Source: an uncultured Chitinophagaceae bacterium | Lineage (GTDB): Bacteria > Bacteroidota > Bacteroidia > Chitinophagales > Chitinophagaceae | DNA: 64,000 nt | Assembly (NCBI GenBank): GCA_937858715.1 | Contig: CALLZY010000214.1 | Coordinates: 55,967 to 119,966, forward strand | Direction of reading: 5' to 3' | In this document: piece by piece, positions 1-64,000 of the stretch | How the letters are laid out: each line of letters opens with the position of its first letter | Numbering within the stretch: position 1 is the stretch's first letter | Notes under the pieces: generated by a model | What the model was told of the DNA's origin: nothing | Seen by the model: only the letters and a program-made list of their open reading frames with translations | Database searches by the model: none | Made by a program: the position numbers and the translations under genes

Positions 1-121
1 TGTAACCTTTTAGCCCCACTCCCGTTTTACCTTTATAAAACCAGATAAAGAAGCCCGGAAAGCTGATTTATCACCCCAAAACCCAGGAACTTACCATTCC
101 TGTTTTACGAAACCGGCTGTA

Positions 122-607
122 ATGACTGAACGAGAATATAACGAATGTGTGAACCTGTATGCAGATAATGTGTACCGCTTCATCTTTAAAAACCTCCGCC
201 ATGAGGAGGATGCGAGAGATGTGGTGCAAACGGCTTTTGAAAAAATGTGGCGAAACAGGGATGAGGTGGACAATCAGAAAAGCAAATCATATCTTTTCAC
301 CGTTGCATATCACCAGATGATTGACCATATACGAAAAGTGAAAAGGATACAACTTAGAGATGAGTTTAATGCTGAACTGAGAGTGGAAAACAAAGAAAGA
401 AATGACCTAAAAAAAGTGCTGAACGAAGCCCTGAACAGGCTGAGTGAAACACAACGGTCGCTGGTGATGCTGAAAGATTATGAAGGATACAGTTATGAAG
501 AGATTGGACAAATTATGAACCTTAACCCCAGCCAGGTAAAAGTGTACCTGCACAGGGCAAGGTTGCAATTAAAAGAGTACTTGGTAAAATTGGAAAACGT
601 TATTTAA
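122..607 (+). CDS. ECF-type RNA polymerase sigma factor
   Basis: This 161-residue protein has the two-domain build of an extracytoplasmic-function sigma-70 factor. Region 2 covers about residues 8-75 and includes the core motif DARDVVQTAFEKMWRNR (about 30-46), which contacts RNA polymerase and the -10 element. Region 4 is a helix-turn-helix at about 121-153 (GYSYEEIGQIMNLNPSQVKV). The length is normal for the family. The stop lies 12 bases before the next gene, whose product looks like a membrane-anchored anti-sigma factor, so the two are probably one operon. The start at 122 gives a standard N-terminus. The regulon cannot be told from the sequence. Confidence 0.93.
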   Translation: MTEREYNECVNLYADNVYRFIFKNLRHEEDARDVVQTAFEKMWRNRDEVDNQKSKSYLFTVAYHQMIDHIRKVKRIQLRDEFNAELRVENKERNDLKKVLNEALNRLSETQRSLVMLKDYEGYSYEEIGQIMNLNPSQVKVYLHRARLQLKEYLVKLENVI

Positions 608-619
608 GACGAACACCAA

Positions 620-1756
620 ATGAAAATTAACCGCCATAATTACGAAGAATATTTTATCCTGTACATGGATAACGAGCTGAGCAGCGAAGAACGCCGCATG
701 GTGGAAGATTTTGCCGAACTTCATCCTGACCTGAAAGACGAACTGGATACTCTGCTGCATTACAAACTGGAGCCCGATACAACTGTTGTTTTCCAGAATA
801 AAGAAGATTTATTAAAAGTAAACCTGCCTGACCGGCAGGCAGGTGGCGAAACTCCCGTTTCCCTTACCAATTACCAGGAATGGTTGCTTTTATATACTGA
901 CAATGAGCTTTCCCTTCAGCAGAAAGAAATGGTAGAAGATTTTGCGGCTGCTCATCCCGAAGTAAAAAAAGAACTGACCCTGCTGCTTAAAACCAGGCTG
1001 CAGCCTGACGCAATCAGTTTTAATAATAAAGAAACCCTTTACAAGTCATCAGCAAAAGTTCGTCCGCTGTTTGGTAAGTGGTACAGGGCTGCTGCAGCCA
1101 TATTAATTCTGGCACTCGGGCTTACCACACTGGTAATCATAAATAATAAATCTGATCAGGGGCAAAGTACCGCAGGGTTAAAAAAAGAACCTATTAAAAC
1201 AAACAACCCCGATACTCCGCAAACCGGCATCGCAGCAGTTCCTGCCCCTGATGAAAATAATACAACTGAAAAAAAGCAGCTGGAAGAAAAAAATATCAAC
1301 CCGGTTTACAAGCAGGCTTTACCTGAAAAGAATAACTATGCTGTTACTGCTGTTCATAACCAACCCAAACAGCAAATACAAACACTTCCGGCAGAAAATA
1401 AAAAAGAGCAAATTCTGGTTGATGCAAACAATAGTAAGAAACCAGATAATAATCTGCCGAAACCCCTTTACAATCCAAATGTGCAGAAAGAAGAACAGGT
1501 AATTGCAGTAAATGAAACACCCAAAAAGGACGACAACAACAATATATTAACAGGCAATCCTGTAACAGACGCAACACCTCAAACGTCAGACTTTGTACAG
1601 GCTTCCAATATAGAAGATGGAAACAATGGCAAGAAAAATAAGTTCCGTGGCTTCTTACGTAAGGTAACCCGGACCTTTGAAAAAAGAACTAATATTGACC
1701 CAACTAATGACGGCGGAGAAATATTGGTCGCCAACTTTACCATCAGAACCAAATAA
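620..1756 (+). CDS. single-pass membrane protein with duplicated N-terminal module, putative anti-sigma factor
   Basis: No named family was recognised with certainty. The N-terminus holds two copies of a module of about 50 residues: EEYFILYMDNELSSEERRMV (about 9-28) and QEWLLLYTDNELSLQQKEMV (about 86-105). Each continues with an acidic VEDFAxxHP segment. The Y-x-D-N-E-L pattern resembles anti-sigma N-terminal domains that lack zinc ligands. One transmembrane helix follows at about 155-174. The rest is a low-complexity Asn/Lys/Pro/Gln-rich periplasmic tail. Its position directly after an ECF sigma gene supports an anti-sigma role, but this is inference. The linker between the modules contains LPDRQAGG, the in-frame translation of a 21-bp palindrome. 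Confidence 0.75.
   Translation: MKINRHNYEEYFILYMDNELSSEERRMVEDFAELHPDLKDELDTLLHYKLEPDTTVVFQNKEDLLKVNLPDRQAGGETPVSLTNYQEWLLLYTDNELSLQQKEMVEDFAAAHPEVKKELTLLLKTRLQPDAISFNNKETLYKSSAKVRPLFGKWYRAAAAILILALGLTTLVIINNKSDQGQSTAGLKKEPIKTNNPDTPQTGIAAVPAPDENNTTEKKQLEEKNINPVYKQALPEKNNYAVTAVHNQPKQQIQTLPAENKKEQILVDANNSKKPDNNLPKPLYNPNVQKEEQVIAVNETPKKDDNNNILTGNPVTDATPQTSDFVQASNIEDGNNGKKNKFRGFLRKVTRTFEKRTNIDPTNDGGEILVANFTIRTK
823..843. repeat. palindromic repeat inside a coding sequence
   Basis: CCTGCCTG and CAGGCAGG are perfect inverted arms around a 5-base centre. The element is translated in frame as part of LPDRQAGG. It lies in the linker after the first module of the putative anti-sigma protein; the corresponding spot after the second module has no such insert. 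Confidence 0.7.
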
Positions 1757-1811
1757 CAAGTCTGAAATTAATTATCGTAAAAAATTTTACACAAGAATAA
1801 AAACGACAACC

Positions 1812-2642
1812 ATGAAAAGGATTTTAACCCTATGCGCAGCTATGAGTTTTATTGCAGGAAGTTTCGCCCAAACAGATACCACAGGTAAACAAAATGTGCC
1901 CCCTGCTGAGGATACTATCAGAATTGGCGGCATGATTATTATCCGCAAACCCGGTAGCAAGGATGAAGATAAAAAACCAGGCATCCTGAAAATAAAAGAC
2001 AGGAAACACAGTGATAGTGAAAAACCTTCAAACTTATCAACAAACTGGTGGATACTTGACTTAGGGTTTTCAAATTATGACGACAAATCGGTTTACCCTA
2101 ACAGCATCACCACTGTCGGCAAAGACAATATGAAACTGAAAGCCGGTAAATCCCGCAATGTGAACCTTTGGTTCTTTATGCAAAAACTGAATATAACCAA
2201 ACATGCGGTGAACCTTAAATATGGCCTGGGTCTTGAGTTGAACAATTACTTCTTCGAAAATGAGAAAATCGTTTTCACAAAAAACCCGACAAATATTGCT
2301 ATAGGCACCACAGAATTTAAAAAGGTAAAGCTGGCCGCCGACTATCTTACTGTACCTATGATGCTAAATTTCAATTTTACCCCAAAAAGAGAGAAAGGAT
2401 TTGGGTTTAGTGCTGGTGTCAGCGCAGGCTATCTCTACTCAGCCAGGTATAAAACCAAAGAAGGCGGAAAGGTGGATAAGGTAAAAAGCGACTTTGACCT
2501 GAACCGTTTCAAGATTTCTTATATAGGTGAATTATCACTTGGCCCGGTTAAACTATACGGAAGCCTTGCTACAAAAAACATGTGGGAAAAAGGACTCGAC
2601 ATGACACCCTATAACTTTGGTTTCAGGTTGAGCAAATGGTAA
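1812..2642 (+). CDS. outer-membrane beta-barrel protein
   Basis: The product has 276 residues and begins with a signal peptide ending in Ser-Phe-Ala-Gln near residue 20. After a Pro/Lys-rich linker (about 25-75) come alternating aromatic beta-strands typical of small outer-membrane barrels, ending in an aromatic-rich C-terminus (NFGFRLSKW). The frame is open from 1677, but the ATG at 1812 is chosen because it begins the signal peptide and the upstream codons overlap the previous gene. It is the third gene of the sigma/anti-sigma cluster and may be the envelope target of that circuit. Specific function unknown. Confidence 0.8.
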   Translation: MKRILTLCAAMSFIAGSFAQTDTTGKQNVPPAEDTIRIGGMIIIRKPGSKDEDKKPGILKIKDRKHSDSEKPSNLSTNWWILDLGFSNYDDKSVYPNSITTVGKDNMKLKAGKSRNVNLWFFMQKLNITKHAVNLKYGLGLELNNYFFENEKIVFTKNPTNIAIGTTEFKKVKLAADYLTVPMMLNFNFTPKREKGFGFSAGVSAGYLYSARYKTKEGGKVDKVKSDFDLNRFKISYIGELSLGPVKLYGSLATKNMWEKGLDMTPYNFGFRLSKW

Positions 2643-2670
2643 CCCTTATGATAAACGAAAAATTATTATT

Positions 2671-2704
2671 AACAGGTATCGCTTTTGTGATACCTGTTTG
2701 CTTT
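2671..2704. terminator. rho-independent terminator between convergent genes
   Basis: AACAGGTATC (2671-2680) pairs perfectly with GATACCTGTT (2689-2698) around an 8-base loop, and is followed by TGCTTT. It lies between the beta-barrel gene and the convergent gene ending at 2730, so it may serve both strands. Confidence 0.75.
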
Positions 2705-2729
2705 GCAACTCCATAAAAAAGGATGTCCA

Positions 2730-3917
2730 TCAATCTTCAGAAAAAGATTGTAACCCGATTCTAAATCCATCCATAATTTCAATATCCATTATGGAGTTGA
2801 ACTTTTTAACTATCCCCTCTTTACTCACTAAAAGAAAATAAGGCGACTGAAATAGCCCTATTTGCTCTTTCCATGCCAAAGCATTCCCAATAACCTCTAT
2901 GCCTTTGTATCGATTTGCATCAATTTCTTCCATTACGTCGTCAGAAATTATCACATATTGCACATCACTATTCGCTTTTGAAAGTTCAATAATAGCATTT
3001 AGAATTTTTTCCGTTTGAGCTTGCATTTTATCACCCATTTTTTGGAAAAAGACGGTTTGCTTTTCTGTAAACGATATATGATCTAATAGCAGTAAGACGG
3101 TCTTTTTTCTCTTTGCAAAAAGAGAGTTGTCAATACCCTTACCTAATATTGTTGTTCCGGTAAATGCAGGAAACTTGTGCCCGACCTCAATTTTCTCATT
3201 AGCCGATTCAATCCAATTTTTTTCTAAGCTATTTGCATTGATAATCTCAAATTTAAATTTTGCGTCCAACTCTCTTTGACTTATCGATAGTTTTCCAGAG
3301 TATAAGGGATAAGTAGAATATTTTTTACTCTCCATTGCCAGAATTGCACCCTTCAAATCTCTAAGCAGAAGGATACCTGAGTTTTTCGGAATATCGTCTA
3401 CAACAAAAAAGAAAGTAGTGTCTCCAAACCTATTTACGGAATAGTATTTATCTGTAAGGTGTTCTTTTATTTTTCTTTTTTCTGTAGTATGCAAAATCTG
3501 GGTTTGAGACAACCCTGATCTATATATTCTTTTACCAAGTTTTAAATTCCTTAAAACAATACCGCTTTTTAAATCAGTCATTGAATAATCATCAAAAATA
3601 TCATCAACACTAAAAACAGAATCGCCTTTTGCAATTTTATAATTAAAGAATTTATACGAAATATCACCTTTGTACAAAACAGTGTAATACACTTCTTCTG
3701 GCTGACCAAATCCGAAAATATCTGCTAACTCAGATTGAACTGCAATAGAACTGTCTTTCAGTTTAACCCCATAGACAAAATAATTGTAGGATTCATTTTG
3801 AGAGTATATATGAGTACTCATTAATAAAAAAATCCAAAAAAATCTTACCTTTTTAAGAAAAACCAGCAGCAGGTTAGTGCTGCTGGTAAAAAAGGGACTA
3901 ATCTTCTGTTTCTTCAT
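2730..3917 (-). CDS. exported protein with a C-terminal thioredoxin-like domain lacking the CxxC pair
   Basis: The frame encodes up to 395 residues. From about residue 245 it reads VGHKFPAFTGTTILGKG and then a hydrophobic strand (KTVLLLLDH), a pattern typical of AhpC/TlpA thioredoxin folds. The usual active-site CxxC is absent and no cysteine is visible there. The N-terminal 200 residues are unrecognised. The start is uncertain: the ATG at 3917 overlaps the upstream gene by 20 bases, and a terminator-like hairpin (3862-3887) lies within the first codons. The next in-frame ATG at 3821 would cut off the hydrophobic signal segment (FFWIFLLMSTHIYSQ). Base composition is AT-rich compared with the neighbours. 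Confidence 0.65.
   Translation of the reverse strand: MKKQKISPFFTSSTNLLLVFLKKVRFFWIFLLMSTHIYSQNESYNYFVYGVKLKDSSIAVQSELADIFGFGQPEEVYYTVLYKGDISYKFFNYKIAKGDSVFSVDDIFDDYSMTDLKSGIVLRNLKLGKRIYRSGLSQTQILHTTEKRKIKEHLTDKYYSVNRFGDTTFFFVVDDIPKNSGILLLRDLKGAILAMESKKYSTYPLYSGKLSISQRELDAKFKFEIINANSLEKNWIESANEKIEVGHKFPAFTGTTILGKGIDNSLFAKRKKTVLLLLDHISFTEKQTVFFQKMGDKMQAQTEKILNAIIELSKANSDVQYVIISDDVMEEIDANRYKGIEVIGNALAWKEQIGLFQSPYFLLVSKEGIVKKFNSIMDIEIMDGFRIGLQSFSED
3851..3887 (-). terminator. terminator or attenuator hairpin
   Basis: On the minus strand ACCAGCAGCA and TGCTGCTGGT form a perfect 10-bp stem with a 6-base loop, followed by TTTTTCTT. It sits just after the stop of the 138-residue secreted protein, inside the first codons of the next frame, so it may reduce read-through between the two genes. 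Confidence 0.7.
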
Positions 3918-4314
3918 CTGGCCAATTTTCGTTTATTCCATTTGCAATTTCTGACTTCAACGTGGCATCTATGTCAATATCCTGGCTGTCTTCTTTAAAA
4001 TCAATCAGGTGGCAAGGTTCTGTCCCCCTAACGACAGTGGCACCATAAATACTAAACACAATTTCTCTTTTATTACCTCCACAATTTCCTGTTAATATGC
4101 CATAGCCATTACCAGTTGTTGAATTAATTGTAGCTAATACTGTAAAGGAGCAACCGTTATAATTAAAACTAAATTCCACAATTATTATACCCAACGCATT
4201 TTGAACAATAGGGTTTTGACTTGTACGTTGTAAACTCGAACCTGTGGAAGGGCTGCCAGCAAAGGTTAATAGAAACAGTGTGGCAAAAACAAATACTACT
4301 TTAAATTTTTTCAT
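3898..4314 (-). CDS. small secreted protein of unknown function
   Basis: This 138-residue protein starts with a clear signal peptide (MKKFKVVFVFATLFLLTFAG). The mature part has three cysteines, in NGCSF, GNCGG and EPCHL, and a strongly acidic C-terminus (NWPDEETED). The short beta-strand-rich middle has no motif I can name. It overlaps the start of the following minus-strand gene by 20 bases, which suggests translational coupling despite the hairpin between them. It is transcribed away from the XRE regulator gene at 4550, so that regulator could control it. Function unknown. Confidence 0.65.
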   Translation of the reverse strand: MKKFKVVFVFATLFLLTFAGSPSTGSSLQRTSQNPIVQNALGIIIVEFSFNYNGCSFTVLATINSTTGNGYGILTGNCGGNKREIVFSIYGATVVRGTEPCHLIDFKEDSQDIDIDATLKSEIANGINENWPDEETED

Positions 4315-4456
4315 AAAAAACTTATTAAGATTATACCTACTCTATTTACGGTTTTCGGTAAATCCGTATACAGCCTGTAATTATTGCAATTGCCGAATGA
4401 GGTTATATAATCAAACCTCAAATCTTGACTTCGTACGAAAACACAAATTTTCATAG

Positions 4457-4471
4457 TTTTTTTTTTTTTTT
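4457..4471. repeat. T15 homopolymer tract
   Basis: Fifteen consecutive T residues lie about 80 bases upstream of the XRE gene start, in the divergent intergenic region. Tracts this long are prone to slippage and could change promoter spacing. Confidence 0.9.
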
Positions 4472-4549
4472 CAAAATTTTTTGCAGAAATTTTGTTGCCA
4501 CAAAGGCAACTGCCCTGTAATAATTCTGAACCTAAACAAACCTGTTTCT

Positions 4550-4777
4550 ATGGAACCCACAATAATGTTTCTACAAAAAATAGGAGCCAATATCAAATCA
4601 ATCAGAAAAAAGAAATTAATTAAGCAGGATACGTTGGCAAAAGGTGTTGGCCTGACAAAGTCAGAAATAAGCCGTATTGAAAATGGGAAAAGAGAAATTG
4701 GCGTATCTAAATTAGCTGCAATAGCTGGCATTCTAGGGACAAGTATTGAAGCTATTCTTGAGACTGATAAATTTTAA
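4550..4777 (+). CDS. XRE-family helix-turn-helix regulator
   Basis: The 75-residue product is little more than a Cro/C1-type helix-turn-helix. Residues about 10-65 contain IGANIKSIRKKKLIKQDTLA and LTKSEISRIENGKREIGVSK, matching the family signature (A-x-G-h-T/S-x-S-x-I-S-R-I-E-N-G). The frame is open from 4481, but the ATG at 4550 fits the usual short form. It is divergent from the two unknown exported genes and lies in the same AT-rich patch. Self-regulation and control of the divergent genes are plausible but not shown. Confidence 0.85.
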   Translation: MEPTIMFLQKIGANIKSIRKKKLIKQDTLAKGVGLTKSEISRIENGKREIGVSKLAAIAGILGTSIEAILETDKF

Positions 4778-4929
4778 CAACAAGTTAAAATCAGTCCAAG
4801 TCAAAATAAAAACCTGTGGCATTTCGTTTGATTCTTACAAAGAACAAAAACTGATTAATAGCCAGAAAATTTCTCTGTTCCACCAGCAGACTGATTACAT
4901 CCGGCCCGTCAGGAAATACTAAGTATAGC

Positions 4930-5493
4930 ATGAAAAAAATCATTCTGTTTACATCTTTTCTTATTGGTGGCAGCATTATCGCATCCGATCTGCATTATAC
5001 AGAGCGGGGCAAGTCCCAGAAACGTTTTTCCTGGAACAGCACCGGTCCTGTGGGACAGGTTTCCATTATTATTGACAAATCTGACTATGAGTTAAATGTA
5101 TATGATGAAAAGGGTTGGTATGCCACCTATCCTGTTGTTTTTGGCAATAACAGCCTCGCCGATAAAAGGATGGAAGGCGATAAGAACACACCAGAAGGCT
5201 CTTTTAAGATACTTAACAAACGGGTGCATGATAAATGGTGCCGTTTCCTGTCAATAGATTACCCCAACGAAGAAAGCAGGCAAAAATTTAACCAGCGAAA
5301 ACAAAGGGGAGAAATCCCGGCAAATGCCCGCATCGGCGGTGGCATAGGTATTCATGGTACCTGGCCGCATGAAGATTTTGTAGTTGACCGCTATAAAAAC
5401 TGGACACTGGGCTGCATATCGATGAAAAACGATGATGTAACGGAACTGTACGGATATGCAGGAAGTGGCACCAGGGTTACGATCCGCAAATAA
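4930..5493 (+). CDS. L,D-transpeptidase (YkuD domain)
   Basis: This 187-residue protein has an N-terminal signal segment and a YkuD domain. The catalytic signature is clear: IGIHGTWP holds His142 and NWTLGCISM holds the nucleophile Cys162. The preceding DKNTPEGSF segment is also typical. Such enzymes form or edit 3-3 cross-links in peptidoglycan, or attach proteins to it, in the periplasm. Length and motif order are normal. The stop abuts that of the convergent hydrolase gene with no intervening base. The residues between the His and Cys motifs (HEDFVVDRYK) fit the lid region of the family. Confidence 0.92.
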   Translation: MKKIILFTSFLIGGSIIASDLHYTERGKSQKRFSWNSTGPVGQVSIIIDKSDYELNVYDEKGWYATYPVVFGNNSLADKRMEGDKNTPEGSFKILNKRVHDKWCRFLSIDYPNEESRQKFNQRKQRGEIPANARIGGGIGIHGTWPHEDFVVDRYKNWTLGCISMKNDDVTELYGYAGSGTRVTIRK

Positions 5494-6471
5494 TTATCTG
5501 GTATTCCTTTTCAAAAAAGACTCAACTTCTGTCCGCCACAAAGAAGTATTCTTTCGTAATAAAGATTCATGACCAGCGTTTTCATAAATCACCATTTTTT
5601 TATCCGTGGCCGCAAGATTGCGAAACACATTTTCAACCTCAGGTTTTGTAACATATGTATCGTCCGCTCCCCACTGCAGCAACACCGGGCAGGTTACATT
5701 CTTTGCATACCTGGCTGTCCGGAGTTTATACCCATTAAAACCTCTCTCCACGCCAATCCAGAACGTAACAAGAAACCCAAATGGCTCACCGGGGAAGCCG
5801 AGTGTCCGGGCCCGGCCTTCGAGATGTTCTTGTAAAGACCCAAAAGGCATTTCCATTATTAATCCTGCCGGGGTCAAACCATAATCGCTTACGGCTTTGC
5901 AAATGGTTACTGCCCCCATTGAAAGGCCCCATAAAAAAATCTGTTTTTCTCCTTTGCTTGCCACATAATCATAAGCCAGTTTTACATCCTCAGATTCTCT
6001 TACTCCAATAGTGGTAACATTACCTTCGCTTAGTCCATGCGACCTGAAATCAACAAGAAAGACATTATAGCCTAAAAAACGAAATTCATTCGCCTCTTCA
6101 ATGGCAGAAGCTTTGTTAGAAGTAACTCCGTGAAATAAAATGACAGTGCCTTTGGCAACTGAATCGGTTTTGCTATACCATCCGTCAATCAGCACTCCAT
6201 TTTTCGTCTTTAGTTTTACTGTGTCAAAAGGAAAAGAAGGTATCCAGCTAACCGGCAACTTATATAACCTGGGGCCAACAAAGATTTTCCATGTTTTTTT
6301 AAAGATATTTCTGCTGCCTGTTTCAACTGGTGGAGGGCCTTCCCGCAAGTAAGTCAGCTTCCGGGCATAAAATGCAGCACTGATATTAATCAGCACAAAC
6401 TGCACCAACAGTATCCATAATACCAATCGGACGGTGCGCCGGATTTTTTTCTTCTGTGGCTTTATTTGCAT
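5494..6471 (-). CDS. membrane-anchored alpha/beta hydrolase
   Basis: The 325-residue protein starts with one transmembrane segment (about 12-33, LVLWILLVQFVLINISAAFY). It continues with an alpha/beta-hydrolase domain: the oxyanion region VILFHGVTSN, nucleophile elbow GLSMGA, an acid candidate in WGADDTYV, and a terminal His in NAGHESLL. This is the pattern of serine aminopeptidase/BEM46-like hydrolases, whose substrates are often unknown. The start at 6471 gives the membrane anchor. It seems monocistronic, between the convergent transpeptidase gene and acs. Confidence 0.87.
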   Translation of the reverse strand: MQIKPQKKKIRRTVRLVLWILLVQFVLINISAAFYARKLTYLREGPPPVETGSRNIFKKTWKIFVGPRLYKLPVSWIPSFPFDTVKLKTKNGVLIDGWYSKTDSVAKGTVILFHGVTSNKASAIEEANEFRFLGYNVFLVDFRSHGLSEGNVTTIGVRESEDVKLAYDYVASKGEKQIFLWGLSMGAVTICKAVSDYGLTPAGLIMEMPFGSLQEHLEGRARTLGFPGEPFGFLVTFWIGVERGFNGYKLRTARYAKNVTCPVLLQWGADDTYVTKPEVENVFRNLAATDKKMVIYENAGHESLLRKNTSLWRTEVESFLKRNTR

Positions 6472-6555
6472 AAGATATTGCCTGATATTAGACTATCGCC
6501 AAAAATATACTTTAGGCTCCATTCTTACTATTATTCAGGCAATTTTTTATAGTAC

Positions 6556-6590
6556 TCAAAAAGAAACAGCCCTTTCGGGCCGGTTTCTAT
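6556..6590 (-). terminator. rho-independent terminator of acs
   Basis: On the minus strand AGAAAC/GTTTCT and GCCC/GGGC form a two-part stem closed by a TTTC loop, followed by CTTTTTGAGT. The structure overlaps the last codon of the acetyl-CoA synthetase gene. Confidence 0.7.
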
Positions 6591-8524
6591 AGTCTTCCAT
6601 TTTTTATTTCTTCCACAATTCCGGGGTCAAGCAGGGTTGTTGTATCGCCCAGGTTTGATGTGTCGCCTTCAGCCATTTTCCGCAGAATGCGGCGCATGAT
6701 TTTTCCACTCCGTGTTTTAGGAAGGCCCGTCACAAACTGAATCTTGTCTGGTTTTGCTATCGGGCCAATTATTCTGGTAACCGTTTGCAAAATATCCTGA
6801 CGGGTCAGGTTTTCATCGCTGTGCAAATGTTCAAAAATCACAAAGGCGTACACTCCTTGTCCTTTAATGTCATGCGGATAACCAACCACGGCACTTTCCA
6901 CAACACCGGCATGCATATTAATGGCATTCTCCACCTCAGCAGTGCCCAACCGGTGACCACTTACATTCAGCACATCATCCACCCTTCCGGTAATCCTGTA
7001 ATTTCCTTCTTCATCCTTCATTGCACCATCACCGGTAAAATAAAGGTTTTCGTAAGCAGAGAAATAGTTGGTGCGGCACCGCTCATGATCACCATAAGTG
7101 GTTCGTATTGTTGAAGGCCACGGAGCTTTTATGCAAAGGTTGCCTTTAATAAGGCCATTTTCATCCTTCTCAGTGATTTCCTTTCCGTTTTCGTCAACCA
7201 GTATGGGCTGCACACCCGGCATAGGTAATGATGCCCAGCTCGGGATAGCAGGAGTTACACCGGCAAGATTTGAAATCAATACACCACCTGTTTCTGTTTG
7301 CCACCAGGTATCAACAATTGGACATTTATTTTTTCCGATATTATCATCATACCAGTGCCATGCCTCTTCATTAATCGGCTCGCCCACCGTACCAAGAATT
7401 CGTAATGAAGATAAATCTTTACCCCTTATCGGATCAAGGCCAAAACCCATCAGACTTCTTATGGCTGTAGGTGCAGTATAAAGAATATTTACTTTGTGTT
7501 TATCTACAATATCCCAAAACCTGCCTGCATCGGGCCAGGTAGGTATGCCTTCAAACATTAGCGATGTGCCACCAGCACTTAGAGGTCCATAAATGATGTA
7601 GCTGTGCCCGGTAATCCAGCCAATATCAGCAGTACAAAAATGCACATCACCCGGCTGATATTGAAAGGTATTTACAAATGTGTAATTAGTCCACACCATA
7701 TACCCCGCTGAACTGTGAACCACACCTTTTGGCTTTCCTGTACTGCCCGAAGTATATAAGATGAATAACGGATCCTCAGCATCCATTTCCTCAGCAGGAA
7801 AATACACTTTACCGTCTTTCTCTACCTGGTGTTCTGCATGTTCCATTTCATCTTCCCACCATACATCACGGCCTTTAAGCATTGATACCGGAGTTCTGGT
7901 CCTGGTATAAACAATAACTTTTTTAACCGAGCGGTTACCAATCAGCGCATCGTCAATTATACTTTTCAGCGGAATATCTTTATTGCCCCTGAATGCACCA
8001 TCGCAGGTAATTATAAACTCAGCATTTGCATCATACAACCTGTCAGCAATACTTTGTGCACTGAAGCCTCCAAAAATAACACTGTGTATGGCCCCAATCC
8101 TTGCACAACCCAGCACGGCATAAACCAGCTCAGGCAACATTCCCATATAAATGCAGACCCTGTCACCCTTTTTTACGCCAAGGTTATGCAGCATCTGTGC
8201 TACCTGGCAAACCCTTTTATGCAACCTGTTATAAGTAACAATCCTGACCCTTTCTTCAGGGTTATTCGGCTCCCAGATGATGGCTGGGTTATCGCCCATC
8301 GTAGCCAGGTGCCGGTCAATACAGTTCTCGGTAATATTCAGCTTCCCGTTAATGAACCATTCTACTTTAGGTTCTTTAAAATTCCAGTTAAGGACTTTGT
8401 CCCACCTCTTTCTCCACTGAAAATTGGAAGCTACCTCTCCCCAGAACTCCTCCGGGTTCTCCACACTCTTCCGATAATCTTCGTGGTATTGTTCCAGTGT
8501 TTTAATCTGATAGGGGTATGCCAT
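6587..8524 (-). CDS. acs: acetyl-CoA synthetase (AMP-forming)
   Basis: The 645-residue product matches the normal length of Acs, which converts acetate, ATP and CoA to acetyl-CoA through an acetyl-adenylate. Visible marks are the adenylation loop YTSGSTGKPKGVVHS, the WWQTETGG core, YFTGDGA, and the C-terminal PKTRSGKIMRR, whose lysine is catalytic and a known acetylation site. The frame is open to 8557, but the ATG at 8524 (MAYPYQIKTLEQYHEDYRKS) gives the conserved N-terminus. It appears monocistronic and cytoplasmic. Confidence 0.97.
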   Translation of the reverse strand: MAYPYQIKTLEQYHEDYRKSVENPEEFWGEVASNFQWRKRWDKVLNWNFKEPKVEWFINGKLNITENCIDRHLATMGDNPAIIWEPNNPEERVRIVTYNRLHKRVCQVAQMLHNLGVKKGDRVCIYMGMLPELVYAVLGCARIGAIHSVIFGGFSAQSIADRLYDANAEFIITCDGAFRGNKDIPLKSIIDDALIGNRSVKKVIVYTRTRTPVSMLKGRDVWWEDEMEHAEHQVEKDGKVYFPAEEMDAEDPLFILYTSGSTGKPKGVVHSSAGYMVWTNYTFVNTFQYQPGDVHFCTADIGWITGHSYIIYGPLSAGGTSLMFEGIPTWPDAGRFWDIVDKHKVNILYTAPTAIRSLMGFGLDPIRGKDLSSLRILGTVGEPINEEAWHWYDDNIGKNKCPIVDTWWQTETGGVLISNLAGVTPAIPSWASLPMPGVQPILVDENGKEITEKDENGLIKGNLCIKAPWPSTIRTTYGDHERCRTNYFSAYENLYFTGDGAMKDEEGNYRITGRVDDVLNVSGHRLGTAEVENAINMHAGVVESAVVGYPHDIKGQGVYAFVIFEHLHSDENLTRQDILQTVTRIIGPIAKPDKIQFVTGLPKTRSGKIMRRILRKMAEGDTSNLGDTTTLLDPGIVEEIKNGRL

Positions 8525-8670
8525 AGCAATCGATTTTTGAGAACTAAAAATACGCATCTGGATTTAAATATCCGGTGGTTTGTAAAGTTTTCAAAATCTT
8601 AACCCTTTTTTGATATTATTCTTACCTGATGAGGTGTTACTGAAACATTGCCTGAAAAAACATTCCGCTA

Positions 8671-10854
8671 TTAAAACGTAATATTAATCCCTGCGCCTGC
8701 ATAGCTATACAAATCATAATAGCTGACCATCTTTTGCGACATTACAATATTCTTAGCCTGAACAAAGAGAGACATCTTTTTAATCTTGCCTGCTGTAAAA
8801 CCAGGTTCATAACCAACCAGGAAGTTACTGAGGATAAACTGGTTTGTTTTTTCAATTCCGTATTGGTATGGATACGTTCCAAAAAAATCTTTCCGATGCT
8901 CATGATTCAGTTCTATAAGTGCATTAACCTGAAATATAAATTTTCTGAACCCAACTTTATTCTGTAAGCTAATCTGGCTCCCTTTCCACGGTATTTCTTC
9001 CGGGGTGCCATAATAATTCCAGCTTTCCTGCCTGTGTGGCAGTAGAATATTTGTTGCAATATTCCATTCAACATTTTTTGTTGCCAGTGCTTTTAATGTT
9101 AGAAAAAAAGAAAAGGCTTTCGTTTTTTGGTCAACAGGGACTATATAATACATATATCCCGAACCAAAACTTACCCGCAGTTCTTCAAATCTTTTCGTTT
9201 TTAACATACTCCATTCTATCGCAGCAACTATATCCGGCTTTTTGAACTTTGTGTACACCCCAATTGACAGCATCTTGTTTTTCAACACATGAAATTTGGT
9301 ATCAGAAGGTATGTAGTATGATGCTTCATTATGATAGTAGGCCAGAGTAGGTGAGGCCACAGGAAACAAAAGCCTGTTAGAACAGATAATATTGGTTTTT
9401 GTATCATTGTTTTTAGCCATATCATAATACTGGGATAGTAGCTTAACTGTATTAATATTCTCCCCCTTTATCCTGAACAGGGACTTCAGATTAGTTTCCA
9501 ATGCGGCATAATAAAATATTTTGTCTTTATTAACTATCCTCCCAAACTCCTTTTTTCCTATTAAAAAAGTCATTCCTCCATTTACACTAAGAAAATTTTT
9601 ATAGCTGAAATCTATTGACGGATTTAATGTTCCAACCTTCTGTTCACCCCGGGCATTGTAATAATATATCCCTGCCGGAGGTACGACACCTGAAACCAAA
9701 GTTTCACTGTATCTTCCATAATTATAAGTAGGCTTACCCCATGAGGCATTCAGAAATATTACTGTTTTGATATTATTTCTATCTACTAATGAATAACTCG
9801 TCATACTTCGCAATAAAACCCTCTCATGATCAGCACTAACTTTAACTAAACCAGAAACAGTACTTCTATATCCTGAAAAAGCCTCTTCATAATTTACAGA
9901 GTTGTAGTTTTCGGCAAAATTATCTTTTGAATATTCAAACCTTAGCTCCTGCTGAAGTTTTCTTACCGGCACCCACCTTACATATGCCCCACAATAATAA
10001 TAATCCGAAAACACCTCACTGAAATTATTATAAGTTTTCTTGCCCTTTGAATTATCTATTAAACTGGCAGTATCGAATGAAAGCCCATAGTGTGAATACC
10101 CGCCTGAGATACCCCCTTCTAATTTCTCTGATTTATACCTGAAGTTTATTACAAGATTACTTTTGTCTCCTTTAGCACCAGCTTCTTCACTTAGTTTGTT
10201 ATAAGTATATAAAACATCTGGCCCGTAATCAAAAGAACGACTCAACAATGGCTTTTTCAAAAAAGCAACGTTACCCGAAGCACTAAAACCCCATTTTTTA
10301 CCCGATAATAACAAAGAAAGATAATTGCTATTGAATACCCGGGGCGTATTGTTATGTGCTTCTGACCATTTATTGTCCTCCAAAGAAGCAGTAATATTTT
10401 CGCCAGGAACAAACTTTGATTTACTCCAGCCAACACCTGCCTGTGTACTAAAATTAACTTGTACTTTATTTGTATATGCCTTGTTGGTTTTAATATAGAA
10501 TATTCCTGGTTTTGAATATGAGGCTAATTCGCCATTAAGCAATGTTGGTGAAAAAGCTATTTCCTCAATATCATTTACACTGATGCTGTTAATATCCCTT
10601 AAAAGAAACCCATCAATTACAAATAGGAAATCATTTGCATCAGGATAGTTCCCAAATACCCAGGGGAAATAGCCATTCAATACCTCCATAATATTATAAG
10701 ATGGGAAGTTTTTGATGTCTTCCCCCTTAATAACAACAAGTTGTCCTTTTGGCAGTAAATTTTCCTGAGAAGTACTTTTGGATAGAAGACTGTCTGCCTG
10801 AGAAAATCCTGCAGATGTGAAAAAAATAGCAAGGAATAAGGTTGCTGCTTTCAT
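8671..10854 (-). CDS. TonB-dependent-receptor-like outer-membrane protein
   Basis: The 727-residue protein has a signal peptide (cleavage near FSQ, residue 19) and a plug-like region at about 40-130: VVIKGEDIKNFPSYNIMEVL, FLFVIDGFLLRDINSISVND and IEEIAFSPTLLNGELASYSK. About 580 residues of amphipathic beta-strands follow, ending with an aromatic terminus (YAGAGINITF). This is the plan of TonB-dependent receptors, but the N-terminal carboxypeptidase-like domain of SusC-type members is absent and the plug is divergent. No SusD-like partner is adjacent. Substrate unknown. Confidence 0.75.
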   Translation of the reverse strand: MKAATLFLAIFFTSAGFSQADSLLSKSTSQENLLPKGQLVVIKGEDIKNFPSYNIMEVLNGYFPWVFGNYPDANDFLFVIDGFLLRDINSISVNDIEEIAFSPTLLNGELASYSKPGIFYIKTNKAYTNKVQVNFSTQAGVGWSKSKFVPGENITASLEDNKWSEAHNNTPRVFNSNYLSLLLSGKKWGFSASGNVAFLKKPLLSRSFDYGPDVLYTYNKLSEEAGAKGDKSNLVINFRYKSEKLEGGISGGYSHYGLSFDTASLIDNSKGKKTYNNFSEVFSDYYYCGAYVRWVPVRKLQQELRFEYSKDNFAENYNSVNYEEAFSGYRSTVSGLVKVSADHERVLLRSMTSYSLVDRNNIKTVIFLNASWGKPTYNYGRYSETLVSGVVPPAGIYYYNARGEQKVGTLNPSIDFSYKNFLSVNGGMTFLIGKKEFGRIVNKDKIFYYAALETNLKSLFRIKGENINTVKLLSQYYDMAKNNDTKTNIICSNRLLFPVASPTLAYYHNEASYYIPSDTKFHVLKNKMLSIGVYTKFKKPDIVAAIEWSMLKTKRFEELRVSFGSGYMYYIVPVDQKTKAFSFFLTLKALATKNVEWNIATNILLPHRQESWNYYGTPEEIPWKGSQISLQNKVGFRKFIFQVNALIELNHEHRKDFFGTYPYQYGIEKTNQFILSNFLVGYEPGFTAGKIKKMSLFVQAKNIVMSQKMVSYYDLYSYAGAGINITF

Positions 10855-10934
10855 ATAAAAAGAATTATTAAAACAAAAATACAGGACGTAAATATCTGCC
10901 GAGATGATTTTGATTAATAATGACCTTGACTAAC

Positions 10935-10953
10935 GTTAGGCTTGTCGCCTAAC
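10935..10953. repeat. short intergenic inverted repeat
   Basis: GTTAGGC (10935-10941) and GCCTAAC (10947-10953) are perfect inverted arms in the divergent region upstream of the MHS transporter. It resembles the GCCTAAC-containing repeat upstream of enolase near 27315. Confidence 0.45.
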
Positions 10954-11012
10954 CGCCAAACGATTCCCTTTATTCCACCTTCATTATTTTCAAAAAACAT
11001 TATCTTCCACAA

Positions 11013-12536
11013 ATGAACGAAACCAGCATTATCAGAAAAGTTATTGCAGCGTCATCAGTAGGCACCATGATTGAATGGTATGATTTCTACATATTTGGCA
11101 TGCTCGCAAAAACAATCTCCACCCAGTTTTTCCCTGATGGAAACAGTACCGCAGCCTTGCTCAGCACATTGGCCATTTTTGCAGCGGGGTTTATTGTAAG
11201 GCCATTCGGAGCTTTAGTCTTTGGCAGGTTGGGCGACCTTATTGGACGTAAACATACTTTCCTCCTCACACTGCTGTTGATGGGTGGTTCCACCTTTTTG
11301 ATTGGGCTGGTGCCGGGTTACAAGTCAATCGGCATTGCCGCCCCGATAATTGTTTTACTGCTCAGGCTTGTTCAGGGTCTCGCATTAGGCGGTGAATATG
11401 GCGGCGCTGCCACTTATGTTGCCGAACATTCGCCTGCACATAAACGGGGTTTTTACACTTCGTGGATACAAACCACAGCTACGCTTGGCCTGTTTGTAGC
11501 GTTGGGTATAATCATGGCGGTTAAACTGAACATGAGCGACACTGCATTTAATGCAGAATGGGGAGGCTGGCGTTATCCGTTCTGGATTTCTATTTTGCTG
11601 GTGGCGGTATCGGTTTACATACGGCTCAAGATGTCAGAATCTCCGCTTTTTTCAAAACTGAAAGAAGAAGGCAAAACGTCAGTTAATCCTTTGAAAGAAA
11701 GTTTCAGCCACAAGGCAAATTTTAAAATGGTGCTGGTGGCACTGTTCGGTGCGGTGATGGGGCAAGGCGTTATCTGGTACACAGGCCAGTTTTATGCACA
11801 GAATTTTTTAGAAACAAAATGCAATATAGAATTTGAACAAAGCCGGACAATCATGTTATGGGCCATTGCATTTGCCACACCATTCTTTGTGTTCTTTGGC
11901 TGGCTGAGCGACAGGATTGGAAGGAAGTGGATAATGCTTGCAGGGATGTTTCTTGGGGTAATTTTGTACAGGCCTATATTCAGTACTTTTTTGAATGAAA
12001 CAAGTATCAAAGTCCCGGAAAAGGTGATTGCCAATACAAGCATTGCCCCAAAAACAGAAAAGAGAATAAATAGTTCGGGAGACACTATTCTTACGAAAAC
12101 AGAATACAGTTTAAGTTATGGTTCGTTACAATTTGACAAGACTACCACGACCACAAAACTCTACAAAAATGCAGGAAAGGGTGATACTATAGCAGTAAAC
12201 TATGTGAACAAACATCTGGATTCCGGACGATACCAATATTTCGTCTTTCTTGTTTTCATTCTCGTTCTCTTCGTCACCATGGTTTACGGCCCGATAGCTG
12301 CCTTCCTTGTTGAAATTTTTCCGACAAAAATCCGCTACACTTCTATGTCGCTTCCTTACCATATTGGCAATGGTGTGTTTGGCGGGCTGGTGCCTTTTAT
12401 CGGATTGCTGCTTACCACCAGTTTTCCTGAAGATGCGCTGGTAGGGCTTTGGTACCCGATAGGCATTGCTGCTTTGTGCTTTATTATCGGTGCTGTTTAT
12501 TTATCAAACAAGATTGACGAAAATGTTGACGATTAA
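11013..12536 (+). CDS. MFS transporter, metabolite:H+ symporter (MHS) family
   Basis: The product has 507 residues and about 12 membrane helices. The two cytoplasmic MFS loops are clear: FGRLGDLIGRKHTFLL after helix 2 and FGWLSDRIGRKWIMLAG after helix 8. The start, IEWYDFYIFG, and RLVQGLALGGEYGGAATYVA point to the ProP/KgtP/ShiA group, which takes up organic acids or osmolytes with protons. Members usually have about 430 residues; the excess here is a hydrophilic insert of roughly 75 residues (about 330-405) between two late helices. A small two-helix protein follows 9 bases later. Substrate unknown. Confidence 0.88.
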   Translation: MNETSIIRKVIAASSVGTMIEWYDFYIFGMLAKTISTQFFPDGNSTAALLSTLAIFAAGFIVRPFGALVFGRLGDLIGRKHTFLLTLLLMGGSTFLIGLVPGYKSIGIAAPIIVLLLRLVQGLALGGEYGGAATYVAEHSPAHKRGFYTSWIQTTATLGLFVALGIIMAVKLNMSDTAFNAEWGGWRYPFWISILLVAVSVYIRLKMSESPLFSKLKEEGKTSVNPLKESFSHKANFKMVLVALFGAVMGQGVIWYTGQFYAQNFLETKCNIEFEQSRTIMLWAIAFATPFFVFFGWLSDRIGRKWIMLAGMFLGVILYRPIFSTFLNETSIKVPEKVIANTSIAPKTEKRINSSGDTILTKTEYSLSYGSLQFDKTTTTTKLYKNAGKGDTIAVNYVNKHLDSGRYQYFVFLVFILVLFVTMVYGPIAAFLVEIFPTKIRYTSMSLPYHIGNGVFGGLVPFIGLLLTTSFPEDALVGLWYPIGIAALCFIIGAVYLSNKIDENVDD

Positions 12537-12545
12537 AATATTGAT

Positions 12546-12791
12546 ATGAACAAAATAAAAAGATATTTAGGAATTATCTGGCTGCTGCTGGCCCCTGCTG
12601 TAATCTGGTTCTTAACCGACAGGGCCATTGTGCATATTGATCCGGCCGGAAAGAAAGACATTAACAACCCTGTTATTTGGGTAATCATCATCGGCATATT
12701 TACTCCTATCGCAATCGGCCTTATGATCTTTGGCTGGTATGCCATAAAGGGTGAATACGACCACCTGCCCGGGAACTCAGAGGAATTATAA
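12546..12791 (+). CDS. small two-helix membrane protein
   Basis: The 81-residue product has two predicted membrane helices (about 7-25 and 42-66) joined by a loop of about 16 residues (RAIVHIDPAGKKDINNPVIW). It begins 9 bases after the MHS transporter stop, so the two are almost certainly co-transcribed. A role as an accessory subunit of the transporter is an inference from context. No enzymatic motif is visible. Confidence 0.75.
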   Translation: MNKIKRYLGIIWLLLAPAVIWFLTDRAIVHIDPAGKKDINNPVIWVIIIGIFTPIAIGLMIFGWYAIKGEYDHLPGNSEEL

Positions 12792-12936
12792 TATCTAAAA
12801 AGAGTATTCCATGAGACACTGATACCCGGCAAATGCTTGTCGCAGCTAATTAATTCATTATCAGCTAAATAATTTTTTACAATATTTCAACAATTCAGAT
12901 TCTGATTTGTTATTATGGAAATTATTTTTGCACTAC

Positions 12937-13236
12937 ATGAAAAAAACAGCATTAATATTCCTGCTGCTATTTGCTTTTGTACAGGCAGGCTCTGCTGTTT
13001 CTTCCATTCTTACAGGCATCAACACTGTTTTTATTGTTGACGAAGAAAAAAACAACGAAAAACCCGAAAAAGAAAAAAAGGAGAAAAAAGATTTTAGCTC
13101 TTTAACAACCCTTCAAATTTCTTTTATCCAAAAACCATTTCAGCTTATTTACGGGGCAGATAAACTTTTTTCTCATCCCTGCATTGAACAGCAAACTCCT
13201 CCTCCCAACGGTTTTACATACTTGTTTAAAGTATAG
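12937..13236 (+). CDS. small anchored or exported protein with charged middle and PPPN C-terminal motif
   Basis: The 99-residue product begins with a signal or anchor segment (MKKTALIFLLLFAFVQAGSA). A highly charged Lys/Glu stretch follows at about 42-62 (EEKNNEKPEKEKKEKKD), then a more hydrophobic part, one cysteine, and PPPN close to the end. The ATG at 12937 is preferred to the open frame from 12907 because it begins the signal peptide. It precedes the ABC/HlyD/TolC operon by 45 bases. The protein encoded at 21100-21468 has the same layout, also beside a transporter gene. Function unknown. Confidence 0.6.
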   Translation: MKKTALIFLLLFAFVQAGSAVSSILTGINTVFIVDEEKNNEKPEKEKKEKKDFSSLTTLQISFIQKPFQLIYGADKLFSHPCIEQQTPPPNGFTYLFKV

Positions 13237-13281
13237 TTACTCCTCTTCTTCATTAATGTCTATTTACATAAACTGACTTTT

Positions 13282-14946
13282 ATGCCATTAACAAAAAGTC
13301 CGGTTGCCAGGATTCTTGACCTGGTAAAACTGGAAAAGAGTGAAATATCTGCAATATATTTCTATGCAATCCTCAACGGGTTAATCCAGCTATCGCTGCC
13401 ATTGGGTGTACAGTCAATTATTGGGTTTGTCTTAGGAGCCTCCATGCGGGCATCACTTATCATTTTGATAATACTAGTTGTTGCTGGTGTTTTCATGGCC
13501 GGCATCATGCAGGTTAACCAAATGAAAATCATAGAAAAAATTCAGCAAAAAATATTTGTACGCTATTCATTTGCAATTACTGAACACATCCCAAAACTCG
13601 ACCTGAAAAAAACAGATAAGATTTATCTGCCCGAGCTGGTAAACCGATTTTTTGATATCCAGGTATTGCAAAAAAGCATATCCAAACTTTTACTGGATAT
13701 TCCGTCGGCAAGCATTCAGATTTTATTAGGTCTCTTGCTGTTATCCTTTTATCACCCGGCATTCATTTTTTTCGGAATAATATTGGTTGCCATTTTGTGG
13801 CTTATACTAAAATATTCGGGCAACAAAGGGCTTCAGACAAGTATTGATGAAAGTACATATAAATATAATGTTGCAGGATGGCTTGAAGAAACAGCCCGGA
13901 TCATCAAGTCAATCAAACTGGCCAAAAACTCTGGTTTGCACATTAAAAAAACTGACGAACATGTAGCCAATTATCTTGACTCCCGGAACAGCCATTTCAG
14001 GATACTGCTTTTTCAGTATAATGTCCTGATCGTCTTCAAGACTGTAATAACTGCCGCTATGCTTATTGTAGGCACTTTATTGCTGGTAAACCAGCAGCTC
14101 AATATCGGTCAGTTTATTGCAGCCGAAATTATCATCCTGCTTATACTTAACTCTGTTGAAAAGTTAATTATTAACCTGGGTACAGTATATGATACATTAA
14201 CAGCCGTAGAAAAAATATCCGGAATTACTGATAAACCAAAAGAATCAAATGGAACCATAATCTGCAATGAAAGTGAAAGTGGATTAAAGATTGAACTGAA
14301 AAATGTTTCTTTCAGCTATGACGATGAAAGAAACATCATCAACAATCTCTCAGCCATTATTAACCCTAATGAAAAAGTGTGCATCAGGGGAAAAGACAGC
14401 ACCGGAAAATCAACACTTCTCCAGCTTATTGCAGGGGCTTTTACTGATTTCAAGGGAGCACTTCTGCTTGATGATATTCCGCTTGGCAACTATAACCTGA
14501 GTTCTGTAAGGCAGCAAACAGGTGTTTTGCTCAGCCAGCAGGATATATTTCATGGTACACTTCTGGAAAATATAACCTTTGGAAACGATAATATCTCATT
14601 AGATTCAGTAAAACACTTTGCTGCCAAAGTTGGTCTGACCGAATACATCGTTGCCTCGAAAACAGGATACGACACCATGCTGGATCCAACAGGTAAGAAA
14701 TTGCCAAGAAACGTAGTGCATAAAATTCTGCTTGTAAGAAGTTTGGTAGGTAAGCCCCGGTTACTGTTGCTCGAAGAACCTTTTCTCCTTTTAAGCAATG
14801 AGCATCAACACCAGGTAGCCGAACTGATCCACAGCCTCAAAAACACGACAGTCATCGTTGTAAGCAACGATGAGAATTTTGCAAAAGGCTGTGATAAAAT
14901 CATCACATTGACAGACAGAACTGATAATGATGGACACAATAATTAA
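13282..14946 (+). CDS. ABC exporter (fused membrane and ATPase domains) with altered signature and switch motifs
   Basis: This 554-residue half-transporter has a membrane domain of about six helices (residues 20-300) and a nucleotide-binding domain (about 335-550). Walker A (GKDSTGKST, near 370) and Walker B with its catalytic Glu (LLLLEEPF, near 497) are present. The LSGGQ signature is replaced by LPRNV (near 474), and the switch His by Asn (VVSNDENF, near 528). It leads an operon with HlyD and TolC family genes, the usual parts of a type I secretion or efflux system, but lacks a C39 peptidase domain. Cargo unknown; ATPase activity may be reduced. Confidence 0.85.
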   Translation: MPLTKSPVARILDLVKLEKSEISAIYFYAILNGLIQLSLPLGVQSIIGFVLGASMRASLIILIILVVAGVFMAGIMQVNQMKIIEKIQQKIFVRYSFAITEHIPKLDLKKTDKIYLPELVNRFFDIQVLQKSISKLLLDIPSASIQILLGLLLLSFYHPAFIFFGIILVAILWLILKYSGNKGLQTSIDESTYKYNVAGWLEETARIIKSIKLAKNSGLHIKKTDEHVANYLDSRNSHFRILLFQYNVLIVFKTVITAAMLIVGTLLLVNQQLNIGQFIAAEIIILLILNSVEKLIINLGTVYDTLTAVEKISGITDKPKESNGTIICNESESGLKIELKNVSFSYDDERNIINNLSAIINPNEKVCIRGKDSTGKSTLLQLIAGAFTDFKGALLLDDIPLGNYNLSSVRQQTGVLLSQQDIFHGTLLENITFGNDNISLDSVKHFAAKVGLTEYIVASKTGYDTMLDPTGKKLPRNVVHKILLVRSLVGKPRLLLLEEPFLLLSNEHQHQVAELIHSLKNTTVIVVSNDENFAKGCDKIITLTDRTDNDGHNN

Positions 14947-16267
14947 AAAAATCATGGATACAAATAATTTACAATCATATAAGCACATTTACCTGAACGG
15001 TAAGAAAAGCAGGGTGAAATTGTGGTTCTATTTCTGTTTGCTGCTGATCGTAATTTTTATGTTTCTGCCCTGGACACAAAACATACGCAGCAAAGGAAAC
15101 GTAACAACCCTACTACAGGAACAAAGGCCACAACAGGTAAATACCTTAATTGGCGGAAGGGTAACAAAGTGGTATGTCAAAGAAGGCGACTTTGTAAAAC
15201 AAGGTGATACTCTCGTACAACTTTCTGAGGTTAAAGTTGACTATCTGGATCCGGATCTGCTTGCCAGGACTAAAGAACAACTGGCAGGAAAACAACTCAC
15301 TGTTGAATACTATAAGAGCAAGGTAGATGTTACCGAGAAACAGATTGGAGCCATAAATACAGGATTGCAATTAAAAATGAATCAACTGGCAAACAAGCTT
15401 AAACAACTGGATCTTAAAGTACAATCAGACAGCGCAGAATTTATTGCTGCAACAAATGATTTTAACATCAGTACAAAACAGTTCAACCGGCAGAAAAGCA
15501 TGTATGACAGCGGCCTTGTTTCATTAACACAACTTGAAATAAGAAATCAGCAATACCAGAATGCTCTTGCCAAAAAAATAAGCGCCGAAAATAAACTGGC
15601 TAACAGCAAACAGGACCTGAACATAACAAGAATAGAAATGAGTGCCCTGCGGCAGGAAAACACCGAAAAAGTAGCAAAGGCGCAAGGCGAACAATTCCAG
15701 TCCCTTACCCAAATAGCCAGCGGCAGTGCAGATATTGCCAAACTGCAAAATCAGTATGCCAGTTATAATATCCGTAATGGTATGTATTATGTACTGGCCT
15801 CACAAAGCGGACAGATAATCAAAGCGCAGATTGCGGGTATTGGAGAATTTGTTAAGGATGGCGAAATGATAGCTGAAATTGTACCCGATAAAATCCAGTA
15901 TGCTGTCGAGTTATTTGTTGAGCCGCTTGACTTGCCTCTTATCTCACCCAACCAAAAAGTCCGCTTTATGTTCGATGGCTTCCCGGCTATTGTATTCAGT
16001 GGCTGGCCCAAAGCTTCATCAGGAACATTTGGCGGTGTAATTGTGGCCGTGGAAAGTAATGTAAGTATTAATGGAAAATTCAGGGTTCTGGTAAAAGAAG
16101 ACCCTGATGACAGGCCATGGCCCAAAGAATTAAAAATCGGAACAGGTGCCCAGGGAATTGCCTTGCTTAACGATGTGCCTGTATGGTATGAGCTATGGAG
16201 GAACATTAATGGCTTTCCACCCGACTATTACCAAAAAAAAGAGGAGTATAAAAAACCAGTCAAATGA
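14927..16267 (+). CDS. HlyD-family membrane fusion protein
   Basis: The 446-residue periplasmic adaptor has one membrane helix (about 30-50, FYFCLLLIVIFMFLP), a lipoyl-like hairpin (GGRVTKWYVKEGDFVKQGDT), a long alpha-helical coiled-coil (about 115-265) and a beta-barrel domain. It would bridge the ABC exporter to the TolC partner. The ATG at 14927 overlaps the ABC gene by 20 bases; an alternative ATG at 14954 would start 7 bases after its stop. The downstream gene overlaps by 4 bases. This operon order is typical of type I secretion systems. Confidence 0.88.
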   Translation: MMDTIIKKIMDTNNLQSYKHIYLNGKKSRVKLWFYFCLLLIVIFMFLPWTQNIRSKGNVTTLLQEQRPQQVNTLIGGRVTKWYVKEGDFVKQGDTLVQLSEVKVDYLDPDLLARTKEQLAGKQLTVEYYKSKVDVTEKQIGAINTGLQLKMNQLANKLKQLDLKVQSDSAEFIAATNDFNISTKQFNRQKSMYDSGLVSLTQLEIRNQQYQNALAKKISAENKLANSKQDLNITRIEMSALRQENTEKVAKAQGEQFQSLTQIASGSADIAKLQNQYASYNIRNGMYYVLASQSGQIIKAQIAGIGEFVKDGEMIAEIVPDKIQYAVELFVEPLDLPLISPNQKVRFMFDGFPAIVFSGWPKASSGTFGGVIVAVESNVSINGKFRVLVKEDPDDRPWPKELKIGTGAQGIALLNDVPVWYELWRNINGFPPDYYQKKEEYKKPVK

Positions 16268-17685
16268 AAAGGATTATAAAATCTCAAATTTTTTTTCCGC
16301 TGTTGTTAATATATGGATCAGCAGCGGCCCAGTCACTGGCTGAAAAAGAAAAGATGACCCTCTCTGAAGAACAAGTATCAGAGATAGTAAGGCGCTATCA
16401 CCCCATTTCGAAGCAGGCTGACATTTCAGTTGAAAAGTCAAAAACTGATATCACAATTGCCAAAGGAAATTTCGACCCGGTTTTGCAAAACCAAACAGCA
16501 AAAAAAACCTTTGACGGAACAAACTATTACTACTACAACAGGCCTGAGTTTTCTATACCCACATGGTTTGGTGCAGAAATAAGAGGTGGCATCGAATATT
16601 TGTCTGGCAACAGAATAAACCCTGAAGAAACAAGAGGCGAAACCAGTTATTTTGGGATTAGCATGCCAGTGGTAAAAAACTTTCTGATGGATAAAAGAAG
16701 AGCTGATCTTCAAAAAGCAAAAATCATAAAAGAAGCAACACAAACAGAAAAAAGAAGTATTCTTAATACTTTACAGCGGGATGCTTTGCACACTTACTGG
16801 AACTGGGTTCAGCAATACCAGATATATAGCATCATCAGCCACGCAGTAACGGTAAACGAAAAAAGAATGGAACTTATCCGGATCACATACAAATTAGGCG
16901 ACAGACCAGCAATTGATACAACAGAGGCTCTTGCCCAGCTTCAAAGTTTTGAATTACTTAAAAGCCAGGCCTGGGTCGAATTTCAAAATGCTGGCCTGGA
17001 GCTTTCGGTATACTTATGGACAAGCAATACCGAGCCATATTACCTGCCTGAAACTGTTACTCCTGCTGACAGCACATCAACCACAGGCGAAAAAAATCCT
17101 GGCTTGCCTGAATTAGATAGTTTACTGTCTGCAATAAAACAGCATCCTGAGCTCATGCAATACAGCTACAAACAAAAAATGCTTGATATTGAGAAAAAAC
17201 TGAAGTTCCAGGAACTCTTACCCACAGTAAATCTTGAGTATAATCAGCTTGGCAAAGGGTATAATATGTTCAAGACAGCCACAGCACCACTTCTTGAAAA
17301 CAATTTTCAATATGGGATAAAATTAGGAATACCGCTACGTCTTTCTCAAGGGCGGGGTGAGTACAAAAAAGTCCGGTTTAAAATAACGGAAACCAACCTG
17401 CAACAAAGTCTGAAACAGTTGCAAATGGAAAACAAAGCAAAAGGTTATTTCAACGAACTTGTTGCATTAAAAAAACAGGTGACAATTCAGGAAAAAGCGT
17501 ATAGCAACTACCTGTTGCTTCAACGGGCGGAAGAACTCAGGTTTCAGTCAGGGGAGAGTTCTTTATTCCTCATTAATGCCCGGGAAAATAAAGCCCTTGA
17601 ATCGTTACAAAAATTGGTTGAGCTCAAAACAAAATATTATAAAACTCTAAATTCGCTTAAGTGGGCAGCTGGAATATTGAAATAA
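16264..17685 (+). CDS. TolC-family outer-membrane efflux protein
   Basis: The 473-residue product starts with a signal peptide (cleavage near SAAAQS, about residue 20). Two long alpha-helical repeats rich in Gln/Lys/Leu follow, with barrel strands between, the build of TolC-like trimeric channels. The ATGA overlap with the HlyD gene shows tight coupling. It supplies the outer-membrane exit of the ABC/HlyD machine. Sequence relatives act in secretion or small-molecule efflux, so the cargo cannot be assigned. Confidence 0.88.
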   Translation: MKRIIKSQIFFPLLLIYGSAAAQSLAEKEKMTLSEEQVSEIVRRYHPISKQADISVEKSKTDITIAKGNFDPVLQNQTAKKTFDGTNYYYYNRPEFSIPTWFGAEIRGGIEYLSGNRINPEETRGETSYFGISMPVVKNFLMDKRRADLQKAKIIKEATQTEKRSILNTLQRDALHTYWNWVQQYQIYSIISHAVTVNEKRMELIRITYKLGDRPAIDTTEALAQLQSFELLKSQAWVEFQNAGLELSVYLWTSNTEPYYLPETVTPADSTSTTGEKNPGLPELDSLLSAIKQHPELMQYSYKQKMLDIEKKLKFQELLPTVNLEYNQLGKGYNMFKTATAPLLENNFQYGIKLGIPLRLSQGRGEYKKVRFKITETNLQQSLKQLQMENKAKGYFNELVALKKQVTIQEKAYSNYLLLQRAEELRFQSGESSLFLINARENKALESLQKLVELKTKYYKTLNSLKWAAGILK

Positions 17686-17718
17686 CAAGAACAACTATTG
17701 CCGATAAAAACATACAGT

Positions 17719-18621
17719 ATGAAAGAAATGCTTCCATGGATATTATTCAACACTTTCGTGTTAATGATGATTGCACTTGACCTTGGCGTTTTTCGCCGCA
17801 AAGCACAAAAAGTCAGTTTCAGGGAAGCACTTACATGGTCTGGTGTTTGGGTTATATTGGCCCTGATTTTCAACGGATGGGTCTATTATTCGATGGGGCA
17901 GCAGAAAGCAGTAGAATTTTTAACTGGTTACCTGATAGAAAAATCACTTAGTGTTGATAATATTTTTGTCTTCGTTCTCATCTTTTCATTTTTCAAAGTA
18001 CCAGAAGAGCACAGATACAAGGTGCTGGCATGGGGTGTTATTGGCGCACTGGCAATGCGGGCACTTTTCATTGCGCTGGGGTCGGTTCTTATTTCACAAT
18101 TTCATTGGGTAATTTATGTATTTGGGGCCTTTCTTGCATTTACAGGATATAAAATGTTTAAAAAGTCTGCCGAAGATATGCACCCGGAGGATAACCCCTT
18201 TGTTCATTGGTTTATTAAGAAGGGGAAAGTAAGCAACGAGTACCATGGAAATAAATTTTTTGTAACGCTGAATGGGAAAAAACTGGCCACTCCTCTTTTT
18301 CTTTGTCTTTTATCCATTGAGTTTACCGATCTGATTTTTGCAGTAGATTCCATTCCTGCAATTTTTGCAATAACCAATGATACTTTTATTGTTTATACTT
18401 CCAATGTTTTTGCCATTCTTGGCCTTCGGTCACTGTACTTTGCACTGGAGGGAATCATAACCAAATTTCCATATTTGCGTTATGGTCTTGCCGTTGTGCT
18501 TATTTTTATTGGCTTCAAAATGTTGCTGGTAGATGTATATAAAGTACCTGTTTATATTTCACTTGGTTTTATTTCCCTGGCAATTACAGTATCTGTTTTG
18601 TGGAAGAACAATAGCCGCTGA
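17719..18621 (+). CDS. TerC-family integral membrane protein
   Basis: The 300-residue protein has seven to nine membrane helices and the TerC/Alx signatures: GYLIEKSLSVDNIFVF in the first half and LLSIEFTDLIFAVDSIPA in the second, both with conserved acidic residues inside helices. Relatives take part in manganese or other metal export and tellurite resistance. The open frame begins with a TTG at 17698; the ATG at 17719 is chosen. It lies 33 bases after the tolC-like gene and may be transcribed with it, but the function is probably separate. Confidence 0.92.
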   Translation: MKEMLPWILFNTFVLMMIALDLGVFRRKAQKVSFREALTWSGVWVILALIFNGWVYYSMGQQKAVEFLTGYLIEKSLSVDNIFVFVLIFSFFKVPEEHRYKVLAWGVIGALAMRALFIALGSVLISQFHWVIYVFGAFLAFTGYKMFKKSAEDMHPEDNPFVHWFIKKGKVSNEYHGNKFFVTLNGKKLATPLFLCLLSIEFTDLIFAVDSIPAIFAITNDTFIVYTSNVFAILGLRSLYFALEGIITKFPYLRYGLAVVLIFIGFKMLLVDVYKVPVYISLGFISLAITVSVLWKNNSR

Positions 18622-18633
18622 AAGCAAAAGAAA

Positions 18634-18657
18634 AGGGTTGAGAAAATTCTCAACCCT
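18634..18657. terminator. bidirectional terminator between convergent genes
   Basis: AGGGTTGAGAA and TTCTCAACCCT form a perfect 11-bp stem with a minimal loop. It lies 13 bases after the terC-family stop and 7 bases before the end of the convergent carbonic anhydrase gene. Confidence 0.85.
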
Positions 18658-18663
18658 GATTTA

Positions 18664-19359
18664 TTAGCTCAAATGCCTTAGTTCAGTCAAACTGAAATCA
18701 GGATTTTCACTATCCTTTATGTATTCAACATCATGATAAAACTCTACTTTGCCTGTATCAATATTATACATAGCCCCTACAACACCAATCTGACCGGCTT
18801 CAATCATTTGCTCAATTATAAAACTACGTTCAATAACGCTTTTAACCGAACGTCTGACATTTATCGAAGAAACCTTTTCAACAAAACTTCCATTCTTTGA
18901 GTTTCTGGCTTCAGTATCTTTTGTTTCTCTTTCCGCATAAACAGCTGGCTGAAGTTTAGACAGTACTTCCGTAAGGTTACCCATTTCTACATGGTCACAA
19001 GCACCTTTTACAGCACCGCATTTGGTATGGCCCAATACCACAATAAGTTTTGAGCCTGCAACTTTGCAGGCGAACTCCATACTGCCAAGAATATCAGTAT
19101 TCACAATATTTCCGGCAATGCGAATGCTGAAAATATCACCTAATCCCTGATCAAAAATCAATTCAGCTGATGTACGGCTGTCCATGCAACTTAGTATCGT
19201 GGCAAATGGCCATTGTCCGTCACGGGTGGCATTTACCTGGGCAAGTAAATCCCGCTGGGCCTTCAGGTTTTTTACAAATCTTTCATTACCCTCTTTTAAA
19301 ATATCAAGCGCCATTCTTGGTGTCAGGTCGGCTTGTGTTTCTTTTGTGTGTACTCTCAT
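18664..19359 (-). CDS. beta-class carbonic anhydrase
   Basis: The 231-residue enzyme would interconvert CO2 and bicarbonate. Zinc-site motifs are visible: CMDSR gives the Cys and the Asp/Arg dyad, and HTKCGAVKG gives the His and second Cys. The sequence differs clearly from the second carbonic anhydrase at 21585. It lies 20 bases downstream of the SulP gene on the same strand, so carrier and enzyme are probably one operon. No signal peptide is seen, so it should act in the cytoplasm. Confidence 0.93.
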   Translation of the reverse strand: MRVHTKETQADLTPRMALDILKEGNERFVKNLKAQRDLLAQVNATRDGQWPFATILSCMDSRTSAELIFDQGLGDIFSIRIAGNIVNTDILGSMEFACKVAGSKLIVVLGHTKCGAVKGACDHVEMGNLTEVLSKLQPAVYAERETKDTEARNSKNGSFVEKVSSINVRRSVKSVIERSFIIEQMIEAGQIGVVGAMYNIDTGKVEFYHDVEYIKDSENPDFSLTELRHLS

Positions 19360-19379
19360 AAAGTAATTATTTTTTAAAG

Positions 19380-20996
19380 TTAATGTACAGACTGTACATG
19401 TGAATAATTTTCCATCTGGTATGATTCTTTAAACCCTTTTAACTGAAGTTTAATATTTTTTAAAGGAGCTTTTATATCCCTGAATTCTTTTATCAGCTCC
19501 AGCACATCATAATCAATGTATATGGTGCTTGAGGCGTCGATTACTACTGAAGAATTTTCAGGCATACGGTCAAGTGTTTTTCTAATTGCTGCCTTATTCA
19601 GAAAAGAAACCTCTTCTGACAGACGAACATTAATAATGTCGCCTTCATGATGGTTTTCTGAATGAAAAAAATATGAATTTCTAAGGTTTCCATAAAGGAT
19701 AGAAGCCGTGGCGGCAACTATTCCGGACATTACACCAACCAGCAGTCCTTTACCACTCAATGATGGAATAACAGCAAACAAATCAACTCCGATGATAACC
19801 ACAACTGTCACAATGAAAGGAATGAACTGATACTTGCCGGCATCCCAGAAGTTTTTGAAAATTGCTGGCTTTGCCAATTTATAACCAGTTAAAAGAAGAA
19901 TAGCCGCCAATGCAGACAGCGGTATTTTATTAAGCAGTGTTGGAATCAGCACTATTGAAATCAGTAACATTATACCATGTATTATCGCTGATAATTTTGA
20001 TTTCGCACCCGAATTCACATTAGCGCTGCTTCTTACAATCACACTGGTAACCGGCAATCCCCCGATTAAACCTGCAACAGAATTGCCAATGCCCTGCGCT
20101 ATCAGTTCTCTGTTTGTGCTGGTAACACGGCGCTGCGGGTCAAGATTATCAACGGCTTCAATACTCAGTAATGTTTCAAGTGAAGCAATAATGGCAATCA
20201 CCACACCATATACAATTACAGTGCTGTTTAAGAAACCATTGAAATCAGGCAGTGTAAAAAAGCTGAGGAATTCGCTGGCACTACCGGCAACTTTAATTTG
20301 TACAAGGTGTTCATTTTGCACCGCAAGCCTGCTTCCGGCTTTAATCCAGATTTCGTTTACTATTACTGCCACTATAACTGCAACCAACGCACCAGGAACA
20401 AACTTTACCCTTTTTTTGATAAATGGTTTGTCCCATAGAACCATTATGATAATGGAAAGCAAACAAAGGAGAAAAACACCAACATCTATATGCTGCAAAG
20501 GCTGTAGCAATTCATGTAAATCTTCCTGACCAAAAGGCATCAGTTCTGTTATATTTCCCTTTGTGTCTTTGTCATAACCAAATGCATGTGGTATTTGCTT
20601 GGCAATAATTAAAATACCGATACTGGTAAGCATTCCTTTAATTACACTGCCAGGTATATAGTTGGCAATGCCACCCATTTTCGCCACACCGAGCAATATT
20701 TGCAGGATGCCCGCCAGCAACACCGCACTCAGAAACAAACTAAAATCGCCGATAGTGGTGATAGCACCCAGTACAAGTGCTGCCAGCCCGGCCGCAGGGC
20801 CGCTTACACTCAGAGGCGAATTGCTGAAACTGCCAATTACAATTCCTCCGATAATTCCTGAAATGATGCCACTGAAAAAGGGGGCACCGCTTGCCAGTGC
20901 AATGCCAAGACAGAGTGGTAATGCCACAAGAAACACAACAAGCCCTGATGGCAAATCTGAACCAAAATTTGATAATAAACTCTTCTTCGAACTCAT
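19380..20996 (-). CDS. SulP-family anion transporter with STAS domain, probable bicarbonate carrier
   Basis: The 538-residue protein has a membrane part of 10-14 helices beginning LPSGLVVFLVALPLCLGIAL, the typical SulP opening. A C-terminal STAS domain follows (about 445-530) with VVIDASSTIYIDYDVLE. SulP proteins carry sulfate, bicarbonate or other anions. The adjacent carbonic anhydrase favours bicarbonate, as in BicA-like systems; that is an inference. The gene follows the 122-residue small protein and precedes the carbonic anhydrase on the same strand. Confidence 0.92.
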   Translation of the reverse strand: MSSKKSLLSNFGSDLPSGLVVFLVALPLCLGIALASGAPFFSGIISGIIGGIVIGSFSNSPLSVSGPAAGLAALVLGAITTIGDFSLFLSAVLLAGILQILLGVAKMGGIANYIPGSVIKGMLTSIGILIIAKQIPHAFGYDKDTKGNITELMPFGQEDLHELLQPLQHIDVGVFLLCLLSIIIMVLWDKPFIKKRVKFVPGALVAVIVAVIVNEIWIKAGSRLAVQNEHLVQIKVAGSASEFLSFFTLPDFNGFLNSTVIVYGVVIAIIASLETLLSIEAVDNLDPQRRVTSTNRELIAQGIGNSVAGLIGGLPVTSVIVRSSANVNSGAKSKLSAIIHGIMLLISIVLIPTLLNKIPLSALAAILLLTGYKLAKPAIFKNFWDAGKYQFIPFIVTVVVIIGVDLFAVIPSLSGKGLLVGVMSGIVAATASILYGNLRNSYFFHSENHHEGDIINVRLSEEVSFLNKAAIRKTLDRMPENSSVVIDASSTIYIDYDVLELIKEFRDIKAPLKNIKLQLKGFKESYQMENYSHVQSVH

Positions 20997-21099
20997 AATT
21001 CTTAATACTTTTTTTAGCCGGACACAGATGTGGCCTGGCCATTAATAAAATGGGAACAATACAGGCTAAAAAACCGTTTTAGCCAACATGTAAAATGAA

Positions 21100-21468
21100 T
21101 TATGAGAAATTGGGAGGCGGAACAAGTAATTCGCCATGAAATGCAGTATAGGTATCTGCATCACTGCATTTATAAGATTTTGAAATTAATGAGTAGAATA
21201 AAGTTTCGGAATGAAATTCATGCAGAAACTCTTCTGTAAGTGATGTGCCTGACGGAACCTTTTCCTCCTGCGAATTGCCAAAAGGGTTCGAGTCCTCTTC
21301 ATTTACAGGCAGTTCTGAATCAGCATTTACCGAAAGCTGGTACTTACTATTTGCTTGCTGGCTTTCAAAAACGAAAGGAGTGCTTACCGTGAGCCATAAC
21401 AGCGTAAGCAGCATAAAAATAGCCGCCCATTTGTTATGCAAACTGTATGTTGGTTTTGCTCTGCTCAT
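21100..21468 (-). CDS. small anchored protein with acidic middle and PPPN C-terminal motif
   Basis: The 122-residue product has one hydrophobic segment (about 14-32, AAIFMLLTLLWLTVSTPFVF). A polar, acidic middle part follows (NEEDSNPFGNSQEEKVPSG), then an aromatic segment, one cysteine and the ending VPPPNFS. The layout matches the 99-residue protein at 12937-13236. It is the first gene of the SulP/carbonic anhydrase operon and may assist the carrier, which is inferred from context only. A GGCTAAAA/TTTTAGCC hairpin (21064-21084) lies between it and the SulP gene. Confidence 0.65.
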   Translation of the reverse strand: MSRAKPTYSLHNKWAAIFMLLTLLWLTVSTPFVFESQQANSKYQLSVNADSELPVNEEDSNPFGNSQEEKVPSGTSLTEEFLHEFHSETLFYSLISKSYKCSDADTYTAFHGELLVPPPNFS

Positions 21469-21476
21469 CGGGGCTG

Positions 21477-21507
21477 CAAAATAGTGTTTTCAGTATATTT
21501 ATCCAAA
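21477..21507 (-). promoter_or_regulatory. candidate promoter of the SulP/carbonic anhydrase operon
   Basis: On the minus strand a TTTG box is followed after 20 bases by TATTTTG, close to the Bacteroidota consensus TTTG-N19-TAnnTTTG but one base short in the second box. It ends about 8 bases before the ATG of the small protein. Confidence 0.4.
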
Positions 21508-21584
21508 CAGCCAGGCTTTCAAAAAAAAGCATAATATTTGAATAACAAATCGTTAACAAATAGCTGGCTTAATTGTTTAAAAAC

Positions 21585-22220
21585 ATGAAACCTTACGAAA
21601 TTCTTCTGCAGGAAAACAAACAATGGGCTTCCAAAAAACTGGCGGAAGACCCGGAATATTTTGAGAGGCTGATACATGTTCAAACACCCGAGTTTCTGTG
21701 GATTGGATGCAGCGACAGCCGTGTGCCGCCTGACCAGATAACCCAGACCGAACCAGGCGAAATTTTCATTCACCGTAACGTAGCAAATCTGGTGGTAAAT
21801 ACCGATGTCAACCTGATGAGTGTTCTGGACTTTGCTGTAAACCATCTTAAAGTAAAACATGTGGTGGTTTGCGGCCATTACGGTTGTGGAGGTATTAAAG
21901 CAGCCATGAGTAATAAAGACTACAACCAGGCTCTCAATATGTGGCTGCAGAATATCAAAGACATTTACCGCATTCACCGGAAAGAAATAGATGAATTGCA
22001 AAGCGATGAGCAAAAGCAAAAATTTCTTACAGAGCTGAATGTTAAAGAGCAGGTTTTTAACCTGGCCAAAACGGCTATCATTCAAAAAGCTTGGAATACC
22101 GAACGCAGACCCGATCTGCATGGATGGGTCTATGACTTACACGATGGCATCATTCATCCGATTGTGGAACTGAAAGCAGGAACTGATATTGATCCGCTTT
22201 ACGAGTTTCATCACCTGTAG
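21585..22220 (+). CDS. beta-class carbonic anhydrase (Can/CynT type)
   Basis: The 211-residue product has the classic zinc motifs: Cys42 and Asp44/Arg46 in GCSDSRVPPDQ, and His98/Cys101 in CGHYGCGGIKA. The length fits the bacterial Can group. The ATG at 21585 is chosen over a TTG at 21573. It is transcribed away from the SulP operon, which carries a second, different carbonic anhydrase. The stop lies 4 bases from the end of the convergent nhaD-like gene. Cytoplasmic, zinc-dependent CO2 hydration is expected. Confidence 0.95.
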   Translation: MKPYEILLQENKQWASKKLAEDPEYFERLIHVQTPEFLWIGCSDSRVPPDQITQTEPGEIFIHRNVANLVVNTDVNLMSVLDFAVNHLKVKHVVVCGHYGCGGIKAAMSNKDYNQALNMWLQNIKDIYRIHRKEIDELQSDEQKQKFLTELNVKEQVFNLAKTAIIQKAWNTERRPDLHGWVYDLHDGIIHPIVELKAGTDIDPLYEFHHL

Positions 22221-22224
22221 CACA

Positions 22225-23508
22225 TCAGGAAAAGAAAAGCGAATGCTGAACGATAAAAACTGCCGCCCCGGCTAAGTAACCGATAAAAGCCAGCCAGGCA
22301 ATATTTTTTAAGTACCAGAAGAAATCTATTTTCTCCAGCCCCATTGCCGCAACACCTGCTGCCGAGCCAATAATAAGGCTGCTGCCACCTGTACCCGCAC
22401 AGAATGCAAGAAACTCCCAGTAATAATGGTCCATCGGAAATTTTTCCAGCGAATACATTCCCTGCGCTGCTGCCACCAGCGGTACATTATCAACGATGGC
22501 AGACAACATTCCTATCAAAATTGTGATAATGGAAATATTGCCAATCTTACTGTCCATCCAGGCAGCAAGATTGTGCAGTATATGTGTTGACTCTAATGCA
22601 GCAATGCACAACAGTATTCCAAGAAAGAAAAGAATACTCGGTGTATCAATTTTGCGAAGGGCATGGTTTACGGATAGCAGACCTTTCTCATCATCATCTT
22701 TTCCGCTGTGTATTAACTCTGTTACCACCCACATCAGCCCAAGACCAAATAATATTCCCATGTACGGCGGTAAATGAGTAATTGTTTTAAATACCGGGAC
22801 AAATAACAGCGACGACACTCCCAGCCAAAAGACAATATTCCGTTCATTGCTGCTGCTGCTGAAATTCTTGTTATGAACCGGTTCCGGCCTTTTAGTGATT
22901 GCTCCTTTCATCCGTTTACTTATAATGAATGCGGGAACAGCCATACAAACCAATGACGGCACAAAAACTTTCAGAACAATATTCACAACACTTATCTGCC
23001 CGCCAATCCAAAGCATGGTAGTGGTGACATCACCTATCGGCGACCATGCCCCGCCTGCATTAGCAGCGATAATAACCAGGCCGGTAAACATGAGTCTTTC
23101 TTTACGGTCGGCCAGCAGTTTTCTGAGCAATGAAATAAGTACAATAGTAGTGGTTAGGTTGTCCAGCACCGCTGATAGAAAAAAAGTGATAAAGGCAACA
23201 ATCCATACTAATTTTTTAACACTGGTGGTTTGAATTCTTCTTGTAATAAGTTCAAACCCATCATGTGCATCTATCAGCTCCACAATGACCATTGCCCCGA
23301 GAAGAAAAAACAAAATTCCGGAAACTTCGCCCAGGTGTTCGCCCAGGTTAGACGAAACAACTTCCTTATCACCCGAAAGCAGGGCATAAACTGACCAGCA
23401 CAAAGTGGCGGTAAGCAACGCAGTTGCAGCTTTGTTAATCCGCAGGGGATGCTCAAATGCAATAGCACCATAACCTAACAGAAATATGATAACAAGGGAA
23501 GTAACCAT
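22225..23508 (-). CDS. NhaD-type Na+/H+ antiporter
   Basis: The 427-residue protein has 10-12 membrane helices of the ion-transporter superfamily. Motifs fitting NhaD include DNLTTTIVLISLLRKL, ANAGGAWSPIGDVTTTMLWI, SAIVDNVPLVAAAQGMY and GTGGSSLIIGSAAGVAAMG, two inverted halves with conserved Asp-Asn and Gly-rich turns. Such proteins exchange sodium or lithium for protons. Beside the bicarbonate genes it may support ion balance, which is an inference. Confidence 0.88.
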   Translation of the reverse strand: MVTSLVIIFLLGYGAIAFEHPLRINKAATALLTATLCWSVYALLSGDKEVVSSNLGEHLGEVSGILFFLLGAMVIVELIDAHDGFELITRRIQTTSVKKLVWIVAFITFFLSAVLDNLTTTIVLISLLRKLLADRKERLMFTGLVIIAANAGGAWSPIGDVTTTMLWIGGQISVVNIVLKVFVPSLVCMAVPAFIISKRMKGAITKRPEPVHNKNFSSSSNERNIVFWLGVSSLLFVPVFKTITHLPPYMGILFGLGLMWVVTELIHSGKDDDEKGLLSVNHALRKIDTPSILFFLGILLCIAALESTHILHNLAAWMDSKIGNISIITILIGMLSAIVDNVPLVAAAQGMYSLEKFPMDHYYWEFLAFCAGTGGSSLIIGSAAGVAAMGLEKIDFFWYLKNIAWLAFIGYLAGAAVFIVQHSLFFS

Positions 23509-23567
23509 TTAACAGCAATTTTGAAAATATCCGCACAATTAGCAAATGTACCAAAGTACATTTTATG

Positions 23568-23575
23568 TAGGTTTG
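23568..23575 (+). promoter_or_regulatory. exact TAnnTTTG promoter element in front of gldA
   Basis: TAGGTTTG matches the -7 element of Bacteroidota housekeeping promoters. It ends 5 bases before the ATG at 23580, so transcription would start at or next to the start codon, giving a leaderless or nearly leaderless mRNA. No good -33 TTTG is visible at the expected distance. Confidence 0.45.
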
Positions 23576-23579
23576 TACA

Positions 23580-24506
23580 ATGTCAATCGAAGTTAAAAAC
23601 CTGCTGAAAGAATACGGAGAGCAAAAAGCGGTAAACAGCATTTCCTTTACAGTCAATAAAGGAGAAATTGTTGGCTTCCTCGGTCCCAACGGAGCCGGAA
23701 AGTCAACCACCATGAAAATAATTACCGGATACCTGCAGCAAACCGGTGGCGAAGCATTCGTTTGCGGCATTAATGTGGCAGAACAGCCGTTGGAAACAAA
23801 AAAGAAAATTGGATACCTGCCCGAGCTGAATGCACTGTACTACGACATGTATGTGCGGGAATACCTTGGTTTTATTGCAGAAGTACACGGAATCCAAAAT
23901 CCAAAATCTAAAATCCAAAACGTAATTGACACCGTAAGTTTAAAAACAGAAGCGGGTAAAAAAATCGGCCAGCTTTCTAAAGGTTATAAACAACGGGTGG
24001 GGCTTGCTGCCGCTTTGATACACGACCCTGAAGTGCTGATACTGGATGAACCCACCTCTGGCCTTGACCCCAACCAGATTGTTGAAATAAGAGAAGTAAT
24101 AAAAAATCAGGGTAAAGACAAAACAGTGCTTTTCTCTTCGCATATTTTACAGGAAGTGGAAGCCATTTGCGACCGTGTGATAATAATCAACAAAGGCCAG
24201 ATTGTGGCCGATGATAAATTAAGCAGCCTGAGGACTAAAAATGCGGGCCAGCAGATTGTAAAAGTTGAATTCAAAGAATCAGTTGACGCAAAAGCAATCC
24301 AGCAACTGGCAGGAGTTCAATCAGTGTTCAACATTCACAATCCGATAGCTATCGGAGCTCTGTTCAACATTCACTGCACAGATGCCGAAATGGTAAAAAA
24401 ACAAATCTTACAACTCTCTGTTGACCAAAACCTGAACATCGTATCGCTGCAAACAGACAGCCAAAGCCTGGAGGATGTGTTTAAACAACTGACAAGGAAC
24501 AATTAG
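23580..24506 (+). CDS. gldA: gliding-motility ABC transporter ATP-binding subunit GldA
   Basis: The 308-residue protein is a cytoplasmic ABC ATPase: Walker A GPNGAGKST (about 39-47), signature LSKGYKQRVG, Walker B ILDEPTSGLDPNQ, and switch SSHIL. The opening MSIEVKNLLKEYGEQKAVNS and the overall layout match GldA, which works with GldF/GldG in Bacteroidota. No gldF or gldG lies next to it. Two oddities interrupt it: an AT-rich heptad repeat encoding IQNPKSKIQN (23892-23919) and a palindrome between direct repeats in the C-terminal domain (24325-24374). Both keep the frame open. Confidence 0.9.
   Translation: MSIEVKNLLKEYGEQKAVNSISFTVNKGEIVGFLGPNGAGKSTTMKIITGYLQQTGGEAFVCGINVAEQPLETKKKIGYLPELNALYYDMYVREYLGFIAEVHGIQNPKSKIQNVIDTVSLKTEAGKKIGQLSKGYKQRVGLAAALIHDPEVLILDEPTSGLDPNQIVEIREVIKNQGKDKTVLFSSHILQEVEAICDRVIIINKGQIVADDKLSSLRTKNAGQQIVKVEFKESVDAKAIQQLAGVQSVFNIHNPIAIGALFNIHCTDAEMVKKQILQLSVDQNLNIVSLQTDSQSLEDVFKQLTRNN
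23892..23919. repeat. heptanucleotide tandem repeat inside gldA
   Basis: Four tandem copies of ATCCAAA, one with a single change (ATCTAAA), lie in the gldA coding region. A related degenerate run (AAATCTG, AAATCTA, AAATTCC) is found in the intergenic DNA at about 52615-52650. Confidence 0.75.
24325..24374. repeat. palindrome flanked by 14-bp direct repeats inside gldA
   Basis: TGTTCAACATTCAC occurs at 24325-24338 and again at 24361-24374. Between them is the perfect 16-bp palindrome TCCGATAGCTATCGGA (24341-24356). The period is 36 bases, so 12 codons are added without a shift in frame. The arrangement looks like a tiny insertion with a target-site duplication. Confidence 0.85.
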
Positions 24507-24536
24507 TAACAGATAATTTTTCCCTAATTGCAAATA

Positions 24537-24570
24537 CTAAAGGGGTGCTTATCGCAACCCCTTTAGTTTA
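24537..24570. terminator. terminator between gldA and the convergent gene
   Basis: CTAAAGGGGT (24537-24546) pairs with ACCCCTTTAG (24557-24566) around a 10-base loop, followed by TTTATT. It can serve gldA and, being nearly symmetrical with AATTAGGG-like context upstream, perhaps the opposite strand too. Confidence 0.75.
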
Positions 24571-24599
24571 TTCCTTAAAATTCCATCTGGTACAAACCA

Positions 24600-26305
24600 C
24601 TATAATTTCAGAAACTGATATGCCCGCCATGTATTTCCATCATAAACCCGTAGCAAATAATTGCCAGGCTGATAGTAGTATGTGGTAACAGATGCATTTG
24701 TTACTCCAGTGCCATAGTTTTGGGAGAAAACTGTCATATAGTTTGAAGCATTTACGATTTCAATAGCTCGTATTGTTATCAACCCCGCATTTGCACTTGC
24801 TACAGAAATATTTATTGAGTAGGTAACAGGGTTAGGCCAATAAGTATATGCCGGTTCTGTTATTAGACTACATCCGGAAGAAGAGTGCGCCACAAATATT
24901 GTCTTTGAAATAGTTGTACCGCAAGGCTCGGTAAACATACAACTCACATTACCAGTTGGTGGATAGCTGGTTGACGGTGACCTGATAGCACATACATAAC
25001 CGCTTATGTAATTAGGGCTCCAGCCGGTAGGATAAGACCAGTTATAATTGGATGCCGGTCCACCTAATGTAAACCCATACGTTGTGTTTGGACACCAGGA
25101 CAAGTAGCCATTTGCACCTCCACTTGCTGTAAGTGTAAAATCAGATTCAGTATATGGTCCAACATGAACAGGTAAATTAACTGTTGAGGTAACTCCACAT
25201 GAAGTAACATTTGCGGTCAAAGTGAAATTGCCACTTGTACCTGCATAAGTAAGGGCTGGGGTTTGTGATGTCAGGCTGCTTAGTGTAGCCATATTAGATG
25301 GCGGTGCGGTCCATAATACTGTTGAATTACAGGCCAAATTGTTAATGAGATAAGAAGTGCTGCCTGAACATAACGATTGAGAACCGACAACGGAAAGAAC
25401 AGGTTGTTCAATAGTTAGGGATTTCGTTCCGGCATTATAGGTGGTGGTACCTACAGCCACAGTTGCAGATATGCTGCTCAAAGCGCTGCCACAATTCGGG
25501 CTTAGTGTAATGGAATTTGCCGTAGTCGTAATTGTAGCTGGTGCAGGAACGCCATTATACAACCATCCGTTTGGTGTAGTACCTATATTCCAAGTGTAGC
25601 CTGTAATGCCTGTGGTGTTATTATTGTTGTTATAGTGAATGTTACTGGTGCTGTTGTACCACAAGTCATAGATGCACTGGAAGAAGAAATAGAAAATGAT
25701 CCTGCTGGGGGTGTTTGGGTAATAACAATTTTACTGATAGTTAAATTATCCAAGTCCAAAGTTGGTTTGCCACCTCTTGCCCATACAACCAGCAAGGAGG
25801 ATGTTCCGGCCATCGTAAACTGTGGTATATTATATGTTTCGCCATTAATACTAGTGGCTGTTTCAAATCTGCCTTCACCCACAAGACTATAACCATTTAC
25901 ATTTGCGTCTGGCGAGCAGGATGTTGTGCTATTTGTAGAAAACTGATTGAGATTCGGCACTACACAACTCTTTAATTGTAATTCTGGCCTACCCTTTGCC
26001 ATAATTGAAATATCATATTTATAATTTGCCAGAAAATTGTATTGAATAAAAAAGGCTGTGCCTCCAGGTGTAGTACTCTGAGGATTGGTAGAAAGTATAA
26101 GACCTTCAGATGAATTGAATTTTACACCACCTGCATGGGAGGCATGAGTTACATTGTTAATAGAAACTGATGGGTTGAATACATTACACGAACTTGTACT
26201 TAATCCACTTTGAATATAATCTATTGTTGTAGTTTGTGAATAAGCAGTCTTTTGAAAAGACAAGAATACTGCCAAAAATCCAAATAAGTATGTTCTTTTT
26301 TTCAT
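24600..26305 (-). pseudogene. secreted T9SS-type surface protein split by a frameshift
   Basis: Two overlapping minus-strand frames (26305-25583 and 25664-24600) make one protein of about 560 residues if joined. The first gives a signal peptide (MKKRTYLFGFLAVFLSFQKT) and a beta-rich part ending CGTTAPVTFTI. The second takes over with NNNNNTTGITGYTWNIG. The break falls in a short AAC/AAT trinucleotide tract near 25618-25632, where a one-base slip would restore the frame. The C-terminus (YWPNPVTYSINIS, then NYLLRVYDGNTWRAYQFLKL) resembles the Por secretion/T9SS sorting domain. Ig-like Cys/Ser/Thr-rich repeats fill the middle. It may be a true pseudogene, a phase-variable gene or a sequencing error. 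Confidence 0.75.
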
Positions 26306-26323
26306 AATGATAAATTTTTAAGT

Positions 26324-26890
26324 TTAATTATTTCGTTCTTTTTCTAAATGAATTTGAAATCCGAGGGTAAAAAAAAGTGTATTAACTTTAGGGTCATCTA
26401 TTTTTCCTCTATCCATACCATAATTAATTGCAAACTCAAGCCCTACACTTGAGTTAAAGTATATTACCGGGCCAGCTGAAATAGTAAAATTTTGATCGTT
26501 TTCTGAAGGAGCATTATTATTACCCCATGATTTACCAAATTGAAATGCAGCATCAGCGAAGCAATTCACCCTATTGGCTTTATCTAGAAAGTAATATCTG
26601 ACAAATGGTCCTATATTAAATCTTGAGCTTTTAGCTACAATAGGGCCACTTGTAACTTTACTAAATCCGTATTTACTTCTAATTCCTCCAGCCATTTTAT
26701 CAATAAAGAAATAGCCAATATTTGGGGATACGGTTATATATTGCCCTTTTGCCGAAGCAGAACTACCTGTTTGGTTTGAAAACGAAATCATCCCATTCCC
26801 GCCAACCATCCAATTGTTTTTTGTAATCTGCCCGAATGAACTGATAAATGACAATATCCCTAATGTGAGAATTAAATAACCCTTTTTCAT
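26324..26890 (-). CDS. small outer-membrane beta-barrel protein
   Basis: The 188-residue product starts with a signal peptide ending near SSFGQ (about residue 20). Eight or so amphipathic beta-strands follow, with glycine and aromatic residues (YFFIDKMAGGIRSKYGFSKV, FNIGPFVRYYFLD), ending TLGFQIHLEKERNN. This resembles OmpA/OmpX-like porin-family barrels. The frame is open to 26977, but the ATG at 26890 begins the signal peptide. It is 18 bases upstream of the split surface-protein gene on the same strand, so the two may be co-transcribed. Confidence 0.8.
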   Translation of the reverse strand: MKKGYLILTLGILSFISSFGQITKNNWMVGGNGMISFSNQTGSSASAKGQYITVSPNIGYFFIDKMAGGIRSKYGFSKVTSGPIVAKSSRFNIGPFVRYYFLDKANRVNCFADAAFQFGKSWGNNNAPSENDQNFTISAGPVIYFNSSVGLEFAINYGMDRGKIDDPKVNTLFFTLGFQIHLEKERNN

Positions 26891-27271
26891 AAAAATTTGT
26901 TTTTTAAGTTTTGTAATAAGCAGTACAGCAGGAGGGCTGCCGTCGCAGAAAAATTTATACGGTAAAATTAATTTCATTGAACAGGTTTTGGTAATAAGAA
27001 ATCCTTAAAACAAAAAACGGTGCATCCTTTACGCTATAATCAGCCCGATGGGGTCCGGCGAGAACCCTGAACAACTGATACAGCAAAAGCGATGCTCCGT
27101 TTCCGGTGCATTCGCAGTGCCATACTTCGCTGTTCTTGAAATTTCGCCGGTTTCATCGAACGAAGTATTACTGCAAATACAAAAAAAAATCTACTTATCT
27201 CTGCCATAAACTTACATATTAAACTTTTGACTTATAAACTTTTTTCTCATTACCCCACATGACGAATGTTA

Positions 27272-27302
27272 TTTGTCACAAATAGCGAAAACCGTTTCTT
27301 TG
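27272..27302 (+). promoter_or_regulatory. candidate promoter of eno
   Basis: TTTG (27272-27275) is followed after 19 bases by TTTCTTTG (27295-27302), one mismatch from the Bacteroidota consensus TTTG-N19-TAnnTTTG. The transcript would carry a leader of about 65 bases containing the CCGCC/GGCGG hairpin. Confidence 0.4.
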
Positions 27303-27313
27303 CATCCCGATAG

Positions 27314-27330
27314 CCCGCCTAACCTCGGCG
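27314..27330. repeat. GC-rich inverted repeat in the eno leader
   Basis: CCGCC and GGCGG arms flank TAACCTC. The surrounding GCCTAAC and AAGCCTGCC blocks resemble other short palindromic repeats in the window (10935-10953 and 823-843). Confidence 0.4.
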
Positions 27331-27369
27331 GACAAGCCTGCCATTGAATCATTTTTAATTAAAAACTGA

Positions 27370-28665
<1,296 letters not shown>

Positions 28666-28678
28666 AACCTGAAACCGG

Positions 28679-28723
28679 AAGTCAGAAGTCTGATAATCTG
28701 TTCAGGCTTCTGACTTTTGTTTT
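28679..28723 (+). terminator. rho-independent terminator after eno
   Basis: AAGTCAGAAG (28679-28688) pairs with CTTCTGACTT (28707-28716), followed by TTGTTTT. The tail touches the start of the next gene at 28727, so some read-through into it is likely. Confidence 0.75.
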
Positions 28724-28726
28724 ACT

Positions 28727-29044
28727 ATGAAGTTGCTCAACCATATTCCCTCCTGGCTGAAAAACAAGTACTTAATTGCTTTTACAGCATTTTGTATAGT
28801 TATTCTTTTCCTTGACAAAAATGATGTTTTTACCCAGCTAAGCCGTAAAAAAGAACTTAGGGAACTGGAAAAAAGTAAAGCTCACTATACCACACAAATA
28901 GCAGCAGAACGTAAAGAATTAGAGGCACTTAAGACCAAACCGGCTACCCTCGAAAAATATGCCCGGGAAAAATACCTGATGAAAAAAGACAATGAGGAGG
29001 TTTTCATTGTTCCCGAAAAGTCTGACCCTGATAATAATCAATAA
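28727..29044 (+). CDS. FtsB/DivIC-family septum formation initiator
   Basis: The 105-residue protein has one membrane helix (about 14-32, YLIAFTAFCIVILFLDKN). A coiled-coil follows (about 38-75, ELRELEKSKAHYTTQIAAER), then the family motif KTKPATLEKYAREKYLMKKD. FtsB-like proteins link divisome parts (FtsL, FtsQ) at the septum. The position after eno is also common for ftsB in other bacteria, which supports the call. Confidence 0.88.
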   Translation: MKLLNHIPSWLKNKYLIAFTAFCIVILFLDKNDVFTQLSRKKELRELEKSKAHYTTQIAAERKELEALKTKPATLEKYAREKYLMKKDNEEVFIVPEKSDPDNNQ

Positions 29045-29147
29045 GGGGTGCACAATAAGGCAACCTGAAGCCCGTTATTAATCCGGACGACTTTTTTAAA
29101 AAGCTATTTCCGGACATTTAATTAAAGGACATCTAATCGGATTGCCA

Positions 29148-29378
29148 ATGACCAATTTTACTCCCGAGGACTTATTATTGTATTTGTACAAAGAAACCTC
29201 TGATACAGAAACTGCCGCAATTGAAGCTGCGTTGGAAAAAGACTGGACACTTCGTGAAAAGTTAAATGTATTAAAAGCTTCTATGAGGCGGCTTGACAGG
29301 ATTACAGAATCGCCCCGCACACAAATTGTACTTAATGTACTGAATTATGCAAGGGAGAAAGCTGTTGAAGAGGTATAA
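29148..29378 (+). CDS. small conserved-looking acidic helical protein
   Basis: The 76-residue product is mostly helical, with FTPEDLLLYLYKETSDTETA and IEAALEKDWTLREKLNVLKA. The start resembles the short N-terminal segment of anti-sigma-like proteins (DLLLYLYKE followed by an acidic patch), but there is no membrane helix. The ATG at 29148 is chosen over the TTG at 29142. A strong terminator follows. Function unknown. Confidence 0.65.
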   Translation: MTNFTPEDLLLYLYKETSDTETAAIEAALEKDWTLREKLNVLKASMRRLDRITESPRTQIVLNVLNYAREKAVEEV

Positions 29379-29401
29379 AACCCTTTTAAAAAACATTGCA
29401 G

Positions 29402-29430
29402 AAGCACTCATTCATTGAGTGCTTTTTTAT
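29402..29430 (+). terminator. rho-independent terminator
   Basis: AAGCACTCA (29402-29410) and TGAGTGCTT (29416-29424) form a perfect 9-bp stem with a 5-base loop, followed by TTTTATTTT. Confidence 0.88.
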
Positions 29431-29474
29431 TTTACTTTGCTACCGGCAGGTCTTATAGCCTGCTGATATAAGGT

Positions 29475-30116
29475 ATGACCCGCAAGCAACGATATCAATC
29501 TGTAATTGATTATTTTCAAAAGCATGTCCCGGAAGCAGAAACAGAACTTATTTACGATAACCCATATCATTTATTAGTGGCAGTAATCCTGTCTGCACAA
29601 TGCACTGATAAACGGGTGAACATAACTACACCGGCTATTTTTAAAAAATACCCAACGATACAGTCATTAAGCAAGGCCACATTTGACGAACTGTTTCCTC
29701 TAATAAAAAGTATCTCTTATCCTAACAATAAAACCAAACATCTGATAGGAATGGCCCAAAAAGTGGTTGAAGACTTTGACGGGAAAGTTCCAATGAGAGT
29801 AGATGAATTGGTACAGCTTCCGGGGGTAGGAAGAAAAACAGCAAATGTGATTACATCCGTAATAGATCAGCAACCGAACATGGCTGTTGACACCCATGTT
29901 TTCAGGGTCAGCAGGCGAATCGGACTTGTACCACAAACAGCTACCACCCCACTGGCAGTCGAGAAAGAATTAGTTAAAAATATCCCTGAAGAGCTGATAC
30001 ACAAGGCACATCACTGGCTGATTCTTCATGGCAGATATACATGCCTTGCCCGGAACCCTAAATGCAATCAGTGCGGCCTGGTATCATTTTGTAAGCATAA
30101 TCACTTAAAACAATAA
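29475..30116 (+). CDS. nth: endonuclease III, DNA glycosylase/AP lyase
   Basis: The 213-residue enzyme removes oxidised pyrimidines and cuts abasic sites in base excision repair. It shows the helix-hairpin-helix LPGVGRKTANVI with the catalytic lysine, the catalytic aspartate in VDTHVFRVSRR, and the C-terminal 4Fe-4S loop C-x6-C-x2-C-x5-C (CLARNPKCNQCGLVSFC). Length and motif spacing are normal. A terminator separates it from the small gene upstream, so it likely has its own promoter. Confidence 0.97.
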   Translation: MTRKQRYQSVIDYFQKHVPEAETELIYDNPYHLLVAVILSAQCTDKRVNITTPAIFKKYPTIQSLSKATFDELFPLIKSISYPNNKTKHLIGMAQKVVEDFDGKVPMRVDELVQLPGVGRKTANVITSVIDQQPNMAVDTHVFRVSRRIGLVPQTATTPLAVEKELVKNIPEELIHKAHHWLILHGRYTCLARNPKCNQCGLVSFCKHNHLKQ

Positions 30117-30247
30117 TTTTTTAATACAATAGCTCCTTTTGCTAATAAATATTTCCCTATTTTGCTGTCCCGGTTTCCCTGAAAACACTTTTGTAATCCT
30201 CCCTTTGCCAAAAACCAGCAACGAATTACGCATTAAATAGTTATTGA

Positions 30248-31174
30248 ATGAGGAAAAAGCTGAAGGCTTTGCTGATTGTGGTGTGTGCTGCATCGCTTCA
30301 CACCCAACTGAGAGCTCAATATTATTACTACAACGACAGATACTATGATAACGCAGTAGTTTTTGAATTAGGGGCTTCTGGCGGTATCATGAATTGTCTG
30401 ACCGATTTGGGTGGAAATAAAGGAATCGGAAAAAAATTCATAAAAGACCTTAACTGGAAAAACACAAGACCCAGTTTTGGGGTTTATCTTCTTGCAAACT
30501 ACGAAGACAAGCTGGCCTTACGTTTAGAAGGTACTTTCGGAGAAGTAATGGCATATGACAGCATTCTGAAAGATGTTGCTGCTACTACAACTGGCCGGTA
30601 CGAAAGAAACCTGAGTTTCAAAAGCAGGATATCTGAGGTTCAGCTGGCATTGGAAGTACATCCGCTGATGTTCAGAAAATTTGATGATGATGATCCTCCA
30701 AGATTTTCGCCATATGCTATAGCAGGAGCAGGCTACTTTTCATTTGATCCCAAGGCCAAATTAGGGGGTACTTGGTATTCGCTGCAGCCGTTGCGTCTTG
30801 AAGGCCAGGGGTTCAAAGAATATCCCGACAGAAAGCCATACAAGTTAAACCAGATTAACATTGTGAGTGGCATAGGTGTTAAATACCAGATTAGCCCAAT
30901 GTTCAATGCCAGGCTGGAATTTGTTCACCGCACATTATTTACTGATTATCTTGATGATGTAAGTTTAGACAGCTATATCGACCCTTCATTGTTTAATAAT
31001 TACCTGACACCAGCCCAGGCGGCTGTAGCTCAGCAACTTTATCAGAGGAAATCTGAAATTACACCTGAAGAACCGGCAACCTCAATTAATGAAAGAGGAG
31101 ACCCAAAAAATAACGACTCCTATTTCTCCTTTCAGTTCAAATTAGGAATGATACTTGGAAGGCAAAGGAGATAG
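30248..31174 (+). CDS. outer-membrane beta-barrel protein (PorG/DUF6089-like)
   Basis: The 308-residue product has a signal peptide (cleavage near LRAQ, about 23) and a Tyr-rich mature N-terminus. Barrel strands follow: VVFELGASGGIMNCLTDLGG, PSFGVYLLANYEDKLALRLE, FSPYAIAGAGYFSFDPKA, INIVSGIGVKYQISPMFNAR. The layout (opening strand, a first large loop with GG, then YAIAGAGYF) resembles the DUF6089/PorG group linked to T9SS in Bacteroidota. A similar but shorter protein is encoded at 44436-45185. A long polar loop with YLDDVSLDSYIDPSLFNNYL is also present. Confidence 0.75.
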   Translation: MRKKLKALLIVVCAASLHTQLRAQYYYYNDRYYDNAVVFELGASGGIMNCLTDLGGNKGIGKKFIKDLNWKNTRPSFGVYLLANYEDKLALRLEGTFGEVMAYDSILKDVAATTTGRYERNLSFKSRISEVQLALEVHPLMFRKFDDDDPPRFSPYAIAGAGYFSFDPKAKLGGTWYSLQPLRLEGQGFKEYPDRKPYKLNQINIVSGIGVKYQISPMFNARLEFVHRTLFTDYLDDVSLDSYIDPSLFNNYLTPAQAAVAQQLYQRKSEITPEEPATSINERGDPKNNDSYFSFQFKLGMILGRQRR

Positions 31175-31452
31175 AATAAAAATCGTAAAAAGAACCCGGT
31201 AAATCAGGTTTTTGTTACACAGGCGATAGCTGAGTCATTATACAGAATAAGAAAAAAATGGGTTGCATCGCTACATCTGAACCGTTGAATTACAGTGATA
31301 GCACTAATCAGAGATCATTGAAGTTGCTGAAAGCTTAGAATAACACTATTGAAGAATGCTATCTGATTTAATAATTACGACAGAGCAGAAACAATTATCG
31401 AAAAATAAAAAACAGATTGTAAAAGAGTTATTAACCCCAAAACCAACAAAAA

Positions 31453-32103
31453 ATGAAATGGACCTTACCACTTGTTGCCTGCGCAATTCTTGCCTGCAAC
31501 TCAAACAAAACAAAAGAAAACAGTGAAGTAAAAGAAACAACTGCAACAGCTTCAGAAACAACACCTGCGGCACCACAAGTTGATGCAGAAAAAGCAAAAG
31601 TTTCCTTTAAAGTAAACGATACCCTTGCCCACACTGCAAAAGGCACACATGCCAACGACCAGGAAGAGCAGCTTGGAATGTACACTGAAGCCACAAAGTT
31701 TCTTTCCCTTTCATTGATGGGCGACATACCTTCCCGTCCTCACAGGGGCTGGCTGGCATTTAGTATTTCAGGCTTTAAGTTTGAACCAGGTACATACGCC
31801 GTTACAAAAGACAATCATGCCCGGTTTACCCGTTATGAAACTGAAAACGCCGGTATCCCTACCGATTTTGAAGCCAGTGGTTATGATGTATTTAAAGGTA
31901 CCGATATGACCCTCACTATAGCGAAAATTATACCTGACCCTGATTCTTTTAATGGTAGGGACTGGCTGGCAAGTGGTACATTTTCTGCAAATATGCTCAT
32001 AAAAGAAGCCAACCCTTACAAAAGAACTTCAAATGACAAACTCACCATCACCGAAGGTACATTTGAAAATGTTAGGATTGCTGGCGGTCCGAAAGCTAAT
32101 TAG
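31453..32103 (+). CDS. putative lipoprotein
   Basis: The 216-residue protein has a short signal sequence with a lipobox-like end (CAILAC, Cys about 15) and then a Thr/Glu/Ala-rich linker. The remaining domain (about 48-213) is beta-rich (KVSFKVNDTLAHTAKGTHAN, KFLSLSLMGDIPSRPHRGWL, LTITEGTFENVRIAGG) and could be a small extracellular binding domain, but I do not recognise the family. It ends facing the convergent korA-like gene. The 278 bases upstream hold no other gene that I can see. Confidence 0.7.
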   Translation: MKWTLPLVACAILACNSNKTKENSEVKETTATASETTPAAPQVDAEKAKVSFKVNDTLAHTAKGTHANDQEEQLGMYTEATKFLSLSLMGDIPSRPHRGWLAFSISGFKFEPGTYAVTKDNHARFTRYETENAGIPTDFEASGYDVFKGTDMTLTIAKIIPDPDSFNGRDWLASGTFSANMLIKEANPYKRTSNDKLTITEGTFENVRIAGGPKAN

Positions 32104-32139
32104 GAAAAACAGTTTTTATCAGCAAACAGTTACAAACAA

Positions 32140-32162
32140 AAACGGGGCAAAATGCCCCGTTT
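32140..32162. terminator. bidirectional terminator
   Basis: AAACGGGGCA (32140-32149) and TGCCCCGTTT (32153-32162) form a perfect 10-bp stem with a 3-base loop between two convergent genes. Confidence 0.88.
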
Positions 32163-32186
32163 ACTATTTGTAATATACAATAGTCA

Positions 32187-34046
32187 TTAATTAGCCCTGT
32201 CCAGCATTTCTTCCAACTTCATTACCAGCTCTGTTTTAGTGATAGGTACTCCCATCATTTTATTATAACCCTTCGCATCAATCAGGTAAGTGTCGCGGAT
32301 GATTTTGATAAGTTGCCCATTGTTAATCTCAGGGATCAGTACTGTATCAAAGTTCTTCAGAATTTCTCCAAGATTCTTAGGAAAAGGCCTGATATAACGC
32401 AGGTGGGCATGACTTACGGCATGACCTTGTGCCTGCAATTCTGCCACAGCAGATTTAATAGCGCCATAAGTAGAACCCCAGCCCAAAACAAGAATTTTTC
32501 CTTTTTCAGTACCACTGTCTAATTGCTGCAAAGGAATATAATCTGCAATTTTATCAACCTTGGCCTGTCTCAGCTTAATCATCACCTGGTGGTTTTCCGG
32601 ATCGTAGCTTACGTTACCAGTAATATCCTGTTTTTCCAATCCGCCAATACGGTGCTCCAGTCCGGGTGTACCGGGCACGGCCCAGGGCCTTGCCAGCTTT
32701 TCATCACGGGCATAGGGTTTGTATTTTTCTTCGCCTTCTGCCAGCTCAGTTTTAAATTGAACAGTTATTGGGGCCAGTTGGTCTGCCGTTGGAAACTTCC
32801 ATGGCTCTGCACCATTGGCAATGTACCCGTCGGTTAAAAAAATAACCGGCACCATATGCTGCAAAGAAATTCTGGCAGCCTCGTACACCGCATCAAAACA
32901 ATCTGCCGGGCTATTGGCCGAAACAATTGGCATAGGCGCCTCACCATTCCTTCCGTAATATGCCTGCATCAGGTCACTTTGTTCTGTTTTGGTTGGAAGA
33001 CCAGTTGAAGGACCACCTCTTTGTACGTTTACAATCACCAATGGAATTTCAAGCATCATTGCCAGTCCCATTGCCTCGCCTTTCAGGGCTATCCCGGGGC
33101 CGCTTGACGTGGTAACACCCAACGCTCCACCATAGCTAGCACCAATGGCCGATGCAATACCGGCAATTTCATCTTCAGCCTGGTAGGTTTTTACACCAAA
33201 CTCTTTAAAAGTACTCAGATCATGTAATATATCAGATGCCGGAGTAATGGGATATGTACCGAGGAACAGGGGCAAGCCACATTTTTGCGAAGCAGCAATC
33301 AACCCTAATGCCACAGCCTGGTTGCCCATCACCGAACGGTAAGTACCGGTATCCATTTTGGCCTTTTCGACCGTATAGGTTGTAGTAAAAGTTTCTGTTG
33401 TGTCGCCGTAATTATAACCAGCTTGTAATACCTTGATGTTACTTTCAAGGATGTCGGGTTTTTTACCAAACTTCTGTTTAAAAAATTCGATTGTAGTATT
33501 CATATCCCGGTTATACATCCAGTACAAAAAACCGAGTACAAACATATTCTTGGCCCTGTCTTTTTCCTTCATACCCAGTGTGGTCATATCTTTCAAAGCC
33601 TCACGGGTCATCTTGGTTACGTCAATTTTTATAACGCTGTAGTTGCCAAGGCTTCCGTCTTCAAGCGGATTAACGCCTTCTGGATATTGGGCCAGGCGAA
33701 GATTCTTAGGGTCAAATCCATCTGTATTGGCGATGATTTTTCCTCCATGCTTCAGCGATTTGAGGTTAACCTTCAAAGCTGCCGCATTCATAGCCACCAG
33801 CACATCCACAGCATCGCCAGGAGTAAATACACTGTCTGATGAAAAACGCAGCTGAAATCCACTCACACCTGCTACGGTACCTATCGGGGCACGGATTTCG
33901 GCCGGATAATCGGGAAAAGTAGCCAAATCTATTCCCATCATAGCGGTATTATTGGTAAACTGGCTGCCGGTAAGCTGCATGCCATCACCGCTGTCGCCGG
34001 CAAATTTGATAACCACATCCTGTAAAACTTCAGTATTCTTAGCCAT
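32187..34046 (-). CDS. korA: 2-oxoacid:acceptor oxidoreductase, fused gamma-alpha subunit
   Basis: The 619-residue protein joins the gamma domain (about 8-190, VVIKFAGDSGDGMQLTGSQF) to the alpha (pyrimidine-binding) domain (about 230-600, with GTYPITPASDILHDLSTF, YQAEDEIAGIASAIGASYGG and TTSSGPGIALKGEAMGLAMM). Such subunits, with a TPP- and Fe-S-binding beta subunit, oxidise 2-oxoglutarate or pyruvate using ferredoxin. The gamma-alpha fusion fits KorA/OorA of Bacteroidota. The beta gene, often next in the operon, is not in this window: downstream is a convergent lipoprotein gene. Confidence 0.9.
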   Translation of the reverse strand: MAKNTEVLQDVVIKFAGDSGDGMQLTGSQFTNNTAMMGIDLATFPDYPAEIRAPIGTVAGVSGFQLRFSSDSVFTPGDAVDVLVAMNAAALKVNLKSLKHGGKIIANTDGFDPKNLRLAQYPEGVNPLEDGSLGNYSVIKIDVTKMTREALKDMTTLGMKEKDRAKNMFVLGFLYWMYNRDMNTTIEFFKQKFGKKPDILESNIKVLQAGYNYGDTTETFTTTYTVEKAKMDTGTYRSVMGNQAVALGLIAASQKCGLPLFLGTYPITPASDILHDLSTFKEFGVKTYQAEDEIAGIASAIGASYGGALGVTTSSGPGIALKGEAMGLAMMLEIPLVIVNVQRGGPSTGLPTKTEQSDLMQAYYGRNGEAPMPIVSANSPADCFDAVYEAARISLQHMVPVIFLTDGYIANGAEPWKFPTADQLAPITVQFKTELAEGEEKYKPYARDEKLARPWAVPGTPGLEHRIGGLEKQDITGNVSYDPENHQVMIKLRQAKVDKIADYIPLQQLDSGTEKGKILVLGWGSTYGAIKSAVAELQAQGHAVSHAHLRYIRPFPKNLGEILKNFDTVLIPEINNGQLIKIIRDTYLIDAKGYNKMMGVPITKTELVMKLEEMLDRAN

Positions 34047-34173
34047 ATCGTTAAAAAATTGTCTGCAAATTTAGCACAAGTTGGCCATGTGCTGAACATT
34101 GATTTTTATCAAGATTCGCTGATAAGTGCTTTTTTTCGGCCACAATTAATATATTGGCATAATAAACAATTTT

Positions 34174-36114
34174 ATGCGCCACCTTATTAACCTTTTCCTG
34201 GTTGCTTTACTGGCTTTTCCGGGACTTTCTTCGGCACAAAACGACGATGATATTTTTGAAGCTAACCGGCTGAAAAAGGTATTTCCTGATGATCGGGTTG
34301 CCGCCACTCTTATTGAGGAAGACTATAGTTTTGACCGGGGAAAAAGCGAAGACAAACTGCCCGTTGTAACAGCTATGCAAAATACAGGTATCAATTTTCT
34401 TGCCCTTCGGGAAAGGGCCGGTATCCAGTACTACGATTTCTACAATTCGTTTACACGAATCACCTCCTTTAAGCAATTGGAGAAGATGAAAGGGATGTTT
34501 GGTATGAAAAAAAACTATAACGTCGGCTATGCCATTGACCGTTCTGCCAGTTCCAGTGAGTTCTTTTCTGATGACAGCAGGGTTAAATTCTTCAATATCG
34601 GTTTTACCGGATATGGAGATGTGACCCGTGTGGAAACTGAGAAAAAATATCTTGACAGCAAATACCTGACCTCGGTATATTTCCACACATGGTTTCCGGC
34701 AAAAGAAAAGATAGTCCGGTTTAAAGTGCCTGACTGGTTGCAATTAGACATCCGTGAATTCAACTTTGACGGATATAAAATAACTAAACAAAAAACGCAG
34801 GAAAAAGGCTATACCGTTTACACATACAAATTGCAAAACCTTGTAGCCCTGAAAAATGAGAAAAGAGCAATCGGTGCGGCCCACCAGTGGCCACACCTTA
34901 TGCTGGTGGTAAAATCATTTAACTACGATGGTAAAGATGAAAAAGGATTCGGAAGTGTGGCCGACCTGTACAGCTGGTACAATTACCTGTACAAAAAAAG
35001 TGTGAACAAACCCGAAGACTTAAAAGCCAAAGTAGATGAACTGATTAAAGGGAAAACAACACCCGTTGACAAAACAAAAGCGATTTTCTACTGGGTACAG
35101 GACAATATCCGTTATATCGCCTTTGAAGACGGCCTTGCTGGCTTTATCCCGGCAACCGCACAGGATGTGTTTAAGTCAAAATACGGTGATTGTAAAGGGA
35201 TGGCCAACCTTACTACAGAAATGCTGAAACTGGCAGGGCTTGAAGCTTACATGACGTGGATAGGCACAAGGCACCTTCCTTATGATTACTCATTGCCTTC
35301 TCTAGCAGTCGATAACCATTGTATCAGTACTGTTATCATGGGCGGCAAAGAATATTTTTTAGATGCCACCGAGAAATATGTTCCTTTCGGAGATTATGCC
35401 TGGCGCATACAAGGCAAAGAAGTGCTGATTGGCAAAGGAGATAAATATGATGTAAAAAAAGTGCCGCTCCAGGAAATAGACAAAAGCAAAATCCTGACTC
35501 AAACCAGTTTTCAGTTAAAGGACAATGTGCTGAAAGGCCATGTTAAGGTAACCCTCACTGGTGAGCAACGTACCAGCTTCCATCAGTACTACCACGACTT
35601 GCCCAGTGATGATAAAAAGAAAACCATTCAGAAGTTCCTGGAGTTTGGTAACAAAAACCTCACCGTCAGCAATGTAAAAACTTCAGATCTGGGCAACAGG
35701 GAAATACCTGTGGTGTTTGAAGGAGATATTGACCTGAGCAACTATGTAATTACCGAAGACAAAGAAATTTATGCCGGTATTGATTTCTTCCCCGAAGACC
35801 TGAGTGGATATATTCCCGACAAAGACAGGCAAAGAGATTATGAGCTGCATTCCAGTTATGTATCACAGGATGAAACTGAACTGGTGTTGCCTGCAGGTTA
35901 TAAGGTTGCCTCTGTGCCCGCAGCTATTAACGAAAAGTATCCCGATTACGAGGTCAGCGGTTCTTATACCATAAAAGACAATAAAGTAACGTTCAAAAAA
36001 GTGTTTTCTCTCAACTCTGGCCGCATCAGGAAAACTGATTTCGATAACTGGAAAGCCTTTACTAAAAAACTGAAGGACTTTAACAGCAGTATGATCCTGA
36101 TAAAGAAGCCATAA
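34174..36114 (+). CDS. DUF3857/transglutaminase-like exported protein with intact catalytic triad
   Basis: The 646-residue protein starts with a signal peptide (cleavage near SSAQN, about 22). A DUF3857-like N-terminal domain and a transglutaminase-like core follow. The triad is intact: Cys340 (YGDCKGMAN), His382 (VDNHCIS), Asp397 (YFLDATE). Such proteins act outside the cytoplasm as putative peptidases, cross-linkers or binding proteins. A paralogue that lacks the triad lies at 36628-38778, with a GxxExxY gene between them. Confidence 0.85.
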   Translation: MRHLINLFLVALLAFPGLSSAQNDDDIFEANRLKKVFPDDRVAATLIEEDYSFDRGKSEDKLPVVTAMQNTGINFLALRERAGIQYYDFYNSFTRITSFKQLEKMKGMFGMKKNYNVGYAIDRSASSSEFFSDDSRVKFFNIGFTGYGDVTRVETEKKYLDSKYLTSVYFHTWFPAKEKIVRFKVPDWLQLDIREFNFDGYKITKQKTQEKGYTVYTYKLQNLVALKNEKRAIGAAHQWPHLMLVVKSFNYDGKDEKGFGSVADLYSWYNYLYKKSVNKPEDLKAKVDELIKGKTTPVDKTKAIFYWVQDNIRYIAFEDGLAGFIPATAQDVFKSKYGDCKGMANLTTEMLKLAGLEAYMTWIGTRHLPYDYSLPSLAVDNHCISTVIMGGKEYFLDATEKYVPFGDYAWRIQGKEVLIGKGDKYDVKKVPLQEIDKSKILTQTSFQLKDNVLKGHVKVTLTGEQRTSFHQYYHDLPSDDKKKTIQKFLEFGNKNLTVSNVKTSDLGNREIPVVFEGDIDLSNYVITEDKEIYAGIDFFPEDLSGYIPDKDRQRDYELHSSYVSQDETELVLPAGYKVASVPAAINEKYPDYEVSGSYTIKDNKVTFKKVFSLNSGRIRKTDFDNWKAFTKKLKDFNSSMILIKKP

Positions 36115-36118
36115 TATT

Positions 36119-36140
36119 CCCACAAAGACACTAAGTACAC
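36119..36140. repeat. CACAAAG-ACACTAAG repeat, left copy
   Basis: CCCACAAAGACACTAAG begins this copy. The same words occur to the right of the GxxExxY gene at 36571-36590 with one extra G, so the gene is framed by related repeats. Confidence 0.75.
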
Positions 36141-36146
36141 AAAAAA

Positions 36147-36530
36147 ATGACTGAAAACGAACTCGCAAAAGAAGCCGTCGATATTGCATTCAAAATACAC
36201 TCATCACTTGGCCCTGGTTTACTGGAGAGTGTATATGAGGCGGCTTTTGCGTATGAATTAGAAAAAAGAAAAATTCCTTATAAAAGACAGGAAGGCATAT
36301 TGGCAAAATATGAGGATGCAGTGTTGGATGTGGGTTTCAGGGCTGATATTATACTGGATGGCAAGTTGCTGATAGAGTTAAAATCAATAGAAAAACTGGA
36401 CAAAGTTCACCATAAAACGGTATTGACATATTTAAAACTGACGGGAATAAAACTTGGCTTGCTGATAAACTTCAATGTGAACCTGATTAAAGAAGGTATC
36501 CACAGAAAAATCAGCGGGCATTTGGCATAA
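36147..36530 (+). CDS. GxxExxY-family protein (PD-(D/E)xK nuclease-like)
   Basis: The 127-residue product carries the naming motif in GLLESVY (about 25-31) and a nuclease-like core: RADIILDGKLLIELKSI gives the Asp and E-x-K of a PD-(D/E)xK fold (about 71-87). The biochemical role of the family is not established. Here it interrupts a pair of DUF3857 paralogues and is framed by CACAAAG-ACACTAAG repeats, suggesting arrival as a small mobile cassette. No transposase is present. The coding region is complete. Confidence 0.88.
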   Translation: MTENELAKEAVDIAFKIHSSLGPGLLESVYEAAFAYELEKRKIPYKRQEGILAKYEDAVLDVGFRADIILDGKLLIELKSIEKLDKVHHKTVLTYLKLTGIKLGLLINFNVNLIKEGIHRKISGHLA

Positions 36531-36531
36531 A

Positions 36532-36616
36532 AATCACGAAGTGATTTTCTTAGTGACCTTAAAAAAACATCCCACAAAGGACACTAAGCAAGAAAAAGGC
36601 TTTGTGCCTTTGTGGG
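36532..36616. repeat. right-hand repeat block with hairpins next to the GxxExxY gene
   Basis: It contains AAAATCAC-GAA-GTGATTTT (about 36532-36548), then CTTAGTGACCTT, which is an inverted form of the AAGGxCACTAAG word. CCCACAAAGG (36571-36580) follows and pairs with CCTTTGTGGG (36607-36616). The block runs to 12 bases before the ATG of the second DUF3857 gene, so it forms that gene's leader. Confidence 0.75.
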
Positions 36617-36627
36617 ACAGAAAAAGC

Positions 36628-38778
36628 ATGAAAAAGATAATATTGTTATTAGGCAGTTTTTACTTTTCGTTGGCTATAACAGCACAAACTGATGACGACA
36701 CTTTCAGTCCAGGCAAGCTGGAGGCAATTGCCAAAAACATGAAAGCAGTTTGGGATGACACTGATCCTGAGTTTGCTGTTTCTTCCGTTCCGGAAAAATG
36801 GAAAGAAGAGAGCGGCGTCATCATTGCCCAAAAAACAAAATTCGCTTTTGATAAAGATGCCAATAAGCTGGCTGTTTATGAAATCACCCGCCGCCGCATA
36901 AAACTTAACGACCGGGATGCAGTTAACTCTTACTCATCATTTTACTTTCGTATGGGTTCAGCCAACGATGGTGCCGGCATTAAAGTGATTAAAGCAAATG
37001 GCAGTGTCCAGGATGTTTCACTCCGCAATGCTGTTTTTGTTGAAGATGCAGATGATGTACCATCCACCTTTACTCCATATATTGGCAAAGCCAATACATA
37101 TATTGACAAAAGCAAAAGCAAAGTAATCTTCTACAAAGTGGCCGTACCCGATTTAGACCCGGGAGACATTATTGACTATGGCACCATTTTCTACGATGAT
37201 AATACAGTAAAGAAAATGAGCTATATCGAGTTTGACCCCATCTATTTTGTTTGTACAAGAGAATATCCTGTCATCAGCCAGAAGTTTGAGATTGATACCG
37301 ATAATAATTCGTTCGTAAATTCAAAAGCAACAATGGGTGCTCCCGCTTTCCGGGAAACAGGAAACAGCAATGGTGAATATGTTTGGGAGGACCGTAACCG
37401 GGAAAAAATAAGTGATACCAGGTGGGTCAACAGCCTCATTGAATTCCCTATGCTGAAATTCCAGATTGTATTTTCCAAAAGCGAAAACCGTTCTGATCTT
37501 TTTATTGGCGACAGGGGTGAACTGAAACAAAACATCACACCGCAGGAACTGGCCAAAAAAATGAACAACCTCTACAACAGGCTTGACGGTTCTTACTATT
37601 ACACAATGGCAAAAGCCTATTTAAAACAAATTGGCTATGCCGACCTGAGAGAAGATGATTTTATTCAAAAAACATATTACATACTTCGCCATATTTCTTT
37701 TTACAGGTCTGAAGGGTTTTCCAGCGAACTGTTTGCCAGTTGTCTTACGCAATGCCTTGACCTGAGGAAAATTCCTTACGACCTGGTGGTAACAACACCT
37801 CTTAACCTTACAAAACCAGAAAATATTGTTTTCAGGACCGAACCTGAGTGGATGGTAAGGGTAAAAGATAAGTTCATCTTCAATGCGACGCCATTTTCAA
37901 ATCCTTATGACCTGCGCCAGGAATTTCTGAATACACCTGCATACATCATTTCACTTGGAAAAAATCCAACAGCAACACCTGTTACACTTCCAAATACAAA
38001 AATGGAAGACAACATAATGACCAATACCATTACTGCTTCCATTGATACGGCATCAAGAAACATGAGTGTGGTGCTGCAAAAAGCAATCACCGGTTTCAGA
38101 AAAAGATCTTACAACTCTGAAGCCCTGGCATATACCACTGCGCTGGACGATGATTACCGCAGTTATGGCGGCGAAGATGATATAAGAGCCGGTATGAAAG
38201 GTGCTGTACTTGACAGCTATGAAGAAAAACTGAGAGAAAGGAAAAAAGAAGACAAGACACGGAAACTGGAATACATGAAGAGTGAGCTGGCAGATTCTTA
38301 CAACAATATTTTAGCGTATAACGAATTTACCCTTAACTCTGATGGACGCACTTGGCGCAAACAGGACCTGAACTATACAAGCAAGTTTGAACTGGGTGAT
38401 ATGGTGAAGATTGCCGGCGACAACCTGTTAGTGTCTGTGCCGGGTCTTATTGGCGACCAGTTGTTCATTCCGCAGGAAGACCGCAGCCGTGAAGTAGATG
38501 CCTATATGTCATATCCTGAAGTCATCCGAAATGTTATCAATTTCACTATCCCTGCCGGTTATAAAGCTGTAGGTATTCAAAGCCTGAATACAACACTTGA
38601 TAACGAAGTGGGCACTTTTGCCGTACAGGCATCAGTTGAAGGGAATACCCTTAACATTCTTGTAAAGAAGCATTACAAAAATGCAACGGTTAAAAAAGAA
38701 GACTGGCCAAAACTGGTGGCTATGCTGGATGCAGCTTTTAATTTTTCGCAGAAGAAAGTTTTACTGAAGAAGATATAA
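36628..38778 (+). CDS. DUF3857-family exported protein, triad lost (pseudoenzyme-like)
   Basis: The 716-residue product begins with a signal peptide (MKKIILLLGSFYFSLAITAQ). Its N-terminal half matches the DUF3857 pattern of its neighbour (KLAVYEITRRRIKLNDRDAV and VAVPDLDPGDIIDYGTIFYD). In the region matching the transglutaminase core the residues differ: Cys aligns with Glu/Leu (SSELFASCLTQCL), His with Glu or Trp (EPEWMVRV), and Asp with Asn (IFNATP). This suggests a non-catalytic binding or scaffold role. The frame is open from 36541, but the ATG at 36628 begins the signal peptide. The C-terminal half has a repeat-rich beta structure. Confidence 0.83.
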   Translation: MKKIILLLGSFYFSLAITAQTDDDTFSPGKLEAIAKNMKAVWDDTDPEFAVSSVPEKWKEESGVIIAQKTKFAFDKDANKLAVYEITRRRIKLNDRDAVNSYSSFYFRMGSANDGAGIKVIKANGSVQDVSLRNAVFVEDADDVPSTFTPYIGKANTYIDKSKSKVIFYKVAVPDLDPGDIIDYGTIFYDDNTVKKMSYIEFDPIYFVCTREYPVISQKFEIDTDNNSFVNSKATMGAPAFRETGNSNGEYVWEDRNREKISDTRWVNSLIEFPMLKFQIVFSKSENRSDLFIGDRGELKQNITPQELAKKMNNLYNRLDGSYYYTMAKAYLKQIGYADLREDDFIQKTYYILRHISFYRSEGFSSELFASCLTQCLDLRKIPYDLVVTTPLNLTKPENIVFRTEPEWMVRVKDKFIFNATPFSNPYDLRQEFLNTPAYIISLGKNPTATPVTLPNTKMEDNIMTNTITASIDTASRNMSVVLQKAITGFRKRSYNSEALAYTTALDDDYRSYGGEDDIRAGMKGAVLDSYEEKLRERKKEDKTRKLEYMKSELADSYNNILAYNEFTLNSDGRTWRKQDLNYTSKFELGDMVKIAGDNLLVSVPGLIGDQLFIPQEDRSREVDAYMSYPEVIRNVINFTIPAGYKAVGIQSLNTTLDNEVGTFAVQASVEGNTLNILVKKHYKNATVKKEDWPKLVAMLDAAFNFSQKKVLLKKI

Positions 38779-38786
38779 TCAAAATA

Positions 38787-38814
38787 AGAAGTAGCAGATA
38801 TATCTGCTACTTCT
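38787..38814. terminator. bidirectional terminator
   Basis: AGAAGTAGCAGATA (38787-38800) and TATCTGCTACTTCT (38801-38814) form a perfect 28-bp palindrome between two convergent genes. It overlaps the last codons of the efflux adaptor gene. Confidence 0.85.
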
Positions 38815-40159
38815 CAAACAACTTATCCTTCGGCACCACTTTCACCTTCATACCTGTTTTCAATTTCTTGCTGATAGCATTGTAGGGGCCAATAACCACT
38901 TCTTCGCCAGGTTTCAGGCCGCTTAGTATTTGTATGTAGTTAATATCCTGTATTCCTGTTTTCACCACTACTTTCTTCACCGTTTCATCTTTCTGCAGCA
39001 CATATACCACTTCTTCCAACTCATCACCGCTTTCAGCCGTGGCTGCATCCATATCATTTGCTTCCTTGCCTTTCGATTCGTTTTCTTCTTTCTTTTTATC
39101 CTCCATGCTCTTGTCGCTGCCCTTCACCCTTGCATTTACTGCCGTCATCGGCACTGCCAGCACATTATCCACCCGTTTGGTCTTTATATCGGCACTGGCA
39201 TTCATCCCGGGGCGGAAGGGAAAAGTCAGGTTAGTTAAATCCTTATACGACTCCCTGTCAATTCTGATTCTTACTTCATAGTTGGTTACATCATTGGAAG
39301 AAGTCAGTGATGATGTTTTGGTACTGCTCGCAATTTTCGTAACCACTCCTTTAAATTTCCGGTTGTTGTAGGCATCCACTTCCACATCGGCAGAATCACC
39401 AATCTGAATTTTCACTATATCGTTCTCTCCTACATCCACCCTCACTTCAAGACCGCTCATATCGGCTACAGTCATCATTTCAGTACCTACGTTAAAAGTG
39501 CTTCCCGCCACACTCTCGCCTTTCTTCACTTTCAGCGAAGAAATTACACCATCCATGGGGGCTACAATTGTAGTCCGGCTTAAATCTTTGTTAGCCTTGC
39601 TCAATCCTGTCTTTGTGGACTGTACACTTGCCTGAAGGCTCTTTATATTTTGTTGCGCAGCATTATAATTGGCCTGTGCAGAACGAAGAGTGCTTTCATA
39701 TTGCTCCAGCTCTGCTTTGGATATTACCTTCTGGTCAAACAGTGCTTTATTCCTGTCGTAAGTTTGCCTTGCCATATCAAGGTTGGCCCTCAAAGATTCC
39801 AATGCCGCTTTACTGTTATCAACAGTAGCCTCAGTTTGGTTAACCCTTGAAGCAGCCTCATCCCGCTGCAAAGCATAAATATCTGCATAGATACGGGCAA
39901 GTACCTGTCCTTTCTTAACAGTATCGCCTTCTTCCACATTCAGTTCTGTAATCTGTCCCGAAATATCGGGGCTGATTTTAACTTCCACTTCCGGATAAAT
40001 TTTTCCGCTGGCATTTACTGATTCAACAATCGTACGGTTAGCAGCTTTTTCCACAGCCACTTTTTCAGCCTTATCGCCACCGCCCATTCCTTTCATTACA
40101 AGAAAAAGAACAGCCAGTACTGCTGCAATTATCAAAAACCATTTTAGCTTTTTATTCAT
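38807..40159 (-). CDS. efflux periplasmic adaptor (HlyD/MacA family)
   Basis: The 450-residue protein has an N-terminal membrane anchor (about 4-22) and the MFP layout: biotinyl-lipoyl half (ISGQITELNVEEGDTVKKGQ), long coiled-coil (about 95-185), second lipoyl half (TTIVAPMDGVISSLKVKKGE) and beta-barrel. The C-terminal linker is unusually rich in Lys/Glu/Asp (KDKSMEDKKKEENESKGKE region, about 365-400). It follows a tolC-like gene by 57 bases on the same strand. No permease or ATPase gene follows; the next gene is convergent. Confidence 0.88.
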   Translation of the reverse strand: MNKKLKWFLIIAAVLAVLFLVMKGMGGGDKAEKVAVEKAANRTIVESVNASGKIYPEVEVKISPDISGQITELNVEEGDTVKKGQVLARIYADIYALQRDEAASRVNQTEATVDNSKAALESLRANLDMARQTYDRNKALFDQKVISKAELEQYESTLRSAQANYNAAQQNIKSLQASVQSTKTGLSKANKDLSRTTIVAPMDGVISSLKVKKGESVAGSTFNVGTEMMTVADMSGLEVRVDVGENDIVKIQIGDSADVEVDAYNNRKFKGVVTKIASSTKTSSLTSSNDVTNYEVRIRIDRESYKDLTNLTFPFRPGMNASADIKTKRVDNVLAVPMTAVNARVKGSDKSMEDKKKEENESKGKEANDMDAATAESGDELEEVVYVLQKDETVKKVVVKTGIQDINYIQILSGLKPGEEVVIGPYNAISKKLKTGMKVKVVPKDKLFEK

Positions 40160-40216
40160 GGTGCAAATTTGTAACTATCATTAATATTTTATCATTACCC
40201 ATTAAACCATTATCCA

Positions 40217-41665
40217 TTACAACTTCAGGCCCTGTCCTTTATAAAACTCCAGCAACTTCATCTTAAATACATAGTCGAACTGTGAATATAATGCCTGAAT
40301 TTTTGCCTTCAGCACATTGTTCTGGCTGTTCAGCAAATCATAAGTTGAAAGCAGGTTCAGCGCATATCTTTTGTTGGCAAAATCGTATGCCTTCTCAGCC
40401 GTTTGAACTGATTTTATGTCTGCACTAAATTTTTGCAAAGAAGCCGTAGCATCGTTATATGCCTTATAAATATCCTGTTTCAGTTGCATATCGCCCTGCT
40501 CTTTCTGCAATTCGTATTGTTCTACAGTCAGCTTGCTCCTTTCCCATCCGGTACGGGCCTGCCTGTTGTTAAACAAAGGAACATTGATACTGATGCCCAC
40601 ACTTTGCCCAAAGTTATTATTGAACTGGCTGGGTATGGCAGATGGTTTGTAATAAGCCACTACATCGGTTCCGTCAACAAAAACAGGCACTTCTACCGGG
40701 TAATAAACACCACTGGCATTCGCCCTGGCTCCTGAATTAGAATATCCGCTAAGAACCTTGTTGTAAACAGGTTTCTTTTTAAAATTTACAGCGCTGGTAT
40801 ATAAACTGCCGAAAGCTGAAATTGTAGGATACATGCTACCTCTTGCTGCAGCTACTGACTTTATTGCCGATTGAATCCTTATCTCATTAACCTTTTGCTG
40901 CGGCATAAATTTCAGTGCCATTGTATATACAGCATCAGGCTGCAAATCAGCCAGCGGTATTATCGGAATAGAAGCCACCGGAGGTGTTTGTACATCAAAA
41001 GCAGTGGCAGCATCTAAGTTCAGCAATGCTTTCATCTGAAGTAAATAAAGTTGTGCTGTAGCCTCGGCGCTTACCAGCGAAGAACTGTCTCTTGCCAGTT
41101 GAGCTTCCAGTTCTGCTGCATTCAGTTCCGGCAAAGCACCGGCATCCACTTTTTTCCGGGTTGTCTCCAGCTGTGTTTGTGTCTGGCTGATCTGAACCTT
41201 CGCAAGATTAATCTGTTCTTTAGACAGCAAAATCTGCAAATAGGCTACAGCCACATTCAGAGCCACATCATCCTGCACCTTTTGCGTTTGTGCTTTATCG
41301 GCTTCCCAGGTGAGCCTGGATGCTTCAATAGAATTCTTCCGTGAAAACCAATTGAAAATGGTGACACCGGTTTGTAACTGCATCCCCAGGTTCAGAAAAT
41401 TATTATCCTCCAGCACACCGGTGGTTGGATTTTCTGAACGGCCAAGCCTGTAGCCCACACTGCTGCCAAAATTGAGGGTGGGAAGCTTTCCGGCCTTGGT
41501 TTGCTCAAAATTAAGTGCTGAAAACCGGGATTGCAGGTCAGTCTGCCTTACAGAAATATTATTCTTTATTGCATGGTTAACACAACGGAGAAAATCCCAT
41601 TTTTCCTGGCCACTTGCTGATAAAACACAGAAAAGAAAAGAAGCCAGAACGAATCTTTTTTTCAT
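40217..41665 (-). CDS. TolC-family outer-membrane channel
   Basis: The 482-residue product has a signal peptide (MKKRFVLASFLFCVLSASGQ) and the two long helical hairpins of TolC proteins, with conserved opening WDFLRCVNHAIKNNISVRQT. The frame is open to 41692, but the ATG at 41665 starts the signal peptide. It pairs with the HlyD/MacA-like adaptor downstream for drug or macrolide-type efflux. It is clearly a different paralogue from the TolC protein at 16264-17685. Confidence 0.88.
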   Translation of the reverse strand: MKKRFVLASFLFCVLSASGQEKWDFLRCVNHAIKNNISVRQTDLQSRFSALNFEQTKAGKLPTLNFGSSVGYRLGRSENPTTGVLEDNNFLNLGMQLQTGVTIFNWFSRKNSIEASRLTWEADKAQTQKVQDDVALNVAVAYLQILLSKEQINLAKVQISQTQTQLETTRKKVDAGALPELNAAELEAQLARDSSSLVSAEATAQLYLLQMKALLNLDAATAFDVQTPPVASIPIIPLADLQPDAVYTMALKFMPQQKVNEIRIQSAIKSVAAARGSMYPTISAFGSLYTSAVNFKKKPVYNKVLSGYSNSGARANASGVYYPVEVPVFVDGTDVVAYYKPSAIPSQFNNNFGQSVGISINVPLFNNRQARTGWERSKLTVEQYELQKEQGDMQLKQDIYKAYNDATASLQKFSADIKSVQTAEKAYDFANKRYALNLLSTYDLLNSQNNVLKAKIQALYSQFDYVFKMKLLEFYKGQGLKL

Positions 41666-41728
41666 AATAGGCAAAGTTATGCTAAATGCCAACGGGAGCT
41701 AAGCCATTTTTTGTGAGCGGTAGTTACT

Positions 41729-42895
41729 TCATTCCGGCAGTTTTACCAGTGCCTGCTCCATATCCCTTATCAGGTAGCCCGGTTCTTCCAGTCCTGCATA
41801 CATGCGGATGTAACGGTGCTCCGGATTATCGGGGTCAAAATCTGCGACAGGAATACCGGCACATTTGGGAATGATAAGGCTTTCATGTCCGCCCCAGCTT
41901 ACCGCCATCATAATGTGCTGCAGCGATTCGCAGAAGGTTACAATATCTTCCCGCCGCCGGGTTTTCAGTATGAATGTAAATAAACCGCAGGCACCTTTCA
42001 TTTGCTTGCGGGCCAGCTCATACTGCGGAAAAGTTTCGTCAAGCGGAAAAAGGATGCGTTCTACCTTCGGATGCTGTTTTAAATATTCAATTACAGTTGC
42101 CGTAGTCTTAGTTATACGTTCAATACGGGCAGGCAGTGTACGCAAACCCCTTATCAGCAACCAGGCATTAAATGGTTGTATTCCGCTGCCGATATTCAGG
42201 TATTCACTGTCAAAAATTCTTTTCATCATCGCCTTTGTCCCGCACAAAACACCTCCCAGCGTATCGCTATGGCCACCAATGTACTTGGTTGCAGTTTGCA
42301 TAGCCATATCAATTCCCAATTCAACCGGTTTTTGATATAATGGTGTACAATAGCTGTTATCAATCAGGGTAACGATACCTTTTGACCTTGCGAAATCAGC
42401 CACTTCTTTTATCGGTTGGATAGCAAAATCCCAGCTGTTGGGCGATTCGAGATAAAAGAATGTGGTATTATCCTTTGTGGCTTTTTCCCAGTTTTCAATG
42501 GCAGCACCGTTAATGTAAGTAACAGAAACATTAAACCGGGGCAAGATCACATCAAACATACGCTGTACCCAGGTATAGGGTTTTGCGACTGAAACTATGT
42601 CATCGCCTGACTTAACATTGGCAAGAATGCCTGCAAAGATTGCAGCGGCCCCATTATTAAACACAAGGCAGTCTTCTGCCCCATCTAATTCAGCCAACTT
42701 CTTACGCAGAATATCCACAGTCGGATTTAAACCCCTGCTGTACAGATAGCCCTGCATCTCATCTTCAAAAGCGGCAGTTAAATCCGCAACTTTCCTGAAG
42801 GCAAAATTGCTGGTTTGTATAATAGGCGGAGAAACTGCATTAAAGTACAGTTCACGGTCTTCGCCCAGTTCATTTATTATTTGCGAAATGTCCAT
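41729..42895 (-). CDS. PLP-dependent Cys/Met metabolism enzyme (cystathionine synthase/lyase family)
   Basis: The 388-residue enzyme shows family marks: YSRGLNPTVDILRKKLAELD, VFNNGAAAIFAGILANVK, VTLIDNSYCTPLYQKPVELG, and the PLP lysine in ATKYIGGHSDTLGG. Members are cystathionine gamma-synthases, beta/gamma-lyases or methionine gamma-lyases; the exact reaction cannot be chosen here. Its ATG directly follows the stop of the amino-acid permease gene (TAA then ATG, no gap), so uptake and breakdown of an amino acid are probably linked. The product lacks a signal peptide. Confidence 0.9.
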   Translation of the reverse strand: MDISQIINELGEDRELYFNAVSPPIIQTSNFAFRKVADLTAAFEDEMQGYLYSRGLNPTVDILRKKLAELDGAEDCLVFNNGAAAIFAGILANVKSGDDIVSVAKPYTWVQRMFDVILPRFNVSVTYINGAAIENWEKATKDNTTFFYLESPNSWDFAIQPIKEVADFARSKGIVTLIDNSYCTPLYQKPVELGIDMAMQTATKYIGGHSDTLGGVLCGTKAMMKRIFDSEYLNIGSGIQPFNAWLLIRGLRTLPARIERITKTTATVIEYLKQHPKVERILFPLDETFPQYELARKQMKGACGLFTFILKTRRREDIVTFCESLQHIMMAVSWGGHESLIIPKCAGIPVADFDPDNPEHRYIRMYAGLEEPGYLIRDMEQALVKLPE

Positions 42896-44227
42896 TTACT
42901 GGTTATTTTTTTTCAGCCTTTGTGCAGCAAAATAAAGTATGATAAACCCGGCCAGTACTGCCGTTCCGGTTAAGGCCAGCATGGGTTCTTTTACGGCAAT
43001 CATTGTTCCCACAAAAATATAAGCAGCAATAAATATCAGGGGAAGCAACGGGTAAAACTTCATTGAATAAATACCTGTTCCATCTAAATGCTTTGTCCGT
43101 TTCCTTAATACAAATATCGTGGCGGCAGATGTGGCCATTCCAATAGAGTCAAGGAAGATTACAAAACTGAGTATCCGGTCAAATGTATCGGCAAAAAACA
43201 AAACAACAACGCAGATGGCAGCAAAGACGGTAAGACTTACCGTCAGTACATCTTTCTTTTCATCTTTCTTACTGAAGGCTTTGGGTAAAATGCCGTCAAC
43301 ACTCATGGCATACATCACCCTGGGATTACTAAGCAGCAATACATTCACATATGCCAGCACAGCCAGGAATAATAAAACGGAAGAGCCGTATTTACCGGGT
43401 GCCCCAAACATTTTTTCTGCTACTACAGAGGCGATTCCTGATGTTTCTTTCAGGTTGTTAAACCCGATCACCTTTACATAAGAATAACTGACCAGTAGAT
43501 ACAGAATTATAATAACGATGATGCCGATAAAAATCCCCTTTGGAATATTCTTCTGCGGGTTTTGAACTTCATCGCCAAAGTTGATAGTTTGCTGATAGCC
43601 GCCATAAGTAAATGAAGTTGCCTTTAACGCCACCCCAAAAGACAATAGCAAGGCCGCTATCGATGTTTTGCTCTCATCAATGATAACTGGTGCTGTGCTG
43701 TGGACAGAAGGAAAAAATAAAGCTGCCACAATTACAAGCAGCATCCCGATTTTAATCACCATAAGCACATTCTGGGTTTGAGAACTCATGCGAAGACCCA
43801 GCAAATTCACCCCGTAAAAAAGTACGATTGCCGCCACCGCCAGGACAGGTTTCCATTTGGCTACAGCATCAGCTTCCACCAGCAGCGGCGTTATATACTC
43901 ACTGCCAATTAATGCCACTCCTGAAAGAGAGGCTGCATTAGAGATAAGAATGATGATATTAATACCGAATGCTAAAGAGGGATGATAAGCGTAAGAAAAT
44001 ATTTTGTAATAGCCTCCGGTAATGGGATACCTGCTTCCGATTTCAGCATAAGTTAATGCACCGCAAATGGCTACAAGGCCGGCCACTATCCATGCGGCAA
44101 AAAAAATGGTTGGTGTTGCGGCGGCATTGGCTGCATCTTTTGAAGTTCTGAAAATGCCTGTGCCAATAACCAGCCCGATCACAATCATTGTTAAGGAAAA
44201 AAGTCCCAATTTATTCTTTTCACTCAT
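42896..44227 (-). CDS. APC-superfamily amino-acid permease
   Basis: The 443-residue protein has about 12 membrane helices. It begins with the APC signature GLFSLTMIVIGLVIGTGIF and contains GLVAICGALTYAEIGSRYPI and FGDEVQNPQKNIPKGIFIGI, typical of the amino-acid/polyamine/organocation family. The ATG at 44227 is chosen from a frame open to 44365. It is directly coupled to the PLP enzyme gene downstream, so a sulfur amino acid is a reasonable guess for the substrate (inference). Confidence 0.92.
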   Translation of the reverse strand: MSEKNKLGLFSLTMIVIGLVIGTGIFRTSKDAANAAATPTIFFAAWIVAGLVAICGALTYAEIGSRYPITGGYYKIFSYAYHPSLAFGINIIILISNAASLSGVALIGSEYITPLLVEADAVAKWKPVLAVAAIVLFYGVNLLGLRMSSQTQNVLMVIKIGMLLVIVAALFFPSVHSTAPVIIDESKTSIAALLLSFGVALKATSFTYGGYQQTINFGDEVQNPQKNIPKGIFIGIIVIIILYLLVSYSYVKVIGFNNLKETSGIASVVAEKMFGAPGKYGSSVLLFLAVLAYVNVLLLSNPRVMYAMSVDGILPKAFSKKDEKKDVLTVSLTVFAAICVVVLFFADTFDRILSFVIFLDSIGMATSAATIFVLRKRTKHLDGTGIYSMKFYPLLPLIFIAAYIFVGTMIAVKEPMLALTGTAVLAGFIILYFAAQRLKKNNQ

Positions 44228-44261
44228 GGCTTGAAGATACAAAGAATAACCTCTCTGGATT

Positions 44262-44290
44262 AAAAAAGGCCTTGTGGAAACAAGGCCCGG
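44262..44290 (-). terminator. terminator of the PorG-like gene
   Basis: On the minus strand GGCCTTGT and ACAAGGCC (44280-44287 and 44268-44275) form an 8-bp stem with a 4-base loop, followed by TTTTTTAA. It separates the barrel gene from the permease gene. Confidence 0.8.
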
Positions 44291-44435
44291 ATTTACATCT
44301 AACTGCCCGACAAAATTGGGTTGCCGCCTGTATAGCCACAGGCTGTATTTCACTCCATGTCGCATTATTTGGACAAACAGCTATAGCAATAGTTAAAATT
44401 GTTTGGATAAATGCACCATTTGTGCCGCCGGATTT

Positions 44436-45185
44436 TCAGTACCTGATTTTAGGACAAGTCAGGTTGTTCTTTTTTCCGGTACGGTAAATAATTCCTACCG
44501 AATAATTAAGGTAGTGGTCGTTCTTCCAGGGATTTACTGCTTCACTAAATCCATCTAAGTAATCAGTATAATTAAGACGGTATGAACTTTCAGCATTTAC
44601 TGCCAGTTTGGGTGTAAAAAAATATTTCACCCCGGCTCCAAGCGGAATAACCGGCAACAATTTTGGCAACGAATGTACAGTGTCTGCCGCCAGGCCATTC
44701 CATAAATCTGTTGCTTCCGGAAAGTATGATGCGTTGATACCGCTCCAGTCCCGCTTAATATTCAGATAGGCGAGGCCAGCGCCGGCAAAAAGATATGGTG
44801 CAAATCCTTTGTCTGTGTAATTTCTTTGCAATGGGCTCCATACCAAGTGAGCAGCAAGCTCAGCAACAGGGGTGGAAAACTTAAAATTACGCTGTTGCCT
44901 GTATTCGGGGTTATCATATACTGATTCATCACCCTTAAGCTTTCCCAACACAAAATTTCCCCGTACAGAAAACGAGGGACTCAGAATTCTAGAGGCATGA
45001 AGCCCCAGCGACAACTTTTGTGTTTCAAATGAGCCAAGCCGTTTGGGAGTAAGGTCTCCCTGGTACACAAGGAAACCAAGATTTATCCCAAACTCGTATT
45101 TAGGTTTTTCAATTTGTGCATTCACTTTAAACAAAACCGTTAAGGCTGCAGCGGTCAGTGTTACTTTAATTGATGTACGCTTCAT
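44436..45185 (-). CDS. outer-membrane beta-barrel protein (PorG/DUF6089-like)
   Basis: The 249-residue product has a signal peptide (cleavage near KVNAQ, about 24). Barrel strands follow: YEFGINLGFLVYQGDLTPKR, LSLGLHASRILSPSFSVRGN, FAPYLFAGAGLAYLNIKRDW, GAGVKYFFTPKLAVNAESSY. The GDLTP segment and YLFAGAGL strand are close to PorG-like proteins associated with the type IX secretion system. It is shorter than the related protein at 30248-31174. The gene seems monocistronic, with a terminator behind it. Confidence 0.8.
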   Translation of the reverse strand: MKRTSIKVTLTAAALTVLFKVNAQIEKPKYEFGINLGFLVYQGDLTPKRLGSFETQKLSLGLHASRILSPSFSVRGNFVLGKLKGDESVYDNPEYRQQRNFKFSTPVAELAAHLVWSPLQRNYTDKGFAPYLFAGAGLAYLNIKRDWSGINASYFPEATDLWNGLAADTVHSLPKLLPVIPLGAGVKYFFTPKLAVNAESSYRLNYTDYLDGFSEAVNPWKNDHYLNYSVGIIYRTGKKNNLTCPKIRY

Positions 45186-45390
45186 CGGACAATTTTTCGG
45201 GTTAAAAAATTCCGGGCAGAAGCGATTGGAGGGCTTTAATGAAATACTTGCCTTTCGGCCCGTTTACTAAACGAGGCTGGCTGACAACTAAGATGTAATA
45301 TTCCTGAAACGGAAAAACCGAAACAGAATTTTGTAAAATTTGTTAAAGAAATGCTGCAAAAATTATTCCGAAAAAAATAACAGGTAACGA

Positions 45391-46089
45391 TTAAACCTTT
45401 CGCCAATCGGCAATAAAATCAAGATAACTGTCGCTGATAGGAAGCTCGGCACCGGATTGCAACCGGGCCTTCTTATTAAGGATTGATTTCACTCTTGAAA
45501 CTGCAACAATATAACCTCTGTGAATGCGTCGAAATTCATTTTGCGGAAGTTTCTCCAGCACTTTTTTCATAGTCATCAATGTCATTATCGGTTTTCCGGC
45601 TGAAAGGTGTATGCGTATGTAGTCTTCAAGGCTTTCGATATAATCTATTTCAGTCAAAGGAATTTTAACCAGCCTGTATTCTGAATACACAAAGAGACTA
45701 TCCGGCCCCGGCCTTTCAGTTTTTTGTTTGTATTCAAAGTACTCAGAAGCCTTATTGACTGCCCTGGTAAAACGTTCAAAACTGATTGGCTTCAGCAAAT
45801 AATCCACGGCATCAAGCTCAAAGCCTTCCAAAGCATAATTCTTATATGCCGTGGTAAAGATTATCATCGGCCTCTCCTGAAGGGAACGGACAATATCTAT
45901 TCCCGATATGTCAGGCATATTAATATCGGCAAACAGTAAGTCAACAGAATTACTCTGCAAAAAGAGTTTCCCTTCAATGGCATCATCAAATGTTTTTACA
46001 AGTTCCAGTTGCGGAGTTCTGGCAATGTATTCCTGCATTAATGCTAATGCAAGCGGTTCATCATCTATTGCCACACATTTGATTTTCAT
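45391..46089 (-). CDS. LytTR-type response regulator
   Basis: The 232-residue protein has a receiver domain (about 1-120) with acidic pocket DDE, phosphoacceptor Asp in FADINMPDISG, and conserved Lys in DYLLKPI. A LytTR DNA-binding domain follows (about 135-230; YIESLEDYIRIHLSAGKPIM, RRIHRGYIVAVSRV). It lies 9 bases downstream of the sensor kinase gene on the same strand. This is a LytS/LytR-type pair; the targets cannot be told from the sequence. Confidence 0.95.
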   Translation of the reverse strand: MKIKCVAIDDEPLALALMQEYIARTPQLELVKTFDDAIEGKLFLQSNSVDLLFADINMPDISGIDIVRSLQERPMIIFTTAYKNYALEGFELDAVDYLLKPISFERFTRAVNKASEYFEYKQKTERPGPDSLFVYSEYRLVKIPLTEIDYIESLEDYIRIHLSAGKPIMTLMTMKKVLEKLPQNEFRRIHRGYIVAVSRVKSILNKKARLQSGAELPISDSYLDFIADWRKV

Positions 46090-46098
46090 CTTATAAAA

Positions 46099-47157
46099 TT
46101 AGGCCTGTAATGTTAAATGAACTGTGAAGATTTCGCCCTTGTCATCAATGTCCAAAAAATGCCTGTTATGGTAGAGATGAAGGAGCCTTTGCCGTGCATT
46201 AGCAATGCCTATTCCGCTGCGTTCTATGTTACTGCTGAATTTAAAATTTCTGTTTGCGCAATAAAATGTAATTGTCTGTTCTTCTGTCAGCAATTTTATT
46301 GTTATGGCCGAAGGTTCGTGGCTGCTGATACCGTACTTAAAAGCATTCTCCACAAATGTCATCAGCAGCAATGGTGCAATTTTCTTATTCGAAGTATCAC
46401 CTTTCACCTGCAGGTCAATATTCATCTTGCCGCCAAGTCTTATCCGCTGCAGGTCGATATAATCTTTCATACAACTTATCTCACTGTCAAGCGGTACAAA
46501 ATCATATTTAACCTCATCTGTAACATACCGCATGATGCCTGAAAGTTTCATTATTCCCTCTGCTGTCAAATCACTCTTCGTCATTGCCAGCGAGTAAAGA
46601 TTATTTAATGTATTAAAAAGAAAGTGGGGATTGATTTGTGCTTTAAGAAACGAAAGTTCTGCATTAGCCCTTTCTGTTTCTGCTTCCAGAGCTCTTTTCT
46701 CTGTTAACCGCCATTGATGGAGAATGGGAATAGCTGTGCTCAGCGACCAAACAGTAACAAAAAGGATAAGACTGCTTATATCAAACCGTATAGGACTGTG
46801 CGGCTTTCCTGGCGGTTCCAGCCTCTGCTCTGTCATTGGTAATCTTTCTGGTGGTGGCGACATGGCTACCAGCCTGTCAAATGGCCTGATAAGATATACA
46901 ACCACAAACAAAAACAGAACTACTACAACATACAGCAGGAATTTTTTCTTCAGGTATAAAAAAGGGAAAAGAACATTTTTATTAAAATAAAACAAAAACA
47001 GGTACACAAAAGAAAAAATCAGGAATGGGGCAGATACAATAGCCGCCCAGTTAAATGATTCTCCCTTCGGCGACCTTGCCAAAAAGCCAATGATAAGACT
47101 GAAAAACAAAAGCCATCCTGCCAGGTGGCCAATAATATTGAACAATTTTGGTCGCAT
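46099..47157 (-). CDS. LytS-type sensor histidine kinase
   Basis: The 352-residue protein has four membrane helices in its first 165 residues and a His_kinase domain with the phosphoacceptor region LKAQINPHFLFNTLNNLYSL (His about 185). An ATPase domain follows with FVENAFKYG (N box) and GIGIANARQRL (G box). No large extracellular sensor domain is present, so the signal is probably sensed in the membrane. It forms a two-gene operon with the LytTR regulator. Confidence 0.94.
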   Translation of the reverse strand: MRPKLFNIIGHLAGWLLFFSLIIGFLARSPKGESFNWAAIVSAPFLIFSFVYLFLFYFNKNVLFPFLYLKKKFLLYVVVVLFLFVVVYLIRPFDRLVAMSPPPERLPMTEQRLEPPGKPHSPIRFDISSLILFVTVWSLSTAIPILHQWRLTEKRALEAETERANAELSFLKAQINPHFLFNTLNNLYSLAMTKSDLTAEGIMKLSGIMRYVTDEVKYDFVPLDSEISCMKDYIDLQRIRLGGKMNIDLQVKGDTSNKKIAPLLLMTFVENAFKYGISSHEPSAITIKLLTEEQTITFYCANRNFKFSSNIERSGIGIANARQRLLHLYHNRHFLDIDDKGEIFTVHLTLQA

Positions 47158-47205
47158 GTAAAATTATCTCATCTATAAAAATACTTGTTTATTCGTTACA
47201 GAGTT

Positions 47206-47236
47206 AAGACCGGCGGCATTCCATGCTGCCGGTCTT
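47206..47236 (-). terminator. terminator of the Cthe_2159-like lipoprotein gene
   Basis: AAGACCGGCGGCA (47206-47218) and TGCTGCCGGTCTT (47224-47236) form a long stem with a 5-base loop and one mismatch, just after the gene's stop. The following T-tract on the minus strand is weak. Confidence 0.6.
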
Positions 47237-47251
47237 TCATGTCCTGATTTA

Positions 47252-49261
47252 TCAGAGGGTTACTGTTGTTAACTTATTAGAAACAGTAAATGTTCCTTTT
47301 TGTGTTCCCCCTGAAAATGCTCCGCCACTGTAAAATCCGTTTGTATTTGAACCGCCTGAATAAGAGCCGCCAGTCAATACTTTGTATGTTGAACCGCTCT
47401 GCAATGAAGAAGAAGAATAGATAAAATAGTAAGCACTTCTTGCAGGTGCGTAGGTTACAAGGTTTGTACCTGATGAATTTTGTATAGTAACCAATGTACC
47501 TGCAGCCACATTACCGGTTATCTTCGCCAGCACAGTATATTGGGCCGATGTGGAGCTTGTCGCTTCAATCATATTTCCTGCATTAGGCCCCGATGCAATA
47601 AGTACACCGCCTGATATATTAAATGAACCATTCACATCAATTGCTACCTCCGGTTGTGATGGCGGACCTTGTGCCACTACAGTACCGCCAGACATGATAA
47701 CACTTCCGTTGCTGTCAATTCCATCGCCGCCTGAAGTATTTACGGAGATAGTTCCCCCGGCAAATGTTATCAGACTCCCGTCATCATTTTCACCTCCATT
47801 ACCCTTGGTGGCATTCAGGCAGTCGTCAGAAGATACAACGGTTATATTCCCGCCATTGAATGTAATATATGGCGCTTCCAATCCTTCAGTGGATTTTGTA
47901 ATATTAATCACTCCTTCATTAACAGTAATGGATGTTTCAGACTTAATCCCATCATCTGCAGCTGATACAGATATGTTGCCTCCTGTAACAGCAAGTGCCC
48001 CGTCACTTTTTATTCCCTTGGCCTCACTGTCAGATGTGCCGTAGGTGAAAGTGCTTCCGCTTGCAGAGATATTGATTGTTCCTCCTGCTACGGCCAGTGT
48101 TCCGTCAACAGTAATTCCTTTACCGCCTGTGCCAGAACTGGTAACAGTAAGTGTGCCACCTGCCATGCTGAAGTTCCCATCACAATTCACACCTGCAGCC
48201 GCAGCAATATCTGCAGCATCTGTATCATAAAAGGCATTGCCTGATGTGGTGATGGTGGCAGTACCATTGGTGAATGTAAAATTGCCGCCTGTCTTAAATC
48301 CTTTAGATGCCTTACCAGAAACTTTAAGTGTGATAGTGCCCTGGCTGTTCACAGTCATATAGCTTTCGCTGCTGATGGCATTACCTTTATCGCCTGTTGT
48401 AGTTACATTAATCACTCCGCCATTGATAAGCATATAAGGAGTAATGCTTACGTCTGTGCCATCGTAAGAGGCGGTAATGCCATCATCACCACTGTTCACA
48501 GTAATGTTTCCGCCATTAATGGTTACATAACCTTCCTCGCAGTCAATTCCATCGCCTGAAGAGGTAATGCTCACCGTGCCTGCATCCATTTTAAAATAAT
48601 CGTTGGCATGTATGCCGTCCGATACGGCACTCACCACAGTAATATTGCCATTATAAACATAGATATAATCATCGCTGCAAATGGCATGTTTGTATTTACC
48701 CGTAACCGACAGGTTTCCTGTTCCCGTAAAATTCAGTTGCCCCTCGCTGAAGAAAGCTGCTTTCTGGTCTTCAGTACTGGTGGCGTATGTGCTGCCGTCA
48801 ATCAGGCGGTTATTAGTGCCTCCCAATACCAGTACAGTAACTTTCTTACCCGACTGGATATTAATGGCCGGACCATCTGCATTTATAATGCTTAGGCCGT
48901 TCAGCACTAAGTTGAATTTGTAGTCGCTGTACAATTTGAACTGACCATCACTAACTTTTCCTGATAATACATAATAGATTTCTGTACCGGTAACCGTTGA
49001 CGTTACCACTACATTTCCGTTTGTCACAACGATACTCACTCCACTGGCCGAAAATGGGTTGGTTACTGTAACAGTGCTGTCGGAATAATTAATAACCACA
49101 GCATTAGAAAAAGTTGTATCCTTAGTATTGGTCACAAAACCATCATCTGTACCATTTCCATCGTCTGAGTTTGAATCGTCCGAATCTTTCTTGCATGATG
49201 CAGCCAAAACAGCACAAGCGGCAAAAACCAAAACCGAACGGGCAATTTCTTTTATTTTCAT
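47252..49261 (-). CDS. carbohydrate-binding Cthe_2159-like lipoprotein
   Basis: The 669-residue protein has a lipoprotein signal (VLAASC, Cys about 23) and an Asp/Ser/Asn-rich linker. A long right-handed beta-helix-like repeat region follows with recurring units such as GKYKHAICSDDYIYVYNGNI, AGTVSITSSGDGIDCEEGYV and ADDGIKSETSITVNEGVINI. The GDGI/SDGIHAND-type motifs fit the Cthe_2159 carbohydrate-binding family (DUF4353), which binds cellulose or pectin-like polymers and calcium. The end of the protein is Gly/Ser-rich. It is divergent from the cobalamin riboswitch gene. Confidence 0.83.
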   Translation of the reverse strand: MKIKEIARSVLVFAACAVLAASCKKDSDDSNSDDGNGTDDGFVTNTKDTTFSNAVVINYSDSTVTVTNPFSASGVSIVVTNGNVVVTSTVTGTEIYYVLSGKVSDGQFKLYSDYKFNLVLNGLSIINADGPAINIQSGKKVTVLVLGGTNNRLIDGSTYATSTEDQKAAFFSEGQLNFTGTGNLSVTGKYKHAICSDDYIYVYNGNITVVSAVSDGIHANDYFKMDAGTVSITSSGDGIDCEEGYVTINGGNITVNSGDDGITASYDGTDVSITPYMLINGGVINVTTTGDKGNAISSESYMTVNSQGTITLKVSGKASKGFKTGGNFTFTNGTATITTSGNAFYDTDAADIAAAAGVNCDGNFSMAGGTLTVTSSGTGGKGITVDGTLAVAGGTINISASGSTFTYGTSDSEAKGIKSDGALAVTGGNISVSAADDGIKSETSITVNEGVINITKSTEGLEAPYITFNGGNITVVSSDDCLNATKGNGGENDDGSLITFAGGTISVNTSGGDGIDSNGSVIMSGGTVVAQGPPSQPEVAIDVNGSFNISGGVLIASGPNAGNMIEATSSTSAQYTVLAKITGNVAAGTLVTIQNSSGTNLVTYAPARSAYYFIYSSSSLQSGSTYKVLTGGSYSGGSNTNGFYSGGAFSGGTQKGTFTVSNKLTTVTL

Positions 49262-49428
49262 AATATTTTTTTTAGTTCACAGGTCTGACATCATTTATAC
49301 CCAAAGGTTGAATCTCTGCTGCCTGAAATCTGCTGTGTGTCTGTGAGCAGGGCATTTGTGCCGATAAATTGAAAAAAAATATCCCACGGCTGTGTAAAAC
49401 TCTTCGTCCGCTTTAGCCAGGCTGCTTA

Positions 49429-49436
49429 TACATTTG
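49429..49436 (+). promoter_or_regulatory. exact TAnnTTTG promoter element of the riboswitch transcript
   Basis: TACATTTG matches the Bacteroidota -7 element. It lies just before the first conserved base of the cobalamin riboswitch, so transcription should begin near 49442. Confidence 0.55.
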
Positions 49437-49439
49437 CAT

Positions 49440-49640
49440 GGATTTGGTTCCGCCTGTTGGCGGATGAAAAGGGAAATCCGGTGAGAGTCCGGTGCTATCC
49501 CCGTAGCTGTAAAGCCCCTCTTTACTTCCATACACGGAAGGTGTAAAGAGAGTAAAGTTGTTGATGATTCACCACTGTCCGCTCAAAGGCGTATGGGAAG
49601 GTTTCAACAAAGGCTAAGCCAGAAGACCTGCCAGATCAGC
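49440..49640 (+). ncRNA. cobalamin (B12) riboswitch
   Basis: The aptamer follows the class consensus: GGTTCCGCC..GGCGGATG, AAGGGAAATCCGGTGAGAGT, CCGGTGCTATCCCCGTAGCT, GTAAAGC, then CCACTGT (49572-49578), GGGAAGG (49595-49601) and the B12-box-like AGCCAGAAGACCTGCC (49617-49632). It precedes the BtuB-like receptor gene by about 110 bases. Binding of cobalamin should lower expression of that gene. Confidence 0.95.
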
Positions 49641-49750
49641 AAAATATATTTCAGCTTTCGGGTGAAAGGCATGAAGATTTCAGAGTGTAAGGGCATTCTT
49701 TAATTTTCCACTTCATTTCCTGGAAGCAGTCACACAAAAATTTCATTGTA

Positions 49751-51715
49751 ATGAAAAAGAGTTTTTTTGTGCTGGCTGCTGTTGTTTTCAGCATCCGGCT
49801 ATCGGCCCAGAACGAACAATCACCATCAGACACGGCAAAAGGATTAGACGAAGTCATTGTTTCGGCCAACAAGTATCCGAACAAAACTTCTTTAACAGGA
49901 AAAGTGGTTACCATCATTCCGCAGGAACAAATTGAGAAAAGCAGCGGCAAAGACCTGTCACAACTTTTAGCAGAACAGGCTGGTATATACATCGGCGGCA
50001 CTAACAGTAATCCCGGAAAAGATAAAAGCATTTATCTGCGTGGCGGGTATGTATCACACACACTGATAACAATTGACGGCATACCTGTTTATGATCCATC
50101 AGGTATTGGTGGCAACTTTGATATACGTAATCTTTCTTTAACTAATATTGAGAGAATTGAAATACTGAAAGGAAGCCAGTCCACATTATATGGCAGCGAT
50201 GCAATAAACGGTATAATCAATATCATCACCAGGAAACCCGGCAAAAAGGCTTTGGGAGCAAACGGGACTGTTAGCTACGGCAGCTATGAAACAATCAGGG
50301 GCAATGCAGGTGTAAATGGCAGGAGCGGTTTCTTTGACTATAATGCCTCTTTTGCTTATCACAATTCAAAAGGTATTAACGAAACAGAAAACAAAAACAA
50401 CAATCCGGTTACAGATAAAGACAATTACAAACAATCCAGTTTTCAGTTAAATATAGGCTATCGCCCTTCAGACAAGTTTTCAATCCAGCCTTTCTTCCGG
50501 TTTGGTAAACTAAGCGGTGATATAGACCAGGGAGCTTATACTGATGAACTGGATTACACGTATAACCAAAAAAGCTGGCAAGCCGGAGTAAAAAATGAAT
50601 ACACCCTGGGCAAAACAAAATTCAACCTTCTCTATAATTACAACAACATCAGCAGGCTGTATATTGACGATTCAGTAAAAAGCAGAAACGGCTACGACAC
50701 CTATTCAAAGGGAGATTATTCAGGAAGTGAACATCTTATTGACGCTTACATCCACACCCCATTGAACAAGATTCTGAAACTAACTGCAGGAACAGATTTT
50801 CGGTTTACCAATATTAATTATAATTATTTGTCGCTTCCGGCATGGGGCCCGCCTGCCGTTATTGATACCACGGTTAATCAGCAAAGTATTTACAGTGCCC
50901 TGAACCTTAACACACCAAGCGGTTTTAACGTAGAAGCTGGGGGAAGAATTAACTTTCATTCTGCCTATAAGAACCAGTTTGTATTCAACTTTAACCCTTC
51001 TTATTTGCTGAACAGCAAAATAAAAATTTTTGCCAATCTTTCTTCAGGTTATAAAACTCCCACATTGTACCAGCTATATTCAGAATATGGCAATAGCAGC
51101 CTGAAACCCGAAACAGCCCTCACTGCCGAAGCTGGTGTTCAGTATTATTCACCTGGCAAAAAGCTGAATACAAGAATAACCGGCTTCATCAGAAATGTGA
51201 AAAACGTATTTACCTTTTATTATGATGCGGCTACATTCACTTCTATGTACATCAACCGTGACAAACAGGAAGATTACGGATTTGAATGGGAAGCCACCTA
51301 TAACCCCGATACCAAAACAAGCATAAGGGCATTATTTAGCTTTACTGACGGCAACATCACCACCCAAACACCTGCAGGGAAAGACACAACCTGGTTCAAC
51401 CTGCTGCGCAGGCCAAAATCGTCATTCAGCATCAATGTCGGCAGGCAGTTCACCCCGTCATTTTATGCCAGTGCCAACGTTTCCATTATTGGAAAAAGAG
51501 AGGATGCTTATTTCGACAGTAATACTTTCTCTACGGTACCGGTCACGTTAAAAAGCTATACGCTGATTGATCTCTATGCTGAATATGCCTTCAGCAAAAA
51601 GAGACTAAAACTGTTCACAGAACTCAGAAATATAACTAACACAAAATACTTTGAAATTGCAGGCTTCAACACCCTGCGTTTTAACGGATATGGAGGCATC
51701 AGGTTTACTCTCTGA
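49751..51715 (+). CDS. btuB: TonB-dependent cobalamin receptor (BtuB-like)
   Basis: The 654-residue protein has a signal peptide (cleavage near LSAQN, about 19), a TonB-box-like DEVIVSA, a plug domain (about 35-150; GKDLSQLLAEQAGIYI, IDGIPVYDPSGIGG, IERIEILKGSQSTLYGSDAI) and a 22-strand-type barrel. Control by a cobalamin riboswitch and the BtuB-like plug support uptake of vitamin B12 or cobinamide. The ATG is preceded by about 110 bases of leader. A CWC-family gene overlaps its end. Confidence 0.92.
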   Translation: MKKSFFVLAAVVFSIRLSAQNEQSPSDTAKGLDEVIVSANKYPNKTSLTGKVVTIIPQEQIEKSSGKDLSQLLAEQAGIYIGGTNSNPGKDKSIYLRGGYVSHTLITIDGIPVYDPSGIGGNFDIRNLSLTNIERIEILKGSQSTLYGSDAINGIINIITRKPGKKALGANGTVSYGSYETIRGNAGVNGRSGFFDYNASFAYHNSKGINETENKNNNPVTDKDNYKQSSFQLNIGYRPSDKFSIQPFFRFGKLSGDIDQGAYTDELDYTYNQKSWQAGVKNEYTLGKTKFNLLYNYNNISRLYIDDSVKSRNGYDTYSKGDYSGSEHLIDAYIHTPLNKILKLTAGTDFRFTNINYNYLSLPAWGPPAVIDTTVNQQSIYSALNLNTPSGFNVEAGGRINFHSAYKNQFVFNFNPSYLLNSKIKIFANLSSGYKTPTLYQLYSEYGNSSLKPETALTAEAGVQYYSPGKKLNTRITGFIRNVKNVFTFYYDAATFTSMYINRDKQEDYGFEWEATYNPDTKTSIRALFSFTDGNITTQTPAGKDTTWFNLLRRPKSSFSINVGRQFTPSFYASANVSIIGKREDAYFDSNTFSTVPVTLKSYTLIDLYAEYAFSKKRLKLFTELRNITNTKYFEIAGFNTLRFNGYGGIRFTL

Positions 51716-51914
51716 TAAAACAGGGTACATAAAGAAACTTTGCCCCCGTTGTGGTGCTGCTTTTGACTGCAAATCGGAAGACATAAAGCATTGTATTTGC
51801 GCATCCGTAAACCTGACAGAAAAGCAAACAGGGTTTATGCAAATGAATTACACAGGATGTCTCTGCATTAACTGCCTGTACCACATAAAAGAAGAAATTA
51901 ATCCTTTTGATTAA
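51690..51914 (+). CDS. cysteine-rich CWC-family protein
   Basis: The 74-residue product has a zinc-ribbon-like set of cysteines: CPRCGAAFDC, then CICAS, and CLCINCLYHIKEEI. This is the CWC family signature. The ATG at 51690 lies within the end of btuB (26-base overlap in another frame), so the two genes are coupled. CWC genes beside B12 receptors occur in other Bacteroidota, so a link with cobalamin or metal handling is likely but unproven. Confidence 0.8.
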   Translation: MEASGLLSDKTGYIKKLCPRCGAAFDCKSEDIKHCICASVNLTEKQTGFMQMNYTGCLCINCLYHIKEEINPFD

Positions 51915-51923
51915 CCGCCTGCG

Positions 51924-51956
51924 AAAATACCTGCTGTTTTGAATGGCAGGTATTTT
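51924..51956 (+). terminator. terminator after the CWC gene
   Basis: AAAATACCTGC (51924-51934) pairs perfectly with GCAGGTATTTT (51946-51956). It ends the btuB-CWC operon. Confidence 0.8.
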
Positions 51957-51976
51957 AGTATGGGTCAGGCGTTTCT

Positions 51977-51984
51977 TACCTTTG
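51977..51984 (+). promoter_or_regulatory. exact TAnnTTTG element before the marC-like gene
   Basis: TACCTTTG matches the Bacteroidota -7 element and lies 17 bases before the ATG at 52002. This supports that start over the longer frame. Confidence 0.45.
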
Positions 51985-52001
51985 CCAAAATTCTGGCGAC
52001 T

Positions 52002-52595
52002 ATGTATTTTAATTTAGAAGAATTTCTGACGCTTACTTTCACCTTATTTGCAGTAATCGATATTATTGGCTCAATCCCCATGCTCATTTCTATTAAAGAG
52101 AAAACAGGGCGGCTGAAAGAGTGGCGGATTACCCTTATCTCAGGAGCATTAATGATACTTTTTTTCTTCATTGGTAAGCCCCTGTTGGGTGTGCTGGGGG
52201 TTGATATACGGTCGTTTGCCGTAGCCGGTTCTATCGTAATCTTTATTCTCGGTCTCGAAATGATTTTAGGGATTGAATTCTTTAAAGCCGATAACAATCC
52301 GGCAACAAGCACAGTAGTTCCGATTGCTTTTCCGTTGATTGCAGGCAGCGGAACGCTTACCACTATCATGTCATTGAAAGCCACTTTTGAACGGGCCGAC
52401 AAAAACGAATACATGATTGTGCTGGCCATTATCGCCAACCTCGTTTTTATATACATAGTATTAAAATCACTGAAATTGATAGAGAAGGCATTAGGCAAAT
52501 CAGGATTATTGGCGATAAGAAAGTTTTTTGGCGTAATATTGCTCGCTATTGCCATCAAGGTTTTTGCAGCAAATGTGCCGGGACTGATTAAATGA
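52002..52595 (+). CDS. MarC-family integral membrane protein
   Basis: The 197-residue protein has six membrane helices and MarC marks: LFAVIDIIGSIPMLISI, SFAVAGSIVIFILGLEMILG, VPIAFPLIAGSGTLTTIMSL. The family (UPF0056) was once linked to drug resistance, but its substrate is not settled. The ATG at 52002 follows the promoter element; the open frame begins at 51939. Length is normal for the family. Confidence 0.92.
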   Translation: MYFNLEEFLTLTFTLFAVIDIIGSIPMLISIKEKTGRLKEWRITLISGALMILFFFIGKPLLGVLGVDIRSFAVAGSIVIFILGLEMILGIEFFKADNNPATSTVVPIAFPLIAGSGTLTTIMSLKATFERADKNEYMIVLAIIANLVFIYIVLKSLKLIEKALGKSGLLAIRKFFGVILLAIAIKVFAANVPGLIK

Positions 52596-52652
52596 TTTCA
52601 GCTTTGGTTTTCATAAATCTGAAATCTAAAATTCCAAATCAAAAATCTTATT

Positions 52653-52718
52653 GGCCTCGTAGTACAATGGATAGTATAATCCCGAAAGCATTCGGGACGA
52701 AGCTCCAGATACAGGCTC
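52653..52718 (+). pseudogene. broken copy of tRNA-Arg with a palindrome in the anticodon arm
   Basis: The first 27 bases (52653-52679) are identical to the first 27 of the intact tRNA-Arg next door (52735-52761). Then the intact GAGTTTC is replaced by the 18-bp palindrome TCCCGAAAGCATTCGGGA (52680-52697). Identity resumes for 18 bases (52698-52715, matching 52769-52786). The T-arm and 3' acceptor are missing. No functional tRNA can form. Confidence 0.85.
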
Positions 52719-52734
52719 CACATTTAGTTCTTTT

Positions 52735-52806
52735 GGCCTCGTAGTACAATGGATAGTATAAGAGTTTCCGAAGCTCCAGATACAGGTTCGATTCCTGTCG
52801 AGGCTA
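52735..52806 (+). tRNA. tRNA-Arg (anticodon CCG)
   Basis: The cloverleaf was built by hand. Acceptor GGCCTCG (52735-52741) pairs with CGAGGCT (52799-52805), with one G-U pair. The D-stem is GTAC/GTAT. The anticodon loop TTCCGAA (52766-52772) gives CCG at 52768-52770. The T-arm ACAGG-TTCGATT-CCTGT is standard. The discriminator is A at 52806, and CCA is not encoded. One A-C mismatch in the anticodon stem weakens it slightly. Confidence 0.92.
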
Positions 52807-52816
52807 CAGCCTAACA

Positions 52817-52846
52817 AAAAAAGCCACAGATTGTGGCTTTTTTTGT
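52817..52846 (+). terminator. terminator after tRNA-Arg
   Basis: AAAGCCACA and TGTGGCTTT form a perfect 9-bp stem with a 3-base loop, followed by a run of T. Confidence 0.9.
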
Positions 52847-52888
52847 TTACCAAATTATTGTATAACTTGTATCATTAAACACAAGCAT

Positions 52889-53329
52889 ATGACAATGCAA
52901 CCAAGCAAACCATCAACCTTCCTTCTTTTCCCATGGGGACTAATGTCAATCGTACTGGTTTTACTGCTGAACCTTACTCTTAACAACGATTGGTTCAGCA
53001 GAAACTGGAGCTGGATAGCCCTGGTACTGATCATTCCTGCTGCTATTCTGGAAAACTTCAAAGTAGGTTACTCCACTATGCGTATCATGTTTATGAAAGT
53101 GGTGTACTCACTTCTTTCCTTCCTGCTGGTGGGCATGGCTTTCGGTTCGGCAGTAAATGGTTACCATATTACAAAGTTTCAGAAAGTAACTGAGCCCGTT
53201 AAAACCATTCATCTTCCGTGGTATGTAGTGCTGGCATTGGTAGTGCTGTTGCTCATACAGGTAGCCCAGCTATTCAGTATGCTAAAAGCCGTGAAGAGAG
53301 AGTTCATGCAGATGGATCCTGACAATTAA
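52889..53329 (+). CDS. four-helix membrane protein of unknown function
   Basis: The 146-residue protein has four predicted membrane helices (about 12-30, 42-56, 68-90, 108-130) and no recognised motif. The C-terminal cytoplasmic segment is charged (KAVKREFMQMDPDN). It ends one base before the end of the convergent lycopene cyclase gene. The next gene upstream is the tRNA-Arg. Possibly linked to the carotenoid cluster, but only by position. Confidence 0.7.
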   Translation: MTMQPSKPSTFLLFPWGLMSIVLVLLLNLTLNNDWFSRNWSWIALVLIIPAAILENFKVGYSTMRIMFMKVVYSLLSFLLVGMAFGSAVNGYHITKFQKVTEPVKTIHLPWYVVLALVVLLLIQVAQLFSMLKAVKREFMQMDPDN

Positions 53330-53330
53330 T

Positions 53331-54479
53331 CTACAATTGCTTTAGGGCAGCTTTCAGAAATGGCATCGTTGGCAGTGTTGAAATTATTTTCAACTCTTCT
53401 GCCAGCGATGTTTCGTTATCTAAAAACTTCAATACCTTCTGTGGCTCATTACTTTTAAATAATCTGGAAAAAATACTGTCACCGGGAAGTTTGTTATAAT
53501 ATAAAATATGCAGCAGCACATTATCATAAAAACGAAACCGCCGGGACGATAAAGGAAGCTGGCTCAATTCTTTTCCTTTGGAGAGAAAGTCAACAATTCT
53601 TTGTGCCTGTTTTTGTATAAATTGAAAAGTATAACCGCTGGATGCTTTTGTCTGTCCGCCGGCAGTACCGATATTGTAAATTTCGTTTTCTTCAAAGTAA
53701 AACCGGCGGCTCGTCATGGGTATAATGCCAAACTCTGTTTCAGTTACCCGATAATTTTTCAGGCCAAGATAGCCCTGAATGTACAGGTTCAGGCCGGCAT
53801 CATATTCGGCCTGTGACAGCAACTCTCTTGTAAACAATGTGTATTCAACAAGGGCTGTACGTTTATCAAAAGGCAACACATAAGCAAAGGTGGTCCCTTT
53901 ATTTTGCGGAACTCTGAAGTCCATCATCGTGGCAACCTCCGTGTTAAACGTATCGTTATCAGTTTCAATCACCCAACCTTTGAAATGCTGCAGCAATTGA
54001 ATATTCTTCTTTTCATTCCTGTCAGGCTGAACAATGGAATTAAATACAATCCCTGCGTCCAGTATTTTTGTTTCTCCATCTATGGAAAGTGTAAACTTAT
54101 TACCAGACCGGCTGAAACTCTTTACTTCTCCATACACCAGCTCAACAGAAGGATATGCAGAGATTTTATCAAAACAATAGTTGTAAAAATCAACTCCCCT
54201 TATCATCTTGTATTGATAGGGAGTAATAGTCATATCAGAAGAATAATCAGAACTGAAGAAAGAAATTGTATCCCACTTCTTATGTATGATACCTTCGAAA
54301 AAGCCCTCCCCGCTTTCCCAATAGCACCAGGTGCGGTCATTTTGTGTTTTAGCAGCCTTGTCAATCAGTAAAATTTTCTTATCTGCAAATTGCCTGTTCT
54401 CCAGCATTCGCATAATAATGCTCAGGCTGGCACAACCCGCACCGAGGAAAACATAATCGTATGACTGATGCTGTAGCAA
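53331..54479 (-). CDS. crtY: lycopene beta-cyclase
   Basis: The 382-residue protein has a dinucleotide-binding start (YDYVFLGAGCASLSIIMRML) and lycopene-cyclase marks (RTWCYWESGEGFFEGIIHKK and GTAGGQTKASSGYTFQFIQK). It would convert lycopene to beta-carotene. The only usable start before the binding motif is a TTG at 54479 immediately after the crtZ stop, with no intervening base. It is the last gene of the crtI-crtB-idi-crtZ-crtY operon. Confidence 0.9.
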   Translation of the reverse strand: MLQHQSYDYVFLGAGCASLSIIMRMLENRQFADKKILLIDKAAKTQNDRTWCYWESGEGFFEGIIHKKWDTISFFSSDYSSDMTITPYQYKMIRGVDFYNYCFDKISAYPSVELVYGEVKSFSRSGNKFTLSIDGETKILDAGIVFNSIVQPDRNEKKNIQLLQHFKGWVIETDNDTFNTEVATMMDFRVPQNKGTTFAYVLPFDKRTALVEYTLFTRELLSQAEYDAGLNLYIQGYLGLKNYRVTETEFGIIPMTSRRFYFEENEIYNIGTAGGQTKASSGYTFQFIQKQAQRIVDFLSKGKELSQLPLSSRRFRFYDNVLLHILYYNKLPGDSIFSRLFKSNEPQKVLKFLDNETSLAEELKIISTLPTMPFLKAALKQL

Positions 54480-54998
54480 TTAATCTTTCAGGTCTTTGTC
54501 AGGTGCATATTCAACCCGTTGGGCCCCGGCCATCAGTTTCTTATCACGGCGTACTTTATCCCAGTATTTTTTGGCCACAAATAAAAATCCAAAACTTTCA
54601 CCACGTTCTTTTCCCAAATGTTTGTGGTGCATTTTATGTGCCCAGCGGATAGCCCTTACATAAGTACCGTTGCTGCGGGTAAACCATTTGAAACGCTGGT
54701 GGATAATAACGTCATGCACCAGGAAATAAGCAGCCCCATAAACCATGATGGCATAACCAACTGATTGCTGCCACCACACATGATTGAAAGTACCGTTATA
54801 AATTAACAGGAAACTGGGCACAGCAAAGATTACCGCAAAGGCATCATTTTTTTCAAACACACCCGGCCTTACCTGGTGATGGTCTTTATGCAAATACCAT
54901 AAAAAACCATGCATTACATACTTATGTGTGCACCAGGTAACACCTTCCATTATTACAAATGTGGCTACAAAAACCAGGACAAACCAAACTACAATCAT
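54480..54998 (-). CDS. crtZ: beta-carotene hydroxylase
   Basis: The 172-residue membrane protein has the His-rich di-iron motifs of the fatty-acid-hydroxylase/CrtZ family: HKYVMHG, HKDHHQ, HDVIIHQ and HKMHHKHLG. It would add hydroxyl groups to beta-carotene rings, making zeaxanthin. The ATG at 54998 is chosen from a frame open to 55106; it lies 25 bases after the idi stop. The crtY start abuts its stop. Confidence 0.94.
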   Translation of the reverse strand: MIVVWFVLVFVATFVIMEGVTWCTHKYVMHGFLWYLHKDHHQVRPGVFEKNDAFAVIFAVPSFLLIYNGTFNHVWWQQSVGYAIMVYGAAYFLVHDVIIHQRFKWFTRSNGTYVRAIRWAHKMHHKHLGKERGESFGFLFVAKKYWDKVRRDKKLMAGAQRVEYAPDKDLKD

Positions 54999-55023
54999 TT
55001 CAGTAAAATTTATCTGACCAAAG

Positions 55024-55548
55024 CTAAACAGTATTTGCTTTCCAGTCTGCAATCTTATCAAAAGCGATGCGGAACCATGCCGTGAATTGCTCAGGATCTG
55101 ACGCAAGCCAGTTACGTACTGAATTCATATCCATGTACCGGAAATCCATCACTTCTTCAGAATTAAAACTGATTTCACCATCATAATAACCAACAAAAAC
55201 ATGGTCGAACTCATATTCAGTAAGCCCGTTTTCAAAATCAGCCTTATATACAAAATCGAATATTTTCTCAATAGACGTGGTAAAACCCATTTCCTCCTGT
55301 AATCGCCGTAATGCAGCAGCATGTGTATCTTCTCCCGGTGACGGATGGCTGCAACAAGCATTGGTCCACAAGCCGCCACTGTGATATTTGTCCATTGCCC
55401 GCTGCTGCAACAGCATTTCGCCTTTGCTGTTAAAAATAAAAACACTGAAGGCCCTGTGCAGTAACCCATCAGTGTGTGCCTTCAGCTTTTCGCATTCGCC
55501 GCTGGCATTATCTTCTTCATCAACTAATATCACTTTTGTTACATCCAT
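55024..55548 (-). CDS. idi: isopentenyl-diphosphate delta-isomerase (type I)
   Basis: The 174-residue enzyme interconverts IPP and DMAPP. Type I features are seen: the Nudix-like fold with GLWTNACCSHPSPGEDTHAA (catalytic Cys), AALRRLQEEMGF and the acidic FEYDHVF-like segment (EYEFDHVFVGYY), with catalytic Glu in SEEVMDFRYMD. It supplies isoprene units for the carotenoid genes. The start lies one base after the crtB stop. Confidence 0.95.
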   Translation of the reverse strand: MDVTKVILVDEEDNASGECEKLKAHTDGLLHRAFSVFIFNSKGEMLLQQRAMDKYHSGGLWTNACCSHPSPGEDTHAAALRRLQEEMGFTTSIEKIFDFVYKADFENGLTEYEFDHVFVGYYDGEISFNSEEVMDFRYMDMNSVRNWLASDPEQFTAWFRIAFDKIADWKANTV

Positions 55549-55549
55549 A

Positions 55550-56386
55550 TCAGATCATCCCCAGTTGATTTTTTACTCCGGCCCTGAATACAATATATGC
55601 TTTTAAAAAATCAGGAATGCGGATTCTTGATTCCAGGATACTCGAAGGCTTTAATCTCTTTATTTTTTTGAAGAGCGAAAGATAGTATTTGTATGCTACG
55701 TACACACCAAACCGGGCCTTGAGCGGCAACTGCTTTATTCCTTCAAACGCAGCCCTGAAATCCCCGGCAATATCTTTTTCAATCTGCTGCTTCTCTCTTT
55801 CTGTGAAATTATTAAAGTCACATCCGGGAAAATAAGTTCTGGAAAGGCCGGCATAATCAGCTTTGATGTCCCTTAGAAAATTTACCTTTTGAAAAGCTGC
55901 CCCCAGCGACCGGGCCGAAGGCTCAAGTTTTTCATATAGTGCCTTATCCCCTTCGCAAAAAACATACAGGCACATCAGTCCCACCACTTCTGCCGAACCA
56001 TAAATGTATTCTTCATACCCCAGCACATCATACACTTTTTTGCTAAGGTCCATCTCCATACTCCTGAAAAAAGCATCCACTAACTTAAGGTCAATATTGT
56101 ATTGATTTACGGTACGCTGAAAACTGTTAAGTACAGGATTCAGGCTGATCCCTCTCTTTATTGAATCATAAGTTTCTGCCTTAAACTGCTCCAGCAATTC
56201 TTCTTTATCATGGTCATGAAAAGTATCCACTATTTCATCGGCGAAGCGGACAAACCCATAAATATTAAAAATGGGCGTACGTAAATCTTTATGCAGCATA
56301 CGTATGGCCGAAGCAAAAGAGGTGCTGTACCGCTGTGTAACGATTTTGCTGCAAATTTCACTGGTTGAATGAAAAAGATGAACCAT
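55550..56386 (-). CDS. crtB: phytoene synthase
   Basis: The 278-residue enzyme joins two geranylgeranyl diphosphates into phytoene. Aspartate-rich motifs are seen in FVRFADEIVD and AFQKVNFLRDIKADYAGLSR, and RYSTSFASAIRMLHK fits the N-terminal squalene/phytoene synthase signature. The ATG at 56386 is chosen from a frame open to 56446, giving a gap of 16 bases after crtI. The length is usual for bacterial CrtB. Confidence 0.94.
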   Translation of the reverse strand: MVHLFHSTSEICSKIVTQRYSTSFASAIRMLHKDLRTPIFNIYGFVRFADEIVDTFHDHDKEELLEQFKAETYDSIKRGISLNPVLNSFQRTVNQYNIDLKLVDAFFRSMEMDLSKKVYDVLGYEEYIYGSAEVVGLMCLYVFCEGDKALYEKLEPSARSLGAAFQKVNFLRDIKADYAGLSRTYFPGCDFNNFTEREKQQIEKDIAGDFRAAFEGIKQLPLKARFGVYVAYKYYLSLFKKIKRLKPSSILESRIRIPDFLKAYIVFRAGVKNQLGMI

Positions 56387-56402
56387 AACTGAATATATGC
56401 TT

Positions 56403-57878
56403 TTATTGAATTGCTTTAATAACCTGTCCGGCAGCCACTTCACCACTTATCAATGAGGGCGGCACCCCGGGACCCGGAACTGTTAGCTGACCTGTATAGA
56501 ATAAATTCCTCACTTTTTTACTGCGACATGATGGCCTGAAGATGGCTGTCTGCTTCAGCGTATTGGCCAACCCGTAGGCATTCCCTTTAAAGGAATTATA
56601 GGCTTTTGTAAAATCGCTTACTGAAAACGTCTTCTTATACACAATGGCATCTGTAATTTTTTCACCGGTGATATCCTCCATGCGTTGAACAATTGCCTGG
56701 AAATATTTTTCACGAAGTGCTTCATCATCACCGTCCAAACCGGAGGCTACCGGCACTAAGAAAACGATGTTCTCGCAACCAGCCGGGGCAACCGTTTCAT
56801 CGGTTACGCTGGGGATACTTACATAGAACAATGGAGATGTTGGCCACTGCGGTTCTTTGTATATTTCGTAGCCATGCCTGTCAAAAGGAACATCAAAAAA
56901 TAAAGAGTGATGAACCGGCCTGTTCAATTTCTTATTTAAACCAACATAATACATCAGGCAGGAAGGTGCCATCACTCTTTTCTCCCAGAAATTTTCTTTG
57001 TACGAACGGAAGGCTTCCGGAAGCAGTTTTGTTTCTGTAAACTGGTAATCGGCACCGCTGATAACCGCATCAGCAGCATATACCGCCTTATTGGTTTTTA
57101 CAGCCTGCGCCGATTTGTTTTGTATGGAGATTTCTGTAACGCTTTCTGAAAACCGGAATTGCACACCAAGCTCAAGGGCCAGCCTGTACATACCGTCAAC
57201 CACTGCATACATACCGCCTTGTGGGTACCATGTGCCCCCTTTTATATCCGCATAGTTCATCAGGCTGTAAAGAGCTGGTGTGTCCTGCGGGAGTGCTCCT
57301 AAAAATAATACGGGGAACTCCATCATCTGCTGCAGCTTGGGATGTTTAAAATAGGAAGCAATATGTTTTTTGATAGATGAGAACACCTGCAGCCTGAATA
57401 CCCCGCTGATGGTTTGCCAGTCGAGAAACTCTGTAAGAGAAAGTCCCGGCTTGTACACCAGTTTGTTCATGCCAGCATCGTACTTATAAGCGGCTCCTTC
57501 GAGAAAGGTATCCAGTTTTTCGGCGCTGCCCGGTTCTATACTCTCAAATACTTGCTTCAGCGCCTCATAATCAGCAGGCATATCTGTATATCCATCATCC
57601 CAATAGATGCGGTAGGAAGGGTCAAGCCTTTCTAACTGGTAATAATCAGAAACTTTCTTTCCGAACTGGGCAAAATAACGGTCAAATACATCAGGCATCC
57701 AGTAAAAACTGGGGCCCATATCAAAGGTGAATCCCTGTTCTATCAATTGCTGTGCCCTGCCTCCGGGTCCTTCATTCTTCTCAATAACAGTGACATTCCA
57801 TCCTTCTTTAGCCATATATGAGGCCGCCGAAAGACCGGCAAATCCGCTGCCAATTACTATTGCTTTCTTCTTTTCCAA
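56403..57878 (-). CDS. crtI: phytoene desaturase
   Basis: The 491-residue protein has an FAD-binding start (AIVIGSGFAGLSAASYMAKE) and the CrtI family C-terminal motif (NLFYTGQLTVPGPGVPPSLI followed by SGEVAAGQVIK). It desaturates phytoene to lycopene. It lies 7 bases downstream of the ECF sigma gene on the same strand, so the sigma factor is part of the same transcript. Length is usual. Confidence 0.96.
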   Translation of the reverse strand: MEKKKAIVIGSGFAGLSAASYMAKEGWNVTVIEKNEGPGGRAQQLIEQGFTFDMGPSFYWMPDVFDRYFAQFGKKVSDYYQLERLDPSYRIYWDDGYTDMPADYEALKQVFESIEPGSAEKLDTFLEGAAYKYDAGMNKLVYKPGLSLTEFLDWQTISGVFRLQVFSSIKKHIASYFKHPKLQQMMEFPVLFLGALPQDTPALYSLMNYADIKGGTWYPQGGMYAVVDGMYRLALELGVQFRFSESVTEISIQNKSAQAVKTNKAVYAADAVISGADYQFTETKLLPEAFRSYKENFWEKRVMAPSCLMYYVGLNKKLNRPVHHSLFFDVPFDRHGYEIYKEPQWPTSPLFYVSIPSVTDETVAPAGCENIVFLVPVASGLDGDDEALREKYFQAIVQRMEDITGEKITDAIVYKKTFSVSDFTKAYNSFKGNAYGLANTLKQTAIFRPSCRSKKVRNLFYTGQLTVPGPGVPPSLISGEVAAGQVIKAIQ

Positions 57879-57885
57879 ATTTTTA

Positions 57886-58395
57886 TTAATAACGTTTTAT
57901 CTGGTCCTTGAGCAATTTTCTGGCAAAATGTATCCTGCTTTTCACTGTTCCCAGGGGTTCTGATAATGCGTCAGAAATTTCATTGTATTTGTAGCCATCA
58001 AAGTATAACAAAAAAGGCGTTCTGTAAATTTCCGGCAGTTCATTTATTGCCTGTCTTATTTCTTTGGTGTTGATGTTCGTCTGTGCATCATTCTGAACAA
58101 TGGCTTTGGGTAAGCTGGCATGTTCACCCGAACCCGAAAGGGCATCACTGTTATAAATTACCCGCTGCTTCGATTTTCTGCGGTAGTCATTAATAAAAAT
58201 GTTCCGCATGATGGTAAATAACCAAGCCCGGATATTGGTGCCAACATTATATTTGTTGTGATTGGACAATGCCTTGTACAGCGTTTCCTGGAACAGATCA
58301 TTGGCTTCATCGCTATCCCTCGTAAGGCTGATAGCAAATGGTTTTAGAAAATCCTTGTTGTGTAAAAGTAATGCGGAGAATTCCTGTACTGACAT
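57886..58395 (-). CDS. ECF sigma factor at the head of the carotenoid operon
   Basis: The 169-residue protein shows sigma region 2 (RDSDEANDLFQETLYKALSN, about 24-43) and region 4 (LPEIYRTPFLLYFDGYKYNE and AEPLGTVKSRIHFARKLL-like segment, SEPLGTVKSRIHFARKLLKD). The ATG at 58395 is chosen from a frame open to 58440. One TAAACAAA word directly precedes the start codon. It is likely to drive carotenoid or light/oxidative-stress genes, by analogy with CarQ-type factors (inference). No anti-sigma gene is adjacent. Confidence 0.92.
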   Translation of the reverse strand: MSVQEFSALLLHNKDFLKPFAISLTRDSDEANDLFQETLYKALSNHNKYNVGTNIRAWLFTIMRNIFINDYRRKSKQRVIYNSDALSGSGEHASLPKAIVQNDAQTNINTKEIRQAINELPEIYRTPFLLYFDGYKYNEISDALSEPLGTVKSRIHFARKLLKDQIKRY

Positions 58396-58485
58396 TTTGT
58401 TTAAATTTTGATACAACAAAGTTAAACAAAATACTTTCATATAAACAAATTTTTGTTTAATTATTTTAAAAAATGATTAAACAAA
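58396..58485. promoter_or_regulatory. array of five TAAACAAA words, putative CarH operator
   Basis: TAAACAAA (or its complement TTTGTTTA) starts at 58396, 58423, 58442, 58452 and 58478. The pair at 58442-58459 forms the near-perfect palindrome TAAACAAATTTTTGTTTA. The array fills the 111-bp gap between the CarH-like gene and the ECF sigma gene. This repeated layout resembles operators of MerR-type carotenoid repressors. Confidence 0.7.
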
Positions 58486-58506
58486 ATATATATAGAACTG
58501 CTTTTT

Positions 58507-59382
58507 TTAATTGGAAAGATAGCTGATTACCTCTTGCACAGAGTGCATAAAATGGATATTGGGAAGCTCAGACTGATCATATTTTCTTGGCAAATGACCG
58601 GAAACTACAACAGGAGTTCCTGAAAAACAATTACTTACCTCCATTATGTATTCCGGAAAGTTTTGCCCGTTAATGACAGTGGTCAGGTGCATGAAGGCAA
58701 TATCCGGCTTTTTTAAGTTCAGTACAAATACGGCATCCTTAAGCGGAACATTTGCGCCAAGATATATGGTTTCCACACCCCTGGAACGTAATAAGTAATT
58801 AATATATAAAAGCCCAATTTCATGATGTTCACCTTCCGGGAGAAAAAGAAGAATGGTTTTCTCAGGTCTTTCAATTGCAGGGCAGTTATCAATTCCTACA
58901 ATTAATTTCTGCCTGATCATATTTGAAACGAAGTGTTCCTGTGCCGGGTTAATTCTTCCTGTTTGCCATAACAGTCCAATTCTTTCAAGAAAAGGAAAGA
59001 TAATCATGGTAACGGTGGCTTCCATCCCCTTTTCTGCAATATGCTCTCTCAGTACGGTATCAAAAGCATACACATTCAGGTCAACCATCAATTTTACCAA
59101 CTCGTTTATTGTCCGCTCAGTAACAGACCCGGCCGTATTGAGTTCAATTATCTTAGCAGAAATTTCCGCCGGATCCATCTTATCCAGCTTTGAAACCTTA
59201 AAACCATTTTTGTTAAGAAGTGAGATATTGAGGATGGTCTTTAATTCCTCATTGGAATAGTTACGGATATTAGTATCAGTCCGCTGGGGCTTCAGAAAGC
59301 CATAACGCTGCTCCCAGATACGTATGGTATGAGCTTTAATTCCCGAAAGATTTTCCAAATCCTTAATGGTAAACATCTCCAT
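58507..59382 (-). CDS. carH: MerR-family regulator with B12-binding domain (CarH/LitR-like photoreceptor)
   Basis: The 291-residue protein has a MerR helix-turn-helix (about 3-70; MFTIKDLENLSGIKAHTIRI, WEQRYGFLKPQR), a four-helix bundle and a B12-binding domain (about 175-291). Key motifs fit adenosylcobalamin photoreceptors: W139-x9-E149-H150 (WQTGRINPAQEH) and E185-x-H187-x-x-G190 (EHHEIG), where His187 would bind cobalt. CarH-type proteins repress carotenoid genes in the dark and let go in light. Its position in front of the crt operon matches that role. Light response here is inferred, not shown. Confidence 0.88.
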   Translation of the reverse strand: MEMFTIKDLENLSGIKAHTIRIWEQRYGFLKPQRTDTNIRNYSNEELKTILNISLLNKNGFKVSKLDKMDPAEISAKIIELNTAGSVTERTINELVKLMVDLNVYAFDTVLREHIAEKGMEATVTMIIFPFLERIGLLWQTGRINPAQEHFVSNMIRQKLIVGIDNCPAIERPEKTILLFLPEGEHHEIGLLYINYLLRSRGVETIYLGANVPLKDAVFVLNLKKPDIAFMHLTTVINGQNFPEYIMEVSNCFSGTPVVVSGHLPRKYDQSELPNIHFMHSVQEVISYLSN

Positions 59383-59432
59383 AATTGGTTACTACAAAAA
59401 AAAAACCGAAAAGTTCAGCAAATCAGAAAAAA

Positions 59433-60185
59433 CTATAAACTGGCATTAATCAGTTTACCAGAATCCAGCAGTTTCTGAAAAACAGTATTGGCTGTTACAG
59501 TGTGAAGCCCGTCAAGGTGCCTGAACCCGTGAAGGTCGGTTCCCACCAATTCATAATATCCTTTCTTTACAAGATAATTCGCCAGTTCCTGCTGCGATTT
59601 TCCATAGTGCCCCGCCAGCGACAGGGCATTCAACTGGAAATAACAACCAGTTGCCTTCAGTTCATCGTACAGTTCTTTATTTCCTTCAAGGTAAATGTAC
59701 CGTTCAGGGTGGGCAATTACCGGCAGATAGCCCTGCATCTGCATTTCAAACAATACATCCTTTAATCCCCGTGGCTCATACGCCATCGAAAATTCGCAGA
59801 GCACCATATTATCTTTTATCGTCAGCAGCTTTTCGTTTTGCTGTAACAGATCATCCACATGTTCATCAAGGAAATATTCGGCAGCAGCATATATCTCGGC
59901 CTCAATTCCTGCATCTGCGATAGCCTTTCTTACCTGTTCCAGCTTTTCCAAGATGATGGTGGGAGTATTCCGGTACATATCCCACATGATATGCGGTGTG
60001 GTGATGAATTTGGTATAGCCCAATTTCATCATCCCTCTTATAAGCTCAATGGTGGTATCCATATCCTTCGAGCCATCATCAATGCCCGGCAGCAAATGCG
60101 AATGCATATCCGTTTTCAGCATGCTGAAATCAGCCTTTTCTGTCTGTGCCGCAGTCTTCTTTGATCTGGAAAAAAAATTGAACAT
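59433..60185 (-). CDS. CpsB/CapC-type PHP-domain tyrosine phosphatase
   Basis: The 250-residue protein has the metal-binding motifs of the PHP superfamily in order: DMHSHLLPGIDDG, TTPHIMWD, AAEYFLD, AHPERY and GTDLHG. This matches the CpsB/YwqE/CapC phosphatases, which dephosphorylate tyrosine kinases controlling capsule or exopolysaccharide export. The N-terminal 20 residues are a polar extension. It closes the visible part of the surface-glycan cluster. It has no predicted membrane segment. Confidence 0.9.
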   Translation of the reverse strand: MFNFFSRSKKTAAQTEKADFSMLKTDMHSHLLPGIDDGSKDMDTTIELIRGMMKLGYTKFITTPHIMWDMYRNTPTIILEKLEQVRKAIADAGIEAEIYAAAEYFLDEHVDDLLQQNEKLLTIKDNMVLCEFSMAYEPRGLKDVLFEMQMQGYLPVIAHPERYIYLEGNKELYDELKATGCYFQLNALSLAGHYGKSQQELANYLVKKGYYELVGTDLHGFRHLDGLHTVTANTVFQKLLDSGKLINASL

Positions 60186-60201
60186 ATATTCAAAACCGAA
60201 G

Positions 60202-60882
60202 TTAGTCTAATTCAGCAAGCACTGCCGTTCTTTCAGGCAATGAAGGAAATGCCTTATGCACCAGGTCGCTTTTGGGGAACACCACGTACCAGGCCGTAAG
60301 AAAGAGGATCATAAAGTCAGTATAAAAATTCCTGTGCTGCTGATACCACACTTCCAGTGCTCCTTTGTATGGCAGAATAATATCCCGGTAGGTTTCCTGC
60401 GGGGTCAGTTTGCTTTTCGTAATAATCAGTTCCTCATCCCTAAACACTATAGAGCCAATACCGGTAAGACCCGGCGTAACATTATACACTTTGCTTTTCA
60501 TTTCATCTGAATACCGGTCGAAGCCCACCTTCATCAACGGCCTTGGCCCTACAAACGACATATCGCCGGTAAGTATATTAATCAGCTGCGGCAGTTCATT
60601 GATCTTGCTCTGCCGCAGAAATTTTCCCACCGGTGTTATCCGGGAATCACCACGCATCGTCATATCTCCGTGCCCCATATTCGGACTGTTCTTCAGCATG
60701 GTGGCGAATTTCCAGATACGGAAAATTTTGTTTTTGTAGCCCACCCTGTCCTGCCGGTAAAACACTTCATGTTCTCCGGTTAATAACAAAAGGATAATTA
60801 TTGGAACTAATACCGGCGACAACAGCAACAGTGCTATCAACGAAAAAACAATGTCAAAAAAACGTTTGATGTGTTTGTACAT
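60202..60882 (-). CDS. sugar-phosphate transferase (undecaprenyl-phosphate glycosyl-1-phosphate transferase family)
   Basis: The 226-residue membrane enzyme begins FFDIVFSLIALLLLSPVLVP, the re-entrant helix of bacterial sugar transferases. Family marks include RQDRVGYKNKIFRIWKFATM, QSKINELPQLINIL and GDMSFVGPRPL, with the catalytic Asp-Glu dyad motif region. It would transfer a sugar-1-phosphate to the lipid carrier and so start a repeat unit. It lies 5 bases from the LegC-like gene. Confidence 0.93.
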   Translation of the reverse strand: MYKHIKRFFDIVFSLIALLLLSPVLVPIIILLLLTGEHEVFYRQDRVGYKNKIFRIWKFATMLKNSPNMGHGDMTMRGDSRITPVGKFLRQSKINELPQLINILTGDMSFVGPRPLMKVGFDRYSDEMKSKVYNVTPGLTGIGSIVFRDEELIITKSKLTPQETYRDIILPYKGALEVWYQQHRNFYTDFMILFLTAWYVVFPKSDLVHKAFPSLPERTAVLAELD

Positions 60883-60887
60883 GCTAT

Positions 60888-62036
60888 TTACCCAATGGCT
60901 TCTTTTATTTCCCTTGCCACTATTTCCAGTTCTTCATCGGTAATATTTGTTGAACTCGGAATGCTCAGGCAGGTGTTGTAAATATAATCTGAGTTGTCTT
61001 TTCTGCTCACATACACACAATCCTTGTACATCGGCAGTTTGTTCATCGGCATCCAGAAACGGCGGCTAAGGATTTTATTGGCATTCAGATGGTCGAGCAA
61101 CTGCTGCTGCTTATCCGTCTGTATGGTAAACAGCCAGCCATTGGTATTCACCTCCGGCAACTCCTGCTGAAAACGGATATCAGCCACACCACTCAGTTCT
61201 TTTTTATAAAAGGCTACAATCTCTTTTTTCCTTTTTATAAAAGAAGGCAACAGTTCCATCTGTCCTACTCCGATGGCTGCCAGCACATTTACCAGGCGGT
61301 AATTGTAACCCACTTCATCATGATAGTATTCATCAGCACTGGCCTTTGCCGTAGTGGTTAAATGTTTAGCATGTTTGGCTAAAGCTTCGTCATCGGTTAC
61401 AATAACACCACCACCACCGGTTGAGATAATTTTATTGCCATTAAAACTGAATGCCGCCAGCGGACTGAACTTTCCGGCACTTACCCCTTTGTATGTTGTA
61501 CCCAGTGCCTCAGTGGCATCTTCAACAACAGGTAATGGATATTTTTTTACAATGGACAAAAACCTGTCCATATTACACATGTTACCCAGAATATGCACCG
61601 GCATGATGGCACCAATGCGGCGGCCATCTTTTATATAGAATAAACTTCCGTCTTTCACATCTGTTTCATTCTCCAGGAACTCTTCAAGCAAATCCAGGTC
61701 CATCTGCCATAGCAGCGGATCAGCATCTATCAGCAAAGGCTCAGCACCCACATACTTTATAGAATTAGCCGAAGCCACAAACGTAAGATTGGGCAGGATA
61801 ACATAATCGTTTTGCTTCACACCGCTTAGCAACAGCGATATATGCAAAGCGGCTGTTCCGTTCACTGCAGCTACACCATACTTTGCCCCGGCAAAATCAG
61901 CCACCATTTGCTCAAACTGTGTTACATATGAGCCAACGGAAGATATCCAGCCGGTATCCAGGCAATCTTTCACATACTTCCACTCATTGCCCGCAATGTT
62001 GGGAAGGCTCAGTGCAATAAATTTATCATTACTCAT
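60888..62036 (-). CDS. DegT/DnrJ/EryC1-type aminotransferase (LegC-like)
   Basis: The 382-residue PLP enzyme shows motifs of sugar aminotransferases: GTAALHISLLLSGVKQNDYV, PNLTFVASANSIKYVGAEPL, VVEDATEALGTTYKG, and the PLP lysine in FSFNGNKIISTGGGG. The MPVHILGNMCNM segment resembles the LegC subgroup, which works in legionaminic or pseudaminic acid-type sugar synthesis. The exact sugar is not certain. Its start overlaps the end of the epimerase gene by 8 bases. No other leg-type enzyme is seen here. Confidence 0.88.
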   Translation of the reverse strand: MSNDKFIALSLPNIAGNEWKYVKDCLDTGWISSVGSYVTQFEQMVADFAGAKYGVAAVNGTAALHISLLLSGVKQNDYVILPNLTFVASANSIKYVGAEPLLIDADPLLWQMDLDLLEEFLENETDVKDGSLFYIKDGRRIGAIMPVHILGNMCNMDRFLSIVKKYPLPVVEDATEALGTTYKGVSAGKFSPLAAFSFNGNKIISTGGGGVIVTDDEALAKHAKHLTTTAKASADEYYHDEVGYNYRLVNVLAAIGVGQMELLPSFIKRKKEIVAFYKKELSGVADIRFQQELPEVNTNGWLFTIQTDKQQQLLDHLNANKILSRRFWMPMNKLPMYKDCVYVSRKDNSDYIYNTCLSIPSSTNITDEELEIVAREIKEAIG

Positions 62037-63024
62037 ACACTAATTTTCCTGATTCAAGATATTGATTGTACCAGTCAACTGTGATTTTTAATCCTTCTTT
62101 CCACATCACTTTCGGTTCGTAGCCCAATTGTATTTTCGCTTTCGTTATATCAGGACAACGGCGGCTTACCGACCCCGGATACGTAGGCGCATTTTCAAAT
62201 TCACCTGTAAAGCCCATCAGTTCGCCGGCATAGTGAATTAAATCGCCAATAGAAATTTCATCCTGTGTGCCGATATGATAAGTTTCCCCGTTTGTTCCGG
62301 GCTGTTCCATCGCCAGCACCGTACCCACCACCGCATCATCAATATAACAGAAAGCCCTTGTCTGGTCATGGCCATATACCTTAAACGGATTTTCTCCTTT
62401 GCGGTAGCGGACCACCAGGTGCGGAATAACATGCTTGAAGCCCATCCTCGGGCCATACACATTATGATAGCGGACAATGGTTGTTTCAAAACCAAGAATC
62501 CTTGCATAGTTTAAAAAGCCAGACTCACCCAGCATCTTTGTTACTGCATACGTAAACCGTGGGTGACCAATTTCCTGGATGCACAACGGCACTTCTTCCG
62601 GTGTGGGTGTGGTATAACCAAATGCTTCAATAGTGCCTGCGTAACATTCGCTGGTGGAAGTAAAAAGCACCTTACCCACTTTACTGCGGCGCACCCATTC
62701 CAGTGTGTTATAGATCAGTGCTGTGTTGATGCGGATAATTTCATGCGGAATGGAATTTGCATTATCCACTCCCACTACCGATGCCAGCATATACAACTGG
62801 TCATACGCATCATCAAGCTGATTATATGTGGCAGGGTCAGTAAAATCGCCGGCCACCACTTTGATGCCATGCTTATTCACCAGTTCCGTAAAATGTTCAT
62901 CCTGTTTGCCGCGGGCAAAATTATCGGCAATAGTCAGTTCATAATCCCTATTCTCAGCAAGGTATTTGGTGATGTTAAAACCAATAAAACCTGCTCCGCC
63001 TAATAGAAGTACTTTTTTCGACAT
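62029..63024 (-). CDS. NAD-dependent nucleotide-sugar epimerase/dehydratase
   Basis: The 331-residue protein is an extended SDR enzyme: VLLLGGAGFIGFNITKYLAE binds NAD, FTSTSECY supplies the Ser/Thr, and YAVTK holds the catalytic Tyr and Lys. RYHNVYGPRMG and RAFCYIDDAV are also typical. It acts on a nucleotide-linked sugar as an epimerase, dehydratase or decarboxylase; the class cannot be resolved here. It is linked to the LegC-like gene by an 8-base overlap, so the two may modify the same sugar. Confidence 0.88.
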   Translation of the reverse strand: MSKKVLLLGGAGFIGFNITKYLAENRDYELTIADNFARGKQDEHFTELVNKHGIKVVAGDFTDPATYNQLDDAYDQLYMLASVVGVDNANSIPHEIIRINTALIYNTLEWVRRSKVGKVLFTSTSECYAGTIEAFGYTTPTPEEVPLCIQEIGHPRFTYAVTKMLGESGFLNYARILGFETTIVRYHNVYGPRMGFKHVIPHLVVRYRKGENPFKVYGHDQTRAFCYIDDAVVGTVLAMEQPGTNGETYHIGTQDEISIGDLIHYAGELMGFTGEFENAPTYPGSVSRRCPDITKAKIQLGYEPKVMWKEGLKITVDWYNQYLESGKLVYE

Positions 63025-63033
63025 AATGTATTG

Positions 63034-64000
63034 CTAATCCTGTTTAATAAAATAAATGGTTTGACTATAGTTGGCTATCGCCAGCAATGCCCTATAAATA
63101 TATTGACACGACTGCACAGCGCCATCTGTATTTATAAATTCTATATCATCTTCGGGTGTATGATACTGCGGATAACCACCAGTATGAAAACCCAGCACCG
63201 GAATCTTTTTCTTATAAAATGAAACATGATCTGAGCCGCCCACTCCGCCTGCAATGACGATTGTGTTTAACCCGCTGCCATTACCCAGGTTTTTCAGTAA
63301 GGTCTCGCCACCCGGAAATGTACCGGCACCGCCCATATACAATTGCTTCTCTGCATTCAGGCAGCCCAGAATATCCATATTTATCATCAGCTTAATGGCA
63401 GTATCTGGCACCGGCAGGTGATTGGTAAAATATTTTGAACCCACCAACCCTTCTTCTTCTCCGCTGAAAGCGATAAAAATTATACTCCGCTTATTCAATT
63501 TAGCCCTGCTCACTTCTTTTGCGATACACAGTAAAGCGGCTGTACCCGAAGCATTATCAATGGCCCCGTTATGAATGGCCAGCGTATCCGGCTTTTTTGA
63601 ACCTGTTCCTTTTCCTCCCCATCCCAGGTGATCGTAATGAGCACCTATTACAATGTATTCGTCTTTTAACATTGGGTCGCTGCCGGGCAGGTATCCAATT
63701 ACATTATTCGTAAGAACAGAATCCTGCGAAACAGAATTGGTTTGCTTTTTTATGTTTACATAGAATGGCTGATAATAATCCGGATGCCACTGTGTTAAAC
63801 CAAACCTCTTAAATTGTTTACGTATGTATGCTGCCGCCCGGTCATTTCCGTTGGTACCCGGAAATCTTCCTTCCAGTTTATCATCAGCCAGGAACCGGAT
63901 ATGCCTATTATACTGGTTTGCCGAAATCCCGTTCTGGGCAATACCGTTACTTGTGGTAACGACAATCAATATCAGTATGGAAATGCAGATTCTCAATGTC
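63034..64000 (-). CDS. M28-family zinc aminopeptidase, 5' end not certain
   Basis: The visible frame gives 320 residues with a signal peptide ending near NGIAQ (about 21). Metal-ligand motifs are in order: IGAHYDHLGWG, DNASGTAALL, SGEEEGLVGS, MDILGC and YHTPEDD, fitting peptidase M28. The first usable start is a TTG at 63996, only five bases from the window edge, so the true start may lie outside. It is 9 bases upstream of the epimerase gene on the same strand. The link with the glycan genes is by position only. Confidence 0.85.
   Translation of the reverse strand, partial: TLRICISILILIVVTTSNGIAQNGISANQYNRHIRFLADDKLEGRFPGTNGNDRAAAYIRKQFKRFGLTQWHPDYYQPFYVNIKKQTNSVSQDSVLTNNVIGYLPGSDPMLKDEYIVIGAHYDHLGWGGKGTGSKKPDTLAIHNGAIDNASGTAALLCIAKEVSRAKLNKRSIIFIAFSGEEEGLVGSKYFTNHLPVPDTAIKLMINMDILGCLNAEKQLYMGGAGTFPGGETLLKNLGNGSGLNTIVIAGGVGGSDHVSFYKKKIPVLGFHTGGYPQYHTPEDDIEFINTDGAVQSCQYIYRALLAIANYSQTIYFIKQD

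Follow-up and report, generated by a model that had tools for sequence, protein, structure and literature searches.

Organization of the locus

What does a B12-type MerR regulator read in the DNA ahead of a carotenoid operon, and is light the signal that it conveys? The question is raised by a locus found in the window (the whole 64-kb stretch of DNA analysed), where genes are transcribed from the minus strand in the order regulator, 111-bp gap, ECF sigma, crtI-crtB-idi-crtZ-crtY, down to position 53331 (Table 1). The first-pass annotation had placed the regulator gene facing an array of repeated words located in the gap. As every gene lies on the minus strand, the regulator is found instead upstream of the array, in tandem with the other genes. 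The W-x9-EH and ExHxxG motifs attributed to the MerR protein are both present in its ORF, and family matches confirm ECF sigma, crtI, crtB, idi and crtY, which share its strand. The presence of crtZ in the cluster is upheld by evidence of another kind. The gene had no match in Pfam or NCBIfam searches, and its assignment rests on homologues found at the equivalent place of related clusters and on histidine motifs that we take to be of the carotene hydroxylase type. For the sigma gene, the probable start codon is at 58395 (MSVQEF), instead of the ATG at 58440 given in the ORF list. A CpsB/CapC-type capsule gene (59433-60185) is located directly upstream of the regulator, and 38 of the 90 family loci described below have a homologue no more than 2.5 kb upstream.

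Table 1. Genes and putative regulatory elements of the locus (window positions)
Feature	Position	Strand	Basis
CarH/LitR-like MerR regulator with B12-binding domains, 291 aa	58507..59382	-	domains, motifs, AlphaFold model, Foldseek
ECF sigma factor, 169 aa	57886..58395	-	Sigma70_r2 and r4_2
crtI, phytoene desaturase	56403..57878	-	NCBIfam CrtID, 740 bits (cut-off 640)
crtB, phytoene synthase	55550..56446	-	SQS_PSY; listed GTG start overlaps crtI, true start uncertain
idi, isopentenyl-diphosphate isomerase	55024..55548	-	IPP isomerase family match
crtZ, probable carotene hydroxylase	54480..54998	-	homologues in related clusters; start uncertain
crtY, lycopene cyclase	53331..54479	-	Lycopene_cycl
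IR1, distal palindrome TGTTTA-N18-TAAACA	58454..58483	-	exact match; contig 114420-114449 (window offset 55966)
IR2, proximal palindrome TGTTTA-N19-TAAACA	58398..58428	-	exact match; contig 114364-114394; conserved
Probable -7 promoter box TAACTTTG in IR2 left arm	58417..58424	-	conserved TAnnTT[TC][GA]
Fifth word, its TTTG (58446-58449) at -33 position	58442..58449	-	TTTG recurrence among loci

The repeated words form two palindromes

Five TAAACAAA words had been noted in the 111 bp separating regulator and sigma genes, and they are indeed found at 58396, 58423, 58442, 58452 and 58478. In 20,000 dinucleotide shuffles of the stretch the word was found at most four times, a figure reached once. 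A look-elsewhere control gave a weaker result, as the commonest 8-mer of any kind occurred five or more times in 135 of 5,000 shuffled stretches. Over the whole window the word is not enriched (11 observed, mean of 8.99 expected). Conservation was therefore used as evidence, and it is the decisive evidence for the array.

Four of the five words make up two copies of a palindrome, TGTTTA-N18/19-TAAACA. The proximal copy, IR2, ends immediately before the start codon of the sigma gene. The exact pattern occurs five times in the genome hosting the locus, twice here and three times inside ORFs; a reversed control pattern occurs three times.

Conservation in the family

The regulator was matched in 128 of 195 genomes of the family (Chitinophagaceae). 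Ninety family loci, corresponding to the 30 best regulator matches and to 60 picked from the match list, were read, and 78 of them include a sigma gene. The palindrome is exact in 74 of these 78 regulator-sigma loci, 71 having it in the proximal position and three having it overlap the regulator gene at its end. The remaining four either carry one mismatch (L043, L085) or are rearranged (L017, L038). Considering only gaps of at least 60 bp, 72 of 75 host an exact palindrome, against a mean of 0.025 and a maximum of 1 in 200 rounds of shuffling; the three gaps shorter than 60 bp have the palindrome too, extending into the regulator gene. The spacing is 19 in 61 of the 75 gaps and 18 in 21, the next best being found in three. 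The proposal of an operator array implied that close relatives with the same gene order should have it, and the palindrome is found in them.

The array claim stands in part. A likely operator lies within the array, but its form is that of a long-spaced palindrome present in one or two copies, and not of five words. A second copy, allowing one mismatch, is located 55-57 bp upstream in 40 of the 71 loci featuring an exact proximal copy, and TGTTTA occurs at the place equivalent to the fifth word in only about 5 of 78 gaps. A helical phasing of IR1 and IR2 was considered and discarded, as the distance of 55-57 bp seen in the family becomes 42-44 or 62-64 in several loci outside it.

The -7 box of Bacteroidota promoters has the consensus TAnnTTTG. 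Of 71 loci, 68 have the related motif TAnnTT[TC][GA] at the left arm of IR2 and 28 the strict consensus, compared with 3 that have the related motif on the mirror side; by its sequence, the arm resembles a -7 box. At a distance of 19-22 bases upstream of IR2, the place of the TTTG of the fifth word in the window, these 71 loci have 27 occurrences of TTTG. Both the palindrome and its overlap with a promoter-like box emerge from the comparison of loci. The arm resembling a -7 box, and a fifth word overlapping the -33 position, could be taken to mean that the words are elements recognized by the sigma factor, or belong to the usual A/T-rich promoter or leader of Bacteroidota, the regulator having no site there. 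The fixed spacing of the two arms argues against this, as do the data reported in the next section, and we regard such an origin of the words as very improbable.

In L017 and L038 the sigma gene and crtI are separated by a GC-rich inverted repeat with a T-run after it, which by eye resembles an intrinsic terminator. Such a repeat could uncouple the expression of the two genes.

Natural losses and relocations of the palindrome

Genomes in which regulator, sigma gene and crtI are not all together tell whose site the palindrome is. In five genomes from five genera, sigma-crtI genes are found without a regulator match, and in none is the palindrome located directly before the sigma gene (Fisher p 2e-6, relatedness ignored). 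A one-mismatch match lies about 280 bp upstream in a locus of this type (L103). No palindrome was found at 13 crtI loci having neither regulator nor sigma gene in the stretch, of which 12 are from genomes without a regulator match and one is from a genome (G003) with a distant match. Where the regulator is present in the genome, not adjacent to the sigma gene, an exact palindrome still precedes the latter (7/7 genomes); five of these genomes have the regulator on another contig, and in the other two it is oppositely oriented, at distances of 1.6 and 3.1 kb. Finally, in 15 loci a regulator lies beside crtI and the stretch lacks a sigma gene. All have the palindrome with at most one mismatch, 14 of them exactly, before the regulator gene, crtI, or both. 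The regulators of these loci are more distant (34-45% identity); a palindrome is found at crtI also in L062, which has a closer regulator.

Some loci depart from the rule. L131 has regulator, sigma gene and crtI, and lacks the palindrome. L111 and L112 have kept it, in genomes where the only regulator match was a distant one; both contigs end where a neighbouring regulator would be. Nine crtI genes (L101, L132, L133, L144-L146, L152, L154, L155) have no adjoining regulator or sigma gene and come from genomes with some regulator match. Three of them have a one-mismatch palindrome, six have none.

Across the genomes compared, the palindrome tracks the regulator, the two being co-inherited; the regulator would bind the palindrome directly. 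The absence of the palindrome from the sigma genes of the five genomes without a regulator match, and its presence at crtI or at the regulator gene where a sigma gene is not nearby, are at odds with the words being sigma or promoter elements.

The same loci bear on the two-step switch envisaged in the first-pass annotation, considered here in the form that the sigma factor, once made, would be required for the transcription of crt or of distant stress genes. A precedent is provided by LitR-LitS of Streptomyces (PMC12705666), and the frequency of the sigma gene in the family loci is in keeping with such a role. In L146, L154 and L155, moreover, a regulator-sigma operon coexists with a crtI located elsewhere without a palindrome of its own, so that another route would be needed if this crtI is light-controlled. 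Set against this, the unlinked crtI genes of L144, L145 and L152 are those with one-mismatch palindromes, and the palindrome reaches crtI or the regulator gene also where the sigma gene is not nearby. No promoter-like motif common to 15 sigma-crtI gaps longer than 50 bp was seen by eye in the last 130 bases, at most, of each, and no sigma-factor target was found in this way. An obligatory sigma step is a possibility to be kept in mind, with the odds somewhat against it.

Half-sites of the palindrome and of the CarH operator

The CarH half-site reported in PMC8156234, nAnnTnnACAn, is matched by that of the palindrome, TTAAACA with a preference for A at -3; this A is, in the left arm, shared with the promoter-like box. 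The arrangement of half-sites differs. The CarH operator is described in PMC9304148 as made of tandem direct repeats (nnnnTnnACAn, 11 bp), three of which are found in Thermus. In our set of 71 loci, TnnACA is found once at -11 and never at -22 or -33, counted from the right arm of the proximal palindrome; the +11 position could be read in only three. Since TnnACA is nearly absent at 11-bp steps, the tandem direct-repeat operator of CarH is not used here. In the palindrome, half-sites point outward and are 24-25 bp apart. According to PMC9304148, one head-to-tail dimer of Thermus CarH contacts repeats 1 and 3, two 11-bp steps apart. By analogy, a dimer with flexible linkers may span the palindrome.

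The regulator and its cobalamin pocket

The assignment of the regulator to CarH/LitR-like proteins is borne out by a MerR domain, two B12 domains and a conserved AdoCbl pocket. MerR_1, B12-binding_2 and B12-binding all score above the Pfam cut-off. The NCBIfam CarH equivalog is not reached (110 bits, cut-off 400), but is still the top-scoring NCBIfam model. By sequence, the best-matching solved structures are 3whp, which carries the label of a probable transcriptional regulator, and 5c8d, a CarH. The AlphaFold2 model of the regulator (mean pLDDT 89.4) has Thermus CarH 5c8d (E 1.9e-16) and 5c8e as top Foldseek matches. TM scores are 0.5-0.6 for the full chain, and the B12 domain taken separately reaches as much as 0.81 (target-normalised). 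Between the DNA-binding domains of the regulator and of CarH the alignment is good.

Pocket residues were compared in 134 proteins, 111 from the family set and 23 from outside. W139, E185 and H187 are kept in all, E149 in 133 and H150 in 132, and the conserved pocket is thus a product of this comparison. The position of His132, which serves Thermus CarH as a ligand in its bis-His light state, is occupied by Q140 here, and histidine is found there in only 2 of the 134 proteins. The class I B12 motif, given in PMC8156234 as ExHx2G-x41-SxV/T-x22-27-GG, is matched in part: ExHx2G and the spacings fit, and HLT and SG replace SxV/T and GG. The replacements are typical of the group, as H232 is found in 84 of 84 close relatives and SG (261-262) in 83 of 84; outside the family, residue 232 is mostly V or I. 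The light-sensing signatures GxxW, EH, GxxH and GxxxP reported in PMC11796333 (SignatureFinder) are all present in the regulator of the window; among 84 close relatives, only 67 retain the G of GxxH.

An adenosyltransferase gene (PF01923) is found in 192 of 195 family genomes, that of the window included, so that AdoCbl can presumably be made from cobalamin. The gene was also considered as a discriminator, and at this frequency it is uninformative between genomes.

These features can be read in two ways. The regulator may sense the level of AdoCbl, or redox state or oxygen, and not light; lacking His132, it would then bind AdoCbl and DNA without being usefully released by light. His132 is indeed replaced in 132 of the 134 proteins compared, and the B12 motif is altered in its second half. 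A 2023 study found His132 necessary for the break-up of the tetramer in light and the H132A mutant of Thermus CarH mostly tetrameric after light, while noting an earlier report of dissociation (PMC10442372). Against this reading, the regulator has the full set of light-sensing signatures, and its apparent targets comprise pigment genes together with, in a single genome, a photolyase gene. Moreover, CtMerR and a photocobilin, which have Arg and Gln, respectively, at the 132 position, are named as photoreceptors in PMC11796333. We consider sensing of AdoCbl or redox unlikely. With pocket and signatures kept, a response to light is likely, as judged from residues, and light is presumably the signal; with His132 replaced and the B12 motif altered, the response would need a light state differing from the bis-His one.

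Proposed mode of action

We favour, with a probability of about 0.68, the view that the regulator is an AdoCbl-dependent dark repressor of the CarH/LitR type, acting on the sigma-crt operon and released by light. In the dark, the AdoCbl-bound protein would occupy both TGTTTA-N18/19-TAAACA palindromes, IR1 upstream of the -33 position and IR2 over the -7 box and the start region, and transcription of the operon would be blocked. Light would break the Co-C bond, the regulator would leave the DNA, and the operon, ECF sigma gene first, would then be transcribed.

The sign of the regulation deserves comment. Classical MerR proteins are often activators, and act at the spacer between two promoter boxes. 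The regulator has a MerR-type DNA-binding domain and IR1 lies upstream of the -33 position, as would suit a protein activating the sigma-crt promoter; a Streptomyces paper of 2025 has LitR promoting litS transcription in light (PMC12705666). IR2, however, covers the -7-like box and the start region, and not the spacer between boxes. Repression fits because of this overlap, and activation appears quite improbable.

Palindromes outside the family and away from crt genes

Within the class Bacteroidia, 198 of the 296 genomes sampled, family members among them, gave a regulator match. The best 23 loci outside the family include 14 with a sigma gene, and all 14 have the palindrome before it with at most one mismatch (11 exact). 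A further set of named records, the best 80 of at least 597, overlaps the family set and is therefore not independent of it; among its 72 regulator-sigma loci, 65 have an exact palindrome, four a one-mismatch palindrome and three none (L281, L285, L290). The names in this set point to Chitinophagaceae as the family; records from Algoriphagus and Marinifilum, which we take to lie outside the family, are among these best 80 matches.

Twenty exact matches away from crt loci, hand-picked among the matches listed, were inspected for a wider regulon. In a single genome the palindrome is located 7 bp upstream of a DNA photolyase gene (L165:1989-2018). Others are found 8 and 38 bp upstream of two fasciclin-domain genes (L166:353-382; L167:2006-2035), just upstream of an SDR gene (L172:1986-2015), and 3-9 bp upstream of ECF sigma genes resembling that of the window (L168, L170, L171, near position 2000). 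In two different genomes the palindrome lies 160 bp upstream of a primary-type sigma-70 gene (L158:2041-2070, L161:1990-2020). The rest have targets apparently unrelated to light, and one match is inside an ORF. By position, the palindromes at photolyase, fasciclin and SDR genes may mark additional light-regulated genes. A general link to photolyases was rejected, because among 8 photolyase matches in 40 chosen genomes only the starting one had the palindrome. In genome G160 a photolyase gene adjoins a second MerR-B12 paralogue, which is more distant (39% identity; L179:2934-3716).

Relation to known systems

The regulator shares with Thermus thermophilus CarH (PDB 5C8D/5C8E/5C8F) a MerR domain, a four-helix bundle and a Rossmann B12 domain, as well as W-x9-EH, ExHxxG, the half-site core TnnACA and crt targets. 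It differs in the replacement of His132, in the palindromic site and in the presence of an ECF sigma gene at the head of the operon. The absence of histidine at the 132 position is shared with CtMerR of Chloracidobacterium thermophilum (PDB 8JBS/8JBT), a MerR-family B12 photoreceptor described in PMC11796333.

In Streptomyces coelicolor, LitR-LitS similarly unites a B12-type MerR regulator, an ECF sigma factor and crt genes in one system. For Streptomyces, PMC12705666 reports that the litS promoter is where LitR acts and that crt is transcribed by RNA polymerase containing LitS; the two-step idea of a regulator acting through sigma on crt is already known from there. In the window, unlike in LitR-LitS, the sigma gene comes first in the operon, ahead of crtI-crtB-idi-crtZ-crtY, and the palindrome overlaps the promoter-like box. 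Palindromes with TnnACA-type half-sites, two per promoter, are also recognized by the class II LitR proteins PmlR2/PplR1 of Pseudomonas (PMC9758184). Their operator, TGTACA-N12-TGTACA, has half-sites which in our reading point inward, whereas they point outward here; moreover, as described in the same source, these proteins have one half of the B12 domain, probably do not bind B12, and have a LOV photoreceptor as partner.

Light-induced carotenoids have been reported in a Chryseobacterium, where the regulator is given as unidentified in PMC7064467. In the open-licence literature searched, no account was found of this operator or of a regulator-sigma-crt arrangement in Bacteroidota. We tentatively propose, at slightly less than even odds, a Bacteroidia branch of B12 repressors that would dispense with the bis-His state and the 11-bp repeats. 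Its members would read a palindrome whose half-sites are separated by more than two turns of the helix, probably as dimers, and control carotenoid genes mostly through a sigma-led operon, the palindrome being movable to crtI, to the regulator and to other light-stress genes.

The palindrome provides a candidate operator, exact in sequence, for a possible main light or B12 switch of carotenoid genes in Chitinophagaceae and other Bacteroidia, and its natural losses and relocations serve as comparative controls. The action of a CarH-type protein without His132, and the use of its DNA-binding domain on a palindrome, become testable. The recurrent pairing of regulator and palindrome suggests a common, little-studied way to switch on sun-protecting pigments.
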